Shown: one piece after another, positions 1-64,000 of the stretch
Position numbering within the stretch: the stretch's first letter is position 1
Layout of the letters: each line of letters opens with the position of its first letter
Assembly (NCBI GenBank): GCA_028289585.1
Contig: JANQPI010000020.1
Coordinates: 408,039-472,038 of the forward strand
DNA length: 64,000 bases
DNA from: Candidatus Zixiibacteriota bacterium
GTDB lineage: Bacteria > Zixibacteria > MSB-5A5 > GN15 > FEB-12
Reading direction: 5' to 3'
Notes under the pieces: generated by a model
The model's database searches: none
Told to the model about the DNA's origin: nothing
The model's input: only the letters and a program-made list of their open reading frames with translations
Translations under genes and position numbers: made by a program

Positions 1-2
1 AG

Positions 3-656
3 CCGATTGTCGTGACTGCGGTCGGCGACCGGTATCAGATTGTCGCCGGCGAACGGCGCTGGCGGGCTGCCCGGGAAGCGGGCTGGACCGACGTCCCGGT
101 TGTTGTCATGGTGACCGACGATCCCGAAACGCGGCTGGAACTCGCGCTGATCGAGAACATTCATCGCGAAGACCTTTCGCCGATCGAACTGGCCCAGGCG
201 TATCGGCGCCTGATCGACGCCTTCAACTACACTCAGGCGGATCTCGCAAGCAAACTGGGGAAGAGTCGTTCCGCGATAGCTAATTCACTGCGTTTATTGA
301 ACTTACCTGAATCAATTCAGGCCTGGGTCGCCTCCGGTGAGCTCACCGAAGGTCACGCCCGCACCCTGCTCTCGGTCGCGTCACCGAGTGAACAGCAACA
401 GATGGCTGAGGCAATGCGAGCGGGGGGGATGACGGTTCGGCAGGCGGAAAACGTAACCCGACGACGCAAACCGGGGCGTCCGGCAAAGCGTCGTCCGTCG
501 CCAGAGCTGCAGGCGGTGGAAACCGAGCTCAAGCAGCTCCTCGGGACGGCGGTGAAGATTGCGCCGCATCCTAAGCGAGGAAAGATCGAGATTGAATTTT
601 ACGGCCATGATGATCTTGATCGTTTGCTCGATCTGCTACGGCGAGTGCGGAGTTAG
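3..656 (+). CDS. parB: Chromosome-partitioning protein ParB (5' truncated by window edge)
   Basis: ParB binds parS sites, loads as a CTP-dependent clamp and works with ParA to segregate chromosome origins. The reading frame is open from base 3, upstream of the first in-frame GTG at 12, so the gene begins outside the window; 217 residues are visible. The GERRWRA motif (about residues 17-23) and the ENIHREDLSPIE motif (about 52-63) are the classic ParB nuclease-like/CTPase boxes. A helix-turn-helix with KLGKSRSAIANSLRLL follows, and the basic/dimerisation tail ends with the stop at 654-656. A parA gene is expected just upstream but is not visible. Only 9 bases separate it from the next gene, so co-transcription is likely. 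Confidence 0.95.
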   Translation, partial: PIVVTAVGDRYQIVAGERRWRAAREAGWTDVPVVVMVTDDPETRLELALIENIHREDLSPIELAQAYRRLIDAFNYTQADLASKLGKSRSAIANSLRLLNLPESIQAWVASGELTEGHARTLLSVASPSEQQQMAEAMRAGGMTVRQAENVTRRRKPGRPAKRRPSPELQAVETELKQLLGTAVKIAPHPKRGKIEIEFYGHDDLDRLLDLLRRVRS

Positions 657-665
657 ACGCACACA

Positions 666-1469
666 ATGGTTCGTCAACGTCCTCCCTCTCATGTCACAAT
701 CATGTTCGTTCCCGATGGCACCGCGGCACGCTCGGGTTGGCGGGTACGGACGTGGCTATTGCGTGGTCTGATCATCGCACAGGCGACATTGGTCCTCGGG
801 ATCATTGTCTTCTTCGCACTCTATGGAAAAGTGCTTGAGAGAGCGGCTCGCACAGAAGAATTTGCTTCAGAAAATGAGCGGCTCCGTCGATACAGTCTCA
901 AAGTGCAACTCCTTGAGCAACAACTGATGGACGCCCGCGAGATCGTCGCACGCGTTACCGCCCTGGCTGGAATCGACTATCAGTTCGCCGAGCTGCCGAG
1001 CGATTCGTTGATTCTCGCCGCTGATACGAACGCGCTGCGCGGAGCAATTCTCCCCCGGTCGGCCGACGGCGATTGGTCAATTCCGTCCGGATTGCCGGTC
1101 CAGGGCTTCATCACGCAGTACTTCTCTGGGGATTCGACGACCTGGCATCCGGGGATCGATATCGCCTGCGCAACCGGCGTTCCGGTCCTGGCTACCGGAT
1201 CCGGGGTGGTCACCAGCGTGATCTACGATTCGATCTATGGTCACACCGTTACCCTGGCGCACAACGATTCGATCACAACTGTCTACGCCCACAACGAAAA
1301 GATACTTGTGGCGGAGGGAGAGACGGTACAGGTTGGCAGCCGAATCGCCCTGGCGGGGAATTCAGGGCGATCAACAGCACCGCACGTGCATTACGAAGTG
1401 AATATTCACGGGAAACCGGTCAACCCACTGGATAACCTTTATGCTAAAGAAGACACCCACCATGAATGA
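666..1469 (+). CDS. M23 family metallopeptidase (LytM-like), membrane anchored
   Basis: A 267-residue cell-wall endopeptidase candidate. A single transmembrane segment (about residues 30-50) is followed by a short coiled coil (60-90) and a C-terminal LytM/M23 domain. The zinc ligands are visible as HPGID (H and D of HxxxD, about residue 160) and HVH (about 239-241). The topology places the catalytic domain in the periplasm. The gene overlaps the bactofilin gene by 8 bases. M23 peptidase next to bactofilin is a recurring pair in which the bactofilin scaffold positions the peptidase to shape the cell wall. Both catalytic motifs are intact, so activity is expected. Confidence 0.9.
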   Translation: MVRQRPPSHVTIMFVPDGTAARSGWRVRTWLLRGLIIAQATLVLGIIVFFALYGKVLERAARTEEFASENERLRRYSLKVQLLEQQLMDAREIVARVTALAGIDYQFAELPSDSLILAADTNALRGAILPRSADGDWSIPSGLPVQGFITQYFSGDSTTWHPGIDIACATGVPVLATGSGVVTSVIYDSIYGHTVTLAHNDSITTVYAHNEKILVAEGETVQVGSRIALAGNSGRSTAPHVHYEVNIHGKPVNPLDNLYAKEDTHHE

Positions 1470-1875
1470 ACCAACTGGCAACATGAACACGATCATTGGC
1501 AAGGACACTGTTTTCACCGGCACGCTCGAAGTTAAGGGCGCGTTGCGAGTCGATGGAACGGTCAAGGGTAAGATCATCTGCCCGGATACGGTCACCGTGG
1601 GCGCCTCTGGCTCGGTTGAGGCCGATCTTGAGGTCACCAACGCGGTTGTGGCCGGCAAAATGAACGGCAACATCGTCGCCAGCGAGCAGATCGAACTACA
1701 GGCGAAGTGCGAAGTTGATGGCGACCTTAAGACGCCGTCGCTGATCATCGAGCAAGGCGCGATCTTCTGTGGCTCCTGCAACATGAAGGATAAGGCGCCC
1801 GATCTGGGCTTTCTCAATCAGCAGAAGAGTAAGCCGGAGAATGCGCTCGCATCGTCGAGTAAGGGCAATAAATAG
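1462..1875 (+). CDS. Bactofilin (polymer-forming cytoskeletal protein)
   Basis: A 137-residue bactofilin. The right-handed beta-helix repeats are visible as short glycine/valine-rich rungs such as GTLEVKGALRVDGTVKGKI and VGASGSVEADLEV. Bactofilins polymerise without nucleotide and act as cytoplasmic scaffolds. Two ATGs are possible: 1441 and 1462. I chose 1462 because it sits 10 bases after an AAGAAG purine run and overlaps the peptidase stop by only 8 bases; the 1441 start has no ribosome-binding site. The charged tail ending SSSKGNK is typical of the flexible ends of the family. Pairing with the upstream M23 peptidase suggests a role in localised wall remodelling. Confidence 0.9.
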   Translation: MNEPTGNMNTIIGKDTVFTGTLEVKGALRVDGTVKGKIICPDTVTVGASGSVEADLEVTNAVVAGKMNGNIVASEQIELQAKCEVDGDLKTPSLIIEQGAIFCGSCNMKDKAPDLGFLNQQKSKPENALASSSKGNK

Positions 1876-1905
1876 CGCCGTTACCGGACTCTACGGTACC
1901 TCGAC

Positions 1906-2027
1906 TGTGGAAAACTGGCGTTTTTTGGGGATAACTGGCTAAGTCACCTTTTGACAATCCATTATCGCCCACAGCTTCCTCTTGCCAGGCTAGTTTTCCA
2001 CTTTCTTAACATTCCATAAATATATGC
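1906..2027. other. DnaA-box-like cluster with AT-rich stretch (possible oriC)
   Basis: The 413-base gap after the bactofilin gene holds TGTGGAAAA at 1906-1914 (TTTTCCACA on the minus strand, a perfect TTWTNCACA match). TGGGGATAA lies at 1926-1934 (TTATCCCCA, one mismatch) and TTTTCCACT at 1994-2002 (one mismatch). An AT-rich 25-mer (2003-2027, 20 A/T) follows. The outer boxes form an inverted repeat, GTGGAAAACT/AGTTTTCCAC. The nearby parB gene is the usual neighbour of oriC. This is inference; no dnaA, dnaN or rsmG is visible. Confidence 0.3.
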
Positions 2028-2185
2028 CGGGGTGTACGTTAGCCTGACCTGCTGGAAGGCGAGCGAACACCCCGGTACCCTTAGGAGAGCATTTTCACGG
2101 GCCTTCGCGGAGATGATTCAGCCGTCTGTCTAACCGAATCTCCCCTGGATCGAGTGTGGCTCGTTAGCCGCTGACGCTTTTTCAC

Positions 2186-2213
2186 TTGGCCGCTTCGTTT
2201 TCTGCGGTATACT
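2186..2213 (+). promoter_or_regulatory. Putative sigma70 promoter of moxR
   Basis: TTGGCC (2186-2191), a 16-base spacer and TATACT (2208-2213) lie about 90 bases before the moxR start. The -10 is strong and the -35 is moderate. Confidence 0.45.
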
Positions 2214-2306
2214 CGCTGATCCGGTCGCCTCAATAGGCTGTTATCCGTATAAGCGGGTACCTGTTGCGACGATAACCCCGAGCCTGCAATGTCTGCGGAG
2301 GCTTTC

Positions 2307-3317
2307 ATGACCACCGGTTCCACGGCGGTTTCCGACACCAGTGCGGTGGAGGCGCTGCACACCTCATATCAATCGATTCAGTCTGAAGTTCGCAAAGTGA
2401 TTATCGGCCAGGATGCTGTTGTCGAACAGTTACTTATCGCGCTTCTCGCCTCCGGGCACTGCCTGTTGGTGGGAGTTCCGGGGCTGGCGAAAACGCTCCT
2501 TATATCGACGGTCGCACGCGTTCTCGATCTGAAATTCAGTCGGATTCAGTTTACTCCCGATCTGATGCCATCGGATATCACCGGGACAGAGATCATCGAG
2601 GAGGAACATGGGACCGGCAAGCGCCAGTTCCGTTTCGTCAAGGGACCGATTTTTGCCAATGTCGTCCTCGCCGACGAAATCAACCGGACCCCCCCCAAGA
2701 CTCAGGCCGCCCTGTTGCAGGCAATGCAGGAGCATGAGGTGACAGCCTCAGGGGAGACGTTCACTCTCGAAGAGCCGTTCTTCGTCCTCGCCACCCAGAA
2801 TCCGATCGAGCAGGAGGGAACCTACCCGCTACCCGAAGCCCAGCTCGATCGTTTTATGTTCAATGTCCTCGTCGATTATCCCTCTCAGACGGAGGAGGAG
2901 GAGATCGTCAAATCGACGACGACATCGGTCAAGAAGGAGCTGCAACCGGTTCTTTCGGCTGCTGAGATTGTTGGTTTTCAGGAGTTGGTCCGCCGCGTGC
3001 CGGTGTCGGATCACCTGGTCAGTTACGCCGTAGATCTGGTCCGGGCAACTCGCCCGAAAGAGGCGGCAGCTCCCGATTTCGTTCGGACCTATGTCAATTG
3101 GGGTGCCGGTCCGCGTGCCTCCCAGTATCTGATTTTGGCCGCGAAGACTCGCGCAATTCTCGATGGTCGCCCGACTCCGGGAATCGAAGATGTTCGGTTT
3201 GCCGCATTCCCGGTTCTGCGACATCGGGTTGTGACCTCGTTTGCGGCCGAGGCCGAGGGAATTGACTCGGTCGAGATCGTCCGACGGCTTCTCGACACCG
3301 TCGCGGAACGAAGCTAG
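2307..3317 (+). CDS. MoxR-family AAA+ ATPase
   Basis: A 336-residue MoxR ATPase. Walker A is GVPGLAKT (about residues 55-62) and Walker B is LADEINR (about 121-127); the conserved ATQNP and PLPEAQLDRF segments follow. MoxR proteins act as chaperone-like ATPases and typically work with DUF58 and von Willebrand A-domain proteins. I chose ATG 2307 over ATG 2289 because GCGGAGG ends 6 bases before it, while 2289 has no ribosome-binding site. An 8-C run near 2689-2696 is in frame and encodes the normal TPPK segment. The next two genes follow closely, giving a moxR-membrane protein-DUF58 operon. Confidence 0.92.
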   Translation: MTTGSTAVSDTSAVEALHTSYQSIQSEVRKVIIGQDAVVEQLLIALLASGHCLLVGVPGLAKTLLISTVARVLDLKFSRIQFTPDLMPSDITGTEIIEEEHGTGKRQFRFVKGPIFANVVLADEINRTPPKTQAALLQAMQEHEVTASGETFTLEEPFFVLATQNPIEQEGTYPLPEAQLDRFMFNVLVDYPSQTEEEEIVKSTTTSVKKELQPVLSAAEIVGFQELVRRVPVSDHLVSYAVDLVRATRPKEAAAPDFVRTYVNWGAGPRASQYLILAAKTRAILDGRPTPGIEDVRFAAFPVLRHRVVTSFAAEAEGIDSVEIVRRLLDTVAERS

Positions 3318-3331
3318 GCAAGCGAACAATC

Positions 3332-4066
3332 ATGGCTTCGGAGCCGACCAGCACCCCGACTCCGGTCATCACCCGATGGCAGCTACGCTATCTTCCCGGC
3401 TATGCGCGGTTCTTTGTGGCCCTTGTCACCGGTTTGATGGTGTTTGTCACACTCTTCGCAGCGTGGCTCTACACCGTAGAATCCGGCCAGGTCGATCCGA
3501 CCAAGATGCCTGCCTATCTCCTGGAGGGCTCGGCCAAGCCGATTCCTGCGGATCTGGCGGCTGACCTCGATGAAATCGCCGCCGACTCTGCTCTGGTGGC
3601 AGCACCGATTTGGGACACGCTGTCGCGGGGGCAGGAGCATGAATTCGTTTCGGAGCATGATCATCGCGAAGAGGTCATCGATTCGCTCCTGGCAACGAGC
3701 GTCCCGGCTGGATACGGGCTCTATGGAATCGCCGATTCGGGCCTCTCATATCGCGGTAAGACGTTATTGAGAGAGAATTTAGGTTTGGCTCATACGCATG
3801 TAAACGGGCAGACACTCCTCTTTTTTGCGCTCGGTCTGTTGTATTGCCTGACAAGTCAATCTGCCGGTCGGAAGAAGCTGCTCCTCGGCCTCTTTGGCGG
3901 ACTCGTCCTGCTCCACAACGGAGCACTCGTTGGCCGTGGTTTTCATCCGCTGTTCGACGATCTTCTCATGATCTCCGGAATCGGCCTGCTGTCCGTAATC
4001 ATCTACTACGCGGCCGCCATCGCTATCGACTTAGCCCGTCCGATTACGCAGGAGAGGCTATCGTGA
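3332..4066 (+). CDS. Membrane protein of unknown function in moxR operon
   Basis: I do not recognise this 244-residue protein. It has one transmembrane segment near the N terminus (about residues 25-47) and a soluble periplasmic-type region of about 110 residues. Three more hydrophobic segments lie in the C-terminal third (about 160-175, 180-200 and 210-235). There is no obvious catalytic motif. It sits 14 bases after moxR, and its stop overlaps the GTG of the DUF58 gene (GTGA at 4063-4066), so translation is probably coupled. The context suggests a membrane partner of the MoxR/DUF58 system. Confidence 0.75.
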   Translation: MASEPTSTPTPVITRWQLRYLPGYARFFVALVTGLMVFVTLFAAWLYTVESGQVDPTKMPAYLLEGSAKPIPADLAADLDEIAADSALVAAPIWDTLSRGQEHEFVSEHDHREEVIDSLLATSVPAGYGLYGIADSGLSYRGKTLLRENLGLAHTHVNGQTLLFFALGLLYCLTSQSAGRKKLLLGLFGGLVLLHNGALVGRGFHPLFDDLLMISGIGLLSVIIYYAAAIAIDLARPITQERLS

Positions 4067-4962
4067 GCGCCGATCATCGTCGTTATCTCCAGCCCGAGAC
4101 GGTTTCGTCGCTCAAGGGGCTCGAGCTAAAGGCCCGCATGGTCGTTGAGGGATTCATGGCGGGACTGCACAAGTCTCCGTATCACGGATTTTCCGTTGAG
4201 TTCGCGGAGCACCGGCAATACATGCCGGGTGATCCGATTCGTAACGTCGATTGGAAAGTCTTTGGCAAGACCGACAGGTATTATATCAAGCAGTACGAAG
4301 AGGAGACCAACCTCAAAGCGTATCTGCTGGTCGATTCGTCGCGGTCGATGGCTTACCAATCGGAAGATCGGATCAGTAAGTTCGACTATGCGGGTATGCT
4401 CGCCGGCGCCCTTGGCTATCTCATGCTCCGACAGCGGGATGCAGTCGGGTTGGTCACTTTCAGCGAAGCGATCCATCGCTACATTCCGCCCCGCTCCAAA
4501 TCGAGCCATCTTCATATTCTCCTTAATGAGCTGGCACAGACCGCCCCGGCCGACGCCACCCGTATTGGTCCTGCCCTCCATGAGATGGCCGAACGGATCA
4601 AGCGCCGCGGTCTGGTCGTTGTCATGTCCGATCTGCTCGATGATCCCGCCGAGATCATCTCAGGACTAAAACACTTTCGTTACAATCAACACGAGGTCTT
4701 GATCTTTCACATCCTGGACCCCCGGGAAACAGACCTCGACTTCGCGGGTGAGGCGATCTTCGAGGATATGGAGACGGGTGAGCGGATTACGACGACACCG
4801 AGTCAGATCAAGAAAGATTTTGCGCGTCAGGTCGATGCGTTCAGCGAAGAAATCAGCTACGCCTGCCGCCAGGCCAACATCGACTACCACCGTATTGACA
4901 CCCGGACCACCTTCGACCAGGCGATGTACGCCTGGTTGGCCAAGCGGGCCCGGCTTTTCTAG
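4063..4962 (+). CDS. DUF58 domain-containing protein (vWA-like)
   Basis: A 299-residue DUF58 protein. The family hallmark region around GDPIRNVDWKVFGKTD is followed by a vWA-like metal-site motif, LLVDSSRSM (DxSxS, about residue 91). DUF58 proteins are the regular partners of MoxR ATPases. The start is the GTG at 4063, preceded by CAGGAGAG and overlapping the upstream stop. An open frame extends upstream to 3844 but shadows the previous gene. The batA/batB genes that often follow are absent here. Confidence 0.88.
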   Translation: MSADHRRYLQPETVSSLKGLELKARMVVEGFMAGLHKSPYHGFSVEFAEHRQYMPGDPIRNVDWKVFGKTDRYYIKQYEEETNLKAYLLVDSSRSMAYQSEDRISKFDYAGMLAGALGYLMLRQRDAVGLVTFSEAIHRYIPPRSKSSHLHILLNELAQTAPADATRIGPALHEMAERIKRRGLVVVMSDLLDDPAEIISGLKHFRYNQHEVLIFHILDPRETDLDFAGEAIFEDMETGERITTTPSQIKKDFARQVDAFSEEISYACRQANIDYHRIDTRTTFDQAMYAWLAKRARLF

Positions 4963-5284
4963 CCCATCGCCTTGGTCTACGACCCCCCCAGTCAGTTGCC
5001 ATGCTCCGTGCCGACGAGCGCTGCTCCCGGAGTTTCGGAGCACGGCGGGAGCGTGCCCAAGTGCTTGGTCGAGGGGGGTATGAGGGGGGATTGGTATTCG
5101 ATCAGTGAGAACGGACGTGTCAGTGGACTGACGGTAAAGTGAGCGTTAATTGTTCGTGAGGCTGGGGTTTTGTGGACACGAAGAACGATTTTCCATCTGC
5201 GGAGTGATTGCGAGACAAAGGTATAGCTCTCGCAAGCGGCGTCGGCGGAAACGATTTCCCTCAATCCGGACAAGTCAAAACCTC
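4963..5284. other. Intergenic region after DUF58 gene
   Basis: About 320 bases with no credible gene. It holds short hairpins (TGCTCC/GGAGCA at 5022-5042 and GTCAG/CTGAC at 5119-5132), but none is followed by a T-run that would make it a clear terminator. Confidence 0.5.
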
Positions 5285-5313
5285 TTGACAGCTTTCGGGG
5301 GGGCGGATATATT
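5285..5313 (+). promoter_or_regulatory. Strong sigma70-type promoter upstream of dockerin-protein gene
   Basis: TTGACA (5285-5290), a 17-base spacer and TATATT (5308-5313) give a near-consensus promoter. The leader to the start at 5652 would be about 330 bases. It includes a small hairpin, GTGATG-CCC-CATCAC (5340-5354). No known riboswitch was recognised in this leader. Confidence 0.6.
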
Positions 5314-5651
5314 CGCCTCGGACGTTAGGTGAACCACTCGTGATGCCCCATCACAAAGGAACAGAACACATACCGATTCGATAACGGCAGAGAGCTAAGT
5401 ACTTCTCCTCGATAGCTGGCTGTGGGGGCCGCCTGTCGGGTAACAACGGGTAAGCTTCAAAGCGAACTACTGTTAACGGAATTACACACCCGTCGTGGCT
5501 ACGGTCTCGGCGAATTGGCTGTGGTGCCTGAAATGGTCCCAATGTCCAAAGGGTCACGTGATTCTGTCGATACAAGGAAAAGCAGGGTTGAATGACCTCA
5601 GTTCGACTCAGCGTCAGTAGTTCACAGAAAAGTAGTTGTCAGGAGGTCGGT

Positions 5652-6809
5652 ATGCCGTCGGTTGCCCAACCGAAGCATCAATTAGCCACGCTAGGACTGG
5701 CGTCGTTCTTCGCTTTGATCCTTGCCCTTGCCGTATTCACGCCATCGTCATCCGCACAGATCCCCGATGTTACCGTGCAGATTAGTGATACCGTTGGTGC
5801 GGCCGGCACACAGAACTCCGTCGTCACGGTCTTTCTCGACAATCCCTTTGATACGATCGCCGGCTTCGAGCTGTGGTTGCGCATCGACAACCTGAATCTC
5901 GCCGAGTTTCAAACCGACACCGCCACTATTATAGATACGTTCTTCTACGTCCTGGATACGACGGTGTGTATCGTTGATCAGAACGACGACACGATCTGTA
6001 CGTTCTTCGATACCCTGGAAGTCACGGAAGCCGATCCGTTTGAAGTCACGATTATCGACACGTTCGATGTGGTCGTTGGCAACATTGATACGACGGGCAC
6101 GCTTGTCGCCGGCTGGGATCTGGTCGCCTCCCGCTCAATTTTTGGCGTTGGTAACGATGTCAAGGTGACCGCGCTGGCGAGAGGGACGCCGCAGTCAACA
6201 ACGCCACTGATTACGCCGCAGCAGGGGGGCGTACTATTTCGTCTGTTGGCGGATATCAAGCCAATACCTGACACGGTAACTGACAATGTCGCCGGGATCT
6301 TTATCGAGCCGTTCCTTGATGAGTTCAATATCTCGTCGCCGTCGGGCGCCTCTCTCGGCATCGCCCAGTTCCCGACCGTCGATACCAGCTTCTTCCGCTG
6401 CGATTCCTTTGTCCCACCTGATTCGATTATCTGCGCCTCATACACCGAGGTCTCGTTCCCGCCCTTTGACTCCCTCTTTATTGACACGATCGATGTCCCC
6501 GAGCTGTGTGATTCGGCGACGGTCGCAAACGACAGTCTGGGTAACTGTACGGGAACAGAGTACATCCTCCTTCGTCGTGGGTCGATCACGGTGTTGCCGG
6601 GGAATTGCGGAGATATTAATGGAGATGGAAACGTTGGCTTGCCGGATCTCTCGGCGCTGATCGATCATCTCTTTATTTCGTTCAGCCCAATCGATCAGGT
6701 TGCGGCGAATGTCGATTGCAGTCTTGATGGGAATGTCGGGTTACCCGATCTGTCGGTGTTGATCGACCATCTCTTTATCTCGTTTACGCCACTCTGTTGC
6801 GAGATATAG
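5652..6809 (+). CDS. Secreted cohesin-like/dockerin protein
   Basis: A 385-residue exported protein. I chose ATG 5652, preceded by AGGAGG with correct spacing, over ATG 5592. It gives a good signal peptide ending at about SSSAQ (residue 35). A cohesin-like beta-sandwich region follows (about 40-230), recognised by a pattern of the type 'GxxnsvvxVxLdNxxxxiaGFELWLRID'. The C terminus has two dockerin type I loops, DINGDGNVGLPDLSALIDHLF and DCSLDGNVGLPDLSVLIDHLF. Both carry calcium-binding Asp/Asn positions, and they are nearly identical, which suggests recent internal duplication. It has no sorting domain of the NYPNPFNP type. Confidence 0.82.
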   Translation: MPSVAQPKHQLATLGLASFFALILALAVFTPSSSAQIPDVTVQISDTVGAAGTQNSVVTVFLDNPFDTIAGFELWLRIDNLNLAEFQTDTATIIDTFFYVLDTTVCIVDQNDDTICTFFDTLEVTEADPFEVTIIDTFDVVVGNIDTTGTLVAGWDLVASRSIFGVGNDVKVTALARGTPQSTTPLITPQQGGVLFRLLADIKPIPDTVTDNVAGIFIEPFLDEFNISSPSGASLGIAQFPTVDTSFFRCDSFVPPDSIICASYTEVSFPPFDSLFIDTIDVPELCDSATVANDSLGNCTGTEYILLRRGSITVLPGNCGDINGDGNVGLPDLSALIDHLFISFSPIDQVAANVDCSLDGNVGLPDLSVLIDHLFISFTPLCCEI

Positions 6810-7150
6810 AGATGAGAACGGCTTAAGAAAAGAAACATGTGGTGCTCATTGGTCTTTAACAGTGGGCACCTAGTGTAGTACTCGCAGAAACGTTGTTCCG
6901 GAGCCACACCACTCCGGAGCAAGATAGGAAACCAGTCGTATTTGATGGAGAGGAGGACGTTACTCGAGGCACACTGCACGCGCTAAGTATAGGAACACGT
7001 GCAACTCTGGCGACCTTGATTGATTCACAAAAGCACTGACGGTAAGTGGCTCTCGCCGAACGTGATGTTGAATTGATTTGAGGGGGAAAAAGAACGTTAG
7101 AGACGCACAGCGCTAACTCAATTTGTTAACGAAGTTGTTAGGAGAAAAAG
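6810..7150. other. Intergenic leader before major secreted-protein gene
   Basis: A 341-base gap with no credible gene. The only clear element is the ribosome-binding site TTAGGAG about 7 bases before ATG 7151. I found no convincing -35/-10 pair and no recognised riboswitch. Confidence 0.5.
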
Positions 7151-9757
7151 ATGAAGCGACTCACCAAAGTTTTCGCTCTCATCGCGGCGGTCGCCCTCAT
7201 TGGGACGAGCGCCTACACTCAGGGTGTTGACTACTCGATTGAGCAGGTCACCAACACCTTTAGCCCGACGCAGCTGACTGCCGGTAATGATCACCAGGCT
7301 CAGATTCGCGTCACCAACAACACCGGCCTCGGTGGCTGGAACTACTCGACCGGTTTCGAAGTTTCGTCACCGGACGGCGCGACCTGGGGTCTCCCGGTTG
7401 CCGATACGATGGTGTTCATCAGCCCGGTCTTTGACGACGGTGCGTTGTTCGCGCAGCGCTTCCGTAACCGCTTTGGCGTTGATGGCGCCGGCGCTGACAC
7501 GTTCGCCTACGCTGGTGTTACGTTCTCGCCGACCGGCGGTGTCCCGGCCGGTTTTGACGATGTTGCCTTTGGCTTCACGTTCATCTCCAACCTGGCCGAC
7601 TCGAATCTAACGATTTGTGTCGACTCGGTGACGAACTTCCCGCCGACCAACGTCTGGATCTGGTCGAACGCTGACATTACCCAGGCCGACGTTCTGCCGA
7701 CCTGGTCAGGTGAAGAGTGCTTCACCGTTTTCAACGTTCCGGATCTTCCGCCGGATATCACGAACTGCCCGACCAATGTTACGGGTAGCGTTTGTGAGAC
7801 TCTGACCGAAACTTTCCAGGGTTTTGATGCTGAAGGCAGCCCCTTCACCTTTGAAATCGTTTCGGGTCCTGGTGCGATCGATGCCAACTCTGGTGTTTAC
7901 ACCTTCTCGCCGACCAACGCCGACGTGCTCGCCTCGCCGATCACCGTCGAAGTTGCCGCGCGTGACGGCGTCACCGGCGTCCTTGGCCCGGTCTGCCAGT
8001 TCGATCTCGTTGTGACCAACACGGCTCCGTCGATCACCAACTGCCCGGGCAGCAACCTGACCGGCGTTGTTGGTAAGGATGCCACCACCGATCTCGATGC
8101 TGCCGATCCTGACGTTTGCCAGACGCTTGCCTGGTCGGTCGTCGGTGGTTCGGCTGCTGGCGTTGCTTCGGTTGACGCCAACGGTGTTGTCACCTTCACC
8201 CCGGATGCCGCTGATGTCGGTACCGTCACGGTTGAAGTTGAGGTCTCCGATGGTCTGGAAACTGATCTTTGCGTTCTTACCTTCGACGTCACCGCTGGTG
8301 CCCCGTATGGTATCCGCATTGAGAAGATCCACAACCAGCTCCAGGGTCAGTTCACCACCGTCAACGTTATCCTCGAGTCGATCGATGCTAACGAAGGCCT
8401 CGGTGGTTTTGACCTCCTGATCAAGTATGACAACTCCGCTCTGTCGCTGCAGCAGGCTGTGCCTGGTGACATCTACGCCGAGTGTGGTTGGGAATACTTT
8501 GACTACCGTTTCGGTGCCAATGGCAACTGCGACGGTGGCTGCCCGTCGGGTGTCGTCCGTGTCGTCGGTCTTGCTGAGACCAACAACGGCCCGAACTTCG
8601 CCGGCTGCACGCCGACCTACGTCGGCACGACTCCGGTCTCCCTGGCCGGTCTCGTCTTCCTGGTCTCCAACGACCGTACGCTGGAATGCCAGTACGTTCC
8701 GGTTCGCTTCTTCTGGCTCGACTGTGGTGACAACACCCTCTCGAACGCCACTGGTACCGAACTGTACATCAACTCGGCCATCTACGAATACCGTGGCGAC
8801 GACGCTCTGTTTGGCGCCAATGGTAATCCGGATATCGCCGATGGTTCGTTTGGCTTCCCGGGCTACGTTGGTGCCCCGGATGTCCCGTGTCTTGATGGTG
8901 ATAAGGAAGTTCCGGAGCGTAACATCGACTTCCAGAACGGTGGTGTTGACATCATCTGTGCTGACTCGATCGATGATCGCGGCGACATCAACCTCAACGG
9001 CCTCGCTTACGAGATTGCCGATGCGGTTATGTTCACCCGTTACTTCCTCGTTGGCCTGAGCGCGTTCCCCTTCATCGAAGGTTCGATCGCTGCTTCGGAC
9101 GTCAACAACGATGGTAACCCGCTCACCGTTGCTGACCTCGTCACGCTGATCCGTGTCGTCGTCGGTGATGAGCTTGGCATTCCGAAGGCCGCCCCGGCGG
9201 TTAACGCTGACTACACCCTGGCTGCCAATGGCGTCGTCTCCCTCCGTGGTGAGGCCGCTGCTGCGCACCTCGTAGTTTCCGGTAATGTCACGCCGACCGT
9301 CCTGGTCGACGCTGAGCTCGGCTATGAGTACGATGCTGCCAATGATGTCACGAGCATCCTCGTTTACCCGGCGATCGTCGAAGGTAACACCGTTGATAAC
9401 TTCACCGGTGACTTCGTCAACGTTGGTAACGGCGAAATCGTGAGCATCGAGCTGGCCACCGCGGCCGGTTCCCCGGTTGTCACCAATCCTCTGCCGACCT
9501 CGTTTGCTCTCGAGCAGAACTACCCGAACCCGTTCAACCCGACCACGACGATCGCCTTCACGCTGCCGGTTTCCGGTCAGTACGAAATGACGATCTACAA
9601 CGCGATTGGTCAGGTTGTCGAGGTTATCGCTGGTAACGGCTCTGCCGGCCCGGCGACCATCGAGTGGGATGCTGGCAACTACGCTTCGGGCGTCTACTTC
9701 TACAAGCTCTCGGCCGGTGCCGAAAGCATCACGAAGAAGATGGTTTTCCTGAAGTAA
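7151..9757 (+). CDS. Abundant secreted protein: Ig-like, cohesin-like, dockerin-like and sorting domains
   Basis: An 868-residue exported protein with a signal peptide ending near AYTQG (residue 25). Two Ig/cadherin-like repeats (about 205-390, with PDITNCP and PSITNCP starts) are followed by a cohesin-like module (about 395-560). A dockerin-like pair comes next (about 615-680: DINLNGLAYEIADAVMFTRYF and DVNNDGNPLTVADLVTLI). The end is a type IX-style sorting domain with NYPNPFNPTTTI and a GVYFYKL-KKMVFLK tail. Codon choice is strongly biased: no TTA, CTA or TCA codon occurs across 7706-9268. A strong terminator follows. The bias implies very high expression, so an S-layer-like role is a reasonable inference. 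Confidence 0.82.
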   Translation: MKRLTKVFALIAAVALIGTSAYTQGVDYSIEQVTNTFSPTQLTAGNDHQAQIRVTNNTGLGGWNYSTGFEVSSPDGATWGLPVADTMVFISPVFDDGALFAQRFRNRFGVDGAGADTFAYAGVTFSPTGGVPAGFDDVAFGFTFISNLADSNLTICVDSVTNFPPTNVWIWSNADITQADVLPTWSGEECFTVFNVPDLPPDITNCPTNVTGSVCETLTETFQGFDAEGSPFTFEIVSGPGAIDANSGVYTFSPTNADVLASPITVEVAARDGVTGVLGPVCQFDLVVTNTAPSITNCPGSNLTGVVGKDATTDLDAADPDVCQTLAWSVVGGSAAGVASVDANGVVTFTPDAADVGTVTVEVEVSDGLETDLCVLTFDVTAGAPYGIRIEKIHNQLQGQFTTVNVILESIDANEGLGGFDLLIKYDNSALSLQQAVPGDIYAECGWEYFDYRFGANGNCDGGCPSGVVRVVGLAETNNGPNFAGCTPTYVGTTPVSLAGLVFLVSNDRTLECQYVPVRFFWLDCGDNTLSNATGTELYINSAIYEYRGDDALFGANGNPDIADGSFGFPGYVGAPDVPCLDGDKEVPERNIDFQNGGVDIICADSIDDRGDINLNGLAYEIADAVMFTRYFLVGLSAFPFIEGSIAASDVNNDGNPLTVADLVTLIRVVVGDELGIPKAAPAVNADYTLAANGVVSLRGEAAAAHLVVSGNVTPTVLVDAELGYEYDAANDVTSILVYPAIVEGNTVDNFTGDFVNVGNGEIVSIELATAAGSPVVTNPLPTSFALEQNYPNPFNPTTTIAFTLPVSGQYEMTIYNAIGQVVEVIAGNGSAGPATIEWDAGNYASGVYFYKLSAGAESITKKMVFLK

Positions 9758-9779
9758 GTTCGCTTTCGCGACTTCTCTA

Positions 9780-9812
9780 CCCCGGTGGCACTCGTGCCAC
9801 CGGGGTTTTTTT
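9780..9812 (+). terminator. Rho-independent terminator
   Basis: A 12-bp perfect stem (CCCCGGTGGCAC/GTGCCACCGGGG, 9780-9805) is followed by seven T residues. It lies 22 bases after the stop of the abundant secreted-protein gene. Confidence 0.92.
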
Positions 9813-9866
9813 GATTACGACTCCATGTATCGCGGTAACGTAACGACATCGAACTTGTCGATATTT

Positions 9867-9882
9867 GACAGATGCATCTGTC
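9867..9882. promoter_or_regulatory. 16-bp perfect palindrome GACAGATGCATCTGTC
   Basis: A perfect 16-base palindrome in the gene-free region, typical in form of a dimeric repressor operator. A TTGACA (9865-9870) overlaps its left end, but no good -10 follows. Confidence 0.35.
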
Positions 9883-10009
9883 TTTACCGATTCTGATTGC
9901 AAATTGAACGTACGTACGGAAACTTCACGGCTGTTGCTTACAATGCTTGCCATCACTTTTCGCGTCACTGTCGCTGGACGTCGTCGACTATTGGCAACCC
10001 GTAAGATGG

Positions 10010-10061
10010 TGCTGTAGAAACAGCATATTCGTCTTGACGAATCGGATCGGTTTGGTATACT
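10010..10061 (+). promoter_or_regulatory. Strong promoter with -35 inside a palindrome
   Basis: TTGACG (10034-10039), a 16-base spacer and TATACT (10056-10061) form a good sigma70 promoter. The -35 lies in the dyad ATTCGTC-TT-GACGAAT (10027-10042), as expected for a repressor operator. A second dyad, TGCTGT-agaa-ACAGCA (10010-10025), is directly upstream. Transcription would start near 10068 and run towards the gene at 11212. Confidence 0.55.
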
Positions 10062-10067
10062 TAGAGT

Positions 10068-11211
10068 CCCGGCGGAATTGTCCGTTGGAGATATCTACTT
10101 TGGAGGTTCAGCTCACCCCCTTTCGCTCACGGTAATCGTCGCCTGCTAGGCGCGTAAACTGATCCACAGTTTATCGGACACGAGGTCCGACGGAGTAACC
10201 GATGAGTAGAGCTGACGCCCATCCCCTCAGACGTCCTCTCGCTTCGCTTGACAGTCACAGGTATGTGGGGCGCATCATGGGTGCGCATCTGTGTGACCGT
10301 CGCGCGGTCACTCCGCTCGGACCGAAAACTACTGACATAGTAAGTCATATTTCAGTCACACATTCCGGTGTGATGCTGCCGCGCTCGCGGACGGATCTAG
10401 GTGAAGTGACCCGGTGGACGGGACGGGAGACAGAGGAATCTCGTACCCGTTCCGCCGGGAGCTTCGCTGCCCTCAGACAGGGGCCACCAAGGGCCGAAAG
10501 TCTGTCAAAATCATGTTCGGCTGTTCACAAAGCGAGAATTTACGCTATCTCCAACCTATTGTTGCCTAGCTCATTACCGACAAGAAACAGAGCTAACGCA
10601 GGACCGCTTCATCTGCGACTATACCTGTCAGAAATGGTGACAGAGGGTGGCCGTTGGAGGGGGCGAATGTTTGACAAAAGTGGACTTTGGGCCGTTATTG
10701 AAACGACTGTACTCACAAGTGGAAAATCGAGTCTAGGACTCGCGAAAAGAGACAAGAACACTAAGCACAAGAGGACCGCGATTCCCCCGGGAATCGTTGT
10801 GGATGGCCACGCAGGAAATTGCTGTCGGCCGGTGGCAAGCCGATAGCGATCAGCTGTTTCTCCGATGACCCAGTATCCAACGCTCCCCTCACCTCACGTT
10901 GGATGCAGTCGGTTGCGTATGCAATCCGTTTCGTCATCGGGGTGACCTACCTCACCCTACCGCCGAACTCCTGCCGGCCTCTGATGTACCGTATCGCCAT
11001 TCGCTCAGGAAGCGCGAATCCGACCAGGATGGTCAGGTAACTCGTTGCCGATCTTACGTCTCTCCTTTTGGGAGAAACGCGAGAGCGGCTTGACCTGACA
11101 CCGCGACCCGACTCCGAACCGGAACGGGTGGCCTGCGGACCACAGAGTAAAGCTGGTCTGGGAATTGCTTTCTGACCGGCAGTCGGCACCACGAGGTGCG
11201 GATAACGTGAG
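10068..11211 (+). ncRNA. Candidate structured RNA or very long leader
   Basis: This is part of a 1.4-kb stretch without a credible gene. It starts at a strong promoter and contains many perfect hairpins. Examples are GTGACCG/CGGTCAC (10293-10311), TCACAC/GTGTGA (10356-10373) and CCGCG/CGCGG (10379-10390). Others are CAGAC-GGCC/GGCC-GTCTG (about 10474-10503), CTGTCA/TGACAG (10625-10643) and CGATTCC/GGAATCG (10779-10796). Further along lie ATCCAACG/CGTTGGAT (10875-10904), GGGTGA/TCACCC (10940-10957), ATTCGC/GCGAAT (10999-11019) and GCACC/GGTGC (11186-11199). I do not recognise RNase P, tmRNA, 6S, a group I/II intron core or a known riboswitch. It could be the 5' leader of the 11212 gene or a separate RNA. 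Confidence 0.3.
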
Positions 11212-13644
11212 ATGTTCAAAAAAGTAGCAGTAGCCATAGTCCTAACGGGAGTGATGCTGATGCCGGCCTGGGCCGACTCTGATCCTTTTGGTGAACTTGA
11301 CCGGGTGACGGTTGAGTCGTTATCAGGTCGCCAGGGCGAAATGATCACCGTCCCCGTTTTGCTGACCAACGATCAGCCGTTGGCCTCGTTCTCGGTCCCG
11401 CTGCGCTATGACACGAGCGCATTGACGTTCCTTGGAGTATCTTTCGCCGAAGGACGTGTCAGTAGCTGGCAGAATCTCATTGTCACCCCCGAGAATCCGT
11501 CGTCGGTTGACGGCCACGTTCTGGTGGCGGCGATTCGTTTCTTCGAGGAGCCGCTCGCTGCTGGTACCGGTGAGATCTTCCGATTAACATTCTCCGTCGA
11601 TCCCAATGCTTCGGTCGGCATCGACGCGACCATCGATTCTTTATTCTATCCTCCCGGTGGCGAATTGCTGCTGGTCGCTGAGGAGAACTCCGCAACGTAC
11701 GTTCCGGGCTTTTCCGCTGGCACGATCACGATCGCGGAAGCGAATCGCCCTCCGCTCGTTTCGGCGATCTCCGAAACGTCAATTCTCGAAGGGGATAGTC
11801 TACGACTGACGTTCGCTGCTACCGACCCCGACGGCGATTCGCTTTCCTATGTGGCGATCAGCAAGCCGACCGGTGCGGTCTTCGCTGATCACGGCGACGG
11901 CTCTGCAGAATTGCTCTGGTCACCGGAATTCGTGGGGCCGTCCTCAGCCGATGCCTCGCCGTTTGCTGTTGTCGTCCGGGTCTCTGATGGTCGCGTCGCG
12001 ACTCAGGAGACGGTCGCCATCACGGTTGTTAATCGCAATCGTGCCCCGGTTGTTACGGCACCCGATTCGGTGAGTGGTATTGCCGGACAAACGATCTCGT
12101 TTGCGATCTTGGCAGTTGATCTTGATTTTGAAACCGTCAGCTGGAGCACTAAGGACGAGCCGACCAATGCCCAGATCGTGGGTGAGGAGACGCTCTCGTT
12201 CTTCTGGACACCGTCGTTCGTCGACACGGGCAATTTCACGGTGACGATTATTGCCAGTGACCCCGTTGGCGCAACCGATACCGCCCGCGTTGTCCTTTCG
12301 ATTGCTTCGGCAACGGTCTATCAGCTCTCGCTCGACACTGTCTCCGTCGAGATTGCCGATACAACGTCGTTAGCACTCAACCTGACGAACCTCGTACCGG
12401 TCTCCGGATTTGTTGTCGACGCCAGTTACGATCCGACCGCGATTGTCATCTCCGACATCCGTTTCGATGAGGGTCGGGCGTCGTCGTTTGAATATCTGTT
12501 ATCAGAAGTCGATCCGGACGGTCAGGTTGGTACGCTGCGCCTGGTTGGTCTTTCGAACGGTTTGGAATCGACGGTAACGACGCCGGTTGATTCCGGATCC
12601 GGAGCTTTGGCTACGATTAGTATTCGGGCTCGTAATGATCTGACGTTAGCCGGCCAGGCCGTTCCCCTGCGATTCATAGTCGCGAGCGACACGAGCAACG
12701 TGTTACGCGATTCGGTCGGAACGATTGTTCCATCCGATGACATCACGCTCGTCGATGGCCTTGTCCTGATCGAATCGATCGGCGATATTCAGATAGGCGA
12801 CATCAATCTGAACGCGATTCCGTTCGAAATCGGTGACGCGATCTACTTCACCAACTATTTCATCTCGCCAAGCGAATTCCCGTTCAACCTGCTGCAGTTT
12901 GCCAATTCCGATGTGAACGGCGATGATATCGTCGCGTCCATCTCCGATCTCGTTTCTCTACTCAATATCCTGGTATCCGGAACACGCGACATCGGACCGT
13001 CGGCACAGTCACGTACCGATACCACGGTTGTCTACGTATCGACGAGCTACCGCGACGGCACCCTGCAACTGTCAACGTCCAGCGATCTGCCGTTGGGCGG
13101 GATCTTGATCCGGCTAACCGGACCCAATGCCGGAGCTATGGACATTGATCTACAGGCCTCGCAGATGGACATGCTGACGATGCAGACTGACAGCTCACTG
13201 GCAGTACTGCTCTATTCGATGAGCGGTGAGACGATAGCGTCGGGATCGCTGCCAATCGTTCGATTCACAGAGGCCGATGGCGTTACTCTTGAAACGATCG
13301 ACATCGGTCGTTACGATGCCGGTCCGATCCGTGTCGAACGCGGTCACGGTACCGAATTGCCGGAGTCATTCCGACTCGATCAGAATTACCCTAACCCGTT
13401 CAATCCTACGACGACGATTCGCTTTGCCCTGCCGGAGAGTGGGGCAACGCGCTTGGTGATATACAACCTGCTCGGACAATCGGTCCGCACGCTTGCCGAC
13501 GAACAGTTGTCGGCTGGTGAGCATGTCGTGACCTGGGATGGTCGCGACAACAGTGGATCGCCGGTTGCATCCGGAGTCTATTTCTATCGCCTGGAGACAA
13601 GCGGGCGGATGAGTGAGACTCGAAAGATGCTGCTGGTGCGCTAG
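11212..13644 (+). CDS. Secreted protein: two cohesin-like modules, cadherin-like repeats, dockerin and sorting domain
   Basis: An 810-residue exported protein. The signal peptide ends near PAWADS (residue 24). The first cohesin-like module spans about 28-180 (pattern QGEMITVPVLLTNDQPLASF). Two cadherin/Ig-like repeats cover about 180-365, and a second cohesin-like module about 370-520. A dockerin pair lies at about 525-590, with DINLNAIPFEIGDAIYFTNYF and DVNGDDIVASISDLVSLL. A linker and a C-terminal sorting domain (NYPNPFNPTTTI, GVYFYRL, RKMLLVR) end the chain. It is preceded by the long hairpin-rich region. The Shine-Dalgarno is weak, and a GCACC/GGTGC hairpin ends 12 bases before the ATG. 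Confidence 0.82.
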   Translation: MFKKVAVAIVLTGVMLMPAWADSDPFGELDRVTVESLSGRQGEMITVPVLLTNDQPLASFSVPLRYDTSALTFLGVSFAEGRVSSWQNLIVTPENPSSVDGHVLVAAIRFFEEPLAAGTGEIFRLTFSVDPNASVGIDATIDSLFYPPGGELLLVAEENSATYVPGFSAGTITIAEANRPPLVSAISETSILEGDSLRLTFAATDPDGDSLSYVAISKPTGAVFADHGDGSAELLWSPEFVGPSSADASPFAVVVRVSDGRVATQETVAITVVNRNRAPVVTAPDSVSGIAGQTISFAILAVDLDFETVSWSTKDEPTNAQIVGEETLSFFWTPSFVDTGNFTVTIIASDPVGATDTARVVLSIASATVYQLSLDTVSVEIADTTSLALNLTNLVPVSGFVVDASYDPTAIVISDIRFDEGRASSFEYLLSEVDPDGQVGTLRLVGLSNGLESTVTTPVDSGSGALATISIRARNDLTLAGQAVPLRFIVASDTSNVLRDSVGTIVPSDDITLVDGLVLIESIGDIQIGDINLNAIPFEIGDAIYFTNYFISPSEFPFNLLQFANSDVNGDDIVASISDLVSLLNILVSGTRDIGPSAQSRTDTTVVYVSTSYRDGTLQLSTSSDLPLGGILIRLTGPNAGAMDIDLQASQMDMLTMQTDSSLAVLLYSMSGETIASGSLPIVRFTEADGVTLETIDIGRYDAGPIRVERGHGTELPESFRLDQNYPNPFNPTTTIRFALPESGATRLVIYNLLGQSVRTLADEQLSAGEHVVTWDGRDNSGSPVASGVYFYRLETSGRMSETRKMLLVR

Positions 13645-13698
13645 CCCGAGCGTGGGTTGCAACGAATGAGACAGAGGACACTGCAAATAGAGGAACGT

Positions 13699-16308
13699 AT
13701 GCGGTTACTTCGGATTCCCCTCCTTGCGCTGACACTATTGGTCGGATTGGCCGGCTCAGTGCGATCTCAGGGCTGCGATGATGTGCTGATTACACCCGAA
13801 GACACGATGCGCGTGCTGGATTTCCGCGGCGCCCCGGGTGATACGGTATTCATGCCATTCTCCCTGAAGTCTGACTCACTGACGACCGGGTTTTTCTCTA
13901 TCATCCAGTACGATACGTCGATACTGATGCCGCTCAGTGATACGAATATCACGACGAGTCCAACGAGTGGCTTACCCGAGACGACGATCTTCATCTTCGC
14001 CAATCCGGTTGGTCGTCTGGTCGGCAATCTGAACATCTCGACCCTGTCGGTGAATCCGTTCCAGCAGCGGCAGGACATTATGTTCATCTCCTACGTCCCT
14101 CAGTTCGGACAACCGGGAGATACGATTCCGGCTGGAGACGGTGCGATTCTCAATATTCCAATGATTGTCAATCCGAATACGAGTCACCTCGAAGACACTG
14201 CGTTCTTCGATTTCTTCTCCGAGGACATTGTTCTCGTCGATAGTTCTTTCGGTATTCCGGAGACAACAGTCATTGGTTGTAACACGAGTCAGCTCAACCA
14301 GGCCTGGTTCTCTGACTTCCTTGGGGAGTATTTCGACGTTCTGGTTTACCCGACGGTATTCGCCGGGAATCAGCGTTTCGTTGTCGACACGTTCCCACCG
14401 CTTCCAGTCTTTACGTTCTCTGCTTCGCCAACGAGCATCAGTCAGGGTGGATCATCGACGCTCTCCTGGGAGGTACTCTCAGGTGATTCGATCACCATTC
14501 AATCCGTTGGCGGATCACCGTTGCAGTCGTTCTTCCCGCTCACCGGATTTGTCACCGTTGCACCGTCGGTAACGACCACATATCAGGCGATTGCCTACCG
14601 AGATACTCGCGTCGATACGATTGAGGTTACTGTCACGGTCGGCATCGGTCCCCCCCCCGACGGACCATCGATATTACTTAACCCGGCTCAGTCAGTCTTC
14701 TCGGTCGATCCAGGACTGCCCGTATCGGTGACGGTTACCGCAACGGCGGTAACAGGAGGAACGATTACGCTCTCAGCGTCGGGTGTCCCCAATAACGGGG
14801 GCTTCACACCGAGCAATCCCATCACTGGCTCATCACCATTGGTTGGTACGTTCAGTTTCACCCCTGATGCCGGTCAATCGGGTCAGGCCTTCACGGTGAC
14901 CTTCACCGCCTCCAATAGTGAAGGGACTGCAACTCAGCAGATTGTCATTAACGTAACCTTATCCCAGGTCGATCGTCTCTTCTCAACGTCGGCCCCCGGA
15001 CAACGGCCGGTTGGCGGATTGCGTGGGGCGACAGAGGTGCTTTTCCCGATCAACCTGGTTGCGAATCGTGATGTCTACGGCCTGCAATTCGATATGATCT
15101 ATCCTTGGCAGTTCCTGACGATTGATTCATTCATAGCCACCGACCGAATTCCGGACTATGTTATCTATGAAGATCTTGGAGATAATCTTGGTCGAGTGCG
15201 TGTTCTAACCTTTGGACTTAACAACGAAGCGGTGTTGTCCGATACGACATCGGCGGTCCTGCGGGCCGCGATCACGATCGATTCGTCGGCGACTGAATGG
15301 TCCGACTACTGGATCGTCTTCGACTCCGCGTTTGAATCGATCGATCCCAATCCCGATGTACCGTCCGATACACTCCGCGTTGACTCCGGCGTCGTCCAGG
15401 TCGACCGTCGAGGCGACGTCAACCTTGATCGTCGTATCAACGTCGCCGACGTCGTTAACATCGTCGGTTGGATCATTCAGAACGTCACGCTGAGCCCGCG
15501 ACAGTTCGCCACCGCTGACCTTGTCACTAACGATACCGTCAACGTCTTCGACCTCGTCGGGGACATCAATCTCATCTTCGGTGACACCGTCCCGGTCGTA
15601 CCGGCACCGCCCGTGCCGGGTGTGACCGCTACGCTGGCGCTTGCCTACCCGGACATGCCGAATGGGGGCGTTGCGACCATGGCGTTGTCGAGTGATCTGC
15701 CGGCCGAGGTTGCGGGTGCTCAGTTCGAGATCGCGTACGATCCGGCACTCGTCTCATTAGGGACACCCCAACTCGCACCCGAGGTAGATGACTTCATTCT
15801 GCAGTTCCGCGATGACGGTGCCGGTCGGCTCCGCATGGTGATGTACACGCTCGATACTGACGACGGTATCCAGCCAGGGCAACTCGATCTCGTGTCCGTG
15901 CCGATGACGGCCTCGGGTCGCGTCGTCAAGGGCGACGGAATGGCGTTGCGTCTCTCCGAAGCTTTGCTCTCGACCGGACAGGCTGCATCAATTCAGGTCA
16001 CGGGTGTCGAGCCAAACCTGCCGTCGAGTTTCGTTCTCAATCAGAATTATCCTAACCCGTTTAATCCCACGACAACGATCGAGTTTACGATCGGCTCCGG
16101 CGGGATGCGGGATGTGAAGCTCGAAGTGTTCAATGTTCTCGGTCAGAGAGTTAACACGCTTGTCGATGAACCGCTCGGTCCGGGTGATTATCGCGTCGAA
16201 TGGAATGCGACGTCGAGTTCCGGACAGCGGGTCGCTACCGGTGTTTATCTCTATCGCCTCGCGATTGGAGATGAAACGGCAAGCAAAAAGATGCTCTTCC
16301 TGAAGTAG
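13699..16308 (+). CDS. Secreted protein: cohesin-like modules, Ig-like domain, dockerin-like pair and sorting domain
   Basis: An 869-residue exported protein. I chose ATG 13699 (AGAGGAACGT just upstream, followed directly by a signal peptide ending VRSQG) over the ATG at 13657. A beta-rich N-terminal region of about 220 residues precedes Ig-like domains (about 235-420) and a cohesin-like module (about 430-560). A dockerin-like pair follows (DVNLDRRINVADVVNIV and DLVTNDTVNVFDLVGDI), then a second cohesin-like module (about 640-760). The end is a sorting domain (NYPNPFNPTTTI, GVYLYRL, KKMLFLK). A 9-C run at 14650-14658 is in frame. It lies 54 bases after the previous gene and just upstream of the giant repeat protein. 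Confidence 0.8.
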   Translation: MRLLRIPLLALTLLVGLAGSVRSQGCDDVLITPEDTMRVLDFRGAPGDTVFMPFSLKSDSLTTGFFSIIQYDTSILMPLSDTNITTSPTSGLPETTIFIFANPVGRLVGNLNISTLSVNPFQQRQDIMFISYVPQFGQPGDTIPAGDGAILNIPMIVNPNTSHLEDTAFFDFFSEDIVLVDSSFGIPETTVIGCNTSQLNQAWFSDFLGEYFDVLVYPTVFAGNQRFVVDTFPPLPVFTFSASPTSISQGGSSTLSWEVLSGDSITIQSVGGSPLQSFFPLTGFVTVAPSVTTTYQAIAYRDTRVDTIEVTVTVGIGPPPDGPSILLNPAQSVFSVDPGLPVSVTVTATAVTGGTITLSASGVPNNGGFTPSNPITGSSPLVGTFSFTPDAGQSGQAFTVTFTASNSEGTATQQIVINVTLSQVDRLFSTSAPGQRPVGGLRGATEVLFPINLVANRDVYGLQFDMIYPWQFLTIDSFIATDRIPDYVIYEDLGDNLGRVRVLTFGLNNEAVLSDTTSAVLRAAITIDSSATEWSDYWIVFDSAFESIDPNPDVPSDTLRVDSGVVQVDRRGDVNLDRRINVADVVNIVGWIIQNVTLSPRQFATADLVTNDTVNVFDLVGDINLIFGDTVPVVPAPPVPGVTATLALAYPDMPNGGVATMALSSDLPAEVAGAQFEIAYDPALVSLGTPQLAPEVDDFILQFRDDGAGRLRMVMYTLDTDDGIQPGQLDLVSVPMTASGRVVKGDGMALRLSEALLSTGQAASIQVTGVEPNLPSSFVLNQNYPNPFNPTTTIEFTIGSGGMRDVKLEVFNVLGQRVNTLVDEPLGPGDYRVEWNATSSSGQRVATGVYLYRLAIGDETASKKMLFLK

Positions 16309-16333
16309 CGACGTGGAGAGGAAGTTAACACGT

Positions 16334-19300
16334 ATGTTGAAGCGAATTACCGCCACCACCATTACGCTGATGCTGCTCCTCGCGGTAGGCGCAGCCGCCC
16401 AGACCGTACCGCCCACGCTCGACCCAATCGGGCCGCAGGCGATCGATGAGGGCGCGACGCTAAACTTCACGGTGACCGCCTCGGATGGCGACGGTACCAC
16501 GCCGTCTCTTTCCGCGATTGACCTTCCTGCTGGTGCGTCGTTTATCGACAATGCCAATGGGACCGGATCATTCAGCTGGACGCCAACGTTTGCCGATTCG
16601 GGATCGTACGACCTTACGTTCCGAGCCGCCGACCCGGTGACCACCGCCGATACGACGATTGAAGTCGTAACGATTACGGTCAATCAGGTAAACCAGGCGC
16701 CCGTTCTCGCGCCGATTGGTAACCAGTCGGGCGACGAAGGTACGCTGATCACGTTCGGTGTGACGGCGTCCGATCCGGATGGGTTCATCCCGACGCTGAC
16801 GACATCGACATTGCCGGGTACGGCTTCGTTTGTCGACAATGGCAACGGTACGGGTACGTTCTCGTGGACCCCGACCCTGGCCGATTCGGGTAACTACTCG
16901 ATCACGTTCACCGCGACGGATGATTCACTAGCGACCGATGCTGAAACGATTACGGTCCGTGTTGATCAGCTCAATCAGGCTCCTGTACTCGCCGCTATTG
17001 GCGACCAGTCCGGCGACGAAGGAACGCTGATCACGTTCGGTGTGACGGCGTCCGACCCGGATGGTTTTATCCCAACATTGACGACGTCGACATTGCCGGG
17101 AACGGCTTCGTTTATCGACAATGGTAACGGCACCGGGACGTTCTCGTGGACCCCGACGTTGGCCGACTCGGGTGATTACTCGATCACGTTTACCGCGACG
17201 GATGACTCGACGGTCACCGATGACGAGACGATTACGGTCCGCGTTGATCAGGTCAACCAGGCTCCTGTACTCGATCCGATCGGTGCCCAGGGCGGTCCCG
17301 AGGGATCGACGATCGCCTTTACGGTTACGACCTCGGATCCTGACGGGATCATTCCGACGCTAAGCGCAACGAACCTTCCCACCGGTGCGTCGTTCATCGA
17401 CAATGCGAACGGCACCGGTTCGTTCTCCTGGCCGACGACACTCAGCGACGCCGGCACGTACAACGTAACGTTTACCTCGACTGATGACTCGCTCGTCACC
17501 GATCAGGAGATCGTGACGATCACTGTTGGTCAGGTGAACCAGCCGCCGGTGCTCGCCGCGATTGGCGACCAGTCGGGTGACGAAGGAACGCTGATTACGT
17601 TTGGTGTTAGTGCGTCCGATCCGGATGGGTTCATCCCGACGCTGACGACATCGACACTTCCGGGTACGGCTTCGTTTGTCGACAATGGCAACGGCACCGG
17701 GACGTTCTCGTGGACCCCGACGTTGGCCGATTCGGGTAACTACTCGATCACGTTTACCGCGACGGATGATTCACTCGCGACCGATGCTGAAACGATTACG
17801 GTCCGTGTTGATCAGGTCAACCAGGCTCCTGTACTCGCCGCTATTGGCGATCAGTCGGGCGACGAAGGAACGCTGATCACGTTCGGTGTGACGGCGTCCG
17901 ACCCGGATGGTTTTATCCCAACATTGACGACGTCGGCGTTGCCGGGTACGGCTTCGTTTATCGACAATGGTAACGGCACCGGGACGTTCTCGTGGACCCC
18001 GACGTTGGCCGATTCGGGTGATTATTCGATCACGTTTACCGCGACGGATGACTCGACGGTTACTGATGACGAGACAATTACGGTCCGTGTTGATCAGGTC
18101 AACCAAGCTCCTGTACTCGATCCGATCGGTGCCCAGGGCGGTCCCGAGGGATCGACAATCGCCTTTACGGTTACGACCTCTGATCCCGATGGGATCATTC
18201 CGACGCTAAGCGCAACCAACCTTCCCACCGGTGCGTCGTTTGTCGATAATGCCAACGGTACCGGCTCATTCTCGTGGCCGACGACCCTCAGTGATGCCGG
18301 CACGTACAACGTAACGTTTACCTCGACTGATGACTCGCTCGTCACCGATCAGGAGATTGTAACGATCACTGTTGGTCAGGTGAACCAGCCGCCGGTGCTC
18401 GCCGCTATTGGCGATCAGTCGGGCGACGAGGGGACGCTGATTACGTTCGGTGTGAGTGCATCCGATCCGGATGGGTTCATCCCGACGCTGACGACATCGA
18501 CACTGCCGGGTACGGCTTCGTTTGTCGACAATGGCAACGGCACCGGGACGTTCTCGTGGACCCCGACGTTGGCTGATTCGGGTAACTACTCGATCACGTT
18601 TACCGCGACGGATGATTCACTCGCGACCGATGCTGAAACGATTACGGTCCGCGTTGATCAAGTGAACCAGACGCCGACGCTTGCGGCGATCGGAGCTCAG
18701 TCAGGTGATGAGAATCAGCTGCTGACGTTCGTCGTTTCGGCATCCGATCCGGATGGTTTTATCCCAACATTGACGACGTCGGCGTTGCCGGGTACGGCTT
18801 CGTTCGTCGACAACGGCAACGGTACCGGGACGTTTTCGTGGACGCCGACATTTGCCGATGCTGGCCTCTATAACGTTACGTTTACCGCGACCGATGATTC
18901 CTCGACGACCGACTCAGAAGTCGTGGCGATTACGATCAATAACATCAACCAGCCGCCAGTTCTGGCACCGATCGGTCCGCAGTCAGGTACCGAGGGCGCG
19001 TTAGTTTCGTTCACGGTTACCGCGACCGACGGTGATGGAACGATCCCGACATTGAGTGGCGCACCGCTGCCGACCGGTGCGTCGTTTGTCGATAATGCCA
19101 ACGGCACCGGCACATTTACCTGGACACCGTCGTTCACCGACGCCGGCGTCTACAATATTACGTTCACTGCGACCGATGATTCGTCCGCAACCGACAGCGA
19201 AATTGTCGCGTTGACGATTGGCGATGCTGGCAATCAGCTGCCGGTCTTTGCTCCTCAGGCAGACATCAACATCGATGAGGGTGCGACCGGTGGCTTCACG

Positions 19301-22300
19301 GTCAGTGCCACCGATGCCGATCTGGAAACGCCGGTGCTCACGATTCTGGGCGCTCTGCCGGCCAACGCTGGCTTTGTCGACAACGGCAACGGCTCCGGCG
19401 ACTTTACGTTCTCGCCGGACTTCACCCAGCGCGGCAGCTATCCGATCAGCTTCGTTGCGACCGATGGTTCCGGCGGCGCTGATACCCTGGTAGTGACGGT
19501 TACTGTCGATGGCATCAATGTCGCGCCGGTTCTCGCTGCCATCGGTGGTCAGAGCGGTGCGGAAAACACGTTGATTACGTTCGGCGTATCGGCGACCGAT
19601 GCCAACGGCACCACACCGTCGCTTTCGGCTGCTCCGTTGCCGACGGGCGCCTCATTCGTTGACAATGGCAACGGTACCGGGACGTTCAGTTGGACCCCGA
19701 CCTTCGCCGACCAGGGTTCGTATCCGATCACGTTCACGGCAACGGATGATTCGCTGACGACAGACACAGAGCTTGTTACTGTGACAGTTGGTCAGGTCAA
19801 CCTGCCGCCGGTGCTCGATCCGATTGGCGCTCGGGCGATCGACGAAAATGCTCTTCTGTCGTTCACGGTAACGGCATCGGATCCCGATGGAACGATCCCG
19901 ACGCTGACGACGACTACACTTCCCGGAACAGCCACCTTTGTTGACAACGGCAACGGTACGGGGACGTTCAGTTGGACGCCATCATTGGCTGACTCCGGCG
20001 ACTACTCTGTAACCTTCACGGCCACCGATGATTCATTGGTGACCGATACCGAAGTCGTTGCGATTCGTGTGAATCAAGTCAACCAAGCGCCGGTGTTGAG
20101 TGCGATTGGCAATCGTTCGGTCAATGAGAACGTCCTGCTCTCCTTCTCGGTAACAGCGAGCGATCCCGACGGGGTGATTCCGTCGCTGGGCGCCGCACCG
20201 TTGCCGACCGGAGCGACGTTTGTCGATAACCTCGACGGTACTGGGACGTTCAGCTGGACTCCGACCTTTACCGATCAAGGGACATATAACCTGACCTTTA
20301 CCGCGTCCGATGATTCCCTCGCGACCGACAGTGAGGCGATCACGATCACGGTCAATCAGATCAACCAGCCACCGGTTCTCGATCCGATCGGTCCGCAGTC
20401 AGTGATTGAAGGCAACACGCTGAATTTCACTGTGACGGCAACCGATATCGACGGTCAGATTCCGACGCTGGGTGGCGCTCCGATTCCGACCGGTGCCACG
20501 TACGTTGACAATGGTAACGGTACGGCCACGTTCAACTGGCCGACCACGTTTAATGATGCCGGCGTCTACAATGTAAACTTCACGGCGATCGACGATTCCG
20601 GCTCGATCGACAATGAAGTCGTCTCGATTTCGGTGATCGATGCCGGTAACCAGCCGCCGGTCTTCGACCCGCAGGCCGATACGACCGTTGCCGAGGGTGG
20701 TACGGTGGTCTTTACGGTCAGTGCAACCGATCCGGAAGGGACGACACCGACCTTTAGCTCGCTACCGCTTCCGGCGAACGCGTCGCTGGTTGATAACTTC
20801 AACGGCACGGCAACGGTCACGTTCAATCCCGATTTCACACAGCGCGGGAGCTATCCTTTCACGCTATTTGCGATTGACGGTGGATCGGCGCGCGATACGC
20901 TGGTTGTTACCGTGACAGTCACCGGTGTTAACGTCGTTCCTGTCCTGAGTGCTATCGGCCCGCAGGGTGGCGATGAAAACACGCTCATCTCGTTTGCGGT
21001 CACCGCAACCGATGACAACGGTACCAATCCAACGCTCACCGCGGTGCCGCTACCGACCGGTGCGTCGTTCGTTGACAACGGTGATGGTACCGGGCTCTTC
21101 ACCTGGACGCCGACGTTCGCGGATCAGGGTGCCTATCCGATCACATTCACGGCAACTGATGATTCGCTGACGACCGATTCGGAAGTGGTCACGGTTACCG
21201 TTAATCAGATCAACTTGCCGCCGGTGCTGGCCGCAATCGGTAATCAGGCCGGACCAGAGGGACAGTTGCTGACGTTCAACGTCTCGGCAAGTGATCCCGA
21301 TGGTACAATTCCGACCCTGTCGACGACCGCGCTGCCGACTGGTGCGTCGTTCGTCGACAATCTCGACGGCACCGGAACGTTTACCTGGACGCCAACATTG
21401 GCCGATTCGGGTAACTATGCGTTGACGATTACCGCGACCGATGATTCACTCGCCACGAGTTCCGAGGCGATTACGATTCGTATCGATCAGGTCAACCAGA
21501 CTCCGGTTCTGACGCCGATCGGCAATCGCACGGTCAACGAGAATGTGCTCCTCTCATTCACCGTGTCGGCCAGTGACGCCGATGGTGTCATTCCGACCTT
21601 AACCGCGCTTCCGTTGCCGACCGGTGCGTCGTTTGTCGATAACCTCGACGGAACCGGTACGTTCAGCTGGACGCCGACGTTCGATGATTCCGGAGCGTAC
21701 GCGATTACCTTCACGGCGACCGATGATTCGCTGACGACGGCGAGCGAGTTAATTACGATTACGGTTAACAATATCAATCAGCCGCCGGTGCTCGATCCGA
21801 TTGGACCGCAGGGCGGCATTGAAGGCTCAACCGTCTCGTTCACGGTGACGGCCTCCGACCCTGACAATACAATTCCGCTGCTGACGGCGGCACCGCTGCC
21901 AACCGGTGCAACGTTCACCGACAATCTCAACGGCACCGGAACGTTCAGCTGGCCGACGACATTCAATGACGCCGGTAGCTATCCGATTACGTTCAGCGCG
22001 ATCGATGATTCAGCGATTACGGATATCGAAGTCGTTGTTGTCTCGATCACCGATGCCGGTAACCAGCCGCCGATCTTCGCGGCGCAGGCGGATACCGCAA
22101 TTCTGGAGAACCAGACGCTAACTCTGACCGTGAGCGCGATCGATCCGGAAGGCGGAACGCCGTCTATTTCGTTGATCACGCCGCCGGCCAACGCGAGCCT
22201 GGTCGACAATAACGACGGCACCGGGACGCTGACCTTCACGCCCGACTCGACTCAACAGGGTGTCGTACCGATTCGCTTCCTGGCTACTGATCCGGGCTTT

Positions 22301-25300
22301 GCGACTGACACGCTCGAAGTCAACGTCACGGTTGGTAACGTCAATGTCGCTCCGGCGCTTGCTGCGATCGGACCTCGTTCCGGTGATGAAGGTGCGCTGC
22401 TTTCGTTCGTCGTATCGGCGTCCGATTTCGACGGCACGATCCCAACCTTGTCAGCGGCTCCACTTCCGGGAACTGCGACGTTCCTCGATAATCTCGACGG
22501 AACCGGCACGTTCAGCTGGACGCCGACCTTTACTGATTCCGGCACGTACGCCGTGACTTTCACGGCAACCGATGACTCGCTGCTTACCGACACCGAGCTG
22601 GTCACGATCACGATCAATAACGTGAACCAGCCACCCGTATTGGCGCCGATCGGTAATCAGGTCGTTGCCGAGGGTGCGTTGCTCTCGTTCACGGTTACGG
22701 CTACCGACGATGATGGCGTCATTCCGACGCTCAGTGCCGCACCTCTGCCGGGGGCAGCGACGTTTGTCGATAACCTCGACGGTACCGGTACCTTCACCTG
22801 GACGCCAGGCTTCACCGAGGCCGGTTCGTACCCGGTGACATTCACGGCGACCGATGATTCGCTCGCGACGGCCACTGAGTTGGTAACGATCACTGTTACC
22901 GATGGTGGTAATCAGGCGCCGATCTTCGCCGCTCAGGCCGATACGTCGATCGATGAAGCCGCAACACTAACGCTTACGGTCAGTGCGACTGATCCGGATA
23001 CCGAAATTCCGACGTTGACCGCGCTGGCTCTGCCGGCTAATGCGGCGTTTGTTGACAATCTGGACGGAACGGGTACGCTGACGTTCTCTCCAGATTTCGC
23101 GCAATCAGGGCTCTACCCATTCTTCTTTATTGCCACTGATGCTGGTCTTCTGGCCGACACGTTGATTGTGAACGTAACGGTCAATGAGATCAATGAGATC
23201 CCGGTCCTTGCCGCGATCGGTGCTCAGGCCGGACCGGAGAATGCGCTCCTTACATTTACGGTTACGGCAACGGATGCGGATGCAACGATTCCGGTGCTTT
23301 CGGCCTCACCGTTGCCGGTGGGTGCAGCGTTTGTGGACAACCTCGATGGAACGGGAACGTTTAGCTGGACGCCAACTCTGGCCGACAGCGGAACGTACGC
23401 CGTGCTATTCGTGGCTACCGATGCGCTCTTCCCAACGGTCAGTGACACCGAAACGGTGACGATTACCATCGTTGATGCGAATGAGCCACCGGTCCTGTCG
23501 ACAATCGGACCACAGTTCGTGCAGGAAGGTGATACGATCACATTCGGCTTTACGGCGGTTGATCCGAATCTTCTTGATGCGGTAACGTTCGCTGCGGCCA
23601 ACGTTCCACCGAACGCGAGTCTCTTCGATTCGCTCAACGGAGCCGGTTCATTTACCTTCGCGCCGGACTTCACGCAGGGCGATTCGACCTATGATGTTCT
23701 AATCATAGCGACCGATGGTCAGCTTTCGGATACCGAGCTCGTTGCCATTACCGTTTCCGGTGCCGGCAACCAACCACCGGTCATCGCGCCGCTTGCTGAT
23801 ACGACCGTCCTTGAGGGCGGTACGCTCGCCATAACGATCTCCGCGGTCGATCCCGATGGTCTCGGCACCTTCCCAACCCTGTCGATCAGTTCAGGTCTGA
23901 ACAATGCGACCTTCGTCGACAACGGCGACGGAACCGGTCTGTTGACCTATACGCCAACGTTCCTCGATGCCGGTACGGACACGATTCGCGTCTTCGCCGC
24001 TGATCAGGGAACGCCGATCGCAACTGGTACCGCGACCTTCTTTATTACGACCATTGATGTCAATCAGCCGCCGGACATCGTTCCCGACGGACCGTTTGTC
24101 ATCCAAACGTTGCGTGAATTGGCGGTAACGATCGTTGCCACCGATTCAACCGATCCGAACACTGGTAATCGCATCTTCCTGCAGGCGCTCAGTTTGCCGC
24201 TTGGTGCGAGCTTCGTTGACAATGGTGACGGTACCGGATCCTTTACGTGGACTCCGGATACGAACCAGATCGGTGCTGATAGCCTGGTGATCACGGCTAC
24301 CGACGAAGGCACACCGGCACTCGCATCGCAGGCGACCTTCCTCATCGACGTTCGCCAGGTCAACATTCCGCCGAATGTCATCGTTGCCAGCCCCTATGTG
24401 GTTGGTGAAGGGCAGTCCTTAAGTTTCCCGGTCGGATCAATCGATCCGGACAACGGTCCGATTGTACCGATGGTGCTTTCGGTTGAGGATCTCCCGGATG
24501 GTGCGACGTTTACTGACAACCTCGACGGAACCGGGCAATTCGACTGGACACCGAGCTTTGTCCAGGCCGGTCTCTACGCTCCGGCGTTCCGAGCGTTCGA
24601 TGGTGTCTCGGTCGGTCGTGAGGTTGTCTTCATCCAGGTTCTTGAGGCCGGTAATCAGGTTCCGGTCTTCGGTACGCTGCCGTCGGATACGGTGACCGAA
24701 GGATCGACCGTCGTGTCGACCGTGACCGCCACCGATCCGGAAGGCGGAGTTGTTCAGATGGCTGTTGTGAACGGTACGCTCCCGGCGAATGCGACGACCG
24801 ACCAGGTTGCCGACGGTGTTCTGGAGATCACCTTCTCGCCTGACTTCACCCAATCGGGAACGGTGTTGATCGATGTCGAAGCATCAGACGGCGTGAGTGC
24901 CGACACGGCAACGATAACGATTACGGTTTTCGATGCCGGTAACCAGTTGCCGATTCTTGCGGCGATAGGACCGCAATCGGTCACTGAGTTGAACGCGCTG
25001 AACTTCGTCGTAACGGGCTCTGATCCCGACGGAGTGGCTCCGGTCCTGACGGCCGATCCGCTGCCAGCCGGGGCGACCTATACCGACAATAATGACGGCA
25101 CCGCGAACTTCTCGTGGATCCCCAGCGACGTTCAGTCGGGGAGCTACGATATCCTCTTCCTCGCGGAAGATGCCGCCTTCCCGGGCGTTGCCGATAGCGA
25201 GCTTGTGACAATCACGGTAGCGGATACCAATCGGCTCCCATTTATCTTCACGTCCGGATCGCGCACCATCGCCGAGGGGGATACGCTCGAGTACACGGTC

Positions 25301-26347
25301 TTCACGACCGACCCCGACGGTACCATCCCGTCGCTGGGTGTCACGCTCGATGGTGAGGATACCCTGGCCACCAATATGGTCTTTGTGGACTCGGGGAACG
25401 GTGCTGGAACGCTCTTCTTTACGCCGAACTTCCAGCAGGGTGCGACCCCGTCGCAACCATACTTCGTGAAGTTCTTTGCGGTCGATGCTGATGATCCGGC
25501 TCTCATTAGGGAACAGACCGGAAACATCCTGATTTCTGTGGAGAACCGAAACCAGCCACCGTCGGTCTTCATCGCCTTCGGTGGTCCCGGACCGTTCTCA
25601 ATTCTGGAAGGCGAGACACTTGGCTTTACCATGGGGGCGGTCGATTCCGACGGTGTCGTGGCTCCCACGTTTACATCGCCGAACCTCCCGACCGGAGCGA
25701 CGTTCGATGTGACGGCCAACGCCAATCAGTCGGTGGGTACCTTCGCCTGGACACCCAACTTCACCCAAGCCGGTGTTTACGCCATCGAGTTCCTCGCGGT
25801 CGATGTGGGTGGCGATTCTACAACCCTCATTGTCGACGTTACCGTTGGCGACGCTGGCAATCAGCCGCCCCAGTTCGTCAACCCGCTCGACAGCAATCTG
25901 AGTATCCCCGTCGGACGTACGACATCGTTGCGTATCGAAGCGTATGATCCGGAAGGTGGGGCAGTCGTCCTATCTGCTGCTCCGCTGGCAGCGGGTATGA
26001 CGTTTGTCGATTCTGGCAACGGTATTGGTACTCTGACGTACACGCCGGATTCGGCCTCACTCGGTACAATTTCAGGGCTCACCATAACCGCAACCGATCC
26101 GTTCAATGCGAGCTCTCAGATAGCCAGTGACTTTGTGGTCGTGACATTCCTCCGCGGTGATGTGGATGGCTTAAACGGCTACTCGATCGGAGATCTCGTC
26201 TTCCTGCTGAACTATCTGTTCCGTGGTGGTGATGATCCGGAGGTCGTGGAGGCAGCGGATGTGAACAGCGATGATCGCATCAATGTCGGCGATGTGACCT
26301 ATCTGATTCAGTACATCTACTTCGACGGTCTCCCACCGGGACCGTAG
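16334..26347 (+). CDS. Giant secreted repeat protein: 34 Ig/cadherin-like domains plus C-terminal dockerin
   Basis: A 3337-residue exported protein and the largest gene in the window. ATG 16334 follows an AGAGGAAG ribosome-binding site and a signal peptide ending GAAAQ; the upstream GTG at 16313 lies in the binding site itself. I count 34 tandem domains of about 94 residues. Each starts with an NQxPVLxxIGxQ-type motif and contains an SDPDG loop, a DNGNGTGTFSWTP segment and an FTATDDS segment, resembling the putative-Ig (He_PIG)/cadherin-like families. The repetitive DDS and DNGNG loops could bind calcium. The C terminus is a dockerin pair (DVDGLNGYSIGDLVFLLNYLF and DVNSDDRINVGDVTYLIQYI), with no sorting domain. 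It is probably a surface adhesin or structural fibre. Confidence 0.85.
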   Translation: MLKRITATTITLMLLLAVGAAAQTVPPTLDPIGPQAIDEGATLNFTVTASDGDGTTPSLSAIDLPAGASFIDNANGTGSFSWTPTFADSGSYDLTFRAADPVTTADTTIEVVTITVNQVNQAPVLAPIGNQSGDEGTLITFGVTASDPDGFIPTLTTSTLPGTASFVDNGNGTGTFSWTPTLADSGNYSITFTATDDSLATDAETITVRVDQLNQAPVLAAIGDQSGDEGTLITFGVTASDPDGFIPTLTTSTLPGTASFIDNGNGTGTFSWTPTLADSGDYSITFTATDDSTVTDDETITVRVDQVNQAPVLDPIGAQGGPEGSTIAFTVTTSDPDGIIPTLSATNLPTGASFIDNANGTGSFSWPTTLSDAGTYNVTFTSTDDSLVTDQEIVTITVGQVNQPPVLAAIGDQSGDEGTLITFGVSASDPDGFIPTLTTSTLPGTASFVDNGNGTGTFSWTPTLADSGNYSITFTATDDSLATDAETITVRVDQVNQAPVLAAIGDQSGDEGTLITFGVTASDPDGFIPTLTTSALPGTASFIDNGNGTGTFSWTPTLADSGDYSITFTATDDSTVTDDETITVRVDQVNQAPVLDPIGAQGGPEGSTIAFTVTTSDPDGIIPTLSATNLPTGASFVDNANGTGSFSWPTTLSDAGTYNVTFTSTDDSLVTDQEIVTITVGQVNQPPVLAAIGDQSGDEGTLITFGVSASDPDGFIPTLTTSTLPGTASFVDNGNGTGTFSWTPTLADSGNYSITFTATDDSLATDAETITVRVDQVNQTPTLAAIGAQSGDENQLLTFVVSASDPDGFIPTLTTSALPGTASFVDNGNGTGTFSWTPTFADAGLYNVTFTATDDSSTTDSEVVAITINNINQPPVLAPIGPQSGTEGALVSFTVTATDGDGTIPTLSGAPLPTGASFVDNANGTGTFTWTPSFTDAGVYNITFTATDDSSATDSEIVALTIGDAGNQLPVFAPQADINIDEGATGGFTVSATDADLETPVLTILGALPANAGFVDNGNGSGDFTFSPDFTQRGSYPISFVATDGSGGADTLVVTVTVDGINVAPVLAAIGGQSGAENTLITFGVSATDANGTTPSLSAAPLPTGASFVDNGNGTGTFSWTPTFADQGSYPITFTATDDSLTTDTELVTVTVGQVNLPPVLDPIGARAIDENALLSFTVTASDPDGTIPTLTTTTLPGTATFVDNGNGTGTFSWTPSLADSGDYSVTFTATDDSLVTDTEVVAIRVNQVNQAPVLSAIGNRSVNENVLLSFSVTASDPDGVIPSLGAAPLPTGATFVDNLDGTGTFSWTPTFTDQGTYNLTFTASDDSLATDSEAITITVNQINQPPVLDPIGPQSVIEGNTLNFTVTATDIDGQIPTLGGAPIPTGATYVDNGNGTATFNWPTTFNDAGVYNVNFTAIDDSGSIDNEVVSISVIDAGNQPPVFDPQADTTVAEGGTVVFTVSATDPEGTTPTFSSLPLPANASLVDNFNGTATVTFNPDFTQRGSYPFTLFAIDGGSARDTLVVTVTVTGVNVVPVLSAIGPQGGDENTLISFAVTATDDNGTNPTLTAVPLPTGASFVDNGDGTGLFTWTPTFADQGAYPITFTATDDSLTTDSEVVTVTVNQINLPPVLAAIGNQAGPEGQLLTFNVSASDPDGTIPTLSTTALPTGASFVDNLDGTGTFTWTPTLADSGNYALTITATDDSLATSSEAITIRIDQVNQTPVLTPIGNRTVNENVLLSFTVSASDADGVIPTLTALPLPTGASFVDNLDGTGTFSWTPTFDDSGAYAITFTATDDSLTTASELITITVNNINQPPVLDPIGPQGGIEGSTVSFTVTASDPDNTIPLLTAAPLPTGATFTDNLNGTGTFSWPTTFNDAGSYPITFSAIDDSAITDIEVVVVSITDAGNQPPIFAAQADTAILENQTLTLTVSAIDPEGGTPSISLITPPANASLVDNNDGTGTLTFTPDSTQQGVVPIRFLATDPGFATDTLEVNVTVGNVNVAPALAAIGPRSGDEGALLSFVVSASDFDGTIPTLSAAPLPGTATFLDNLDGTGTFSWTPTFTDSGTYAVTFTATDDSLLTDTELVTITINNVNQPPVLAPIGNQVVAEGALLSFTVTATDDDGVIPTLSAAPLPGAATFVDNLDGTGTFTWTPGFTEAGSYPVTFTATDDSLATATELVTITVTDGGNQAPIFAAQADTSIDEAATLTLTVSATDPDTEIPTLTALALPANAAFVDNLDGTGTLTFSPDFAQSGLYPFFFIATDAGLLADTLIVNVTVNEINEIPVLAAIGAQAGPENALLTFTVTATDADATIPVLSASPLPVGAAFVDNLDGTGTFSWTPTLADSGTYAVLFVATDALFPTVSDTETVTITIVDANEPPVLSTIGPQFVQEGDTITFGFTAVDPNLLDAVTFAAANVPPNASLFDSLNGAGSFTFAPDFTQGDSTYDVLIIATDGQLSDTELVAITVSGAGNQPPVIAPLADTTVLEGGTLAITISAVDPDGLGTFPTLSISSGLNNATFVDNGDGTGLLTYTPTFLDAGTDTIRVFAADQGTPIATGTATFFITTIDVNQPPDIVPDGPFVIQTLRELAVTIVATDSTDPNTGNRIFLQALSLPLGASFVDNGDGTGSFTWTPDTNQIGADSLVITATDEGTPALASQATFLIDVRQVNIPPNVIVASPYVVGEGQSLSFPVGSIDPDNGPIVPMVLSVEDLPDGATFTDNLDGTGQFDWTPSFVQAGLYAPAFRAFDGVSVGREVVFIQVLEAGNQVPVFGTLPSDTVTEGSTVVSTVTATDPEGGVVQMAVVNGTLPANATTDQVADGVLEITFSPDFTQSGTVLIDVEASDGVSADTATITITVFDAGNQLPILAAIGPQSVTELNALNFVVTGSDPDGVAPVLTADPLPAGATYTDNNDGTANFSWIPSDVQSGSYDILFLAEDAAFPGVADSELVTITVADTNRLPFIFTSGSRTIAEGDTLEYTVFTTDPDGTIPSLGVTLDGEDTLATNMVFVDSGNGAGTLFFTPNFQQGATPSQPYFVKFFAVDADDPALIREQTGNILISVENRNQPPSVFIAFGGPGPFSILEGETLGFTMGAVDSDGVVAPTFTSPNLPTGATFDVTANANQSVGTFAWTPNFTQAGVYAIEFLAVDVGGDSTTLIVDVTVGDAGNQPPQFVNPLDSNLSIPVGRTTSLRIEAYDPEGGAVVLSAAPLAAGMTFVDSGNGIGTLTYTPDSASLGTISGLTITATDPFNASSQIASDFVVVTFLRGDVDGLNGYSIGDLVFLLNYLFRGGDDPEVVEAADVNSDDRINVGDVTYLIQYIYFDGLPPGP
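16694..18949 (+). repeat. Nearly identical 282-bp units in 846-bp tandem blocks
   Basis: Domain starts fall at 16694, 16976, 17258, 17540, 17822, 18104, 18386 and 18668, exactly 282 bases apart. Units 1-3 (types A, B, C) recur as units 4-6, and A recurs again as unit 7. This gives an 846-base block repeated about 2.3 times, from 16694 to 18667, with high DNA identity. The eighth unit is related but diverged. The block structure implies recent duplication by recombination. Confidence 0.85.
19223..22051 (+). repeat. Two copies of a five-domain super-repeat
   Basis: Domains 11-15 and 16-20 follow the same order: a DAGNQ...PQAD type, an NVxPVL type, an NLPPVL type, an IGNRxVNEN type and an NQPPVLDPIGPQ type. 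The copies start at 19223 and 20639 (1416 and 1413 bases). A partial third copy starts at 22052, and another DAGNQ-like unit occurs at 22901. The copies are diverged compared with the 846-base blocks, so this duplication is older. Confidence 0.7.
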
Positions 26348-26368
26348 TCACTGCGTCGCAGAATCTGT

Positions 26369-26406
26369 GCGGGTGGTAGCTTGCGAAGCTGCCACCCGCT
26401 TTTTTG
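26369..26406 (+). terminator. Rho-independent terminator after giant repeat gene
   Basis: A 14-bp stem with one G-T pair (GCGGGTGGTAGCTT/AAGCTGCCACCCGC, 26369-26399) is followed by a six-T run. Confidence 0.9.
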
Positions 26407-26696
26407 TTTTCACACCAGAGAAAATCTGGGGCTAATGCTAAAGGCTGCTGTGTGGCTGGCCGATCTGACCGAAGTGTGTGGTGAGCACACGGCTGACAGA
26501 TTTCCGGGTCGGCCCGGGGGCAGAATCCCTTTTTTGATTGACTGGCTAACTCAGCCATTCGATCTTGATCATGGCAGGGTCGCTGTACGCCTCGTGGTGG
26601 CTCCCGTTGGGCGGGGTGCAACGATCGGCTGGGATGAAGTGAACGAACACGGATGAGAACAAAAGCTAACGGAAGTCCGAATGGAGGCATGCGCTT
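26407..26696. other. Intergenic region before small sorted secreted protein
   Basis: About 290 bases with no credible gene. A GTGTG/CACAC hairpin is present near 26477. The ribosome-binding site GGAGG at 26685-26689 precedes the ATG at 26697. I found no clear promoter. Confidence 0.4.
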
Positions 26697-27551
26697 ATGA
26701 TGCGTAAATTGGTAATGGTTACTTGTGCGGTCGCGGCCCTTGGCTTGAGCGTTGCGGCCCAGGATCTCAACATCGCCGACTCGGCAATTCTTGAGGTAAC
26801 TGAGATTCAGGTCGATCAGACGACGATGAATTACGTGGCGGAGCTCTACATGTGGAGCGATGATGCGACGATTAACGTCGTCGGTGTCGGCATCACCTTT
26901 GATGAAGTCCCGAATCTGGTCTATGATTCAGCGGTCGTCAGTCAGACTGCCGATGATGAATTCACGCAGGTGATTCCGTTCTTTGGCAACCAAATCACCC
27001 AGTCGAATGACAGCAATTACTTCCAGTTCGTGGCCCTGGCGTTTGGCGATCCGAATCTGCCGACCAACCAGCGGTTCCTGATGGCGACGTACTACTTCAC
27101 GCTGAGCGGCGGCGATGCCGAACCGGCTTCGTTCACGCTTGATACCCTCACGAAACAGGGTACCTCGGGTGCGGAGTATGTTGACGTTGGTGGAAACAGC
27201 TGGATTCCGCAGGTCAACCTGCCGATCACGGTTGCCAACCCGACGGACGTGCCGATCGATGGTACGCTGCCGGAGTCGTTCTATCTCTCGCAGAACTATC
27301 CGAATCCGTTCAACCCGACAACCACGATCGAATTCGGTCTGGAGTCGACACAGAACGTCAAGCTGACCGTGTACAACGTACTCGGCCAGGCTGTTCGGAC
27401 TCTGGTCAACGAGCGTCGTTCCGCCGGCAACTACTCGGTTGAGTGGTTGGGCGATACCGACGCCGGTGCCCGGGCGTCCACCGGTGTCTACTTCTATCGC
27501 CTCGAAGCGGGTGATTTCATTCAAACCAAGAAGATGATGCTGGTTAAGTAA
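26697..27551 (+). CDS. Secreted protein with C-terminal sorting domain
   Basis: A 284-residue exported protein. The signal peptide ends near SVAAQD (residue 22). A single beta-sandwich region (about 25-185) has a cohesin-like length and pattern, but its identity is uncertain. The C terminus is a type IX-style sorting domain with NYPNPFNPTTTI, YNVLGQAVRTL, GVYFYRL and KKMMLVK. Two ATGs stand side by side at 26697 and 26700 after GGAGG. It is flanked by a terminator on each side, so it is probably a single-gene unit. Confidence 0.82.
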   Translation: MMRKLVMVTCAVAALGLSVAAQDLNIADSAILEVTEIQVDQTTMNYVAELYMWSDDATINVVGVGITFDEVPNLVYDSAVVSQTADDEFTQVIPFFGNQITQSNDSNYFQFVALAFGDPNLPTNQRFLMATYYFTLSGGDAEPASFTLDTLTKQGTSGAEYVDVGGNSWIPQVNLPITVANPTDVPIDGTLPESFYLSQNYPNPFNPTTTIEFGLESTQNVKLTVYNVLGQAVRTLVNERRSAGNYSVEWLGDTDAGARASTGVYFYRLEAGDFIQTKKMMLVK

Positions 27552-27581
27552 GCACCATTTTCGACGTTGTAATGACGACAG

Positions 27582-27610
27582 ACGCCCCGGCCTGACGCCG
27601 GGGCGTTTTA
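27582..27610 (+). terminator. Rho-independent terminator
   Basis: A 10-bp perfect stem (ACGCCCCGGC/GCCGGGGCGT, 27582-27606) is followed by a short T-run. It ends the gene at 27551. Confidence 0.7.
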
Positions 27611-27653
27611 CTTCCCGTAAGTTATTGTCTGTCAACACATTACGCGATTTCTG

Positions 27654-27682
27654 TTGACTTTGCCCAGGCCCCCCGTTATTCT
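27654..27682 (+). promoter_or_regulatory. Sigma70-type promoter for GH35-like gene
   Basis: TTGACT (27654-27659), a 17-base spacer and TATTCT (27677-27682) lie 56 bases before the start at 27739. Confidence 0.55.
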
Positions 27683-27738
27683 ATTGGCTTGCAACTCCCG
27701 TAGTTATCTTAAGTTGTTGAAAGATAAGGCGTTAACGC

Positions 27739-29928
27739 ATGCTTGGTGTCATTGGTAACAAGTTCTCCATCGGCAAGGAGACCTACGAACCGTTTGCGGC
27801 CGAAATGCACTACTTCCGTATCGACAAGCGGTACTGGTCGATCTGTTTTGAGCGAATCAAACGGGCCGGCTTCCGGATTATCGCTTCGGCGGTGCCGTGG
27901 AATGTTCACCAGGTTGATACGCAGACGGTCGATTTCAACGGCTTTGAAGATCCCCGCAAAGACCTGGTCGTTTTTCTCGAGCTCGCCCGGGAGTTCGGAT
28001 TCAAAGTCATTCTGCGCCCCGGACCATGGGTTGCCGGGCAGTTGCCGTACGGCGGTCTGCCCAAATTCATCTTCAATGATCCCAAAGTGTATGCCCGGAA
28101 TGCCGACGGTGCCGAGATCACTCTGCCCGACGATCACGGAGTGACGGGCGGTTTCCTCCCGAGTTACTTGCAGCCCAATTTTCAGTTCTTTCTGAAGAAC
28201 TACTTTCGCGCCTTTATCGATACGACCAAGAACTACGTCCATCCGCGAGGACCGGTATTCATGGTCGAGCTCGATTACGAAACGTCCTTCGGACGTCTTC
28301 TTGATCCTGCGTCGGCCGACTACAATCCTGAAGTTATTGGCGATCTGTGGCCGGAGTGGCTGGAATCACGATACGACGATATCAAGTCGCTCAATCAGCT
28401 CTATAAAACGAAGTACAAGGGGTGGTCAGAGGTCGAACCACCGAGGACGTTTACCGACCTTGATATCAAAGACTATGCGGCGGCACTCGACTGGTTCCGA
28501 TTCCGTGAATACATGCTGCGAACGTATCTGGAATCGCTTGAGGATGTCTTCAAGTCGTTCACGGTTGAACCACTTCTCTTCCGCTCGTTGTACTTCCGGT
28601 CCGGAGAGTTACTACCGGCGTTCAATCTCGTCCCCGATGATCGTCAGCCGTTTCTGGGCAGCAATGTCTTTCCCGAGGGAAGTTACTTCGACCTTGTCAA
28701 CAAGGCACGGTTCCTGCGCGGCGAGTTTGGATTCGCCTTTGCTACGTCGTTCACGTCGGGGATATCGGCAACTGACCCGAAACGGCAGCGTGAAATCGCG
28801 CCGGTTACGAACAATCAGCGCCGCTTCTACTATGCGGCGGCCATTGCCTCCGGATTCAAAGGGCTCAATCATTACATGTTTGTCAATCGTGATCGCTGGT
28901 ACGGTGCGCCGTTGAATGACGACGGGACCGTGACCGACGGCTACGATCAGGTTAAGAACTTCACGACCGCTCTGATGGACATGGAATTTGAAGAGCTGAG
29001 TGAACAACCACAGGTCGCTGTCCTCAGCAACCGGCTCTATTCCTGGTTACGTCAGACGAGCAGCAAGAAGGAATTTACGTACCTGGCCCGCCTTGTCGAC
29101 AACACTTCGCTTGGTATCTGTCGCGACCTGTTGCGGCTAAAGATTCACTACGAGTTGCGCGAGAACCGCGATTATGAATCGATGAAGCAGTACAAGGTCA
29201 TCTTTGCACCGATTGCTGAAGTCATGGCTGAGAAAGATCAGGAGGGTCTGGTCGAACTTGCCCGCGCCGGTGTCGTTCTGATTCTCGTTGGGATGATGCC
29301 CAAATTCGACGAAAACATGAAGCCGTGCACCGTGTTGCAAAACCATCTGCGCGTCAAGACCACAACTGACTATCGCATCGGTACAATCGAACCGTCGCCC
29401 AAAGGGGCATCGTTCCCGGCTTACGTCTACGCTTCGATTCGCACCACCGACGAGGCCCGTGCACGTAAACTGGCGACCGCCGATAGCAAGGTTGTTGGTG
29501 TCTGTTCCAGTCGCTACAAAGGGAACGTGTACGTTCTGACGTTCGACGCCGCTTCGGGTGGGCATCATCACAACATCGCGTTCCTGGAAGCGATTCTCGA
29601 GGGCGAGAAGATTCGCAGCGCCTATTTCTGCTCGGATCCGTCGGTCGACATTGCGTTCCAACGAAAAGAGAACAAAGGGCTGCTGTCGGTTGTTGTCCCA
29701 CCCCCGGGCGAGCTTGCCCAGGCGTTTGAGGTCGGTCAGCGTGAATTGATCATTCAGGTCGATACCAAGGAACTGGGCTTTGCCGGGACATCGTTTAAGC
29801 TGACAAACATTCTGGAAGATCCGGAAACAACGACACCGATCAAGACGACCGCCAAGGAGCTGAAGGCGGGGCTCGCCGTAACGGTCGATTCGCCCGACGG
29901 TATCATTTGGCTGGTCACAAAGCGCTAA
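27739..29928 (+). CDS. GH35-like beta-galactosidase family glycoside hydrolase
   Basis: A 729-residue protein with no signal peptide, so probably cytoplasmic. The N-terminal TIM-barrel matches GH35 (EMHYFRID, SAVPWNVH, FLELAREFGFKVILRPGPW). Clan GH-A enzymes normally carry an Asn-Glu acid/base pair. Here the strand-4 segment reads GPVFMVELDYET, so the Glu appears to be kept but the preceding Asn is replaced by Tyr. A candidate nucleophile is the Glu in LRGEFGFAF. The C-terminal half probably contains accessory domains. The natural substrate cannot be told from the sequence. Its stop overlaps the converging gene by 4 bases. Confidence 0.75.
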   Translation: MLGVIGNKFSIGKETYEPFAAEMHYFRIDKRYWSICFERIKRAGFRIIASAVPWNVHQVDTQTVDFNGFEDPRKDLVVFLELAREFGFKVILRPGPWVAGQLPYGGLPKFIFNDPKVYARNADGAEITLPDDHGVTGGFLPSYLQPNFQFFLKNYFRAFIDTTKNYVHPRGPVFMVELDYETSFGRLLDPASADYNPEVIGDLWPEWLESRYDDIKSLNQLYKTKYKGWSEVEPPRTFTDLDIKDYAAALDWFRFREYMLRTYLESLEDVFKSFTVEPLLFRSLYFRSGELLPAFNLVPDDRQPFLGSNVFPEGSYFDLVNKARFLRGEFGFAFATSFTSGISATDPKRQREIAPVTNNQRRFYYAAAIASGFKGLNHYMFVNRDRWYGAPLNDDGTVTDGYDQVKNFTTALMDMEFEELSEQPQVAVLSNRLYSWLRQTSSKKEFTYLARLVDNTSLGICRDLLRLKIHYELRENRDYESMKQYKVIFAPIAEVMAEKDQEGLVELARAGVVLILVGMMPKFDENMKPCTVLQNHLRVKTTTDYRIGTIEPSPKGASFPAYVYASIRTTDEARARKLATADSKVVGVCSSRYKGNVYVLTFDAASGGHHHNIAFLEAILEGEKIRSAYFCSDPSVDIAFQRKENKGLLSVVVPPPGELAQAFEVGQRELIIQVDTKELGFAGTSFKLTNILEDPETTTPIKTTAKELKAGLAVTVDSPDGIIWLVTKR

Positions 29929-31208
29929 GTGACTGCGGGCACATCCCCGGACGGCGTACTGTCGTTCGACGTATAGTCACGACGGCTCTGGCGAAGACCG
30001 AGGAGAAACGCACCGGCCCCGAAGAGACTGACAATTATTGCCAATACGATCCCTACGTAGGGGATCGCAAAGAGAGCGGTAAGCGCCGCGAGAGCGACAA
30101 ACATACCAAACCGTGAAACGGTTTCTCGCCGCATCATGCGCCGTCCTCCCCACATGCCGACAACAATCGCCCCGGAATAGAGCAGAATCGAACCGACCAC
30201 CGTTCCGAAGCTGGCGATCGGAATCAACAACGTTCCGATGACCAAAAGCAGGGCGCCGACCGCCGCGAGATTGCCGTCAAGAATCGCGCTTCCGGTAATC
30301 GCCATCACGAGTGCCAGGAGAAAGAGCACCGCGAGAACAATCACGCTTACCGCTGTAACCAGCCCGGCTGCAAACGACGCAGCCGCGCGCGTCGACAGCG
30401 AACGCAGCGCATGATCAATCGGTCGCGGCAAAATCGCGATCAGAAGCAGCCCGAAGAGAAAGGCGGCCAGTAGTCCGGAAACGCGGATCAGCACTGCCGA
30501 CCAGAAACCACCGTTTCCCTCTGTATCAATAACCGGTGGTTGCCAGAGTACCGAACCGAGGATCGTGGCCGAAGAGTCGACAACCAGTGCATTTTCGTTG
30601 TCTGTGCGGTACTCAATGTTACCGATGATGACGGCCTCCGGACCGATCTCGAGACGATCACCGCGAAAGGTCAGCGAGCCACCGACATGGCCAAAGACAC
30701 TGGCGTTTTCAGCCACAACCCACAGATTCTCTTTGATCGTTCCCTCGGCAACCAGTCGTGCTGTAACGACATACGAATCACCCTGAATGACCGATCCTGG
30801 TTCGAACGTGAGTGTGTTGACCACGCCCAACAACGAACCGTCGACCACTCCGGTGATCGAAGCGTTATCGCTGAACAGCCGCAGACCGCGTTGAATGACC
30901 CCGGTCTGACGGTAACTCTGGGTGAAGATATTGGCGGCTTGCGTCACGGTGCCACCAACACGGATGTCGGCAGCCATGGCCGAGAGGTCACCGTCGATGA
31001 TGCCCTCCATCTGGAGTCCTGAGGCAAAGATGTACGTGTCGTCGGCGATCGTCGTGAGGGCGTCGACCTCAAGCGTGCTTCCCGTCGAATCGTTACTCCT
31101 CATAAACACGGCCGCGTACGATGACGGCATAGCAATACCCAGCATGGTCACCAGAACGACAATGAGTCCGGGGGCAGAACGACGAGAGCTGTGGTTGATC
31201 AAATCCAT
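29925..31208 (-). CDS. Membrane-anchored bactofilin/polymer-forming-domain protein
   Basis: A 427-residue protein. An N-terminal signal or anchor segment (about 15-33) is followed by a repetitive beta-helix-like region (about 45-230). Its short rungs, such as DGDLSAMAADIRVGGTV and GVVDGSLLGVV, resemble bactofilin repeats. The C-terminal half contains about five hydrophobic segments (about 245-410). This is the architecture of polymer-forming cytoskeletal-related membrane proteins, with the helix probably outside the cytoplasm. The gene converges with the GH35-like gene. Confidence 0.72.
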   Translation of the reverse strand: MDLINHSSRRSAPGLIVVLVTMLGIAMPSSYAAVFMRSNDSTGSTLEVDALTTIADDTYIFASGLQMEGIIDGDLSAMAADIRVGGTVTQAANIFTQSYRQTGVIQRGLRLFSDNASITGVVDGSLLGVVNTLTFEPGSVIQGDSYVVTARLVAEGTIKENLWVVAENASVFGHVGGSLTFRGDRLEIGPEAVIIGNIEYRTDNENALVVDSSATILGSVLWQPPVIDTEGNGGFWSAVLIRVSGLLAAFLFGLLLIAILPRPIDHALRSLSTRAAASFAAGLVTAVSVIVLAVLFLLALVMAITGSAILDGNLAAVGALLLVIGTLLIPIASFGTVVGSILLYSGAIVVGMWGGRRMMRRETVSRFGMFVALAALTALFAIPYVGIVLAIIVSLFGAGAFLLGLRQSRRDYTSNDSTPSGDVPAVT

Positions 31209-31344
31209 TCCTCTATCTTGCTACGCGGCGATAAGTCCCTAAGTTGCCGATGTGCGAATCGCGTCACAATGAAAAAGCAGCCGTTCGAGCCACCCGACCC
31301 GAGTCGGCTACGCGCTTGTCAACGAATCGATTAGGTGTCTAGCG

Positions 31345-31845
31345 ATGTCAACACCGGCCTCATCCCGATCTCGTTTCCTGATTGTCTTCGGCGTCGTCTG
31401 CCTTCTGGTAGGAGCAGGATTGTCGCTGGTCGCTATCAAACAGCTGCAAGCCGGTGTTGAGCGACGGGCCTGGCCGACTGCATCGGCGACTATCGTTCGA
31501 TCGGAAGTGATTGGAGTCCGCGCCTATCGACCCAACGTTGTCTACGAGTATCGGGTCGAGACACTCGTGTATCGCGACAGTTCAGCCCTTCAGCCGGCGG
31601 CGTTTGGGGGACGTAACTCCAAGCGGGAGAAGGCGAAAACCGTAATCGCCGACTACCCGGTCGGAGCCACGGTAGTGGTCTACTACAATCCGCAAGACCC
31701 CGGGGAATCATATCTGCGGCCCGGTCCCTCATGGGCACCGTTCGGCTGGCTGGGAACGGGAGGGACGCTGGTGCTTGGCGGTCTCGTTCTGACGCTGGTC
31801 GGAATCCGACGGCGCCGTCCAAGTCCACATCCAGCAAGAACTTAG
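31345..31845 (+). CDS. DUF3592 domain-containing membrane protein
   Basis: A 166-residue protein with two transmembrane segments (about residues 10-32 and 130-153) around a beta-rich soluble domain. The domain shows the family pattern AWPTASATIVRSEV, VVYEYRV and a terminal VVYYNPQDPGESYL. Its biochemical function is unknown. It lies 75 bases before the diguanylate cyclase gene. Confidence 0.8.
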   Translation: MSTPASSRSRFLIVFGVVCLLVGAGLSLVAIKQLQAGVERRAWPTASATIVRSEVIGVRAYRPNVVYEYRVETLVYRDSSALQPAAFGGRNSKREKAKTVIADYPVGATVVVYYNPQDPGESYLRPGPSWAPFGWLGTGGTLVLGGLVLTLVGIRRRRPSPHPART

Positions 31846-31920
31846 TCTGCCCCGAAGGCCTCAACCGAGAGCCTAATCGGCCGATACTCTCACCTAGAGA
31901 CCCGTGAGCAGATCGGCCGC

Positions 31921-33480
31921 ATGAAGCTATTTCTCGACTACAAGAAAACATTCCTGCCGCGACTCGATGTCATCTATTTACTGACTCGAATCGTCAGTCT
32001 TCTCGGCACCGGCTGGATTGTCTTCGTTGTTCTGCCGGATGGCTACCAGGATCCGTTACTCCTGGCGGCGATCGTTTCGCAGGCGCTGTTGATTGGTCTG
32101 CTCGGCGTTGCAATTCGTGGCTGGTTCGACCTGCGGCTTGCCTACCTTGGTACGATTGCGTACGACCTGCTGTTCGTGCCGATGTTCATCTGGTACACCG
32201 GGGGTGTTGATTCCGGTCTGTATCTGCTCTTCTTTATTACCGGCTCCGTTTCAGCGTACGTCCTCACGTTCAGCTGGGCGGCTGCCGTTGCCGTAATCAT
32301 TACCCTTGGGTATATCCTGATCCTGTTCACCCAGTTGGATCCCAATTCGCTGTACGGCGTGGTGATGCGCCTCGGCTTTTTCTGGGTTTATTTCCTGGCG
32401 ATCTCGTACGTCTCCGAGCATATGCGCAAGTCGGAGAGTCGACTTCTGAAATTGTTCGATACGCTTAATCTGCGCACCGCCGAGCTGGAGAAGTCGCAGC
32501 TGCAGCTGGAAATGATTCACGAAAACAGCCGCATCCTGGCCTCGATTCTAGATACCGATCAGGTCGTCAAAGAGGTCATGAGGATCGTTACTTCGACGCT
32601 CCGCTACAGCACCGCCGCAGTGGTTCTGAAGACTCAGGGGGATCAATTGTTCTTCCAGGCCCGGCACGCCGGTGGACAGAGCGTCTATCAACCCCAGGCG
32701 ATTGATGTCATCCACCAGGGACTGATCGGCAAGGTCGTCGAGAATCAGGAAGCTGTTAACATTCGCGATGTTGGCAGCCGTGCTGACTACGAGCCGCTCG
32801 ATACTGCGTCTACTGTCGCATTGCTGATTCCCCTCACGTCGCACGGCAAGACCCACGGCCTGCTTATCGCCGAAAGCCCCACAGAGAACTTCTTCTCAGA
32901 GCGTGAGATCCAGATGCTACAGGTCGTGGCTCGCTCGGCCGCCCTGGCATTGGAGAATGCGGAACTCCACCGGCGAACGGCTGAGCTGTCGATTATCGAC
33001 GAACTAACGGGTGCTTTTAACTACCGGTACTTCGTACAGAAATTTGAAGAGGAGAAACGGCGGTCATTACGGTACCGCCTGCCGCTGTCGCTCGTGATGA
33101 TCGACATCGACTGGTTTAAGAAACTAAACGATGCGTATGGTCACGAGGTCGGTAATATAGTTCTACGACGGTTGTCCGAAATCGTAGCGCAGACGATTCG
33201 CGATGTTGATATCTTCGCGCGCTACGGCGGCGAGGAGTTTGCGATCATTCTCCCGCAGACACCGCTCGTTGAGGCGCGCCGCCTGGCCGAGCGGATTCGA
33301 GAGACGATTGAGGCGACCGCCATCGATACAGGTGAAACCGGAGTGGTGCGGATCACCGTATCGGTAGGAGTGAGTTCATTCCCTGAGAATGGTCGCTCGC
33401 AGGAAGAGTTAATCAGCAGTGCGGATCACGCACTCTATGAGGCCAAGGGGAGTGGCAAAAATATGGTCGCCGTGGGGTAG
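31921..33480 (+). CDS. Diguanylate cyclase: membrane region, GAF and GGDEF domains
   Basis: A 519-residue enzyme that makes cyclic di-GMP from two GTP. About six transmembrane segments (about 20-175) are followed by a short coiled coil. A GAF sensor domain (about 205-350) and a C-terminal GGDEF domain (about 355-517) come next. The active-site motif is intact as GGEEF (436-440). The RxxD inhibitory site is present as RDVD (427-430), exactly five residues upstream, so product feedback is expected. No EAL domain is present. The start has only a weak ribosome-binding site. Confidence 0.92.
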   Translation: MKLFLDYKKTFLPRLDVIYLLTRIVSLLGTGWIVFVVLPDGYQDPLLLAAIVSQALLIGLLGVAIRGWFDLRLAYLGTIAYDLLFVPMFIWYTGGVDSGLYLLFFITGSVSAYVLTFSWAAAVAVIITLGYILILFTQLDPNSLYGVVMRLGFFWVYFLAISYVSEHMRKSESRLLKLFDTLNLRTAELEKSQLQLEMIHENSRILASILDTDQVVKEVMRIVTSTLRYSTAAVVLKTQGDQLFFQARHAGGQSVYQPQAIDVIHQGLIGKVVENQEAVNIRDVGSRADYEPLDTASTVALLIPLTSHGKTHGLLIAESPTENFFSEREIQMLQVVARSAALALENAELHRRTAELSIIDELTGAFNYRYFVQKFEEEKRRSLRYRLPLSLVMIDIDWFKKLNDAYGHEVGNIVLRRLSEIVAQTIRDVDIFARYGGEEFAIILPQTPLVEARRLAERIRETIEATAIDTGETGVVRITVSVGVSSFPENGRSQEELISSADHALYEAKGSGKNMVAVG

Positions 33481-33496
33481 CGACCGGGGAGACGTT

Positions 33497-34495
33497 ATGC
33501 GCGAGTTTACGCGACAACTCGGACAGTTGTTCATCATCGGCTATCCTGGCCCGACGCCGCCGGCGCCGTGGCTAGCCTTCGTCCGTGAGGAACGGCTGGG
33601 CGGAACGATTCTCTTTGCCGACAACTGTCCCGATTACGACACGGTTCGCTCTGCGATTGACCAGTTTCGGACCGCTGCCGGTACCGAAACGCCGTTTGTT
33701 GCGATCGATCAGGAGGGGGGGCGCGTCAGCCGAATCACGACCTATCCTGCGCGGATCAACGCGGCCGCCGATTACGGTCGAGAAGGAAACGTCGAGCACT
33801 TCCGCGAAGATTACCGCCGGTCCGTCGGCTATCTTGCTACTCTTGGCTTTACCGTCAATCTCGCCCCCGTCGCCGATATCGAGTTACGAAGTGACAATTC
33901 TTGTCTAGATGGTCGTTGTTTCGGAACCGATCCGGAGATGGTGGCCATGTTTGTTCGGACTGCCGTTGAGACCGCTCGTGGCTCCGGCATGCTCTCCTGT
34001 TTAAAGCATTTCCCCGGTCTGGGGGCAGCGACGATCGATCCGCATCGAGCAACCCCCGAAGTCGATCTCGATCTCCTCGTCTGGGAGCAGCGGGAACGGG
34101 TTCCGTTCGCCGCTGGGGTTGCCGCCGGGGCTGAGCTGGTAATGACCACGCACCTGTCGACCCCAGCACTCGACAAGACGATCGCCACGGGTTCGTCGTA
34201 CATCGTCAACGATCTCATTCGGAAGCACCTTGGTTTTGAAGGGCCGGTCATTACCGACGATCTGTCGATGGATGGCGCCGCTCCGCTCGGGACATTGGGT
34301 GAACGAGCGATTGCTGCCTTTAATGCGGGTCATGACCTGCTGCTCTTTGGCCAGGACTATGAACCGGCGATGGCTGCCTATGATGCGTTTGTCGACGCCG
34401 TTGACCGGGGTGAGATTTCGGCCGAACGGGTTCGCCGTGCACTCCAGCGCGTTCAGGGGCTTCGTTTCCGACTGCAGCGCCAGTTCGTCCGCTAA
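33497..34495 (+). CDS. nagZ: Beta-N-acetylhexosaminidase NagZ (GH3)
   Basis: A 332-residue cytoplasmic GH3 enzyme that removes GlcNAc from GlcNAc-anhydroMurNAc during wall recycling. The KHFPGLG loop (about 170-176) leads to DPH (about 179-181), matching the DSH Asp-His dyad with Ser replaced by Pro. The nucleophile Asp lies in TDDLSMDGA (about 254). ATG 33497 is preceded by GGGGAG; an open frame from 33419 overlaps the diguanylate cyclase and is not used. There is no signal peptide. The stop abuts the anmK ATG directly. Confidence 0.9.
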   Translation: MREFTRQLGQLFIIGYPGPTPPAPWLAFVREERLGGTILFADNCPDYDTVRSAIDQFRTAAGTETPFVAIDQEGGRVSRITTYPARINAAADYGREGNVEHFREDYRRSVGYLATLGFTVNLAPVADIELRSDNSCLDGRCFGTDPEMVAMFVRTAVETARGSGMLSCLKHFPGLGAATIDPHRATPEVDLDLLVWEQRERVPFAAGVAAGAELVMTTHLSTPALDKTIATGSSYIVNDLIRKHLGFEGPVITDDLSMDGAAPLGTLGERAIAAFNAGHDLLLFGQDYEPAMAAYDAFVDAVDRGEISAERVRRALQRVQGLRFRLQRQFVR

Positions 34496-35659
34496 ATGCT
34501 GACTCGGGCCCGTGAGCTGACCGTCCTCGGCCTGAATAGTGGTACGTCTGCCGACGGACTCGACCTCGCTCTCGTTACGGTTCCCCGTGCAGGCGCTCGT
34601 CGGCCACAGTTTATTGCTGGTACCGAACAACGCTACTCTCCGACTCTTCGCGAAGCCATTCTGGGGATCTCGTCCGGCGAGTCGGTACCACCCGACGATA
34701 TCGTCCGACTCAATACTGCACTGGGCCGATGGGTCGGTCGCACGGCGCAACGCTGGCTCCATGCACAAGAGCAGCGTCCTGACCTGATCGTCTCGCATGG
34801 GCAGACGATTCGTCACACGCCCGTTGCGGCCTCAGTTGGCGGACTCCGGTCACGCGGAACGTGGCAGATTGGCTCGCTGTCGGAAGTCGCAACAGCCACC
34901 AACTGTGTGACCCTGGGTAACCTGCGGGAGGCTGCGATCGCTGTCGGTACCGAAGGAGCACCGATTACGGCGGCGGCAATGCATCGACTGTTTGCCGATC
35001 GCGCGTCCTGCCGACTCATTCTCAATCTTGGAGGGATCGCCAATTACTTCCTGCTTCCACCCCTCGACTCACCCGAGCAGCTGCGCGCCGGAGATATCGG
35101 TCCGGGCAATCTCCTCTCTGATCAGCTCTGTCGTGAGCTGGCCAACCTGCCGTTTGACCGTGGGGGCCGTTTGGCCCGTGGCGGGACAATCGATACTCGT
35201 CTGCGAGCCCGAATGGCGGAATGGCCGCAATGGAGGGTCACCACGACGTCGACTGGACGAGAGCAATTTGGGGCGGAATTCGTGGCCCGAATCCGCCGAA
35301 CGATGCGACAACATTCCGTCGCAGACATCCTCGCTACGGTCAATGCAGTCACTGTTGACGCGATTACGGCCCGCATTCGCCGACTCACCCGCGAGTTCGA
35401 TCTGAAGCAATTGTATTTGACCGGTGGTGGTCGGCGAAACAGCTTTTGGGTTATGCTGTTGCACGAGTCTCTGCCCTCGCTATCAGTGACGGATATTGAC
35501 GTTCTTGGGCTGCCTGGTGATTTGGTCGAAGCTGCCGCCTATGCGGTGCTGGGGGCATCAACCGCCTTTGGCCAGTCCCAGGAGATCATCGGAACGAATC
35601 ACCGCGTCCATGGTAAAGCCCGGCTCGGCCAGATGGCGTGGCCGGCGGAGGGGCCATGA
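34496..35659 (+). CDS. anmK: Anhydro-N-acetylmuramic acid kinase AnmK
   Basis: A 387-residue kinase that hydrates and phosphorylates 1,6-anhydroMurNAc to MurNAc-6-phosphate. The N-terminal motif GLNSGTSADGLD matches the family signature GxMSGTSxDGxD, and DLIVSHGQTI, LNLGGIANY and LTGGGRRN also fit. It starts on the base after the nagZ stop, and its own stop overlaps the next start (ATGA at 35656-35659). This tight packing shows a translationally coupled operon. Confidence 0.93.
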   Translation: MLTRARELTVLGLNSGTSADGLDLALVTVPRAGARRPQFIAGTEQRYSPTLREAILGISSGESVPPDDIVRLNTALGRWVGRTAQRWLHAQEQRPDLIVSHGQTIRHTPVAASVGGLRSRGTWQIGSLSEVATATNCVTLGNLREAAIAVGTEGAPITAAAMHRLFADRASCRLILNLGGIANYFLLPPLDSPEQLRAGDIGPGNLLSDQLCRELANLPFDRGGRLARGGTIDTRLRARMAEWPQWRVTTTSTGREQFGAEFVARIRRTMRQHSVADILATVNAVTVDAITARIRRLTREFDLKQLYLTGGGRRNSFWVMLLHESLPSLSVTDIDVLGLPGDLVEAAAYAVLGASTAFGQSQEIIGTNHRVHGKARLGQMAWPAEGP

Positions 35660-36945
35660 TTCGCGACCGCGCTTGGACCCGACACCCGATTTTAACGTGG
35701 TTGGTCCGTGGGACGATTGCCTTCGGCATCGTCGCGCTCGTGTGGAGCTGCGGCGGTGTGCGTACGATCAAAGAGGAAGCGGCCACATCGGCTCTCAAGC
35801 TTCCGTTCGTCCGCGTGCTTCTCCTTGATACTGACGCCCGTACGCCGGTTGGCAGCGATGGATCATACGCGATCGAATGTCTGGCTGATGGTCGGCAGGA
35901 AGTCCTGTACGGATCAACGGCGATGAAACTGACCAACGTCCGTGGACGGATTGAATTGCGCGATGCCAATGATCAGATCGTACGCCGTCACCTCGACGAG
36001 GTTTCGTTTATCCCCCGTGGAAATCGAACCCGCTTGATTCTCGATCGTAAACGCTACCGCGGCTTGGTTCGGGTCGTGCCCAAAGGAGAGCGTTCACTCC
36101 AGTTTATCAACCTGATCTATATGGAAGACTACCTGAAGGGCGTCGTGCCGCCGGAGATTGGTCCTCGGAAACCAAACGAGGTGGAGGCGGTGAAGGCACA
36201 GGCAGTCGCGGCGCGAACCTATGCCATGGCCCATTTGCGACAGTATCCGAATGAGCCGTACGACATGAAAGCGTCGGTGATCGATCAGGTCTACGAAGGC
36301 TATGACATCGAAAACCCACTGGTTAATCTGGCGGTCAATGAAACGGCCGGACAGGTGCTCGTGTATCGAGATGAGTTTGTCGACGCCTACTACCACTCAA
36401 CCTGTGGCGGTTCCACTGATAACATCGAAGATGTCTGGGACGCCACGGCCCGTCCGTATCTGAAGGCGGTCCCCGACGCGGATACGTCGTGCGGGTGGTC
36501 GAAGTACTCCCGTTGGACGCAACGTTTCCCGGAAGCGACGCTGCGGACACGCCTCCAGGAGTATTTGAGTAATCAGCGAGGTCGCGATATCGTCCTTGAC
36601 CCGATCGCCGATCTCTGGATTGACGAACGTACGGCCGGTGGACGCATCCGAGAGCTTGTCGTGCGGACTGAACGTGACACGTATCGCTTCCGCCAGGATC
36701 AGATCCGTTGGGCCATTCGCCGCGATACAACCACGGCATTGATTCTACCATCAGCACGTTTCGACATCGACAAGCAGCATCATGCCGACGGACGATTGTC
36801 GTCAGTTACGCTCCGGGGGTCGGGTTACGGCCACGGCATTGGCATGTGTCAGTGTGGCGCAATTGGCAAAGCTCGATCCGGTTGGACCTACGCAACTATT
36901 TTGAAGCACTACTACACCGATGTTGATATCAAAACGCTGTATTAG
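35656..36945 (+). CDS. SpoIID/LytB-family lytic transglycosylase-like protein
   Basis: A 429-residue protein with an N-terminal hydrophobic segment and a lipobox-like LVWSC (Cys about residue 31), so it may be a lipoprotein. The SpoIID domain covers about residues 150-425 (YMEDYLKGVVPPEIG, EAVKAQAVAARTYA, YYHSTCGGST, GHGIGMCQCGA). SpoIID-family enzymes cut glycan strands that lack stem peptides. ATG 35656 overlaps the anmK stop. With nagZ and anmK this suggests a pathway for turning over and recycling denuded glycan. Sporulation is not implied. Confidence 0.88.
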   Translation: MIRDRAWTRHPILTWLVRGTIAFGIVALVWSCGGVRTIKEEAATSALKLPFVRVLLLDTDARTPVGSDGSYAIECLADGRQEVLYGSTAMKLTNVRGRIELRDANDQIVRRHLDEVSFIPRGNRTRLILDRKRYRGLVRVVPKGERSLQFINLIYMEDYLKGVVPPEIGPRKPNEVEAVKAQAVAARTYAMAHLRQYPNEPYDMKASVIDQVYEGYDIENPLVNLAVNETAGQVLVYRDEFVDAYYHSTCGGSTDNIEDVWDATARPYLKAVPDADTSCGWSKYSRWTQRFPEATLRTRLQEYLSNQRGRDIVLDPIADLWIDERTAGGRIRELVVRTERDTYRFRQDQIRWAIRRDTTTALILPSARFDIDKQHHADGRLSSVTLRGSGYGHGIGMCQCGAIGKARSGWTYATILKHYYTDVDIKTLY

Positions 36946-38386
36946 TGCCGTCATTTCAATCCTGGTTATCGCCGCCAGCCTATCAGCCCATGACTATCGA
37001 CTGTCGATCGGTGGGTCATTCGGGTACGGCACCCTCAACGGTGGTGACCTTCTGTCGTTTGACCCGAACACAAGCTTTGGCGGTCGTTTGGGAATTCGGC
37101 TTGGCGATCGCTGGCAACTCGACTTCAGCTATGATCGTCACCAGTTCGAAGCCGAACGTGACGTGACCGTCTCCGGCACCGTCGACGGTTTCGTCCTCGG
37201 GCAAGCCGCCGACTTTGCCAGCGACCGCTACGGACTGACTCTCAATCGCTGGCTCTTCGATCATCGAAGTGCTGTGAACTGGCAAATTGGGGTCGGCGGC
37301 GGACTGGCCGATTGGACAGTTACCGAGCCGGTTGGCGATACCGCATTCCTCGTTGCCGGAGACATCGGCCAAACAACCACCTTCACTGCTTCCGAGTTGT
37401 TTCTCACCGCGTCGACCGGTGTCATGCTGTTTTGGTCGCAATTGATTATGACCTCCCTGACCGTCAACGCCGACTACTTCACCGGTGGCGGTGTCTCACT
37501 GGCGTCGACGCTCGCCTCCGATCGTGACCGCTGGCAATTCTCGGCTCAGATCTCATTCAATCTCCTGCTTGGCCGGCTACAGCCAACGGGCGAACGCTGG
37601 CGCTCCGACCGGGCCTGGACCGAACAGCCATCGCTCCCTCCTGCCCGTCGGGTCGCCCCGGATCGCGACGGAGACGCCGATGGCGTTGTCGATGCTGACG
37701 ATGACTGCCCCAACACCCGTCCGGGCGTGCGGGTCAATGCTCGCGGGTGTGCGATCGACTCCGACCGCGATGGTGTTCCCGACGGTCTTGATGATTGCCC
37801 CACAACTCCGGTAGCGGCCCGCGGTCAGGTCGATATCTACGGCTGTCCAGTCGATCGCGACTTTGATGCCGTCCCCGACTATCGCGACGCTTGTCCCGAT
37901 GGGCCTATTGGTGGCCGGGTCGACTCGGTTGGCTGTCCCGTCGATAGCGATGGTGATGGTGTACCGGATGGACTTGATGATTGCCCCAACACCCTGCCGG
38001 GCATCGCTGTCGATCCGTTTGGCTGTTACGATCTCTCGATTTTCGCCGAGCCGATGACGCTCAACATTGACTACGAGTCTGGTTCGTTCGAAATTGATCC
38101 GCACTCGCAGGAGAAGCTACGGCGACTCGCCGGACTGCTCCTTCTCGTACCCGAAGTCAAACTCGAAATTTACGGGTATACGGATAACATCGGAACCGAA
38201 ACGGCCAATCGTTCCCTGTCGGAACGCCGGGCACGTCGAGTCCTCGATTTTCTCAGGAATCAGGGGGTGGAGGCTGCGCGAATGACCGCTGCCGGTCGGG
38301 GCGAAACCAACTTCGTGGCATCCAACGACACCGCCGCGGGCCGGTCCGCGAATCGGCGGATTGAGATCGTTTTTTATCGGCCATAA
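36920..38386 (+). CDS. OmpA-family outer-membrane protein with TSP3 repeats
   Basis: A 488-residue protein. A signal peptide (about 1-22) leads into an N-terminal beta-barrel (about 25-220). Thrombospondin type 3 repeats follow (about 240-365; DxDGDGVPDGLDDCP units), then a C-terminal OmpA peptidoglycan-binding domain (about 370-487; YTDNIGTETANRSLSERRA). It anchors the outer membrane to peptidoglycan. The ATG at 36920 overlaps the end of the SpoIID-family gene by 26 bases, so translation may be coupled to the wall-recycling operon. Confidence 0.9.
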   Translation: MLISKRCISAVISILVIAASLSAHDYRLSIGGSFGYGTLNGGDLLSFDPNTSFGGRLGIRLGDRWQLDFSYDRHQFEAERDVTVSGTVDGFVLGQAADFASDRYGLTLNRWLFDHRSAVNWQIGVGGGLADWTVTEPVGDTAFLVAGDIGQTTTFTASELFLTASTGVMLFWSQLIMTSLTVNADYFTGGGVSLASTLASDRDRWQFSAQISFNLLLGRLQPTGERWRSDRAWTEQPSLPPARRVAPDRDGDADGVVDADDDCPNTRPGVRVNARGCAIDSDRDGVPDGLDDCPTTPVAARGQVDIYGCPVDRDFDAVPDYRDACPDGPIGGRVDSVGCPVDSDGDGVPDGLDDCPNTLPGIAVDPFGCYDLSIFAEPMTLNIDYESGSFEIDPHSQEKLRRLAGLLLLVPEVKLEIYGYTDNIGTETANRSLSERRARRVLDFLRNQGVEAARMTAAGRGETNFVASNDTAAGRSANRRIEIVFYRP

Positions 38387-38394
38387 GGGGGCAC

Positions 38395-38961
38395 ATGTCC
38401 GAGCCGCTTCTACATTATGCCTATTCGCCTGATCCCGCCGCAAACCGGGGACATCGGCGGTTCTCACTCGTTATCTATCTCCCGGCAGAAATAGAGGGGA
38501 TCGTACAGCCACTGCGGGAACGATTCGATCCCGACTGTGGGATCATTCCCCCGCATGTGTCACTTGTCTTCCCCTTTGTTACGGAACTACCACTCGACGA
38601 CCTGTCGGTCCTCATTCGCGAGCATGTCGACCGCCTGACTGACATCGAGGTCTCTCTTCAGGAGCTCGGGGATTTCTATCCCGACTACCCGATCATCTAT
38701 TGGTCGCTCGAGGAGTCCGTGGCGTTGCATGAATTCTGCCTGTCGATGCATTCTCATCTGGGTCTCCCCGCTCCGTGCAAACACTTCTTCCCACACGTTT
38801 CAATCGCGCGGGAGATCTCCAATCACCGGGTAATGCTCGTCAAAGAGAAGATCATTCCGTACATTGAGCCGGTGTCATTCCGGCCCCAGGCGGTTGACCT
38901 GCTGGCTCCCGCCGCAGGTGACAACTGGGTGTCGGTTCGCACCTTTGTGCTGCCCCAATAG
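38395..38961 (+). CDS. 2H phosphoesterase superfamily protein (LigT/2'-5' RNA ligase-like)
   Basis: A 188-residue protein with the two HxS motifs of the 2H superfamily: HVS in IIPPHVSLVFP (about 46-48) and HVS in FFPHVSIARE (about 134-136). These enzymes act on 2',3'-cyclic or 2'-5' phosphodiester bonds in RNA or nucleotides. The ATG follows AAGGGGG by 4 bases. The substrate cannot be assigned from the sequence. Confidence 0.8.
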   Translation: MSEPLLHYAYSPDPAANRGHRRFSLVIYLPAEIEGIVQPLRERFDPDCGIIPPHVSLVFPFVTELPLDDLSVLIREHVDRLTDIEVSLQELGDFYPDYPIIYWSLEESVALHEFCLSMHSHLGLPAPCKHFFPHVSIAREISNHRVMLVKEKIIPYIEPVSFRPQAVDLLAPAAGDNWVSVRTFVLPQ

Positions 38962-39026
38962 CCGGGCAGTCACCGGGTTAAACCTTGCACGGGGTCCCAA
39001 AAGGCCGTAAACTGGCCGCGCCGCAT

Positions 39027-40313
39027 ATGCACGTTCTCATTGTTTCACAACACTTTCCGCCGGAGCGCGGAGCCGTTCGGCGAATCTACGATTTCGCTCG
39101 CTATTTTGTGGCCAATGGTCACAAGGTGACGGTGTTGACGGCCGTTCCACACTACCCCGACGGTATCGTACCGCCCAAGTATCGTGGCCGACTCTTCTTC
39201 GAGGAGGAGGTTGACGGCGTGCGTGTGCTGCGCTCGTGGGTACTTGCGGCATCGAACAAGTACCCCGGACGCCGGAAGATTGGTCAGATGACATTTCTTG
39301 TGACCGCTCTTCTCAACTCCCTTCGTATTCGCGAGTCGGTTGATCTTGTTCTGGCTACGACTCCTCCGGTGAATACGCCGGTCCTTGGCTATCTGCTCAG
39401 CCGGATGCGGCGCGCCAAGTACCTGTTGGAGGTGCGCGACCTGCAACCGGAAGCGAGTTGGGACAACGGGAATCTCAAAAAATCGCTGTTCACGAGACTC
39501 CTTCAGCGTGTGATGCACGGTATCTATCGCCGCGCCGATTGGGTCGTGACAGTCACCGACGGTTTCACCGAGTACATCCGCGATCTGGATAACCCGCCCG
39601 CTCGTGTCAGTACAATCAAGTCGGGCTTCTCGCGTGAATTCTATGACGCTCACGAGAACGGCGTCCGTAAGAAATTCGGTTGGCGCGACAAGTACCTGGT
39701 GCTCTATGCGGGAACGCTCGGCTGGGCGCATCACCATGAATCGATGATCGAGGCCGCGCGACGGCTCGTTGACCAACCGGACGTTCTCTTTGTCTTTGTC
39801 GGTGACGGTGAACGGCGCGAGGAACTCGAAGAAATGGTCTCGGCCTACCACCTGCGTAATGTCGCTTTCGTTGGGACGCAGCCGCTCGAGTCGATTCCCC
39901 AGTTTCTCAAGGCGTCGGACGTTCTCGTCGAGTCGCGCCGTGATGTGCCGATTACGCGAGGACTTATCCCGGCCAAGCTTTTCGAGTACATGGCCTCGGG
40001 TCGACCGATCATTCTTGGTTGTGGTCCTGGTGAAGCGATGAACGAACTCGACAGTGCCGGGCAGGCATTGGCGTTCAATGAAGACGGTGACCGTCTTGCC
40101 GATATCGTGTTAAAACTGAAGACCGGTGAGATCGATGGCAATCGACTCGGTCGTGAGTACCGCACGTACGCCAACGAGGTTCATCACCGACACATCTGGG
40201 CACAACAGTATCTCGAGATCATCGAAGAGCTCGTTGGTATTCCTCATTCAGAACTCGTGCGGACACCGGAGACCGTGTCGGCGCGCGATTCGTCGCAAGC
40301 TCCGATCGCCTGA
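39027..40313 (+). CDS. Family GT4-like glycosyltransferase
   Basis: A 428-residue glycosyltransferase of the GT4/WbuB-like type. The N terminus (MHVLIVSQHFPPERGAVRRI) has the nucleotide-sugar Rossmann start; DLVLATTPP and the donor-site region LYAGTLGWAHHH and KLFEYMASGRPII follow. It probably builds surface polysaccharide. ATG 39027 was chosen over TTG 38985. No genes of a large polysaccharide cluster adjoin it, although an O-antigen ligase-family gene lies at 57705-59165. Confidence 0.85.
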   Translation: MHVLIVSQHFPPERGAVRRIYDFARYFVANGHKVTVLTAVPHYPDGIVPPKYRGRLFFEEEVDGVRVLRSWVLAASNKYPGRRKIGQMTFLVTALLNSLRIRESVDLVLATTPPVNTPVLGYLLSRMRRAKYLLEVRDLQPEASWDNGNLKKSLFTRLLQRVMHGIYRRADWVVTVTDGFTEYIRDLDNPPARVSTIKSGFSREFYDAHENGVRKKFGWRDKYLVLYAGTLGWAHHHESMIEAARRLVDQPDVLFVFVGDGERREELEEMVSAYHLRNVAFVGTQPLESIPQFLKASDVLVESRRDVPITRGLIPAKLFEYMASGRPIILGCGPGEAMNELDSAGQALAFNEDGDRLADIVLKLKTGEIDGNRLGREYRTYANEVHHRHIWAQQYLEIIEELVGIPHSELVRTPETVSARDSSQAPIA

Positions 40314-40456
40314 TCGCAACCGGTTCTCAGCTCACTCGTATCTAGCAAAACATAGACAACCTGCGACGAAGTTCGGACGGATCATCGTCGAACATGATAC
40401 ACCATCCTCCGGCATCATCTTTCTTCCGCATTCAGATCGTTGTCGGGTGAATGTTG

Positions 40457-40484
40457 TTGTCGGGCGAATGAAATCGGATATACT
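40457..40484 (+). promoter_or_regulatory. Sigma70-type promoter for lon
   Basis: TTGTCG (40457-40462), a 16-base spacer and TATACT (40479-40484) lie 59 bases before the lon ATG at 40544. No heat-shock inverted repeat (CIRCE) was noticed. Confidence 0.5.
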
Positions 40485-40543
40485 GCGACCCGGGGAGGTC
40501 GACATGAGCGTTGCCCTCCCAACTGATCGGACATGAGGCACGC

Positions 40544-42943
40544 ATGAAGTTTGTCCATAACTCTGAAACGATCAACGTCAAGTCGAGCTTGCCGGCAATT
40601 CCGCTGCGCGACGTGGTCGTCTTTCCGCACATGATCTATCCGTTGCTCGTCGGACGGAAGTTTACAGTCCTGGCGTTGCAGGAAGCGATGATTCGCGACA
40701 AACAGGTCTTCCTCGTCGCTCAGCGTTCGGCCAATACTGATAATCCGAAGGCCGACGACCTGTATGCATCGGGTGTTGTCGCCCGCGTTTTGCAGGTCAT
40801 GAAACTGCCGAACGGCACGTTGAAAGTACTGGTCGAGGGACTCTTTCGCGCTCAGGCGTCTCACTTCTCGTGGTCCGACGGATACCTCAATGCGCGTGTC
40901 AAAGTCTTTGCCCCCGACAAGTCCGATCCCGATCGCGAACTTGAGGCACTGTCGCGTTCCGCGCAGGAACAGTTCGCTGAGTATGTCCGGATGAATCGTC
41001 GCGTCCCCGACGAGGTGCTCGTCTCGATATCGTCGATCGATCAGTATCATCAAATCGCCGATACAATTGCTGCACATCTCCTGCACAAGATCGATGTCAA
41101 GCAATCGATCCTCGAAGCGATCGATGTCAAAGATCAGTTCCGACTGCTTGGTGAGATTCTCAAGGAAGAGTTGGAAATCCTGAAGATCGAAATGAAGATC
41201 GAAGGTTCGGTCCGGGAATCGATGTCACGTTCCCAGCGCGAGGTGTACCTGCAACAGCAGTTGAAGGCGATTAAGGACGAGCTTGGTCAGGGCGAGGAAC
41301 CCGGTGCTGAGGTCGATGACCTGTGGGCGAAACTCGAAGAAGGTTCCTTCCCCGACAAGGTACGCGCCAAAGCCGAGGAGGAGATTCGCAAACTTTCGAA
41401 GATGCATCCCTACTCCGCGGAGGCCGGCGTTGTCCGTACTTATGTCGAGTGGATTCTTGCCTTGCCGTGGACAGCGGTCACTCAGGAGCGAACTGATTTT
41501 GAAATGGTCAAATCGATTCTCGATGGTGACCACTACGGACTCGAGAAAGCCAAGAAGCGAATTCTCGAACATCTCGCTGTTATTCGTCTCGCCGGTAAGG
41601 TGCGTGGGCCGATACTCTGTCTGGTTGGACCGCCCGGTGTCGGAAAAACCTCGGTCGGTCGGTCAATTGCCCATGCGCTGGGACGTGAATTCGTCCGTAT
41701 GTCACTTGGTGGCATTCATGACGAAGCTGAAATTCGTGGCCATCGCCGGACGTACATTGGGGCGATGCCCGGACGAATCATTCAGTCGCTGAAGAAGGCG
41801 GAAACGTCGAATCCGCTGTTCCTCCTCGATGAAATTGATAAGCTCGGCCGCGATTTCCGCGGTGACCCGGCGTCGGCTCTGCTCGAAGTCCTCGATCCGG
41901 AACAGAACAACACGTTTGCCGATAACTATCTTGAGTTGGAGTTCGACCTTTCGAACATCCTGTTCATTACGACAGCCAATTCGACGAGCACGATTCCCGA
42001 ACCTCTGCGGGACCGCATGGAGATTATTCGTCTCCCCGGTTATCTGACCTTTGAAAAGTTGTCGATCGCGCGCGACTACCTGCTACCGAAACTGAAAAAG
42101 GAAATCGGTCTTGGTTCGGTGCGGATCGACTTTCCCGACGATGCGATCAACGAAATTTCCCGCTACTACACACACGAGGCGGGCGTCCGCGAATTGGAAC
42201 GCCAACTCGGATCGGTGCTGCGAAAGATTGCCCTCTCGGTCGCCGAGGGGAAACAGATCCGCCGTCAGCGCATCACGCCCAAGAAGATCAACACGCTCAT
42301 CGGTCCTCGCAAATATGTCGAGACCGGGCTCAAGACGACGCCGACAGTCGGCTATGCTATTGGCCTGGCATGGACCGAATCGGGTGGCGAAGCACTGCCG
42401 GTGGAAGCGGTGCCGATGCACGGTAAAGGTAACCTGACGCTGACCGGCTCGCTTGGCGATGTCCTGCGCGAATCTGGTTCGACGGCGTTGTCGTACGTTC
42501 GCAAACACGCAATCAAGCTCGGCTTGCAGCCGAACTTCTATGAAAAGCTCGACCTGCATGTCCACATGCCGGAAGGTGCGGTTCCCAAAGATGGTCCGTC
42601 GGCGGGCATCACGTTGCTGACGGCTGTTGTCTCCGCGTTGACTGAGATTCCTACCCGTACGGATATCGCGATGACCGGTGAGATAACGCTTACTGGTGAC
42701 GTCCTTGCGATTGGTGGTCTTGCTGAAAAGCTGCTCGCAGCCAAACGCAATGGTATCACTGAAGTTGTGATTCCGGATCGAAATCGTAAGGATCTGGTGG
42801 AGCTTCGGCCGGAACTGCTCGAGGGAATCAATTTGCATTTCGTGAAGAACGTGCGCGATGTCCTCAAGCTCGCCCTGACCGAAATGCCCCGTCCGTTGAC
42901 GCGCGCGCAGACCGGTTCCCCGGCGGCGATTGGTCGCGCCTAA
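40544..42943 (+). CDS. lon: ATP-dependent Lon protease
   Basis: A 799-residue LonA protease that degrades misfolded and regulatory proteins. It has the N-terminal substrate-binding domain (PLRDVVVFPHMIYPL), an AAA+ module with Walker A GPPGVGKTS (about 362-370), and the C-terminal protease domain. The catalytic dyad is visible as Ser in DGPSAG (about 686) and Lys in AEKLLAAK (about 729). I used the ATG at 40544 rather than the TTG at 40511, which lies upstream of the conserved start. Confidence 0.95.
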   Translation: MKFVHNSETINVKSSLPAIPLRDVVVFPHMIYPLLVGRKFTVLALQEAMIRDKQVFLVAQRSANTDNPKADDLYASGVVARVLQVMKLPNGTLKVLVEGLFRAQASHFSWSDGYLNARVKVFAPDKSDPDRELEALSRSAQEQFAEYVRMNRRVPDEVLVSISSIDQYHQIADTIAAHLLHKIDVKQSILEAIDVKDQFRLLGEILKEELEILKIEMKIEGSVRESMSRSQREVYLQQQLKAIKDELGQGEEPGAEVDDLWAKLEEGSFPDKVRAKAEEEIRKLSKMHPYSAEAGVVRTYVEWILALPWTAVTQERTDFEMVKSILDGDHYGLEKAKKRILEHLAVIRLAGKVRGPILCLVGPPGVGKTSVGRSIAHALGREFVRMSLGGIHDEAEIRGHRRTYIGAMPGRIIQSLKKAETSNPLFLLDEIDKLGRDFRGDPASALLEVLDPEQNNTFADNYLELEFDLSNILFITTANSTSTIPEPLRDRMEIIRLPGYLTFEKLSIARDYLLPKLKKEIGLGSVRIDFPDDAINEISRYYTHEAGVRELERQLGSVLRKIALSVAEGKQIRRQRITPKKINTLIGPRKYVETGLKTTPTVGYAIGLAWTESGGEALPVEAVPMHGKGNLTLTGSLGDVLRESGSTALSYVRKHAIKLGLQPNFYEKLDLHVHMPEGAVPKDGPSAGITLLTAVVSALTEIPTRTDIAMTGEITLTGDVLAIGGLAEKLLAAKRNGITEVVIPDRNRKDLVELRPELLEGINLHFVKNVRDVLKLALTEMPRPLTRAQTGSPAAIGRA

Positions 42944-42966
42944 GCGGGCCGCCGCCTCTCTCACCC

Positions 42967-43575
42967 GTGGCGATTTCGTCTCGATTCGAGGCTCGATTTG
43001 TTGGTTCGTTTCCAGATCGACAATCGTTGCCCAAAGATCGTTGGCCGCAGGTCGCGGTCGCCGGTCGATCGAATGTGGGGAAATCGTCGCTCCTTAACAA
43101 ACTCCTTGCTCGTAAGGGGCTCGCCAAGGTATCGGGGACACCCGGTAAGACGCGCCTGTTAAACTTCTTTGCTGTCAATGAGCGTTTCTACCTCGTCGAC
43201 CTGCCGGGCTACGGCTACGCGCGGGTCAGTAAGTCGCTCCGCGCGAGCTGGGGACGCATGATCGAAGACTATTTGACAACCGAATCGCGGCTGGCCGGTC
43301 TCCTGCTCCTCATCGACTGTCGTCGCGAGATCACGCCGGAAGATCGGATGTTGCTTGACTGGCTGACCAATCGGTCCCTTCCTGTCCTGGTTGTGCTGAC
43401 CAAGACCGACAAACTCAGCCGTGGGGCTGTCGCCCGCAAAGTTCAAGCTGTTGAAGCTGAGATCGGCGCCCCGGTACAACCGTTTTCGACCACCTCGGGC
43501 CTGGGGAAGCGCGAGGTCGTCGCGGCTCTGAATGAACTCATTGGCTCCTACTCACCGGAACAAACTCATGGCTAA
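42967..43575 (+). CDS. engB: Ribosome biogenesis GTPase EngB (YihA/YsxC)
   Basis: A 202-residue GTPase for large-subunit assembly. The G1 motif GRSNVGKSS (about 31-39), a G3 DLPGYGYA and a G4 TKTD are all present. The start is GTG at 42967, 23 bases after lon. Its stop overlaps the purA start by 8 bases. Confidence 0.93.
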   Translation: MAISSRFEARFVGSFPDRQSLPKDRWPQVAVAGRSNVGKSSLLNKLLARKGLAKVSGTPGKTRLLNFFAVNERFYLVDLPGYGYARVSKSLRASWGRMIEDYLTTESRLAGLLLLIDCRREITPEDRMLLDWLTNRSLPVLVVLTKTDKLSRGAVARKVQAVEAEIGAPVQPFSTTSGLGKREVVAALNELIGSYSPEQTHG

Positions 43576-44842
43576 GAATCGCGCCGTTATTGGCTGCCAG
43601 TGGGGAGATGAGGGGAAAGGCAAGATTGTCGATCTGCTCGCGTCCGATGCGGACATCATCGCTCGCGCACAGGGTGGCGCCAACGCGGGTCACACGATTT
43701 GGATTGGCGACGAAAAACATATCTTCCATCTCATCCCGTCGGGCATTCTTCACGAGGACAAGCGCTGCTACATCGGCAACGGCGTCGTCTTGGATCCGTT
43801 CGGTCTGCGCGAAGAGCTGGCGCTGCTTGATGACAAGGGCGTTGCCTACGACAACCGCCTGTTCATTTCGGCCGCAACCAATCTCGTTCTGCCTTATCAC
43901 AAACTGATTGATGCGGTCGAGGAAGAACGGCGGGGGACGACGTCGATCGGGACAACGAAGCGTGGAATCGGCCCCGCGTACGTCGACAAGATTGCCCGCA
44001 ACGGCATCCGCCTCATTGATATCTTTTCGCCGGACCGTCTGCTCAAACGACTGGAGCATCAGCGCTCGATCAAATCTGAGTGGCTCGAAGGTTCTACCGA
44101 CGAGCGGGCCGACATCAATCGCACCTATCACGAACTGGTTGCAATGGCTGAGCAACTCCGACCGATGACGGTCGACGTTTCCCAGCATCTCAATTCCGCC
44201 TGGCGGGCGGGGAAGTCGTTGTTGCTCGAGGGAGCTCAGGGTGTCATGCTCGATGTCGACCTCGGAACCTATCCGTTTGCGACATCGTCCAACACCACTG
44301 TCGGTGGTCTGCTCACCGGGCTCGGCCTAGGTCCTCGTGTGATTGACGAAGTCGTCGGGGTTGCCAAGGCGTACACGACTCGCGTTGGGGGCGGTCCGTT
44401 TCCGACGGAACTGGTCGACGCGGTAGGCGACAAGATTCGTGACAATGGCGACGAATTTGGCGCAACGACTGGCCGCCCCCGTCGCTGCGGGTGGCTCGAT
44501 CTGGTCCTGCTTCGACATGCCGTACGAGTGTCGGGAATCGACAGCCTGGCCCTCACCAAACTTGATGTGCTCGACGCGTTCGACGAACTCAAAATCTGTA
44601 TTCGCTACGAACAGAACGGGAAAACACTGTCGGAGATTCCGCTCGACTTGGCTGAGTTGCATGGTGTAACACCCGTCTACGAAACGTTACCCGGATGGCA
44701 CGAGGAGACCTCGGGCATCACCGATCTCACGTCACTTCCCGATCGGGCGCGAGGGTATCTCGATTTCATCGCCCGCGATTTAAGTATACCCATCACCATT
44801 GTCTCAACCGGTGCCAAACGAGAGGAGACTATCGTTGTTTAA
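43568..44842 (+). CDS. purA: Adenylosuccinate synthetase
   Basis: A 424-residue PurA that makes adenylosuccinate from IMP, aspartate and GTP in AMP synthesis. The GDEGKGK phosphate loop (about 12-18), the NAGHTI segment and KRGIGPAY are conserved. ATG 43568 gives the standard N terminus and overlaps engB. The 3' end overlaps the FKBP lipoprotein start by 8 bases. Confidence 0.95.
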   Translation: MAKNRAVIGCQWGDEGKGKIVDLLASDADIIARAQGGANAGHTIWIGDEKHIFHLIPSGILHEDKRCYIGNGVVLDPFGLREELALLDDKGVAYDNRLFISAATNLVLPYHKLIDAVEEERRGTTSIGTTKRGIGPAYVDKIARNGIRLIDIFSPDRLLKRLEHQRSIKSEWLEGSTDERADINRTYHELVAMAEQLRPMTVDVSQHLNSAWRAGKSLLLEGAQGVMLDVDLGTYPFATSSNTTVGGLLTGLGLGPRVIDEVVGVAKAYTTRVGGGPFPTELVDAVGDKIRDNGDEFGATTGRPRRCGWLDLVLLRHAVRVSGIDSLALTKLDVLDAFDELKICIRYEQNGKTLSEIPLDLAELHGVTPVYETLPGWHEETSGITDLTSLPDRARGYLDFIARDLSIPITIVSTGAKREETIVV

Positions 44843-45335
44843 GCCACGACTGTTTGGCTATGGACTGGCCGCCGTGCTCCTGCTCGGAGCGTGCAGCAGT
44901 ACCGATGCTGAGGAGCAAACCGAACCTGTCGACACCGCCGAAACCGACACGCCGTCGGAGCCGACTGTCGACGAGGAAGGATTCACTGTTTTGGAATCAG
45001 GAGTCAAATTCAAGGACCTCACCGAGGGTGAGGGCCGGGCCGCCGAAATTGGCGATCGTGTTGTCTGCCACTATACGCTGTGGTTTCAGGATGGCGAACC
45101 AGGCGAGAAAGGGACGCGGTTTCAGTCGTCCAAAGACGACAATCGTCCGTTTCCCTGTCAGCTTGGCGTAAACCTTATCGAGGGGTGGTCCGAGGGGATG
45201 GTCGGCATGAAACCGGGCGGAGTTCGCGAGGTGCACGTGCCGTGGACCAAGGGATACGGCGCCAACGGGTACCCCGGCCACATTCCAGGCGAGATGGACC
45301 TGATCTTCGAGATTGAGTTCGTTCGCTACCAGTAA
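44835..45335 (+). CDS. FKBP-type peptidyl-prolyl isomerase, lipoprotein
   Basis: A 166-residue lipoprotein. It starts at TTG 44835, preceded by AGGAG with 8-base spacing and overlapping the purA stop. The lipobox LLGAC (Cys20) is followed by an acidic linker (about 22-45) and a C-terminal FKBP domain (VCHYTLWFQDG, GWSEGMVGMKPGG, GYPGHIPG). It probably folds periplasmic or outer-membrane proteins. The next terminator-like hairpin closes the engB-purA operon. Confidence 0.88.
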   Translation: MFKPRLFGYGLAAVLLLGACSSTDAEEQTEPVDTAETDTPSEPTVDEEGFTVLESGVKFKDLTEGEGRAAEIGDRVVCHYTLWFQDGEPGEKGTRFQSSKDDNRPFPCQLGVNLIEGWSEGMVGMKPGGVREVHVPWTKGYGANGYPGHIPGEMDLIFEIEFVRYQ

Positions 45336-45344
45336 GACGATCAC

Positions 45345-45371
45345 AACGGGCGGTGCAAGCCGCCCGTTTGC
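45345..45371 (+). terminator. Terminator-like hairpin after FKBP lipoprotein gene
   Basis: A 9-bp perfect stem (AACGGGCGG/CCGCCCGTT, 45345-45368) with a short T-run. The stem covers the GTG at 45353, which makes that GTG an unlikely start for the next gene. Confidence 0.65.
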
Positions 45372-45412
45372 TGACGGAAACTCGATGCCTCGACTTCCGG
45401 TTCTCAGCTCTG

Positions 45413-46093
45413 ATGCCATTGATGACTGACCACCCCTTGATCCACTACTACCGTCTGCGCGCTCCCGAGTACGAGGCGATTTACTACCGCGACACGCCGG
45501 CGCGAAATGCCGAACTGCATGCCGCCGAAGCCGGCCTCGTGCAACGGGCGACCGGCCAGACCGTTTGTGAGTTTGCCTGTGGCACCGGCTACTGGACCGC
45601 AGCGATGTCGCAGTCGGCTCAATCGATTGTGGCGCTCGATGCGGCACCGGAGATGATTGCCGAAGCCCAACGCAAAGACTTCGGCTGCCCGGTTGAGTTG
45701 CGTGTCGCCGACATGTTCGCGTGGATTCCGCCGCAGCGATACGATCTGGTGGTGCTCGGTTTCTGGTTCTCTCATCACCCCCGGCAGAACTATGCAGCTC
45801 TTTTCGATGTGCTGTTTCGCGCTATCAAGCCGGGTGGATTGATTTGGATGATCGACAACAACCCGCCGGCCGAGGGACCATCCGGTGACACCGTGTCGAG
45901 TCATTCGGCGGGAATCGATGCGGACGGCAATAACCTTCGTACGCGACGGCTCGACGACGGTGCCGAACACACGATCATCAAAAATTACTTCACCGAATTG
46001 GAATTGCGCTCAGCGATTGAGCCGCACGCCGCGATTAGGCATCTGACCTACGGCGACTACTACTGGACGGTCGGGCTAGAGCCGATCATTTAA
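45413..46093 (+). CDS. Class I SAM-dependent methyltransferase
   Basis: A 226-residue methyltransferase. Motif I is CEFACGTGYW (about 62-71), followed by VALDAAPEM and VVLGFWFSH. The substrate is unknown. ATG 45413 or 45422 are possible; upstream GTG 45353 lies in a terminator stem. There is no clear ribosome-binding site. The 3' end overlaps the converging surface-protein gene by 8 bases. Confidence 0.85.
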   Translation: MPLMTDHPLIHYYRLRAPEYEAIYYRDTPARNAELHAAEAGLVQRATGQTVCEFACGTGYWTAAMSQSAQSIVALDAAPEMIAEAQRKDFGCPVELRVADMFAWIPPQRYDLVVLGFWFSHHPRQNYAALFDVLFRAIKPGGLIWMIDNNPPAEGPSGDTVSSHSAGIDADGNNLRTRRLDDGAEHTIIKNYFTELELRSAIEPHAAIRHLTYGDYYWTVGLEPII

Positions 46094-48548
46094 TCACCAC
46101 GAACTTGCCTATCTGCGTGCGGGTTTCGGATTCCACGACCCAGTAGTACGTTCCCGAGGTAATCAGCTGACGATTCCGGCTGACGAGGTTCCAGGTTGCA
46201 TGTGACGCGTCCGGTGCCTCGATTGGCAGGTCATGGTCAATCGTAATGACCCGATCACCGTCGAGAGTGTAGATTGTAATCGTACATTTGTTCGGTAGGT
46301 TCGCAAAGTGGATCAGACGTCCGAGTTGCGGATTGAGGTCTTTACGCCGCTCCTCAAAGCCACTGCTGACATAACTACCATCGCCGATGTACGGGTTGGG
46401 ATAGACGAAGACGTCGAGGTTGTTCGCTGCTACCTCCCAAGCCGGTTCAAGCGCGTACGCACGCTGGATGTTCTCACGTTGTGAAGATTCCTGCGCCGGA
46501 ACACCTCCCGTAACAAACCCAAAGTCGAACGCTGTCACGCTCACATGGTAGGAGACCGACGGAAGGATGCTATCCATCACGAATTCGTATTCGTAGTATT
46601 TGGGTAGCGGCCGGTCGCCGTACTCATCGGTCAGGATGTCGGGCGTCCAGAGGAGCGTATCGAGCGGCGGGGGAGGTTCGTCTGGCCACCGTTTACGAAT
46701 CGTATTCCGTCCGCCGATCACTGACGCATTGTAATCCTGCGGTTCGAAATAGAAGATCCCCGAATCGGTCCGCAGCGGGGTGAGTGGTGTGAAGAGATTC
46801 GGATCAAACGTGCTGTCCCAAATCGCGTAGATCGTGTCGATCGGAATCGGGTTCCCGGTCGGCTTCCAGTCGAACGACCCGGTGTCGCCGATGCGGACCT
46901 GTTTGAACATCAGGTAGTTCTCACGGTCATACGACGTCTTGAGCGACATCGACACCGGTCGATCATCGAGTCCCAAGTAGAGCCGATACCCCTCGAAGTC
47001 CATCAGCTGGGTAAAGGCATCGACGACCGTCTCGGAATAGTAGCCGTTCCAGCGGATCGTCAGTTTACCCGGTTCGGGGGTGATGCGCAGGAGGGGTGAC
47101 GGCGGGGGTAGGTCGGCTCGGATGTCGGGGACACCGTCGCCGCGATACCAAAGTGTGTCACCCTCGCAGATCGCGAATTCGCCGCGGTAACCATCGCTGT
47201 CGGTATCAACGCCAGGGTTGTCCCAGACCCGTTTGGCCATCTGAACGTTTTGCGCGAGTCGCGACCAGTCGAGGGTCTGTTCGTAGGCGCGGGGGTTGAA
47301 TGGTGACCAGAGTTGCTGGTAGGCGGCCGGGTCGGTGTGGACCGAGTCGCCGGCAACGATCGCAAACGCAAACTCGACCGACTCGAACGGCCGAATCGTG
47401 ACCGGACCGGCCGAGTACCAAACAATCGGACGTCCTCCCTCGGCGATCAGGTCGCCTTTGTCGGGCGGCTGAATCCATCCCTCGGCACGGCGATCCTGAG
47501 CGGCGAAGATCTGGTCGTAGTCGAACTCCGGGTGCGCCATCGTGTAATACTGCTCGCGAGGAAGCTGAAACAGCGGCGGGCCGGGGTTGGTCAGGCGGCG
47601 CGGTGGTCGGGTCGGGCTGATGCTCCTTTGAGGCCCCCAGTGGTTGCGAAAACCTATCGACGTGGTGTCGGTTGAACCAGCGGACCACCAGTTGAGATTC
47701 AGGCGATTAGCCTGTGGCGGCAATGCGAGCCAGACTAAGCCGATAGCGGCCTTGGGTGAGAGCGGACCGTATTCACCCGACGGTGCCGGATTCCCATTGT
47801 TGTCGCGAATGTAGACGACCGAATCGAGAATCGGTGGCCCGCACGGATCACGGCTACCGGAGTGCCAGTGGTATCCTGTGACTGTTTGCGCTAGTTGGTT
47901 GTCTTGATCACCGTCGTGCCGAACCCGTCCCCACAGTGACACGGCGAAAAAGACCGAGTCTATTGCCTCGGCTAAGGTGTTCGCTAACCGATAACGCCAG
48001 ATCACGAAATCATCGGCTCGAGTTGACGACCACGAATACGAGGTTTCAGAAATGCGTATCCCCGTCGGTGTGCGCGGAGTACCGTCAAAGATGATCGATT
48101 CAAGAACATCGGTGCCGAGAAAGCTGATTTGTCGAACAGCGTTGGCTGCTTCATCGAAGTATGGACTATTCGTTGTGATCGACGATATCTGTCCCCCCGG
48201 ATCAAGGCCATGGAAGTGCAGAAAATCACAGGTGACCGTATCACCGTTTCGAACACCACCAACCAAGAATTCGTGGTAGCCATATATGGTGGCACTGTTC
48301 CGCGGATATTCTCCCGGATAGGAACGGTCGCCTGTTACAGGATCGATCACGTAGAGAACCTGATTGCCCTGCAAGATCCCGTTGTGTGGCCACTGGATCT
48401 GCCCTGCATTGTGTAACGCAATCCATGGGGCTTCGTCTTGTGCGAGCAGCGATGAACTGGCGATGAGAACGAAGCAAAGCAGGATGCTCTGAGCACTGCG
48501 TGCTCTTGTTAGAAAGTATTGTGATTGCAAGAGGCAAGAGATCTGCAT
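46086..48548 (-). CDS. Secreted surface protein with variant C-terminal sorting domain
   Basis: An 820-residue exported protein. A long signal region ends near SSLLAQDE (residue 37). The middle contains beta-rich domains without a family I can name. The C terminus (about 725-820) has a YPNPYIGDG motif and ends TYYWVVESE, IGKFVVIK. This is the layout of a type IX-style sorting domain, but without the usual FNPTTTI core. It is a distant relative of the proteins at 7151-16308 and 26697-27551. Confidence 0.72.
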   Translation of the reverse strand: MQISCLLQSQYFLTRARSAQSILLCFVLIASSSLLAQDEAPWIALHNAGQIQWPHNGILQGNQVLYVIDPVTGDRSYPGEYPRNSATIYGYHEFLVGGVRNGDTVTCDFLHFHGLDPGGQISSITTNSPYFDEAANAVRQISFLGTDVLESIIFDGTPRTPTGIRISETSYSWSSTRADDFVIWRYRLANTLAEAIDSVFFAVSLWGRVRHDGDQDNQLAQTVTGYHWHSGSRDPCGPPILDSVVYIRDNNGNPAPSGEYGPLSPKAAIGLVWLALPPQANRLNLNWWSAGSTDTTSIGFRNHWGPQRSISPTRPPRRLTNPGPPLFQLPREQYYTMAHPEFDYDQIFAAQDRRAEGWIQPPDKGDLIAEGGRPIVWYSAGPVTIRPFESVEFAFAIVAGDSVHTDPAAYQQLWSPFNPRAYEQTLDWSRLAQNVQMAKRVWDNPGVDTDSDGYRGEFAICEGDTLWYRGDGVPDIRADLPPPSPLLRITPEPGKLTIRWNGYYSETVVDAFTQLMDFEGYRLYLGLDDRPVSMSLKTSYDRENYLMFKQVRIGDTGSFDWKPTGNPIPIDTIYAIWDSTFDPNLFTPLTPLRTDSGIFYFEPQDYNASVIGGRNTIRKRWPDEPPPPLDTLLWTPDILTDEYGDRPLPKYYEYEFVMDSILPSVSYHVSVTAFDFGFVTGGVPAQESSQRENIQRAYALEPAWEVAANNLDVFVYPNPYIGDGSYVSSGFEERRKDLNPQLGRLIHFANLPNKCTITIYTLDGDRVITIDHDLPIEAPDASHATWNLVSRNRQLITSGTYYWVVESETRTQIGKFVVIK

Positions 48549-48594
48549 GGTTAAGTCATTTCATGACTATGATAGTGTCTGGGTCTAGTCGAGC

Positions 48595-48873
48595 CTATTC
48601 ACCACAAATGGCGGTGAAGTGATCACACGGAACTCCGTCAATGCACGGTCCCGGATCGGTGTGACAGACGATCTGGCAAAACTGATCCCGTCCCCAGTGA
48701 CCATAGCTTACCCCACCACTAGGGCATGAAACGTCACAACACTGATTACAGTTGTGATCTGGGCACGGTGTCGGGCCGGCTTGGACGCCCTGTCCAAAGA
48801 ACCCCAGAGTGAAACCGAACACACCTAACGCGAGGATCGGTCCCATCCACCAAGCGGCATGTTGTTTTTTCAT
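48595..48873 (-). CDS. Small secreted cysteine-rich peptide
   Basis: A 92-residue protein that I cannot assign to a family. A signal peptide (about 1-32, cut near GVQAG) is followed by a mature region of about 60 residues with ten cysteines, including NQCCDVSC and QFCQIVC, so up to five disulfides are possible. A CPSC redoxin gene lies 51 bases downstream of it on the coding side order (its start at 49485 is upstream). Small secreted Cys peptides next to redoxin-like proteins occur in Bacteroidota, but this relation is only inferred. Confidence 0.7.
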   Translation of the reverse strand: MKKQHAAWWMGPILALGVFGFTLGFFGQGVQAGPTPCPDHNCNQCCDVSCPSGGVSYGHWGRDQFCQIVCHTDPGPCIDGVPCDHFTAICGE

Positions 48874-48924
48874 ACTGAACTCCGTTTCCGCAGCCTCTCC
48901 CAGCCTCCAGCAATCATTCGGTGA

Positions 48925-49485
48925 CTACGTTTGTCCGTTCCAGGCTATGATCTCCGGCGGCGTTAGCGGTCGAAGATGGAGGTCCCGAATACGCAATTCG
49001 GAATCAAGCACCAGATTCGTCGGAAGGTTGACAATCCCGGTTGCGAATTTGAATCGTCGGTCGAAGTCCTGGAGAAAGAGGGGTGTATGTCTCTTGTTGC
49101 CACGGAGCGCTATCATGTGCTCAAGTGGCTCATGGGTTATAAAGACAAATCGCTTGCACTCGTCGGGCGTACTTACGGTCTGGACGATGTTTCTGACCTG
49201 GCTTTCGCAGCTGGGGCACGTCGTGCTGACATAGCAAACCATCAGCGAGTCTTTTACGAGTTCCGACAACCGATAATGCTCACCGCTCAAGCTTTCGAAC
49301 AATAGGTCGGGAACCGTATCGCCAACATCGACTTTCATGTAGTTGTCGATGATTTCTCGCTCGAACATCTTCTTTGACTCGATGTACTCCTCGTAGCCGG
49401 CGTTTGCGCGCTGCTCGGCAATCCCCTTGCCAGCATAGAACGCTACCACACAGAGTACAATCGCGGAGAGGATTGGCAACAGCAT
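48925..49485 (-). CDS. Membrane-anchored redoxin (TlpA/AhpC-like) with CPSC motif
   Basis: A 186-residue thioredoxin-fold protein. An N-terminal membrane segment (about 3-22) is followed by VGDTVPDLLFESLSG and the active site STTCPSC (about 87-93). The fold's cis-Pro position is probably NLPTNLV. The ATG at 49485 has no ribosome-binding site. A GTG at 49547-49549, seven bases after a perfect AGGAGG (49557-49562), is out of frame only because of a nine-C run. See the homopolymer entry. The neighbouring ten-cysteine peptide is a natural candidate substrate. Confidence 0.75.
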   Translation of the reverse strand: MLLPILSAIVLCVVAFYAGKGIAEQRANAGYEEYIESKKMFEREIIDNYMKVDVGDTVPDLLFESLSGEHYRLSELVKDSLMVCYVSTTCPSCESQVRNIVQTVSTPDECKRFVFITHEPLEHMIALRGNKRHTPLFLQDFDRRFKFATGIVNLPTNLVLDSELRIRDLHLRPLTPPEIIAWNGQT

Positions 49486-49528
49486 ACGAGGCCAGCGACG
49501 CGGGCTCGTATCGGTTACCGATGAGTCA

Positions 49529-49549
49529 GGGGGGGGGCGAGTGTTGCAC
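49529..49549 (-). repeat. Poly-C tract separating redoxin gene from its best start
   Basis: On the minus strand GTG at 49549-49547 is followed by three codons and nine C residues (49537-49529), then TGA. With eight or eleven C residues the frame would run through to the redoxin ATG at 49485, adding 22 residues (a soluble head before the membrane segment). Confidence 0.6.
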
Positions 49550-49741
49550 TTCCGATCCTCCTTCGGACTCTAGGGTTGCGGCGTCCTCCCACGATCGCAA
49601 TGCGACCCAAACCCTTGAAGCATACTACTGACGCCGTATTCGCCTGTTTGTGTAACAAATATATCACGTTGGCGTTCAGTGGCGCAATACGCTGCGGTGC
49701 GGTTGTGTCAGTCACCTGTGAGGATCATTCACAACACTGTC

Positions 49742-50008
49742 TTAAGCTGTCTTCTGTTTCTCCCCGCGGAGAGCTAGTAGTCGCCGCCCCAGCCAGTCCT
49801 GCCAGGCTCCCCGATCGAGTCGATACAACCCTCGATGCCGGTAAATCGGGATCTCCAACTCACGAAGACGGCTGAGATCCCGCCAGATTGTCCGTTCGGT
49901 TACCTCCAGGCGCGCCGCAATGTCGCGAATGCTGATATCGGCGCCGTCCTCAAACAGTTTCAGCAGCAGGATCAGCCGCTGAGCAGTGTTGACAGTCATC
50001 TTGCCCAT
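49742..50008 (-). CDS. Small HTH (DeoR/HTH_11-like) DNA-binding protein
   Basis: An 88-residue protein, essentially a single winged-helix domain (about residues 8-65). It shows the HTH pattern ISIRDIAARLEVTERTIWRD followed by LRELEIPIYRHRGLYRL, as in the HTH_11/DeoR families. There is no ligand-binding domain. ATG 50008 or ATG 49999 are possible starts. It is transcribed away from rpmE. Confidence 0.78.
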   Translation of the reverse strand: MGKMTVNTAQRLILLLKLFEDGADISIRDIAARLEVTERTIWRDLSRLRELEIPIYRHRGLYRLDRGAWQDWLGRRLLALRGEKQKTA

Positions 50009-50139
50009 GCCGTAAAAAATGGGCGGGGTCTGACAGCCACGGTCAGACGCTTGTCTGATTTTCCGAATTTTGCGCGATTGCCCCCCTCCCCGCCGTAATG
50101 CGCCCGCCTTTCAGCCAACGGAACGGGTAGAAAGTGGCC

Positions 50140-50167
50140 TTGCCGAATCGGCCGAATCGACTATATT
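50140..50167 (+). promoter_or_regulatory. Sigma70-type promoter of rpmE
   Basis: TTGCCG (50140-50145), a 16-base spacer and TATATT (50162-50167) lie 93 bases before rpmE. Confidence 0.5.
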
Positions 50168-50259
50168 GGCCGACCTGCCGGGACGGCGCGGCCGCCCGGG
50201 CCAACCACCGGCGTAACCCGAAACTCTCCGGCTCGCCGACGACAAAAGGATCGACGACT

Positions 50260-50478
50260 ATGAAACAGGGTATTCACCCGAAATATGAAGAGGTCGAGGT
50301 GACCTGCACCTGCGGCAGCGGTCGGACTTGGAAGACCCGCTCGACACGCAAGGAGATCTCGGTCGAGATCTGCTCCGGTTGCCACCCGTTTTTCACCGGT
50401 AAGCAGAAGCTGGTCGACACGGCCGGCCGCGTTGAGCGGTTCCGCAAGAAATACGAAAAAGTCCAGGGGAAGAAGTAA
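50260..50478 (+). CDS. rpmE: 50S ribosomal protein L31 (zinc-binding type)
   Basis: A 72-residue L31. Cys residues in CTCG (about 16 and 18) and CSGC (about 37 and 40) form the zinc-binding set, followed by [23 protein letters not shown] 50260 is preceded by AAAGGATCG. A longer in-frame ORF upstream is not used. A terminator follows at 50524. Confidence 0.96.
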
Positions 50479-50523
50479 CTCCCCGTGGCCGCGACGATTA
50501 CGTCGGCCGCCCACCCGAATCGA

Positions 50524-50554
50524 TCCGCTCCACCATCCGGTGGAGCGGACTTTT
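50524..50554 (+). terminator. Rho-independent terminator after rpmE
   Basis: An 11-bp perfect stem (TCCGCTCCACC/GGTGGAGCGGA, 50524-50549) is followed by C and four T residues. Read-through into prfA is possible because prfA starts 8 bases after the T-run. Confidence 0.8.
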
Positions 50555-50562
50555 GTTAACCG

Positions 50563-51645
50563 ATGCTCGAAATAGTCGCCAAACTCGAATCTCGACTCAC
50601 CGAAATCGATACTCTCCTCGCCGACCCGGCCACGATGGCCGATCAAGCAACCCTGATCGCCCTCAACCGGGAGCGACGGCAGGTCGAGGAGAAGCTCGCT
50701 GTTGGTCGGGTTTACCGCACCCATGCTGTCGGCATCACCGAGGCGAAAGAGCTGATCGCCTCCGAGACCGACAGCGAAATGGTCGAGATGGCGCGCGAGG
50801 AATTGCGCGGCCACGAGGAAGCCCTCCCCGACATCGAACGTGAGTTCAAGTTCCTGCTTCTCCCTCGAGATCCTGCTGACGACAAAGCGGCGATGGTTGA
50901 AATCCGCGCCGGAACCGGTGGTGACGAAGCCGCGATCTTCGCCGGCGACATCTACCGCATGTATGAGCGTTACGCCGAGCAGCAGGGGTGGAAGATCGAC
51001 ATCGTATCGTCGTCGCCATCCGAATCGGGTGGATTCAAAGAGATTATCTGCTCGATCTCCGGAGACAATGTCTTCGGGCGGATGAAATACGAGGGGGGGG
51101 TGCATCGCGTACAACGGGTTCCGGCGACCGAAACTCAGGGCCGGATTCATACGTCGGCCGTGTCGGTCGCGATTCTCCCCGAAGCCGAGGAGGTCGATAT
51201 TCAGATCCATGAGAACGATCTGAAAGTCGATGTCTATCGTTCTTCCGGCCCTGGTGGTCAGTCGGTCAACACGACCGACTCGGCGGTGCGCATGACCCAT
51301 ATCCCGACCGGGCTCGTTGTCACATGCCAGGACGAAAAGTCGCAGATCAAAAACAAGGCGAAAGCGCTCAAGGTGTTGCGGTCCCGTCTGTATGAACGCG
51401 AGTTAGCCGAGCAGCGAGCCAAGATCGACGCCGAACGCCGCGACATGGTCAGCACCGGCGATCGCTCGGCAAAGATTCGTACTTACAACTATCCTCAGCA
51501 GCGCGTTACTGATCACCGCATTAATCTGACGCTCTATAAGCTCGACGAGGTGATCAACGGCGATCTCGATGCCGTCATCGAACCACTCATTCAACATGAC
51601 CGAGAATCACTCCTGGCCGAGCAATCGAGCACGGTGGCGACCTGA
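50563..51645 (+). CDS. prfA: Peptide chain release factor 1
   Basis: A 360-residue RF1 that recognises UAA and UAG. The GGQ catalytic motif is in SSGPGGQSVN, and the RF1-type tripeptide is PAT in RVPATETQGR. An 8-G run at 51093-51100 is in frame. The usual partner prmC follows, 5 bases later. Confidence 0.96.
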   Translation: MLEIVAKLESRLTEIDTLLADPATMADQATLIALNRERRQVEEKLAVGRVYRTHAVGITEAKELIASETDSEMVEMAREELRGHEEALPDIEREFKFLLLPRDPADDKAAMVEIRAGTGGDEAAIFAGDIYRMYERYAEQQGWKIDIVSSSPSESGGFKEIICSISGDNVFGRMKYEGGVHRVQRVPATETQGRIHTSAVSVAILPEAEEVDIQIHENDLKVDVYRSSGPGGQSVNTTDSAVRMTHIPTGLVVTCQDEKSQIKNKAKALKVLRSRLYERELAEQRAKIDAERRDMVSTGDRSAKIRTYNYPQQRVTDHRINLTLYKLDEVINGDLDAVIEPLIQHDRESLLAEQSSTVAT

Positions 51646-51650
51646 TCACA

Positions 51651-52538
51651 ATGGAAGCTGCCCGCACGGCTCGTTCGATTCCGCAACTCATCGGACATTT
51701 CGGTGAGCGTCTGCAGCAGGCGGGGATCGAGGCCGGTCCGGTCGAAATTGAATTGGTTCTCATGCATCTTCTCAAGGTCGACCGCCTTACGCTCTACATG
51801 CACGGAGAAGCGATGCTATCCGAAGAGCATCGTATTCGGCTGGAGGAGATCGTAGAGAAACGCCGCGCGCGCTACCCGTTGCAGTACATTCTCGAGTCAG
51901 CTTGGTTCTATGGACGTGAGTTTCGGGTTACCGACGCGGTAATGGTCCCCACACCTGAGACCGAACTGCTCTGTGAGGCGGCAATGAACGTCGTTCGAAC
52001 CAACGGCTGGCACACCCCCCGCATCCTGGATGTCGGCACCGGGTCGGGAGTGATTGCGGTAACGATGGTTGCCGAGTGTGATGCCTGTCGTATGACAGCT
52101 CTCGACATTTCACCTGAGGCTCTCGCTATCGCCCGGGGAAACGCCGAACATCACGACGTTAACGAACGTATCCGTTGGTTGGAATCGGACCTGCTTGCCG
52201 CGATTCGTCCTCACGAACGGTTTGAGCTTATTCTCGCTAATCCACCATACATCGCGGATCACGAGTACGATGAACTGCCGCCAGAAGTTCTCGCCGATCC
52301 CAAGATCGCCTTGACCTCGGGGCCGGAAGGACTCGACCATATCAAACGATTGATCGACACCGTTCCGGCGTTTCTTGCTCCACGGGGTCGGTTACTCTTT
52401 GAAATTGGCTACAACCAAGCCGAGGCGATTACACGGCTCACCGAAGCCGACGAACGGTATACATCGTTTACACTCATCAAAGATCTCAACGATATCGATC
52501 GCATCGTCCTTCTCGGTTGCGACAGCGTCGCTGACTAA
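51651..52538 (+). CDS. prmC: Release factor glutamine methyltransferase PrmC (HemK)
   Basis: A 295-residue enzyme that methylates the Gln of the RF1/RF2 GGQ motif. Motif I is DVGTGSGVI, and the substrate motif is NPPY (in ILANPPYIA). It follows prfA by 5 bases. Its stop lies 1 base before the nth start. Confidence 0.94.
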   Translation: MEAARTARSIPQLIGHFGERLQQAGIEAGPVEIELVLMHLLKVDRLTLYMHGEAMLSEEHRIRLEEIVEKRRARYPLQYILESAWFYGREFRVTDAVMVPTPETELLCEAAMNVVRTNGWHTPRILDVGTGSGVIAVTMVAECDACRMTALDISPEALAIARGNAEHHDVNERIRWLESDLLAAIRPHERFELILANPPYIADHEYDELPPEVLADPKIALTSGPEGLDHIKRLIDTVPAFLAPRGRLLFEIGYNQAEAITRLTEADERYTSFTLIKDLNDIDRIVLLGCDSVAD

Positions 52539-52539
52539 C

Positions 52540-53190
52540 ATGCCCCGCGAATCCCTCGCGAACAAACGTCAACGCGCCGCCGAGATTGCCTCGCGACTCA
52601 AACGTGAGTACCCAGATGCTCGCTGTTCACTCGATTTCGAAACGCCGTATCAGCTGATGGTGGCGACGATTCTCTCGGCACAGTGTACCGATGAACGGGT
52701 TAACATGACGACCCCCGTGTTGTTCGATCGTTTTCCTGATGCCACGGCGATGGCCGCCGCGGATATTGGTGAACTGGAGACGATCGTTCACCCAACCGGT
52801 TTCTTTCGCGCCAAGGCAAGGAACATCAAGGCAAACGCGGAAATGCTACTGTCGGTATTCGGCGGTGCTATTCCTCGGGATCTCAAAACGATTACTCAAC
52901 TTCCCGGGGTCGGCCGCAAGACCGGATCGGTTGTACTGGGAACGGCGTTTGGCATAGCTGAGGGGGTTGTGGTCGATACGCATGTCATGCGCATTTCACA
53001 GTTGCTCAAGCTAACGTCTAAGCAGAGCGCCGAACAGATTGAACGCGATCTCATGAAGGTGATCGATCCGAACGATTGGATTGTGTTTACGCATCTGATG
53101 ATCGACCACGGACGAGCTGTTTGCATCGCTCGTCGTCCCCGCTGTGGTGACTGCGTTCTCAACACGCTCTGTCCATCGTCGCAAGTTTAG
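52540..53190 (+). CDS. nth: Endonuclease III
   Basis: A 216-residue DNA glycosylase/AP lyase for oxidised pyrimidines. The HhH motif LPGVGRKTG carries the catalytic Lys, and the catalytic Asp is in VVDTHV. Four cysteines with C-x6-C-x2-C-x5-C spacing at the C terminus (CIARRPRCGDCVLNTLC) hold the iron-sulfur cluster. ATG 52540 starts right after the prmC stop; the longer frame upstream shadows prmC. Confidence 0.95.
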   Translation: MPRESLANKRQRAAEIASRLKREYPDARCSLDFETPYQLMVATILSAQCTDERVNMTTPVLFDRFPDATAMAAADIGELETIVHPTGFFRAKARNIKANAEMLLSVFGGAIPRDLKTITQLPGVGRKTGSVVLGTAFGIAEGVVVDTHVMRISQLLKLTSKQSAEQIERDLMKVIDPNDWIVFTHLMIDHGRAVCIARRPRCGDCVLNTLCPSSQV

Positions 53191-53467
53191 TGTGTTCCCA
53201 TCTGCGGTGAGGCCAGAGGCGATTTAAACGGAGATATGGATGTCGGTCTTGCGGGTCTCTGTCTCCTGATCGACAATTGGTTCGTTAACTTTGCACCGCT
53301 GATCAGCTGTCCGTGAGGTAACCTCACAACTAGCCCGGAATGACCCGAGGTGACCGACTTTTAAGAACGGTCGACCGCAACAAGCAGCCGGCCGTTTTCT
53401 CTTTTGGGATAACCGTGGTTAGCGAAAATGCCACTCCTTCAGCCCCGCCAATCTCGTATATTCCCCC

Positions 53468-54160
53468 ATGCTCTGGTTCATCGCAGCCTTCCTCTTTCTC
53501 GTTGCCGTTGTCCTGCTGCTTCGCTTGCGGGTTCGTCTCGTCTTTGGAAACGACCGGCAGCTCGTAGCGGCGTCACTTGGCCGAACGGGACCAGAGATCG
53601 ACTTTGACCAGCGCCTGATCCACGTTCGCCTCTTCGGGCGGACTATCCACACGCGTCCGCTCCCCCGTCGACAACCCAAGGCTGCGCCTGAACCGGAAAC
53701 GACTGACGAGATCTCCGACGAGCAGCCGCCGAAAGCTGATGCTAAGGATACGCCGAAACGGCGCTGGAACTGGCGGGCTGTTCTGGCGGAGTGGCGAACA
53801 ATCCTCCGCGCGCTCCGTACGTTTGTTCGTGGCGTATGGCGCGACATTATCTTTGAAGAGGCGGCGGTGACGATCGAGATCGGATCCAATGGTCGGCCGG
53901 ACCTAGTCGGCATGGCCTATGGGTGGCACCAGGCTGCGCTCGGAGCGAGCCCATCCGCCGTCTCCTGGCTGCAGTTCGTACCGCGATGGGGCACGTCAAC
54001 CGCCGCCGGAGAGATCCGTTTTACGGCTGCGATTCGTTTGTACCGGTTGCTCTATCGTGGCATCAGATTACTTTGGGAGATACGTCCATGGCGCATCTAT
54101 CGTGCGCTTCGGTCAACGAGAGAACAAGGAGGCGGTGATGGCGGACAGTCACGTAACTGA
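53468..54160 (+). CDS. DUF2953-like membrane protein
   Basis: A 230-residue protein with an N-terminal transmembrane segment (about 2-18) and a soluble alpha/beta region. The central part (about 65-100) is Pro/Lys-rich. The segment EAAVTIEIGSNGRPDLVGMAYG resembles DUF2953/YtfI proteins. Its 3' end overlaps the GerW-family gene by 23 bases, as in the ytfI-ytfJ pair of Bacillus. The function here is unknown. Confidence 0.6.
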   Translation: MLWFIAAFLFLVAVVLLLRLRVRLVFGNDRQLVAASLGRTGPEIDFDQRLIHVRLFGRTIHTRPLPRRQPKAAPEPETTDEISDEQPPKADAKDTPKRRWNWRAVLAEWRTILRALRTFVRGVWRDIIFEEAAVTIEIGSNGRPDLVGMAYGWHQAALGASPSAVSWLQFVPRWGTSTAAGEIRFTAAIRLYRLLYRGIRLLWEIRPWRIYRALRSTREQGGGDGGQSRN

Positions 54161-54557
54161 TATTCTCAAATCAATCGTCGGCGAACTCAAGGAAATGGCC
54201 CGATCTGAGGCCGTCGTCGGCAAACCGATTACCGTCGAGGGCAAGACGGTTATTCCGGTCGTCAAGATTTCGGTTGGCTTCGGTGCCGGGGGTGGTGAAG
54301 GCCAGCAGGACACCAAAGGTTCCGGATTCGGAGGCGGTGGCGGCGGTGGCGCTTCGATCGAACCGGCGGCGTTTGTCGTGATTGACAACGAATCGATCGC
54401 GCTGCTGCCGACGAGTAAAGGCTCTCTCGATTCGGTTATTGAGGCGATTCCGGCGGTCGCTCAGAAAATTGTTAAGCTTGCCGAGGGGCTTCGTAAGAAA
54501 GACGAATCCGCCAAGGCGAAAGCGAACGACTCCGGCTCCGACGAACCAAGCGAATAG
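54138..54557 (+). CDS. GerW/YtfJ-family protein
   Basis: A 139-residue GerW-family protein. ATG 54138 has AGGAGG five bases upstream and overlaps the previous gene. The core VVGKPITVEGKTVIPVVKIS, the glycine-rich GFGGGGGGGASIEPAAFVVI stretch and the amphipathic C terminus fit the family. In Bacillus YtfJ is a spore germination protein, but relatives occur in non-sporulating bacteria and their function is unknown. Confidence 0.85.
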   Translation: MADSHVTDILKSIVGELKEMARSEAVVGKPITVEGKTVIPVVKISVGFGAGGGEGQQDTKGSGFGGGGGGGASIEPAAFVVIDNESIALLPTSKGSLDSVIEAIPAVAQKIVKLAEGLRKKDESAKAKANDSGSDEPSE

Positions 54558-54566
54558 TCGCTCTCG

Positions 54567-55994
54567 CTAGAAGCGGAAGAATTCCTCAAACGACGGTCGG
54601 TAATCCGGCGGGGCATACTCGCCGGCTTCCTTATTGAGTACGTAGTCGTTGCGGTAATCGCCGCCGGCGATTCGCTTGAGCATCTCCAAGAGCCAGTCGA
54701 TTTCATCTTTGGTGTTATAGAGCCCGAATGAAACCCGCACTGCCCCGGGAATGTCCGAGCGATCCCGATTCAAAATGTCACGCTCTACCTTCCGCGAGCG
54801 CTCATTGGAACACTTCAACAGCTCTTTCACGTAGAGATGCGCACAGAAACACCCGGAGCGTACGCCGATCGCACCCTCATGTGACAGCACTGCCGCAGTT
54901 AACGAGTGTGGAACCCCGGACACATTTATTGGAATCACTCCCAGTCGATCGCGGGCAGTCGACGGTTCGTCGTCGGCGTAGAAGACGATCTTATCGATCT
55001 TCTTTAGTTCGGTCAGTGCATATGACGTAAGTTCGGCCTCGTGATCGATAATCGCGTCCCAGCCGAGGTCCTCGAACAGGCGAATCGCCTTACCGAGCGA
55101 GACGACACCGACAATGTCCGGCGTTCCGGCTTCCTCTTTTTCCGGCAGTTCCGTCCAGTACGCCTCTTCGAGATTGACGATATCGACAACGCCACCACCA
55201 ACCTCTTCTGGATCGCCCTGTTCGAATGTATCTCGATCACCCACGAGCACGCCGACGCCAAACGGAGCGTACATCTTGTGCGCCGAAAAGACCATGTAGT
55301 CGATCTTTGTTTCCGGATCGTCGGGTTTCAATCGAACCGGACGATGCGGCACGAGTTGAGCGCCGTCGACCAGCAATCGCGCGCCAACACGATGCGCTTC
55401 ACGGGCGAAATGATCGATGTCATTGATGTAACCTGACACGTTTGACGCCCCCGTGATAGCGACCAGACGCACACGATTGCCATAGGCTTTGAGCTTGGTG
55501 GCGTAATCATCCTTGTCAATCGTTCCGTCGGGACCAACTGCGATGTGGACGACGCGAGCGACGCGGCGCCACGGTAACTCGTTTGAATGATGCTCCATCA
55601 AGGTCGTCAGAATGACATCGTTTGGTTCAAAATGCATGCGGTGAGCGAGTTTGTTGATCGCCTCGGTCGAGTTCTTGCAGAAAAGGACGACTTGCGATTC
55701 GAGATCCGCACCAACAAACCGAGCGACCATGTCGCGAGCTTCCTCAAACGCCCAACTCGACAGTTGCGACTTGAATCCGGTACCTCGATGGACATTGGAA
55801 TACCATGTGAGGAACTCGTTGAGTCCGTCGACGATCGGCTGAAATGTTGGCGTCGATGCCGCATTATCGAAATTGATGTACCGCCGGGACCCGGTACGGG
55901 TTGGAACGACCGTATCAGCACCGACGACAAGATTCGGCAATTGATCAATAGTTATCGGCGCCGGCGGCGCGTTCATGGTGCGCAGAGCGGACAT
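54567..55994 (-). CDS. SufS-like class V aminotransferase (cysteine desulfurase-like)
   Basis: A 475-residue PLP enzyme. The PLP-binding Lys is in VFSAHKMYAPFG, and the conserved MEHHSNELPW and DGAQLVPH segments are present. A GVRSGCFCAH motif occupies the position of the catalytic Cys loop. It is longer than typical SufS (about 410 residues), with a C-terminal extension. No other suf genes are adjacent, so a desulfurase function is probable but not certain. ATG 55994 or 55976 are possible starts. Confidence 0.78.
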   Translation of the reverse strand: MSALRTMNAPPAPITIDQLPNLVVGADTVVPTRTGSRRYINFDNAASTPTFQPIVDGLNEFLTWYSNVHRGTGFKSQLSSWAFEEARDMVARFVGADLESQVVLFCKNSTEAINKLAHRMHFEPNDVILTTLMEHHSNELPWRRVARVVHIAVGPDGTIDKDDYATKLKAYGNRVRLVAITGASNVSGYINDIDHFAREAHRVGARLLVDGAQLVPHRPVRLKPDDPETKIDYMVFSAHKMYAPFGVGVLVGDRDTFEQGDPEEVGGGVVDIVNLEEAYWTELPEKEEAGTPDIVGVVSLGKAIRLFEDLGWDAIIDHEAELTSYALTELKKIDKIVFYADDEPSTARDRLGVIPINVSGVPHSLTAAVLSHEGAIGVRSGCFCAHLYVKELLKCSNERSRKVERDILNRDRSDIPGAVRVSFGLYNTKDEIDWLLEMLKRIAGGDYRNDYVLNKEAGEYAPPDYRPSFEEFFRF

Positions 55995-56065
55995 TCAGGT
56001 AGCCTCATCGTCTAGTCGAATTGCGATTGCTGACAATATAGATGAAGTTGAGAATTCCGCTACCG

Positions 56066-56845
56066 TTACAGGCGGCTCGCGACGAGAAGCACGATCCAGA
56101 GGAGAATGACCGTCAGCGAGCCCAGAGCGAGCAGAAGTTTGCCGCGTTTCTGTCGGTCTGCGGTCGGCAGCGGTGATTCCTCGGGCAGATTCGACCAGAG
56201 TGCGGTAAGTGTTGTCAACACCGCGTTCGGCTCGTCAAAACGATCCGGGTGGTGACGGTCGACCAGTCGTTCGATTACCGACATCTCGGTCGAGAGTGGC
56301 GATTCTGCGATGCCGAGATCGGTAAAGAGCTGACCCAGGGCAGCCAGATCGCTGGAAATCACCGCCGACTGTTCCACCGGTTGTCCTGAAGCCACCGTCG
56401 CGACCTCAAAGTCCGTGATAACGGCGTTTCCCTCGCTATCGACAAACACGTTATCCGCAGTCAGATGGCCGTGTCCCAGATCATAGTCACGGGCCGCAGC
56501 CAACCCGGTTACAATGCCGAGAGCGACTCGGCGGCGAATCCCCACATCGGGAGTCGAAACGAGCCAGTCATTAAGGGTTGGGAGGTCGAGATACTCACGA
56601 ACGACCTGCAACTGTCCATCCACCGGAACGATCCCGTGCGACCACGCCAGGTTCGGATGGTCAAGTTGTCCGAATCGCGACCAACGGCGCGCAATCCGTT
56701 CCAATTGTGCCGCCTTGTCGGGGGTTTCCGGACGCGGTACCGATCGCAGGACCACCATCCGCTCCTGGGCCAAATCAAGCGCCTTGACTGTCGACAAGCC
56801 AAGGTCACCGACGACCCGATATTGTGGGAGTTCCGACGTTGCCAT
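56066..56845 (-). CDS. Membrane-anchored pseudokinase (Ser/Thr kinase-like fold)
   Basis: A 259-residue protein with a protein-kinase-like domain (about 8-225) and one C-terminal transmembrane segment (about 238-256). The catalytic motifs are degenerate. The glycine loop is missing, the ATP-binding Lys of VAIK is not present (VVLRSV) and the HRD loop reads HGHLTADN, losing the catalytic Asp. The metal-binding Asp is kept in TDFEVA (DFG becomes DFE). Catalysis is unlikely; a scaffold or allosteric role is inferred. It lies 27 bases after the MutY-like gene. Confidence 0.7.
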   Translation of the reverse strand: MATSELPQYRVVGDLGLSTVKALDLAQERMVVLRSVPRPETPDKAAQLERIARRWSRFGQLDHPNLAWSHGIVPVDGQLQVVREYLDLPTLNDWLVSTPDVGIRRRVALGIVTGLAAARDYDLGHGHLTADNVFVDSEGNAVITDFEVATVASGQPVEQSAVISSDLAALGQLFTDLGIAESPLSTEMSVIERLVDRHHPDRFDEPNAVLTTLTALWSNLPEESPLPTADRQKRGKLLLALGSLTVILLWIVLLVASRL

Positions 56846-56872
56846 ACCGCTGTAGATCGGGCGGTGAGCGGT

Positions 56873-57700
56873 TTAGGTTGAGTCTGAGCCGTCAATCAGC
56901 TCGACGCGCTGGCCCGTAATCCGAACCATCCCTTCGACGGCAAGGCTTTCCGCCGCTGACCGGACCGTGTCCGTCGACTGCCCCAACGCCCGGGCCACCG
57001 ACGTCAGGCCGATCGAACGATGACGGGTCAGACGACGAACGATCTCCCCACGGATCTGACGCCGCGAACCGACAAAAACCGACTGCTTGGAGGTTGGTGG
57101 GACGCCGGTCAGTCGCCGCGGAAGCCGAAGCGCACTGTAGTCCATCAGGCCATTGTGCCAGTCACGGGAGCGGCGAGGCGGAACGAGTTGTCGAGCGATC
57201 TCCCACAGGTCGGCTGTTCCGATCTCGGGGTCGAGTCCAAGCTCATGAATCAGCACACGCCGGACATTGGTATCGACAGTTGCCACCGGTTGGTTGTAGG
57301 CAAAGATCAGGATCGCCCGGGCGGTGTACGGGCCAATTCCGGGCAGTTCCAGGAGCACAGATTCGTCGTCCGGCAGCTGCCCACCATAGTCTGAAACAAC
57401 GTGCCCGGCCAGCCGATGTAAATTCACGGCGCGTCGATTGTAGCCGAGGCCCGACCATGCGGCGAGGACGTGTTGTCGCGAACTTTGAGCCAGCGCTGAC
57501 CAACTGGCCCAACGTGCCAACCAGTCTTCATATTTAGGGACAACCCGCTCGACTTGGGTCTGCTGGAGCATGAACTCGGAAACCGTGATTGCATATGGAT
57601 CGGTTGTTGTCCGCCATGGCAGTGCTCGACCTTCCCGTCGGTAAAATGACAGAATGCGCCGCCGTAAACGACGAATTATGTCAGTCTCCAGCCGTCGCAT
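56873..57700 (-). CDS. A/G-specific adenine glycosylase-like protein without iron-sulfur ligands
   Basis: A 275-residue HhH-GPD glycosylase. The catalytic Glu in VSEFMLQQTQ, the HhH LPGIGPYTA and the catalytic Asp in VATVDTNVRRVL all fit MutY. The four cysteines of the usual iron-sulfur cluster are absent. The region reads MDYSALRLPRRLTGVPP instead, and a small HTH-like C-terminal domain (about 200-265) replaces the NUDIX-like domain. MutY removes adenine opposite 8-oxoguanine. The gene is 4 bases from the O-antigen ligase-family gene. Confidence 0.78.
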   Translation of the reverse strand: MRRLETDIIRRLRRRILSFYRREGRALPWRTTTDPYAITVSEFMLQQTQVERVVPKYEDWLARWASWSALAQSSRQHVLAAWSGLGYNRRAVNLHRLAGHVVSDYGGQLPDDESVLLELPGIGPYTARAILIFAYNQPVATVDTNVRRVLIHELGLDPEIGTADLWEIARQLVPPRRSRDWHNGLMDYSALRLPRRLTGVPPTSKQSVFVGSRRQIRGEIVRRLTRHRSIGLTSVARALGQSTDTVRSAAESLAVEGMVRITGQRVELIDGSDST

Positions 57701-57704
57701 GCGA

Positions 57705-59165
57705 TTAGTGGGTTACCGTTTCGACACGCCGTCGCTGGCGTTCCCAGAGCGCCGCCGCCAATCCGAACATAAGCGCAAACAGATGTGCCCCGACCTCAAA
57801 CGTCCAGGCGCGCATGAAGAAGAGGGTCGTTGCAAAGGCGATATGCAAAGCCAGAATGGCAAGCGCGGTCGGATAGAGAGCGGTCATGCGAAGCAGACGA
57901 GCTGTGCTGCTGGAGATCGAAAGACCGCGCCAGGCGACCGCGAGGATAGCCGCAAGGCCCACGATTCCTGTTTCGGCGAGAAGTTGGAGGGCAACGTTGT
58001 GGGGCGACATCCAATGAACAAAGTACCACATGTAATGCCCGCGAACGCCCGGGACAATATCCTCGACGATCTTGAAATTGCCGGGCCCAATGCCCGTGAT
58101 CGGTGCGGCCTGCCAGGCTTGGAGAGCGGCGTCCCAGAGAATCAGACGAAGGCGTATCGTTCCCTGGGGATCACCAATCGAAACGATCAGGCGTTCGACG
58201 CGTGACCACCAGTCGGTTAACACGGCCCCGCCCAGAACGGCGCCCGCTCCGATCGCAAGAAGAATCGTTGTCACCCACTGGGCAACATGGCGACGTACAT
58301 CCGAGCGGTTCTGTCGCCGCGCCTCGCGCGCCGAAATGAACAGGATAATCACTGCCATGATCATCATTGCCAGGAGAGGACCACGCGCCTGTGTCGCAAT
58401 GACTCCTCCTGTCATTACTACGGCGGACAACGTGAATAGCCAGCGTCGCCAGCCGATCCGATCCCAGATCGCGTAAACGGTAGCTACCGAGAAAGCGGTG
58501 ATCGCCAGCATCTCGAAACCAACACTGGCCGTACCAAAGACTCGTACGCCGCCACCGAGCAGCACAAAGGTCGACGCATTGATCAATCCCAGGAGCGCTA
58601 CCCAGACAACGAAGCCAACCAATAGCGTCGTAATCGATAAACGCAGCCCGAGCCAGCGAACGGTCCGGTACATGGCATAAATGATGAGAATACGCGCGAG
58701 CGGTATCACGCTCAGGGAAGGATCATACGCGAAGAGTGTCGCGAGACCGGTTGCCAGAATGAGACCAACAAAGACGAGATCAAATGGGGACCGCTGCCAC
58801 AACGGTTCGTTGCCGACCATTGCTCGCCAGAGGACTGCTGTGAAGAGCGCAGCGGCGGCAACATCATACGGGTAAAGCGTCAGGAGCGACGTTGGATAGG
58901 GAAGGTAGAATCCGAACGACAGAATCCACGCTACGAGAGCCACACGCGGCACGAGAGTGATCAGGACACCGCTCACCATGACGGCGTACACCATCGCATA
59001 GGTCAGTTTGCCGAAGCCAAGCAGCACCGCCAGGGGTAGAAGGATTACTGCGAAGAGGGTGCCCAGACTCCACCTGGTCACGGGCGCTCGGGGATAGGCA
59101 CCAATGGTTGTAGCGGGTGAGGGTGACATTGCTCGGAGCATACGCAACAGGCGTTCGGTTAGCAA
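57705..59165 (-). CDS. O-antigen ligase/polymerase-family membrane protein
   Basis: A 486-residue polytopic membrane protein with about 10-12 transmembrane segments. The large periplasmic loop carries the Wzy_C-type region (TGIGPGNFKIVED, HNVALQLLAETGIVG, about 350-405). Members ligate or polymerise surface glycans. It heads a minus-strand operon with the MutY-like and pseudokinase genes. Confidence 0.82.
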   Translation of the reverse strand: MLTERLLRMLRAMSPSPATTIGAYPRAPVTRWSLGTLFAVILLPLAVLLGFGKLTYAMVYAVMVSGVLITLVPRVALVAWILSFGFYLPYPTSLLTLYPYDVAAAALFTAVLWRAMVGNEPLWQRSPFDLVFVGLILATGLATLFAYDPSLSVIPLARILIIYAMYRTVRWLGLRLSITTLLVGFVVWVALLGLINASTFVLLGGGVRVFGTASVGFEMLAITAFSVATVYAIWDRIGWRRWLFTLSAVVMTGGVIATQARGPLLAMMIMAVIILFISAREARRQNRSDVRRHVAQWVTTILLAIGAGAVLGGAVLTDWWSRVERLIVSIGDPQGTIRLRLILWDAALQAWQAAPITGIGPGNFKIVEDIVPGVRGHYMWYFVHWMSPHNVALQLLAETGIVGLAAILAVAWRGLSISSSTARLLRMTALYPTALAILALHIAFATTLFFMRAWTFEVGAHLFALMFGLAAALWERQRRRVETVTH

Positions 59166-59240
59166 TTTGCGAGTGTGAAGAGGTAGTTATGGCGCAATTG
59201 TTGCGCCTGTTTGCGGGCGGAACCGGTCGCGACCTTTTCT

Positions 59241-59288
59241 GTCACAAGGTGACTATCTCTTGACAGATAAAGGATTTACTTGTTTCTT
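59241..59288 (+). promoter_or_regulatory. Dyad and promoter-like element before secreted-protein/activator operon
   Basis: GTCAC-aag-GTGAC (59241-59253) is a perfect dyad of operator type, 6 bases upstream of TTGACA (59260-59265). The -10 at 59283-59288 (TTTCTT) is weak. The region lies between divergent units. Confidence 0.35.
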
Positions 59289-59398
59289 GGGAAAGCCTGA
59301 GGCCGGATCACACACGATTGTGCGGTGATATTCAACGGCGCAGTTTTCGCGACAAAAACGTATCAGTTTCTATAGCACCAAACCAAGGAGTGATTCCA

Positions 59399-59737
59399 AT
59401 GAAACGCTGGCTTTTCACATCGCTCGTGGCGCTGGCACTGGTGGGCTTGGCGGTCCCGTCAGTAACCGCGCTCGATACCCCGTTCCCTCCACCCAAAGAG
59501 ATTAAACCGAACACCGATGACCATCCGTGGGGAGGTGATCGTTCCGATCCGGGCGATGCTCCCGATCGTATCGTCCATGAGGACCGTCAGTTGAAGATCT
59601 TCCGTATTAGTGGCTACGATCCGCTCTCGATGTTCATTCTGACGTTCATGATTCGTCTGCAGATGCTGGCCGACGATACCCCTGCCGAAGAATCGACGCA
59701 GGAATCGCCGACCGGTTCGAGAGGGGGCGTGCGCTAA
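59399..59737 (+). CDS. Small secreted protein of unknown function
   Basis: A 112-residue protein that I do not recognise. ATG 59399 follows AAGGAG by 8 bases. A signal peptide (cut near VTALDT, residue 22) precedes a short Pro/Asp-rich stretch (PFPPPKEIKPNTDDHPWGGD) and a hydrophobic helix (about 74-92, PLSMFILTFMIRLQML) that may be a second membrane segment. The stop overlaps the activator start (TAATG at 59735-59739), implying coupled translation and a functional link. Confidence 0.7.
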   Translation: MKRWLFTSLVALALVGLAVPSVTALDTPFPPPKEIKPNTDDHPWGGDRSDPGDAPDRIVHEDRQLKIFRISGYDPLSMFILTFMIRLQMLADDTPAEESTQESPTGSRGGVR

Positions 59738-62001
59738 TGACCATTCGCAACTCCGATACAGTTTTCGCAGCGAGTGCTGCGGACTATATCGAGCGATTGG
59801 TTGAGGCACGCAGTTTCCGCTCCGCTCGCGACTACGCCGCCCGGCAGGGGGGCTCGCTGACCGGCCTGACCAGCCCTGATGCTGCCCGCTTCTTCTTGGC
59901 CGCGGCGCGCGCCGAGCAGGCGATCGGGACCTCCGATGCTGCCTTACGTGCCCTCCGAATCGCTCAGACGCATGCCGAGACCGCCGGTGATCAGGCGCTC
60001 CTTGGCGACATTTACCTGACCCTCGGTCAGACACTGAGACTGACCGATCAGCTGTCCGCGGCCGAGAAGGCCTTGCGTGACGCAGAATCAATTTTCCGCC
60101 GCGCCGACCATCGGTCCGGCCAGGCTCGTGCACTGAACCAGTTGGCCGGCTTCTATTTCCGGCAGGGTGAATACGGCAATGCCGTCACCAATCTGCTCGA
60201 AGCGGTCGAAATCGTCCGCGACCTCGGTGATACGCGCCAACTCGGATTCATGCTCGGCAATCTCGGTCGTGTCTACACCTTGCTGGGTGAGCCGACGAAA
60301 GCCGAGGCGTACCTTCGCCAGAACATCGAACTCTCGACCGATCTTGACGATCTCCTCGAAGTCGGCCGGGCGCAGCTTTCGCTGGGCTATCTCCAGCTTC
60401 AGTGTGAGCGGTTTGATGACGCGGCTCTGTCGCTCGATGCTGCCGAGCGGTCGCTCACGATTGCCAACTCACCGCGCGATATGGCGATTCTCGCCACCTA
60501 TCGCGGTGAACTTGAGTACAAGCGTGGCGACTTCGCGCGGTCCAGCGAAACGCTCCGCACGGCCCTATCGATGGCACGCGCGATCGATCCGCATTCGACC
60601 CTGACCGGACGGGTGCACCGTCATCTCGCCGAACTTGCCGTTCGCACGGGCGATTTCCCAACCGCCACGCGTGAGGTTTCGTTGGGGCTGACGTTGATGG
60701 CTGCCGGTAAGGATGCGGTCGAGACGGCTGCACTCACCCTGTTGCGAGCCATGATCGCCAATCAGGAAAACAAGCGCGAGGCTGCGAAAGCCGATGCCTC
60801 AACTGCCGTGGCCATGCTCGAAGATGCTTCGGCGGCGTTTGAGCAGATGGCGGCGCGGGCGTGGATCGGCAGCACCGATCTTTTCTCGCCGAAACATCGC
60901 ATGCTCCATCTGGTTAAAGCTGAGGAATTCTATACTCGCCACGGTCTGACATTGGCGGCCGAGCGGACTGCTCGCATCTTGAGTGGACTCTACGCCAATC
61001 TGCGGAAGAGTGCTGCCGCCACAGTTGCGGCCGATTCCGACGTGACCGTTGGAGCAGTTGCGCCGGAGCACGATTATGTGACGACTTCGGAGGCGATCAA
61101 TCGCTTCAAGCAGCAACTCCCGGCACTTGCCCGGCCCGACCTGCCACTCCTGTTGACTGGCGAAACGGGCGTCGGTAAAGATCGGTTGGCTCGTTACTTT
61201 GCTGCGGTCGCCCGACCGAACAAGCCGTTCGTGAGCATCAACTGTGCCTCGATCCCTGAAACGCTCCTTGAGTCCGAACTCTTCGGTCACACTAAGGGAG
61301 CATTTACGGGAGCCGACGGTCACAAAGATGGGTTGTTTGTCGCCGCCAACGGAGGTGTCCTGTTCCTCGATGAGATCGGCGACATGCCGCTTCAGTTGCA
61401 GGCGAAACTGCTTGGTGTGCTCGAACACAAACGTCTCACACCGCTCGGGAGCACCAGTGAAGTCGAACTTGATATCCTGCTGGTCGCCGCCACGAACCAG
61501 CCCCTCGACAAGCTGGTCGCCCAGGGGAAATTCCGCAGTGATCTCTATTATCGACTTTCCGGCCTACCGTTCCATCTTCCCGCTCTCAAGGACCGGAAAG
61601 AGGATATCCCGCTCCTGATGACCGCCTTCATGCGCGACGCGGGGCTGCTTGAGGAGACCGAGCTGCCGCCGGCCGAGCTGGTTCGCCAGTTCCTCGCCTA
61701 TGACTGGCCGGGCAATGTCCGGGAGCTCAAGAACCGGTTGACCCGACTCGAGGTGATGTCGCAACTCGCTCGCGATGGTGACATCGCGGCCCTGGCGAGT
61801 TCCCTGTTCGATTCCGAACGGACGACCGCCGGATCCGCGAGCCTCTTCGACCGTGTGGCCGAGTTTGAGCGGCAGCTCATCGACGAGGCGCTGATCGCCT
61901 CGGGCGGTAACAAGTCGAAAGCGGCCCGGCTGCTTGGAGTTCACGAGGCGACGATCCGCACCAAAGTGAAACGCTATGGTATGGAGAGTCGTGTGAACTA
62001 A
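59737..62001 (+). CDS. TPR-repeat sigma54-dependent transcriptional activator
   Basis: A 754-residue regulator. The N-terminal half (about 20-430) consists of TPR-like helical repeats (such as LRDAESIFRRADHRSGQAR) instead of a receiver or PAS domain. The AAA+ sigma54-interaction domain (about 455-690) has Walker A GETGVGKD (475-482) and the sigma54 contact loop GAFTGA (about 522-527). A Fis-type HTH ends the protein (GGNKSKAARLLGVHEATI). It should sense a protein or peptide partner through the TPRs. It lies upstream of the microcompartment genes. Confidence 0.9.
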   Translation: MTIRNSDTVFAASAADYIERLVEARSFRSARDYAARQGGSLTGLTSPDAARFFLAAARAEQAIGTSDAALRALRIAQTHAETAGDQALLGDIYLTLGQTLRLTDQLSAAEKALRDAESIFRRADHRSGQARALNQLAGFYFRQGEYGNAVTNLLEAVEIVRDLGDTRQLGFMLGNLGRVYTLLGEPTKAEAYLRQNIELSTDLDDLLEVGRAQLSLGYLQLQCERFDDAALSLDAAERSLTIANSPRDMAILATYRGELEYKRGDFARSSETLRTALSMARAIDPHSTLTGRVHRHLAELAVRTGDFPTATREVSLGLTLMAAGKDAVETAALTLLRAMIANQENKREAAKADASTAVAMLEDASAAFEQMAARAWIGSTDLFSPKHRMLHLVKAEEFYTRHGLTLAAERTARILSGLYANLRKSAAATVAADSDVTVGAVAPEHDYVTTSEAINRFKQQLPALARPDLPLLLTGETGVGKDRLARYFAAVARPNKPFVSINCASIPETLLESELFGHTKGAFTGADGHKDGLFVAANGGVLFLDEIGDMPLQLQAKLLGVLEHKRLTPLGSTSEVELDILLVAATNQPLDKLVAQGKFRSDLYYRLSGLPFHLPALKDRKEDIPLLMTAFMRDAGLLEETELPPAELVRQFLAYDWPGNVRELKNRLTRLEVMSQLARDGDIAALASSLFDSERTTAGSASLFDRVAEFERQLIDEALIASGGNKSKAARLLGVHEATIRTKVKRYGMESRVN

Positions 62002-62045
62002 CGACATCTCGTATAAACGTACGAAACGTACGCACTCCTTGGTAA

Positions 62046-62088
62046 TAGGGGGTAAGTGACTAACGCCAAGTCACTTACCCCTATTTTT
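62046..62088 (+). terminator. Rho-independent terminator after sigma54 activator gene
   Basis: A 15-16-bp stem (TAGGGGGTAAGTGACT with one bulge, pairing AGTCACTTACCCCTA, 62046-62083) is followed by five T residues. Confidence 0.9.
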
Positions 62089-62214
62089 CTGTTCCCCACA
62101 TCGTATCCCCGTACGACTCACACGTGAGCACGTTGCAGCCGCGATCCGGTGCTAATCCCCTAAGTATCTGTCCTGTAATAGTTTGAATGCGGGATCACAC
62201 AGTCGAATGCGGAC

Positions 62215-62231
62215 TTGGCATCGCGGTTGTT
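62215..62231 (+). promoter_or_regulatory. Weak sigma54-like promoter element
   Basis: TTGGCATCGCGGTTGTT resembles the -24/-12 pattern TTGGCACG-N4-TTGCW, but the -12 GC is GT here. It lies 204 bases before the BMC-H gene and downstream of a sigma54-type activator gene. Confidence 0.22.
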
Positions 62232-62308
62232 TCCTATAACAGTGTCATTTCTACTCCCTGGCGTGATTCCCCATCACGTCTGGTAGGTCCTCTTTTCTTT
62301 GGTGTATG

Positions 62309-62346
62309 GCCGTCCGCATTCGAGGGGAGTGCGGGCGGCTATTTCT
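62309..62346 (+). promoter_or_regulatory. Attenuator-like hairpin in BMC leader
   Basis: A 10-bp stem with one G-T pair (GCCGTCCGCA/TGCGGGCGGC, 62309-62339) is followed by TATTTCT. It could act as a weak terminator or attenuator in the leader. Confidence 0.4.
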
Positions 62347-62374
62347 GTCGGTGTGAACAGGTAAATCGAAAACG

Positions 62375-62440
62375 TGCTCCCACTCACACATTAGGCTTGT
62401 CTTTGGCGTTGAACTCATGCTCCGTTGTGGGAGCATGAGT
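62375..62440 (+). promoter_or_regulatory. Alternative-pairing hairpin over BMC-H start codon (candidate RNA switch)
   Basis: ACTCATGCTCC (62413-62423) pairs perfectly with GGAGCATGAGT (62430-62440) over 11 bp, with the 6-base loop GTTGTG. The right arm contains the GGAG and the ATG (62435-62437) of the BMC-H gene. TGCTCCCAC at 62375-62383 can pair with GTGGGAGCA (62427-62435). The two structures are mutually exclusive. Confidence 0.5.
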
Positions 62441-63103
62441 TACCACGCCCTCGGACTGATTGAAACGAATGGTCTTGTCGCCGCAATCGAAGCGTGCGAC
62501 GCTGCTGCCAAAGCGGCCGGTGTCGTTGTTGCCGCTGCTGAGCTGACCGATGCTGCGTACATGACGATCAAAGTCGAGGGAGAACTCGGCGCGGTCCAGG
62601 CCGCGGTCGAGGCGGGAGCGGCCGCCGCACAACGGGTTGGCGAATTGGTTGCGATCCACGTGATCCCTCGCCCCGACGACGGTCTCGGACCGATCATGCC
62701 GCCGCGACGGTACGTGAGTAAGTATCACCCCGACGATACCCGCCCGCCGCTCGATCCCGACGATGCCGATTCGGATCTTCCGTTCGGCAGCCCACCCCCG
62801 CCGCGGCGACCGTCGGGCGGAAGAGCCCCGGCAAAACCGCCCGCGAGGCGGGAGGTCACTCCGGAGAAACCGACAAAGTCGGAAGCACAGCCTCGTTCTG
62901 CGACTTCGACCCCTCAGCAACCCCGCCAAGAGAAAGGGGCTATAGCCCCGCCAGATTGGGAGGCGGTGGAGAAGATGCCCGTCGTCAAACTGCGACGGTT
63001 CGCCCGGACCATCCCCGATCTGCCGATTCAGGGACGGGAGATTTCGATGGCCAACAAGACCCAGTTGCTCGAGGCGATTCGCTCGGTCTGGAAGGAGAAG
63101 TAA
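62435..63103 (+). CDS. BMC-H microcompartment shell protein with C-terminal linker and Rho-N/SAP-like domain
   Basis: A 222-residue shell protein. The BMC domain (about 4-85) has the hexamer-forming pattern ALGLIETNGLVAAIEACD and ends with ELVAIHVIPRP. A Pro/Ser/Lys-rich, probably disordered linker (about 88-175) follows. The C-terminal 45 residues (VEKMPVVKLRRFARTIPDL, KTQLLEAIRSVW) resemble a Rho-N/SAP-like nucleic-acid-binding motif. Standard BMC-H proteins are about 90-100 residues. ATG 62435 matches the family N terminus, although GGAG is only 1 base away; ATG 62417 is an alternative. Confidence 0.85.
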   Translation: MSYHALGLIETNGLVAAIEACDAAAKAAGVVVAAAELTDAAYMTIKVEGELGAVQAAVEAGAAAAQRVGELVAIHVIPRPDDGLGPIMPPRRYVSKYHPDDTRPPLDPDDADSDLPFGSPPPPRRPSGGRAPAKPPARREVTPEKPTKSEAQPRSATSTPQQPRQEKGAIAPPDWEAVEKMPVVKLRRFARTIPDLPIQGREISMANKTQLLEAIRSVWKEK

Positions 63104-63106
63104 GCG

Positions 63107-63433
63107 ATGTTTATCGGCCGTGTTGTTGGCTCACTCTGGGCGACCCGCAAGACCGAGAATACCCGCGGCGTCAAATTCCTCATTATCCAGCCGTACAATC
63201 TCAACAAGGCGCCGAACACCGACACGATTGTTGCCGCCGATATCCTGGGGGCCGGGGAGGGGGAACTCGTGATGGTCGCCTATGGCCGGGCGGCGCGCAT
63301 CGCGGTTGGTCACGAGGATATGTCGATTGAGGCGGCAGTGATTGGCATTATCGACGAGTACGAAGTCGATCCGTCGACCTACAGCGGCGATCTGGATCCT
63401 GCTAAAATAAAGTTCAAAAAAGAGACCGCCTGA
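63107..63433 (+). CDS. BMC-P (EutN/CcmL-type) pentameric vertex protein
   Basis: A 108-residue vertex protein that caps microcompartment corners. MFIGRVVGSLWATRK and the conserved central region (VAADILGAGEGELVMVAYG) fit the EutN/CcmL family. It starts 3 bases after the BMC-H stop. The cargo enzymes are not visible and probably lie beyond the window or elsewhere. Confidence 0.92.
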   Translation: MFIGRVVGSLWATRKTENTRGVKFLIIQPYNLNKAPNTDTIVAADILGAGEGELVMVAYGRAARIAVGHEDMSIEAAVIGIIDEYEVDPSTYSGDLDPAKIKFKKETA

Positions 63434-63592
63434 TTGAGCCGATCGGCTCGCTCCCCGTTATATTAGACAATGCTGTGTTGCGACGCGGCGACAGCCCACG
63501 ACGTCCTGCCGAGCAGTCTCATACGGCAGTGCGCCACCGTACGTACCGGCCGCCCCCGGGGCGACCCAACCTGCAAATCGAGTTACGCCACG

Positions 63593-63895
63593 ATGCACCC
63601 GCTGCTGCTCATCGTTTCGCTCGGCGCCACCGGCGCGCTGGCGGTCGCGTTCGGTTGGATTACCGCCGATCTCGCGGTGCGGTCGGGGCGGAATCGTTGG
63701 CGCTGGTTCGCCTATGGTACGGCGCTGGGTCCGCTGGGGTTGTTTCTGATTCTTTACCGATCGCAACGACCGGTCTGCCGGAGTTGTGGCAAGCCAGTTC
63801 GCCCGCTGGTTGGGTTATGTCCTCATTGCCTGACCGAATTGGACCCGCCACAACGCGTCAGTATTCGTCCCCTCCCCCGCCGCCGTAAACGCTAG
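63593..63895 (+). CDS. Small membrane protein with zinc-ribbon motif
   Basis: A 100-residue protein. I chose ATG 63593 over an upstream in-frame start at 63470, which would add an implausible basic extension. Two hydrophobic segments (about 2-25 and 40-55) precede a zinc-ribbon-like CRSCGKPV...LCPHCL motif (two CxxC pairs). No family name is certain. Confidence 0.6.
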   Translation: MHPLLLIVSLGATGALAVAFGWITADLAVRSGRNRWRWFAYGTALGPLGLFLILYRSQRPVCRSCGKPVRPLVGLCPHCLTELDPPQRVSIRPLPRRRKR

Positions 63896-63972
63896 GGGCA
63901 TTGCTGGACTGGTGCTTGCACACCGATGAGCGCTAGTGTTCCTTCGTAGTATAGCTCACCACCAAAAAACAC

Positions 63973-64000
63973 GAGGGGGAGAACTTGGACCCAATTGCGT
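63973..64000 (+). other. Possible start of next gene at window edge
   Basis: GAGGGGG (63973-63979) is followed 5 bases later by TTG (63985-63987) and an open frame to the window end. Too short to identify. Confidence 0.25.

Follow-up and report, generated by a model that had tools for sequence, protein, structure and literature searches.

RsmZ has several stem-loops of the A(N)GGAX type and an intrinsic terminator at its end, and the high-affinity CsrA/RsmE (Csr/Rsm) site is an ANGGAX hexaloop placed directly on a stem (PMC4005645). Among the large ornate RNAs, members of GOLLD exceed 800 nt (PMC12286853). In searches of the literature on CsrA or on cohesin/dockerin with Zixibacteria, no RNA-based regulation in this group was found. 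Leader RNAs as long and as conserved as those described here are, to our knowledge, rare in bacteria.

The window, as we call the whole 64,000-nt stretch of Candidatus Zixiibacteriota DNA that was analysed, includes a hairpin-rich region that we consider probable, with somewhat better than even confidence, to be a long structured noncoding leader of a cohesin surface-protein gene. In its relatives this leader would be CsrA-responsive, judging from predicted binding sites, and in the window it would have been rebuilt.

The gene-free stretch and its surroundings

The region 10010-11211 is the 5' region of a + strand gene (11212-13644) whose secreted product has a cohesin domain and a sorting (Por) tail. 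The gene upstream, also on the + strand (7151-9757), encodes a secreted protein with Big_9/cadherin domains and a C-terminal Por sorting tail, as indicated by the ORF list and Pfam, and is followed by its own intrinsic terminator, a hairpin with seven T (9779-9806, + strand). A tail of the TKK..LLK* type also closes the upstream gene in most relatives. Elsewhere in the window a ParB gene is found at 12-656, about 10 kb upstream of the leader, and a dockerin-domain gene at 5592-6809, at the end of which a 200-nt segment (6701-6900) has a + strand folding z of -4.5. Further sorting-tail genes are followed by an ORF of 3344 aa (16313-26347), with abundant Ig-like, cadherin and PKD repeats in its first 1229 aa.

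A sigma70-type promoter, TTGACG-16-TATACT, with 10 of 12 consensus matches was located at 10034-10061 on the + strand, and its -35 hexamer is included in the perfect palindrome ATTCGTC-TT-GACGAAT (10027-10042, + strand), in agreement with the preliminary description, which had reported a strong promoter overlapping a palindrome in this way. The scanned region has two promoter-like sites, compared with 0.8 ± 0.8 in shuffled sequences. The RNA start predicted from this promoter is at about 10068, which shifts the beginning of the candidate transcript from the position 10010 given previously. A hairpin lies at the predicted 5' end (10066-10092, + strand, z -3.65), and no terminator-like site was found on the + strand from 10068 to 11212.

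Eleven perfect Watson-Crick stems (at least 6 bp, loops of 3-10) were counted in 10010-11211, compared with 2.1 ± 1.3 in shuffles (maximum 6, n = 60). The earlier count of more than ten short perfect inverted repeats was thus accurate, and its reservation that some of the hairpins would occur by chance was too cautious. The comparison of folding energy with shuffled sequence, proposed in the same description, placed the + strand of the stretch far below the controls, with -479.5 kcal/mol against -423.0 ± 9.1 in dinucleotide shuffles (z -6.2); the z of the - strand was -3.2. Against a genome-matched control, 10068-11207 gave a z of -4.7 to -5.1, whereas 27 further stretches of 1.14 kb taken from the window averaged about -0.9; the next lowest value belonged to the overlapping stretch at 9701, followed by one of -3.3. 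Examined in 200-nt segments the folding signal is patchy, with peaks at 10301-10600 and 11001-11200. The longest single hairpin (10402-10468, + strand, -41.6 kcal/mol, z -6.3) maps to the window-specific 5' part, and a predicted three-way junction closed by CCGATGAC/GTCATCGG (10862-10940, + strand, z -5.0) includes the TGCA..TTGC landmark described below. Folding and stem counts point to a gene-free structured region at 10068-11152 on the + strand, a candidate RNA of about 1.1 kb, and this stretch very probably corresponds to a long folded RNA, the transcription of which is predicted from the promoter.

Several ORFs of 60-214 aa are present in the stretch, such as the 214-aa ORF at 10202-10846. 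Scored with the codon usage of the window, the ORFs inside the stretch gave -0.12 to -0.53 bits per codon, compared with +0.54 and +0.63 for true coding sequences, and no Pfam match was obtained for the 214-aa ORF, which supports the previous statement that no plausible gene occurs until 11212.

Searches with Rfam 15 at the gathering score gave no match for the window or for 20 relative loci, with GOLLD, ROOL, OLE, HEARO and riboswitches among the families covered, and nothing of note appeared down to an E-value of 10; a known RNA family was therefore rejected for the stretch. No tRNA or tmRNA was found in it. DNA matches were also absent from 40 relatives at an E-value of 0.001, from 131 other genomes of the phylum and from the phage collection. 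A repeat or mobile element was rejected, since the stretch is present as a single copy in its own genome and has no matches in relatives or phages.

Leaders of the orthologous genes in relatives

One weak match (E 0.005, genome G017) immediately preceded an orthologue of the cohesin gene, and offered a route to the relatives through synteny. Orthologues were found across the order, nearly all of them with gene-free leaders of about 500 nt in front, and a cohesin-gene search of named genomes gave matches mainly in Zixibacteria and neighbouring FCB lineages. L079, from a GN15 bacterium, was considered as a nearer relative and rejected, as its gene is not an orthologue.

Close leader pairs are 73-82% identical (blastn), with 64-76% identity in the neighbouring coding sequences, and their indels are few and of 1-2 nt. 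At the nucleotide level the leaders are thus no less conserved than the genes beside them. Substitutions in the leaders are distributed evenly over the three codon positions, in contrast to the coding controls, which are strongly biased to one. The 60-100 aa frames with look-alike motifs seen in relatives' leaders were for this reason rejected as a small conserved protein. In a leave-genus-out profile search nearly all leaders of the same family scored 19-118 bits, and one truncated leader scored 10.1. The relatives' cores are only modestly more stable than shuffled sequences (mean z -1.24, with -0.35 and -0.76 for coding controls).

Outside this family the leader changes. Other families of the order have a different leader and keep the element TGGTAAG...TTTTGCTC. 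In one of them (L057-L061) the GG-N10-GC element is accompanied by a mid-leader hairpin and T tract (ATGCCCG..CGGGC-TTTTTT), and the core profile is absent; these leaders are possibly a sister class. Within many genera (L033-L055) a terminator-like hairpin, GATGACC...GGTCATC, followed by 5-8 T, occupies leader positions of about 170-270, and the same helix sequence occurs in the window at 10862-10940 in a different layout and without the T tract. In L042 and L054 a nearly identical promoter-like sequence, GTGACA-17-TATAAT, immediately precedes the core at leader positions of about 180-215, an arrangement that suggests separate transcription of the core in that genus. Relatives also show a hairpin about 20 nt past the stop of the same upstream gene, with a mostly weak T tract; it was rejected as the 5' hairpin of the RNA and assigned, by its place, to the end of the upstream gene.

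A search for pairing across the alignment, made on MAFFT columns, detected no strong helix because the variable stems misalign, and was replaced by a half-swap chimera test, in which the 5' half of one genus's leader was joined to the 3' half of another's, over 15 genera. The swap weakened folding at a few places only. Two hairpins, P5 and P6, each gave p < 1/2000; the hairpin around the TGCA element gave p of about 0.01, and most other positions had no effect. The result at P5 and P6 was significant on the reverse strand too, more weakly than on the + strand. Covariation tests of this kind can be biased upwards by relatedness and base composition; most chimera positions were nevertheless flat. 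The pair covariation of P5 was 0.293, compared with 0.157 ± 0.034 in shuffles, and none of the 500 shuffles reached the observed value.

The loop of P5, A-N-G-G-A, is invariant (16/16), and is carried by stems as different as CTTAA-ACGGAC-TTAAG, GCTTAT-ACGGAC-ATAAGC and CTTGT-ACGGAA-ACAAG. The same pattern is seen at P6, with TTTCGTC-AGGGAT-CGGCGAA, TTCCAAG-CCGGATA-CTTGGAA and GACCG-ATGGA-CGGTC as examples. The relatives' leaders contain 313 GGA and 114 TCC, a one-stranded excess; ANGGA occurs 116 times in them, with 25 occurrences on the opposite strand and 82 in shuffled sequences. Inside short hairpin loops the ANGGA count is 32, compared with 6 on the other strand and 13.5 in shuffles. Of the 41 genomes in which csrA was sought, 38 have it, among them every one of the 26 good-quality genomes. 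With ANGGA loops displayed at P5 and P6, a short distance before a sigma54-like element and the gene, the leaders of the relatives most likely bind CsrA, as far as sequence and predicted structure can indicate.

A covariance model of the P5 part (R1), home-made and with rough E-values, gave matches at E ≤ 0.001 in about 29 genomes, all from the same GTDB family as the window and with essentially one strong match each. Those matches that were checked have as a neighbour a gene of this type, with a cohesin domain or a sorting tail. In the window's genome R1 also gave a weak match at another place (C16:194495, E 0.07), which was attributed to chance, since it has no ANGGA loop and no adjoining cohesin gene.

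The diverged copy in the window

The last ~270 nt of the window's leader (10904-11172) are a diverged member of this Zixibacteria cohesin-leader family, as indicated by profile score and landmark spacing. In a semi-global profile alignment that was motif-free, that is, with the terminal element left out, the 269 nt before the element scored 12.3, compared with -29.8 ± 6.1 in shuffles (z 6.9, reached in 0 of 200), and random segments of the window scored at most -8.6. The weakest accepted family member gave a z of 7.6 in the same test, close to the value of the window. A local profile search (nhmmer) recovered only the last 36 nt of the window copy, with 7.4 bits.

Four landmarks, with patterns written after inspection of the relatives, occur on the + strand at nearly the same distances from the GG-N10-GC element as in the relatives. 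TGCA-N5-TTGC (10904-10916) lies 249 nt before the element (about 250-261 in relatives), CCTCAC (10950-10955) 203 nt before it (203 in relatives), TCGCC (10994-10998) 159 nt (159), and GTAACTCGTTG (11037-11047), which contains GTAAC where the family has GTAAS, 116 nt (117). The best R1 match in the region covers the last of these landmarks, and is weak (2.5 bits, E 0.75). Like the leaders of the family, the window leader is located between a Por-tail gene and a cohesin gene and ends in TGG-N8-TTGC before the start codon.

At the place of P5 the window has a hairpin (11042-11095, + strand, z -3.3) in which an apical extension replaces the ANGGA loop, and at the place of P6 one (11098-11140, + strand) in which GGA is paired and outside the loop; position suggests that both are equivalent to the hairpins of the relatives. 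The window copy contains 2 ANGGA, compared with 5.2 expected, and none in short hairpin loops, and the CsrA part of the proposal is therefore not directly applicable to it. Some other family members also have no ANGGA loop at P5 or P6, indicating that these loops are typical of the family and not required. The genome of the window has two csrA genes over the cut-off (G000:C16:102000-102155 and C5:5183-5329), nearly all relatives having one; the genome with two csrA genes is also the one whose leader lost its ANGGA loops.

The leader of the window is about twice as long as those of its relatives (1.1 kb against ~0.5 kb), and its 5' ~800 nt gave no match in the 131 other genomes of the phylum. 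The preliminary description had offered two readings, either a structured RNA of a new kind or the leader, very long and regulated, of a gene for a surface protein. Both fit, in that the 3' 270 nt are part of a leader family that is conserved and absent from Rfam, with conservation limited to the last quarter.

The GG-N10-GC element itself, TGGTCTGGGAATTGCT, is found at 11153-11168 on the + strand and resembles a sigma54 -24/-12 site. Its TGG-N8-TTGC stands 58 nt before the start codon of the window gene and is present in all orthologues with readable sequence. GG-N10-GC is the spacing of a sigma54 promoter, and rpoN is present in the window's genome. The pattern is not enriched elsewhere in that genome (9 sites, compared with 12 for a reversed-pattern control), and we therefore treat sigma54 use at 11153-11168 as a lead. 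If the element were a true promoter, most of the mRNA of the gene would begin downstream of the structured RNA.

Proposed regulation and comparison with known systems

As a leader acting in cis, the RNA would be transcribed along the + strand, beginning at the sigma70-type promoter (10034-10061), and would control the cohesin-domain surface-protein gene at 11212, its folding or refolding setting the amount of transcript that reaches the gene or the efficiency of translation. In most members of the family, CsrA would bind the P5 and P6 loops next to the sigma54-like element and the gene. The mid-leader terminator-like hairpin and T tract of many relatives suggests that attenuation, by premature termination, may contribute in these. 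The lineage of the window would have added a structured 5' part, roughly doubling the length, and retained helices where P5 and P6 lie in the relatives; given the loss of the ANGGA loops, its own control probably operates without those sites. A wider claim is put forward tentatively, with less than even confidence: long structured regulatory RNAs of 0.5-1.1 kb, a new family in Zixibacteria, would couple the global regulator CsrA to the surface cohesin system, and one lineage would have exchanged protein-binding loops for a kilobase of new structure, with the spacing of the scaffold kept.

The RNA could instead be a trans-acting sRNA of the CsrB/RsmZ type, released to mop up CsrA, its place before the cohesin gene being inherited synteny. 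Such an RNA would account for the one-stranded GGA excess and ANGGA hairpin loops of the relatives, for essentially one strong copy per genome with csrA almost universal, and for the terminator-like hairpin and T tract that in many genera follow a GGA-rich, A-rich 5' part. We regard it as unlikely, since conservation extends to the GG-N10-GC element at a fixed distance, the family is located beside the same genes, and the window copy has no ANGGA excess.

Control at the level of DNA, with a sigma54 promoter at 11153-11168 and upstream sites for an enhancer protein, would turn the conserved blocks into protein-binding sites, and is consistent with the element in the readable orthologues and, similarly placed, in the window, with the presence of rpoN and with the almost constant landmark spacing. 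The compensatory changes in stems around a constant ANGGA loop and the strand specificity of the GGA excess argue for RNA, 300 nt of nearly indel-free conservation exceed what enhancer sites need, and the rest of the genome shows no enrichment of the element; we hold this alternative to be quite improbable.

There is also a slight chance that the 5' 800 nt of the window leader form a large ornate RNA in their own right, like GOLLD, ROOL or OLE in kind, which arose in or entered the lineage beside an old leader. This part has its own promoter, 5' hairpin and very stable hairpins, and is without a match in the 131 other phylum genomes or the phage records. Against this, no Rfam match resembling those families appears in it even at an E-value of 10, the tRNA context typical of GOLLD and ROOL is absent, and there are no relatives in which conserved structure could be seen. 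That the stretch is a decayed protein gene, or is free of genes by chance, as the ORFs of 60-214 aa might suggest, is extremely improbable in view of the negative codon scores, the missing Pfam match, the leaders without codon periodicity in relatives and the excess of folding and hairpins; the check for a decayed gene foreseen in the preliminary description thus gave no sign of one.

Were the CsrA reading of the relatives true, Csr control would extend to a secreted surface system of cohesin/dockerin type in an uncultured phylum. The leaders would then also form a natural series, ranging from ~0.5 kb where CsrA loops are present to 1.1 kb where they are absent, along which one could trace how the binding sites of a regulatory RNA are replaced. 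With the alignment of the whole family, the structure can be put to a direct test.

Of the described systems, the CsrA/RsmA-binding RNAs (CsrB, RsmZ and mRNA leaders) share with the relatives' leaders ANGGA hexaloops on covarying stems, GGA richness on one strand and csrA in the genome. Unlike CsrB and RsmZ, the Zixibacteria leader matches no Rfam family, is longer and is fixed before one surface-protein gene; multiple ANGGA sites are a property of the relatives as a group and not of the window, whose copy has no ANGGA loop. With the large ornate RNAs (GOLLD, ROOL and OLE) the window stretch shares the character of a long gene-free structured RNA candidate; it differs in having no Rfam match and no demonstrated repeated architecture, and in its location, which is on the chromosome, as the leader of a gene for a surface protein, and outside phages and tRNA islands. 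The element shares with sigma54 (RpoN) promoters the GG-N10-GC spacing with TTGC(T) at -12 and the presence of rpoN in the genome, although its -24 box is TGGTCTG or TGGTAAG and not TGGCACG. Long attenuator leaders of the L10 type resemble these leaders in their position directly before the gene and, in many relatives, in an internal hairpin with a T tract, whereas the leader has no known ligand or protein and an internal T tract is missing from the copy in the window.
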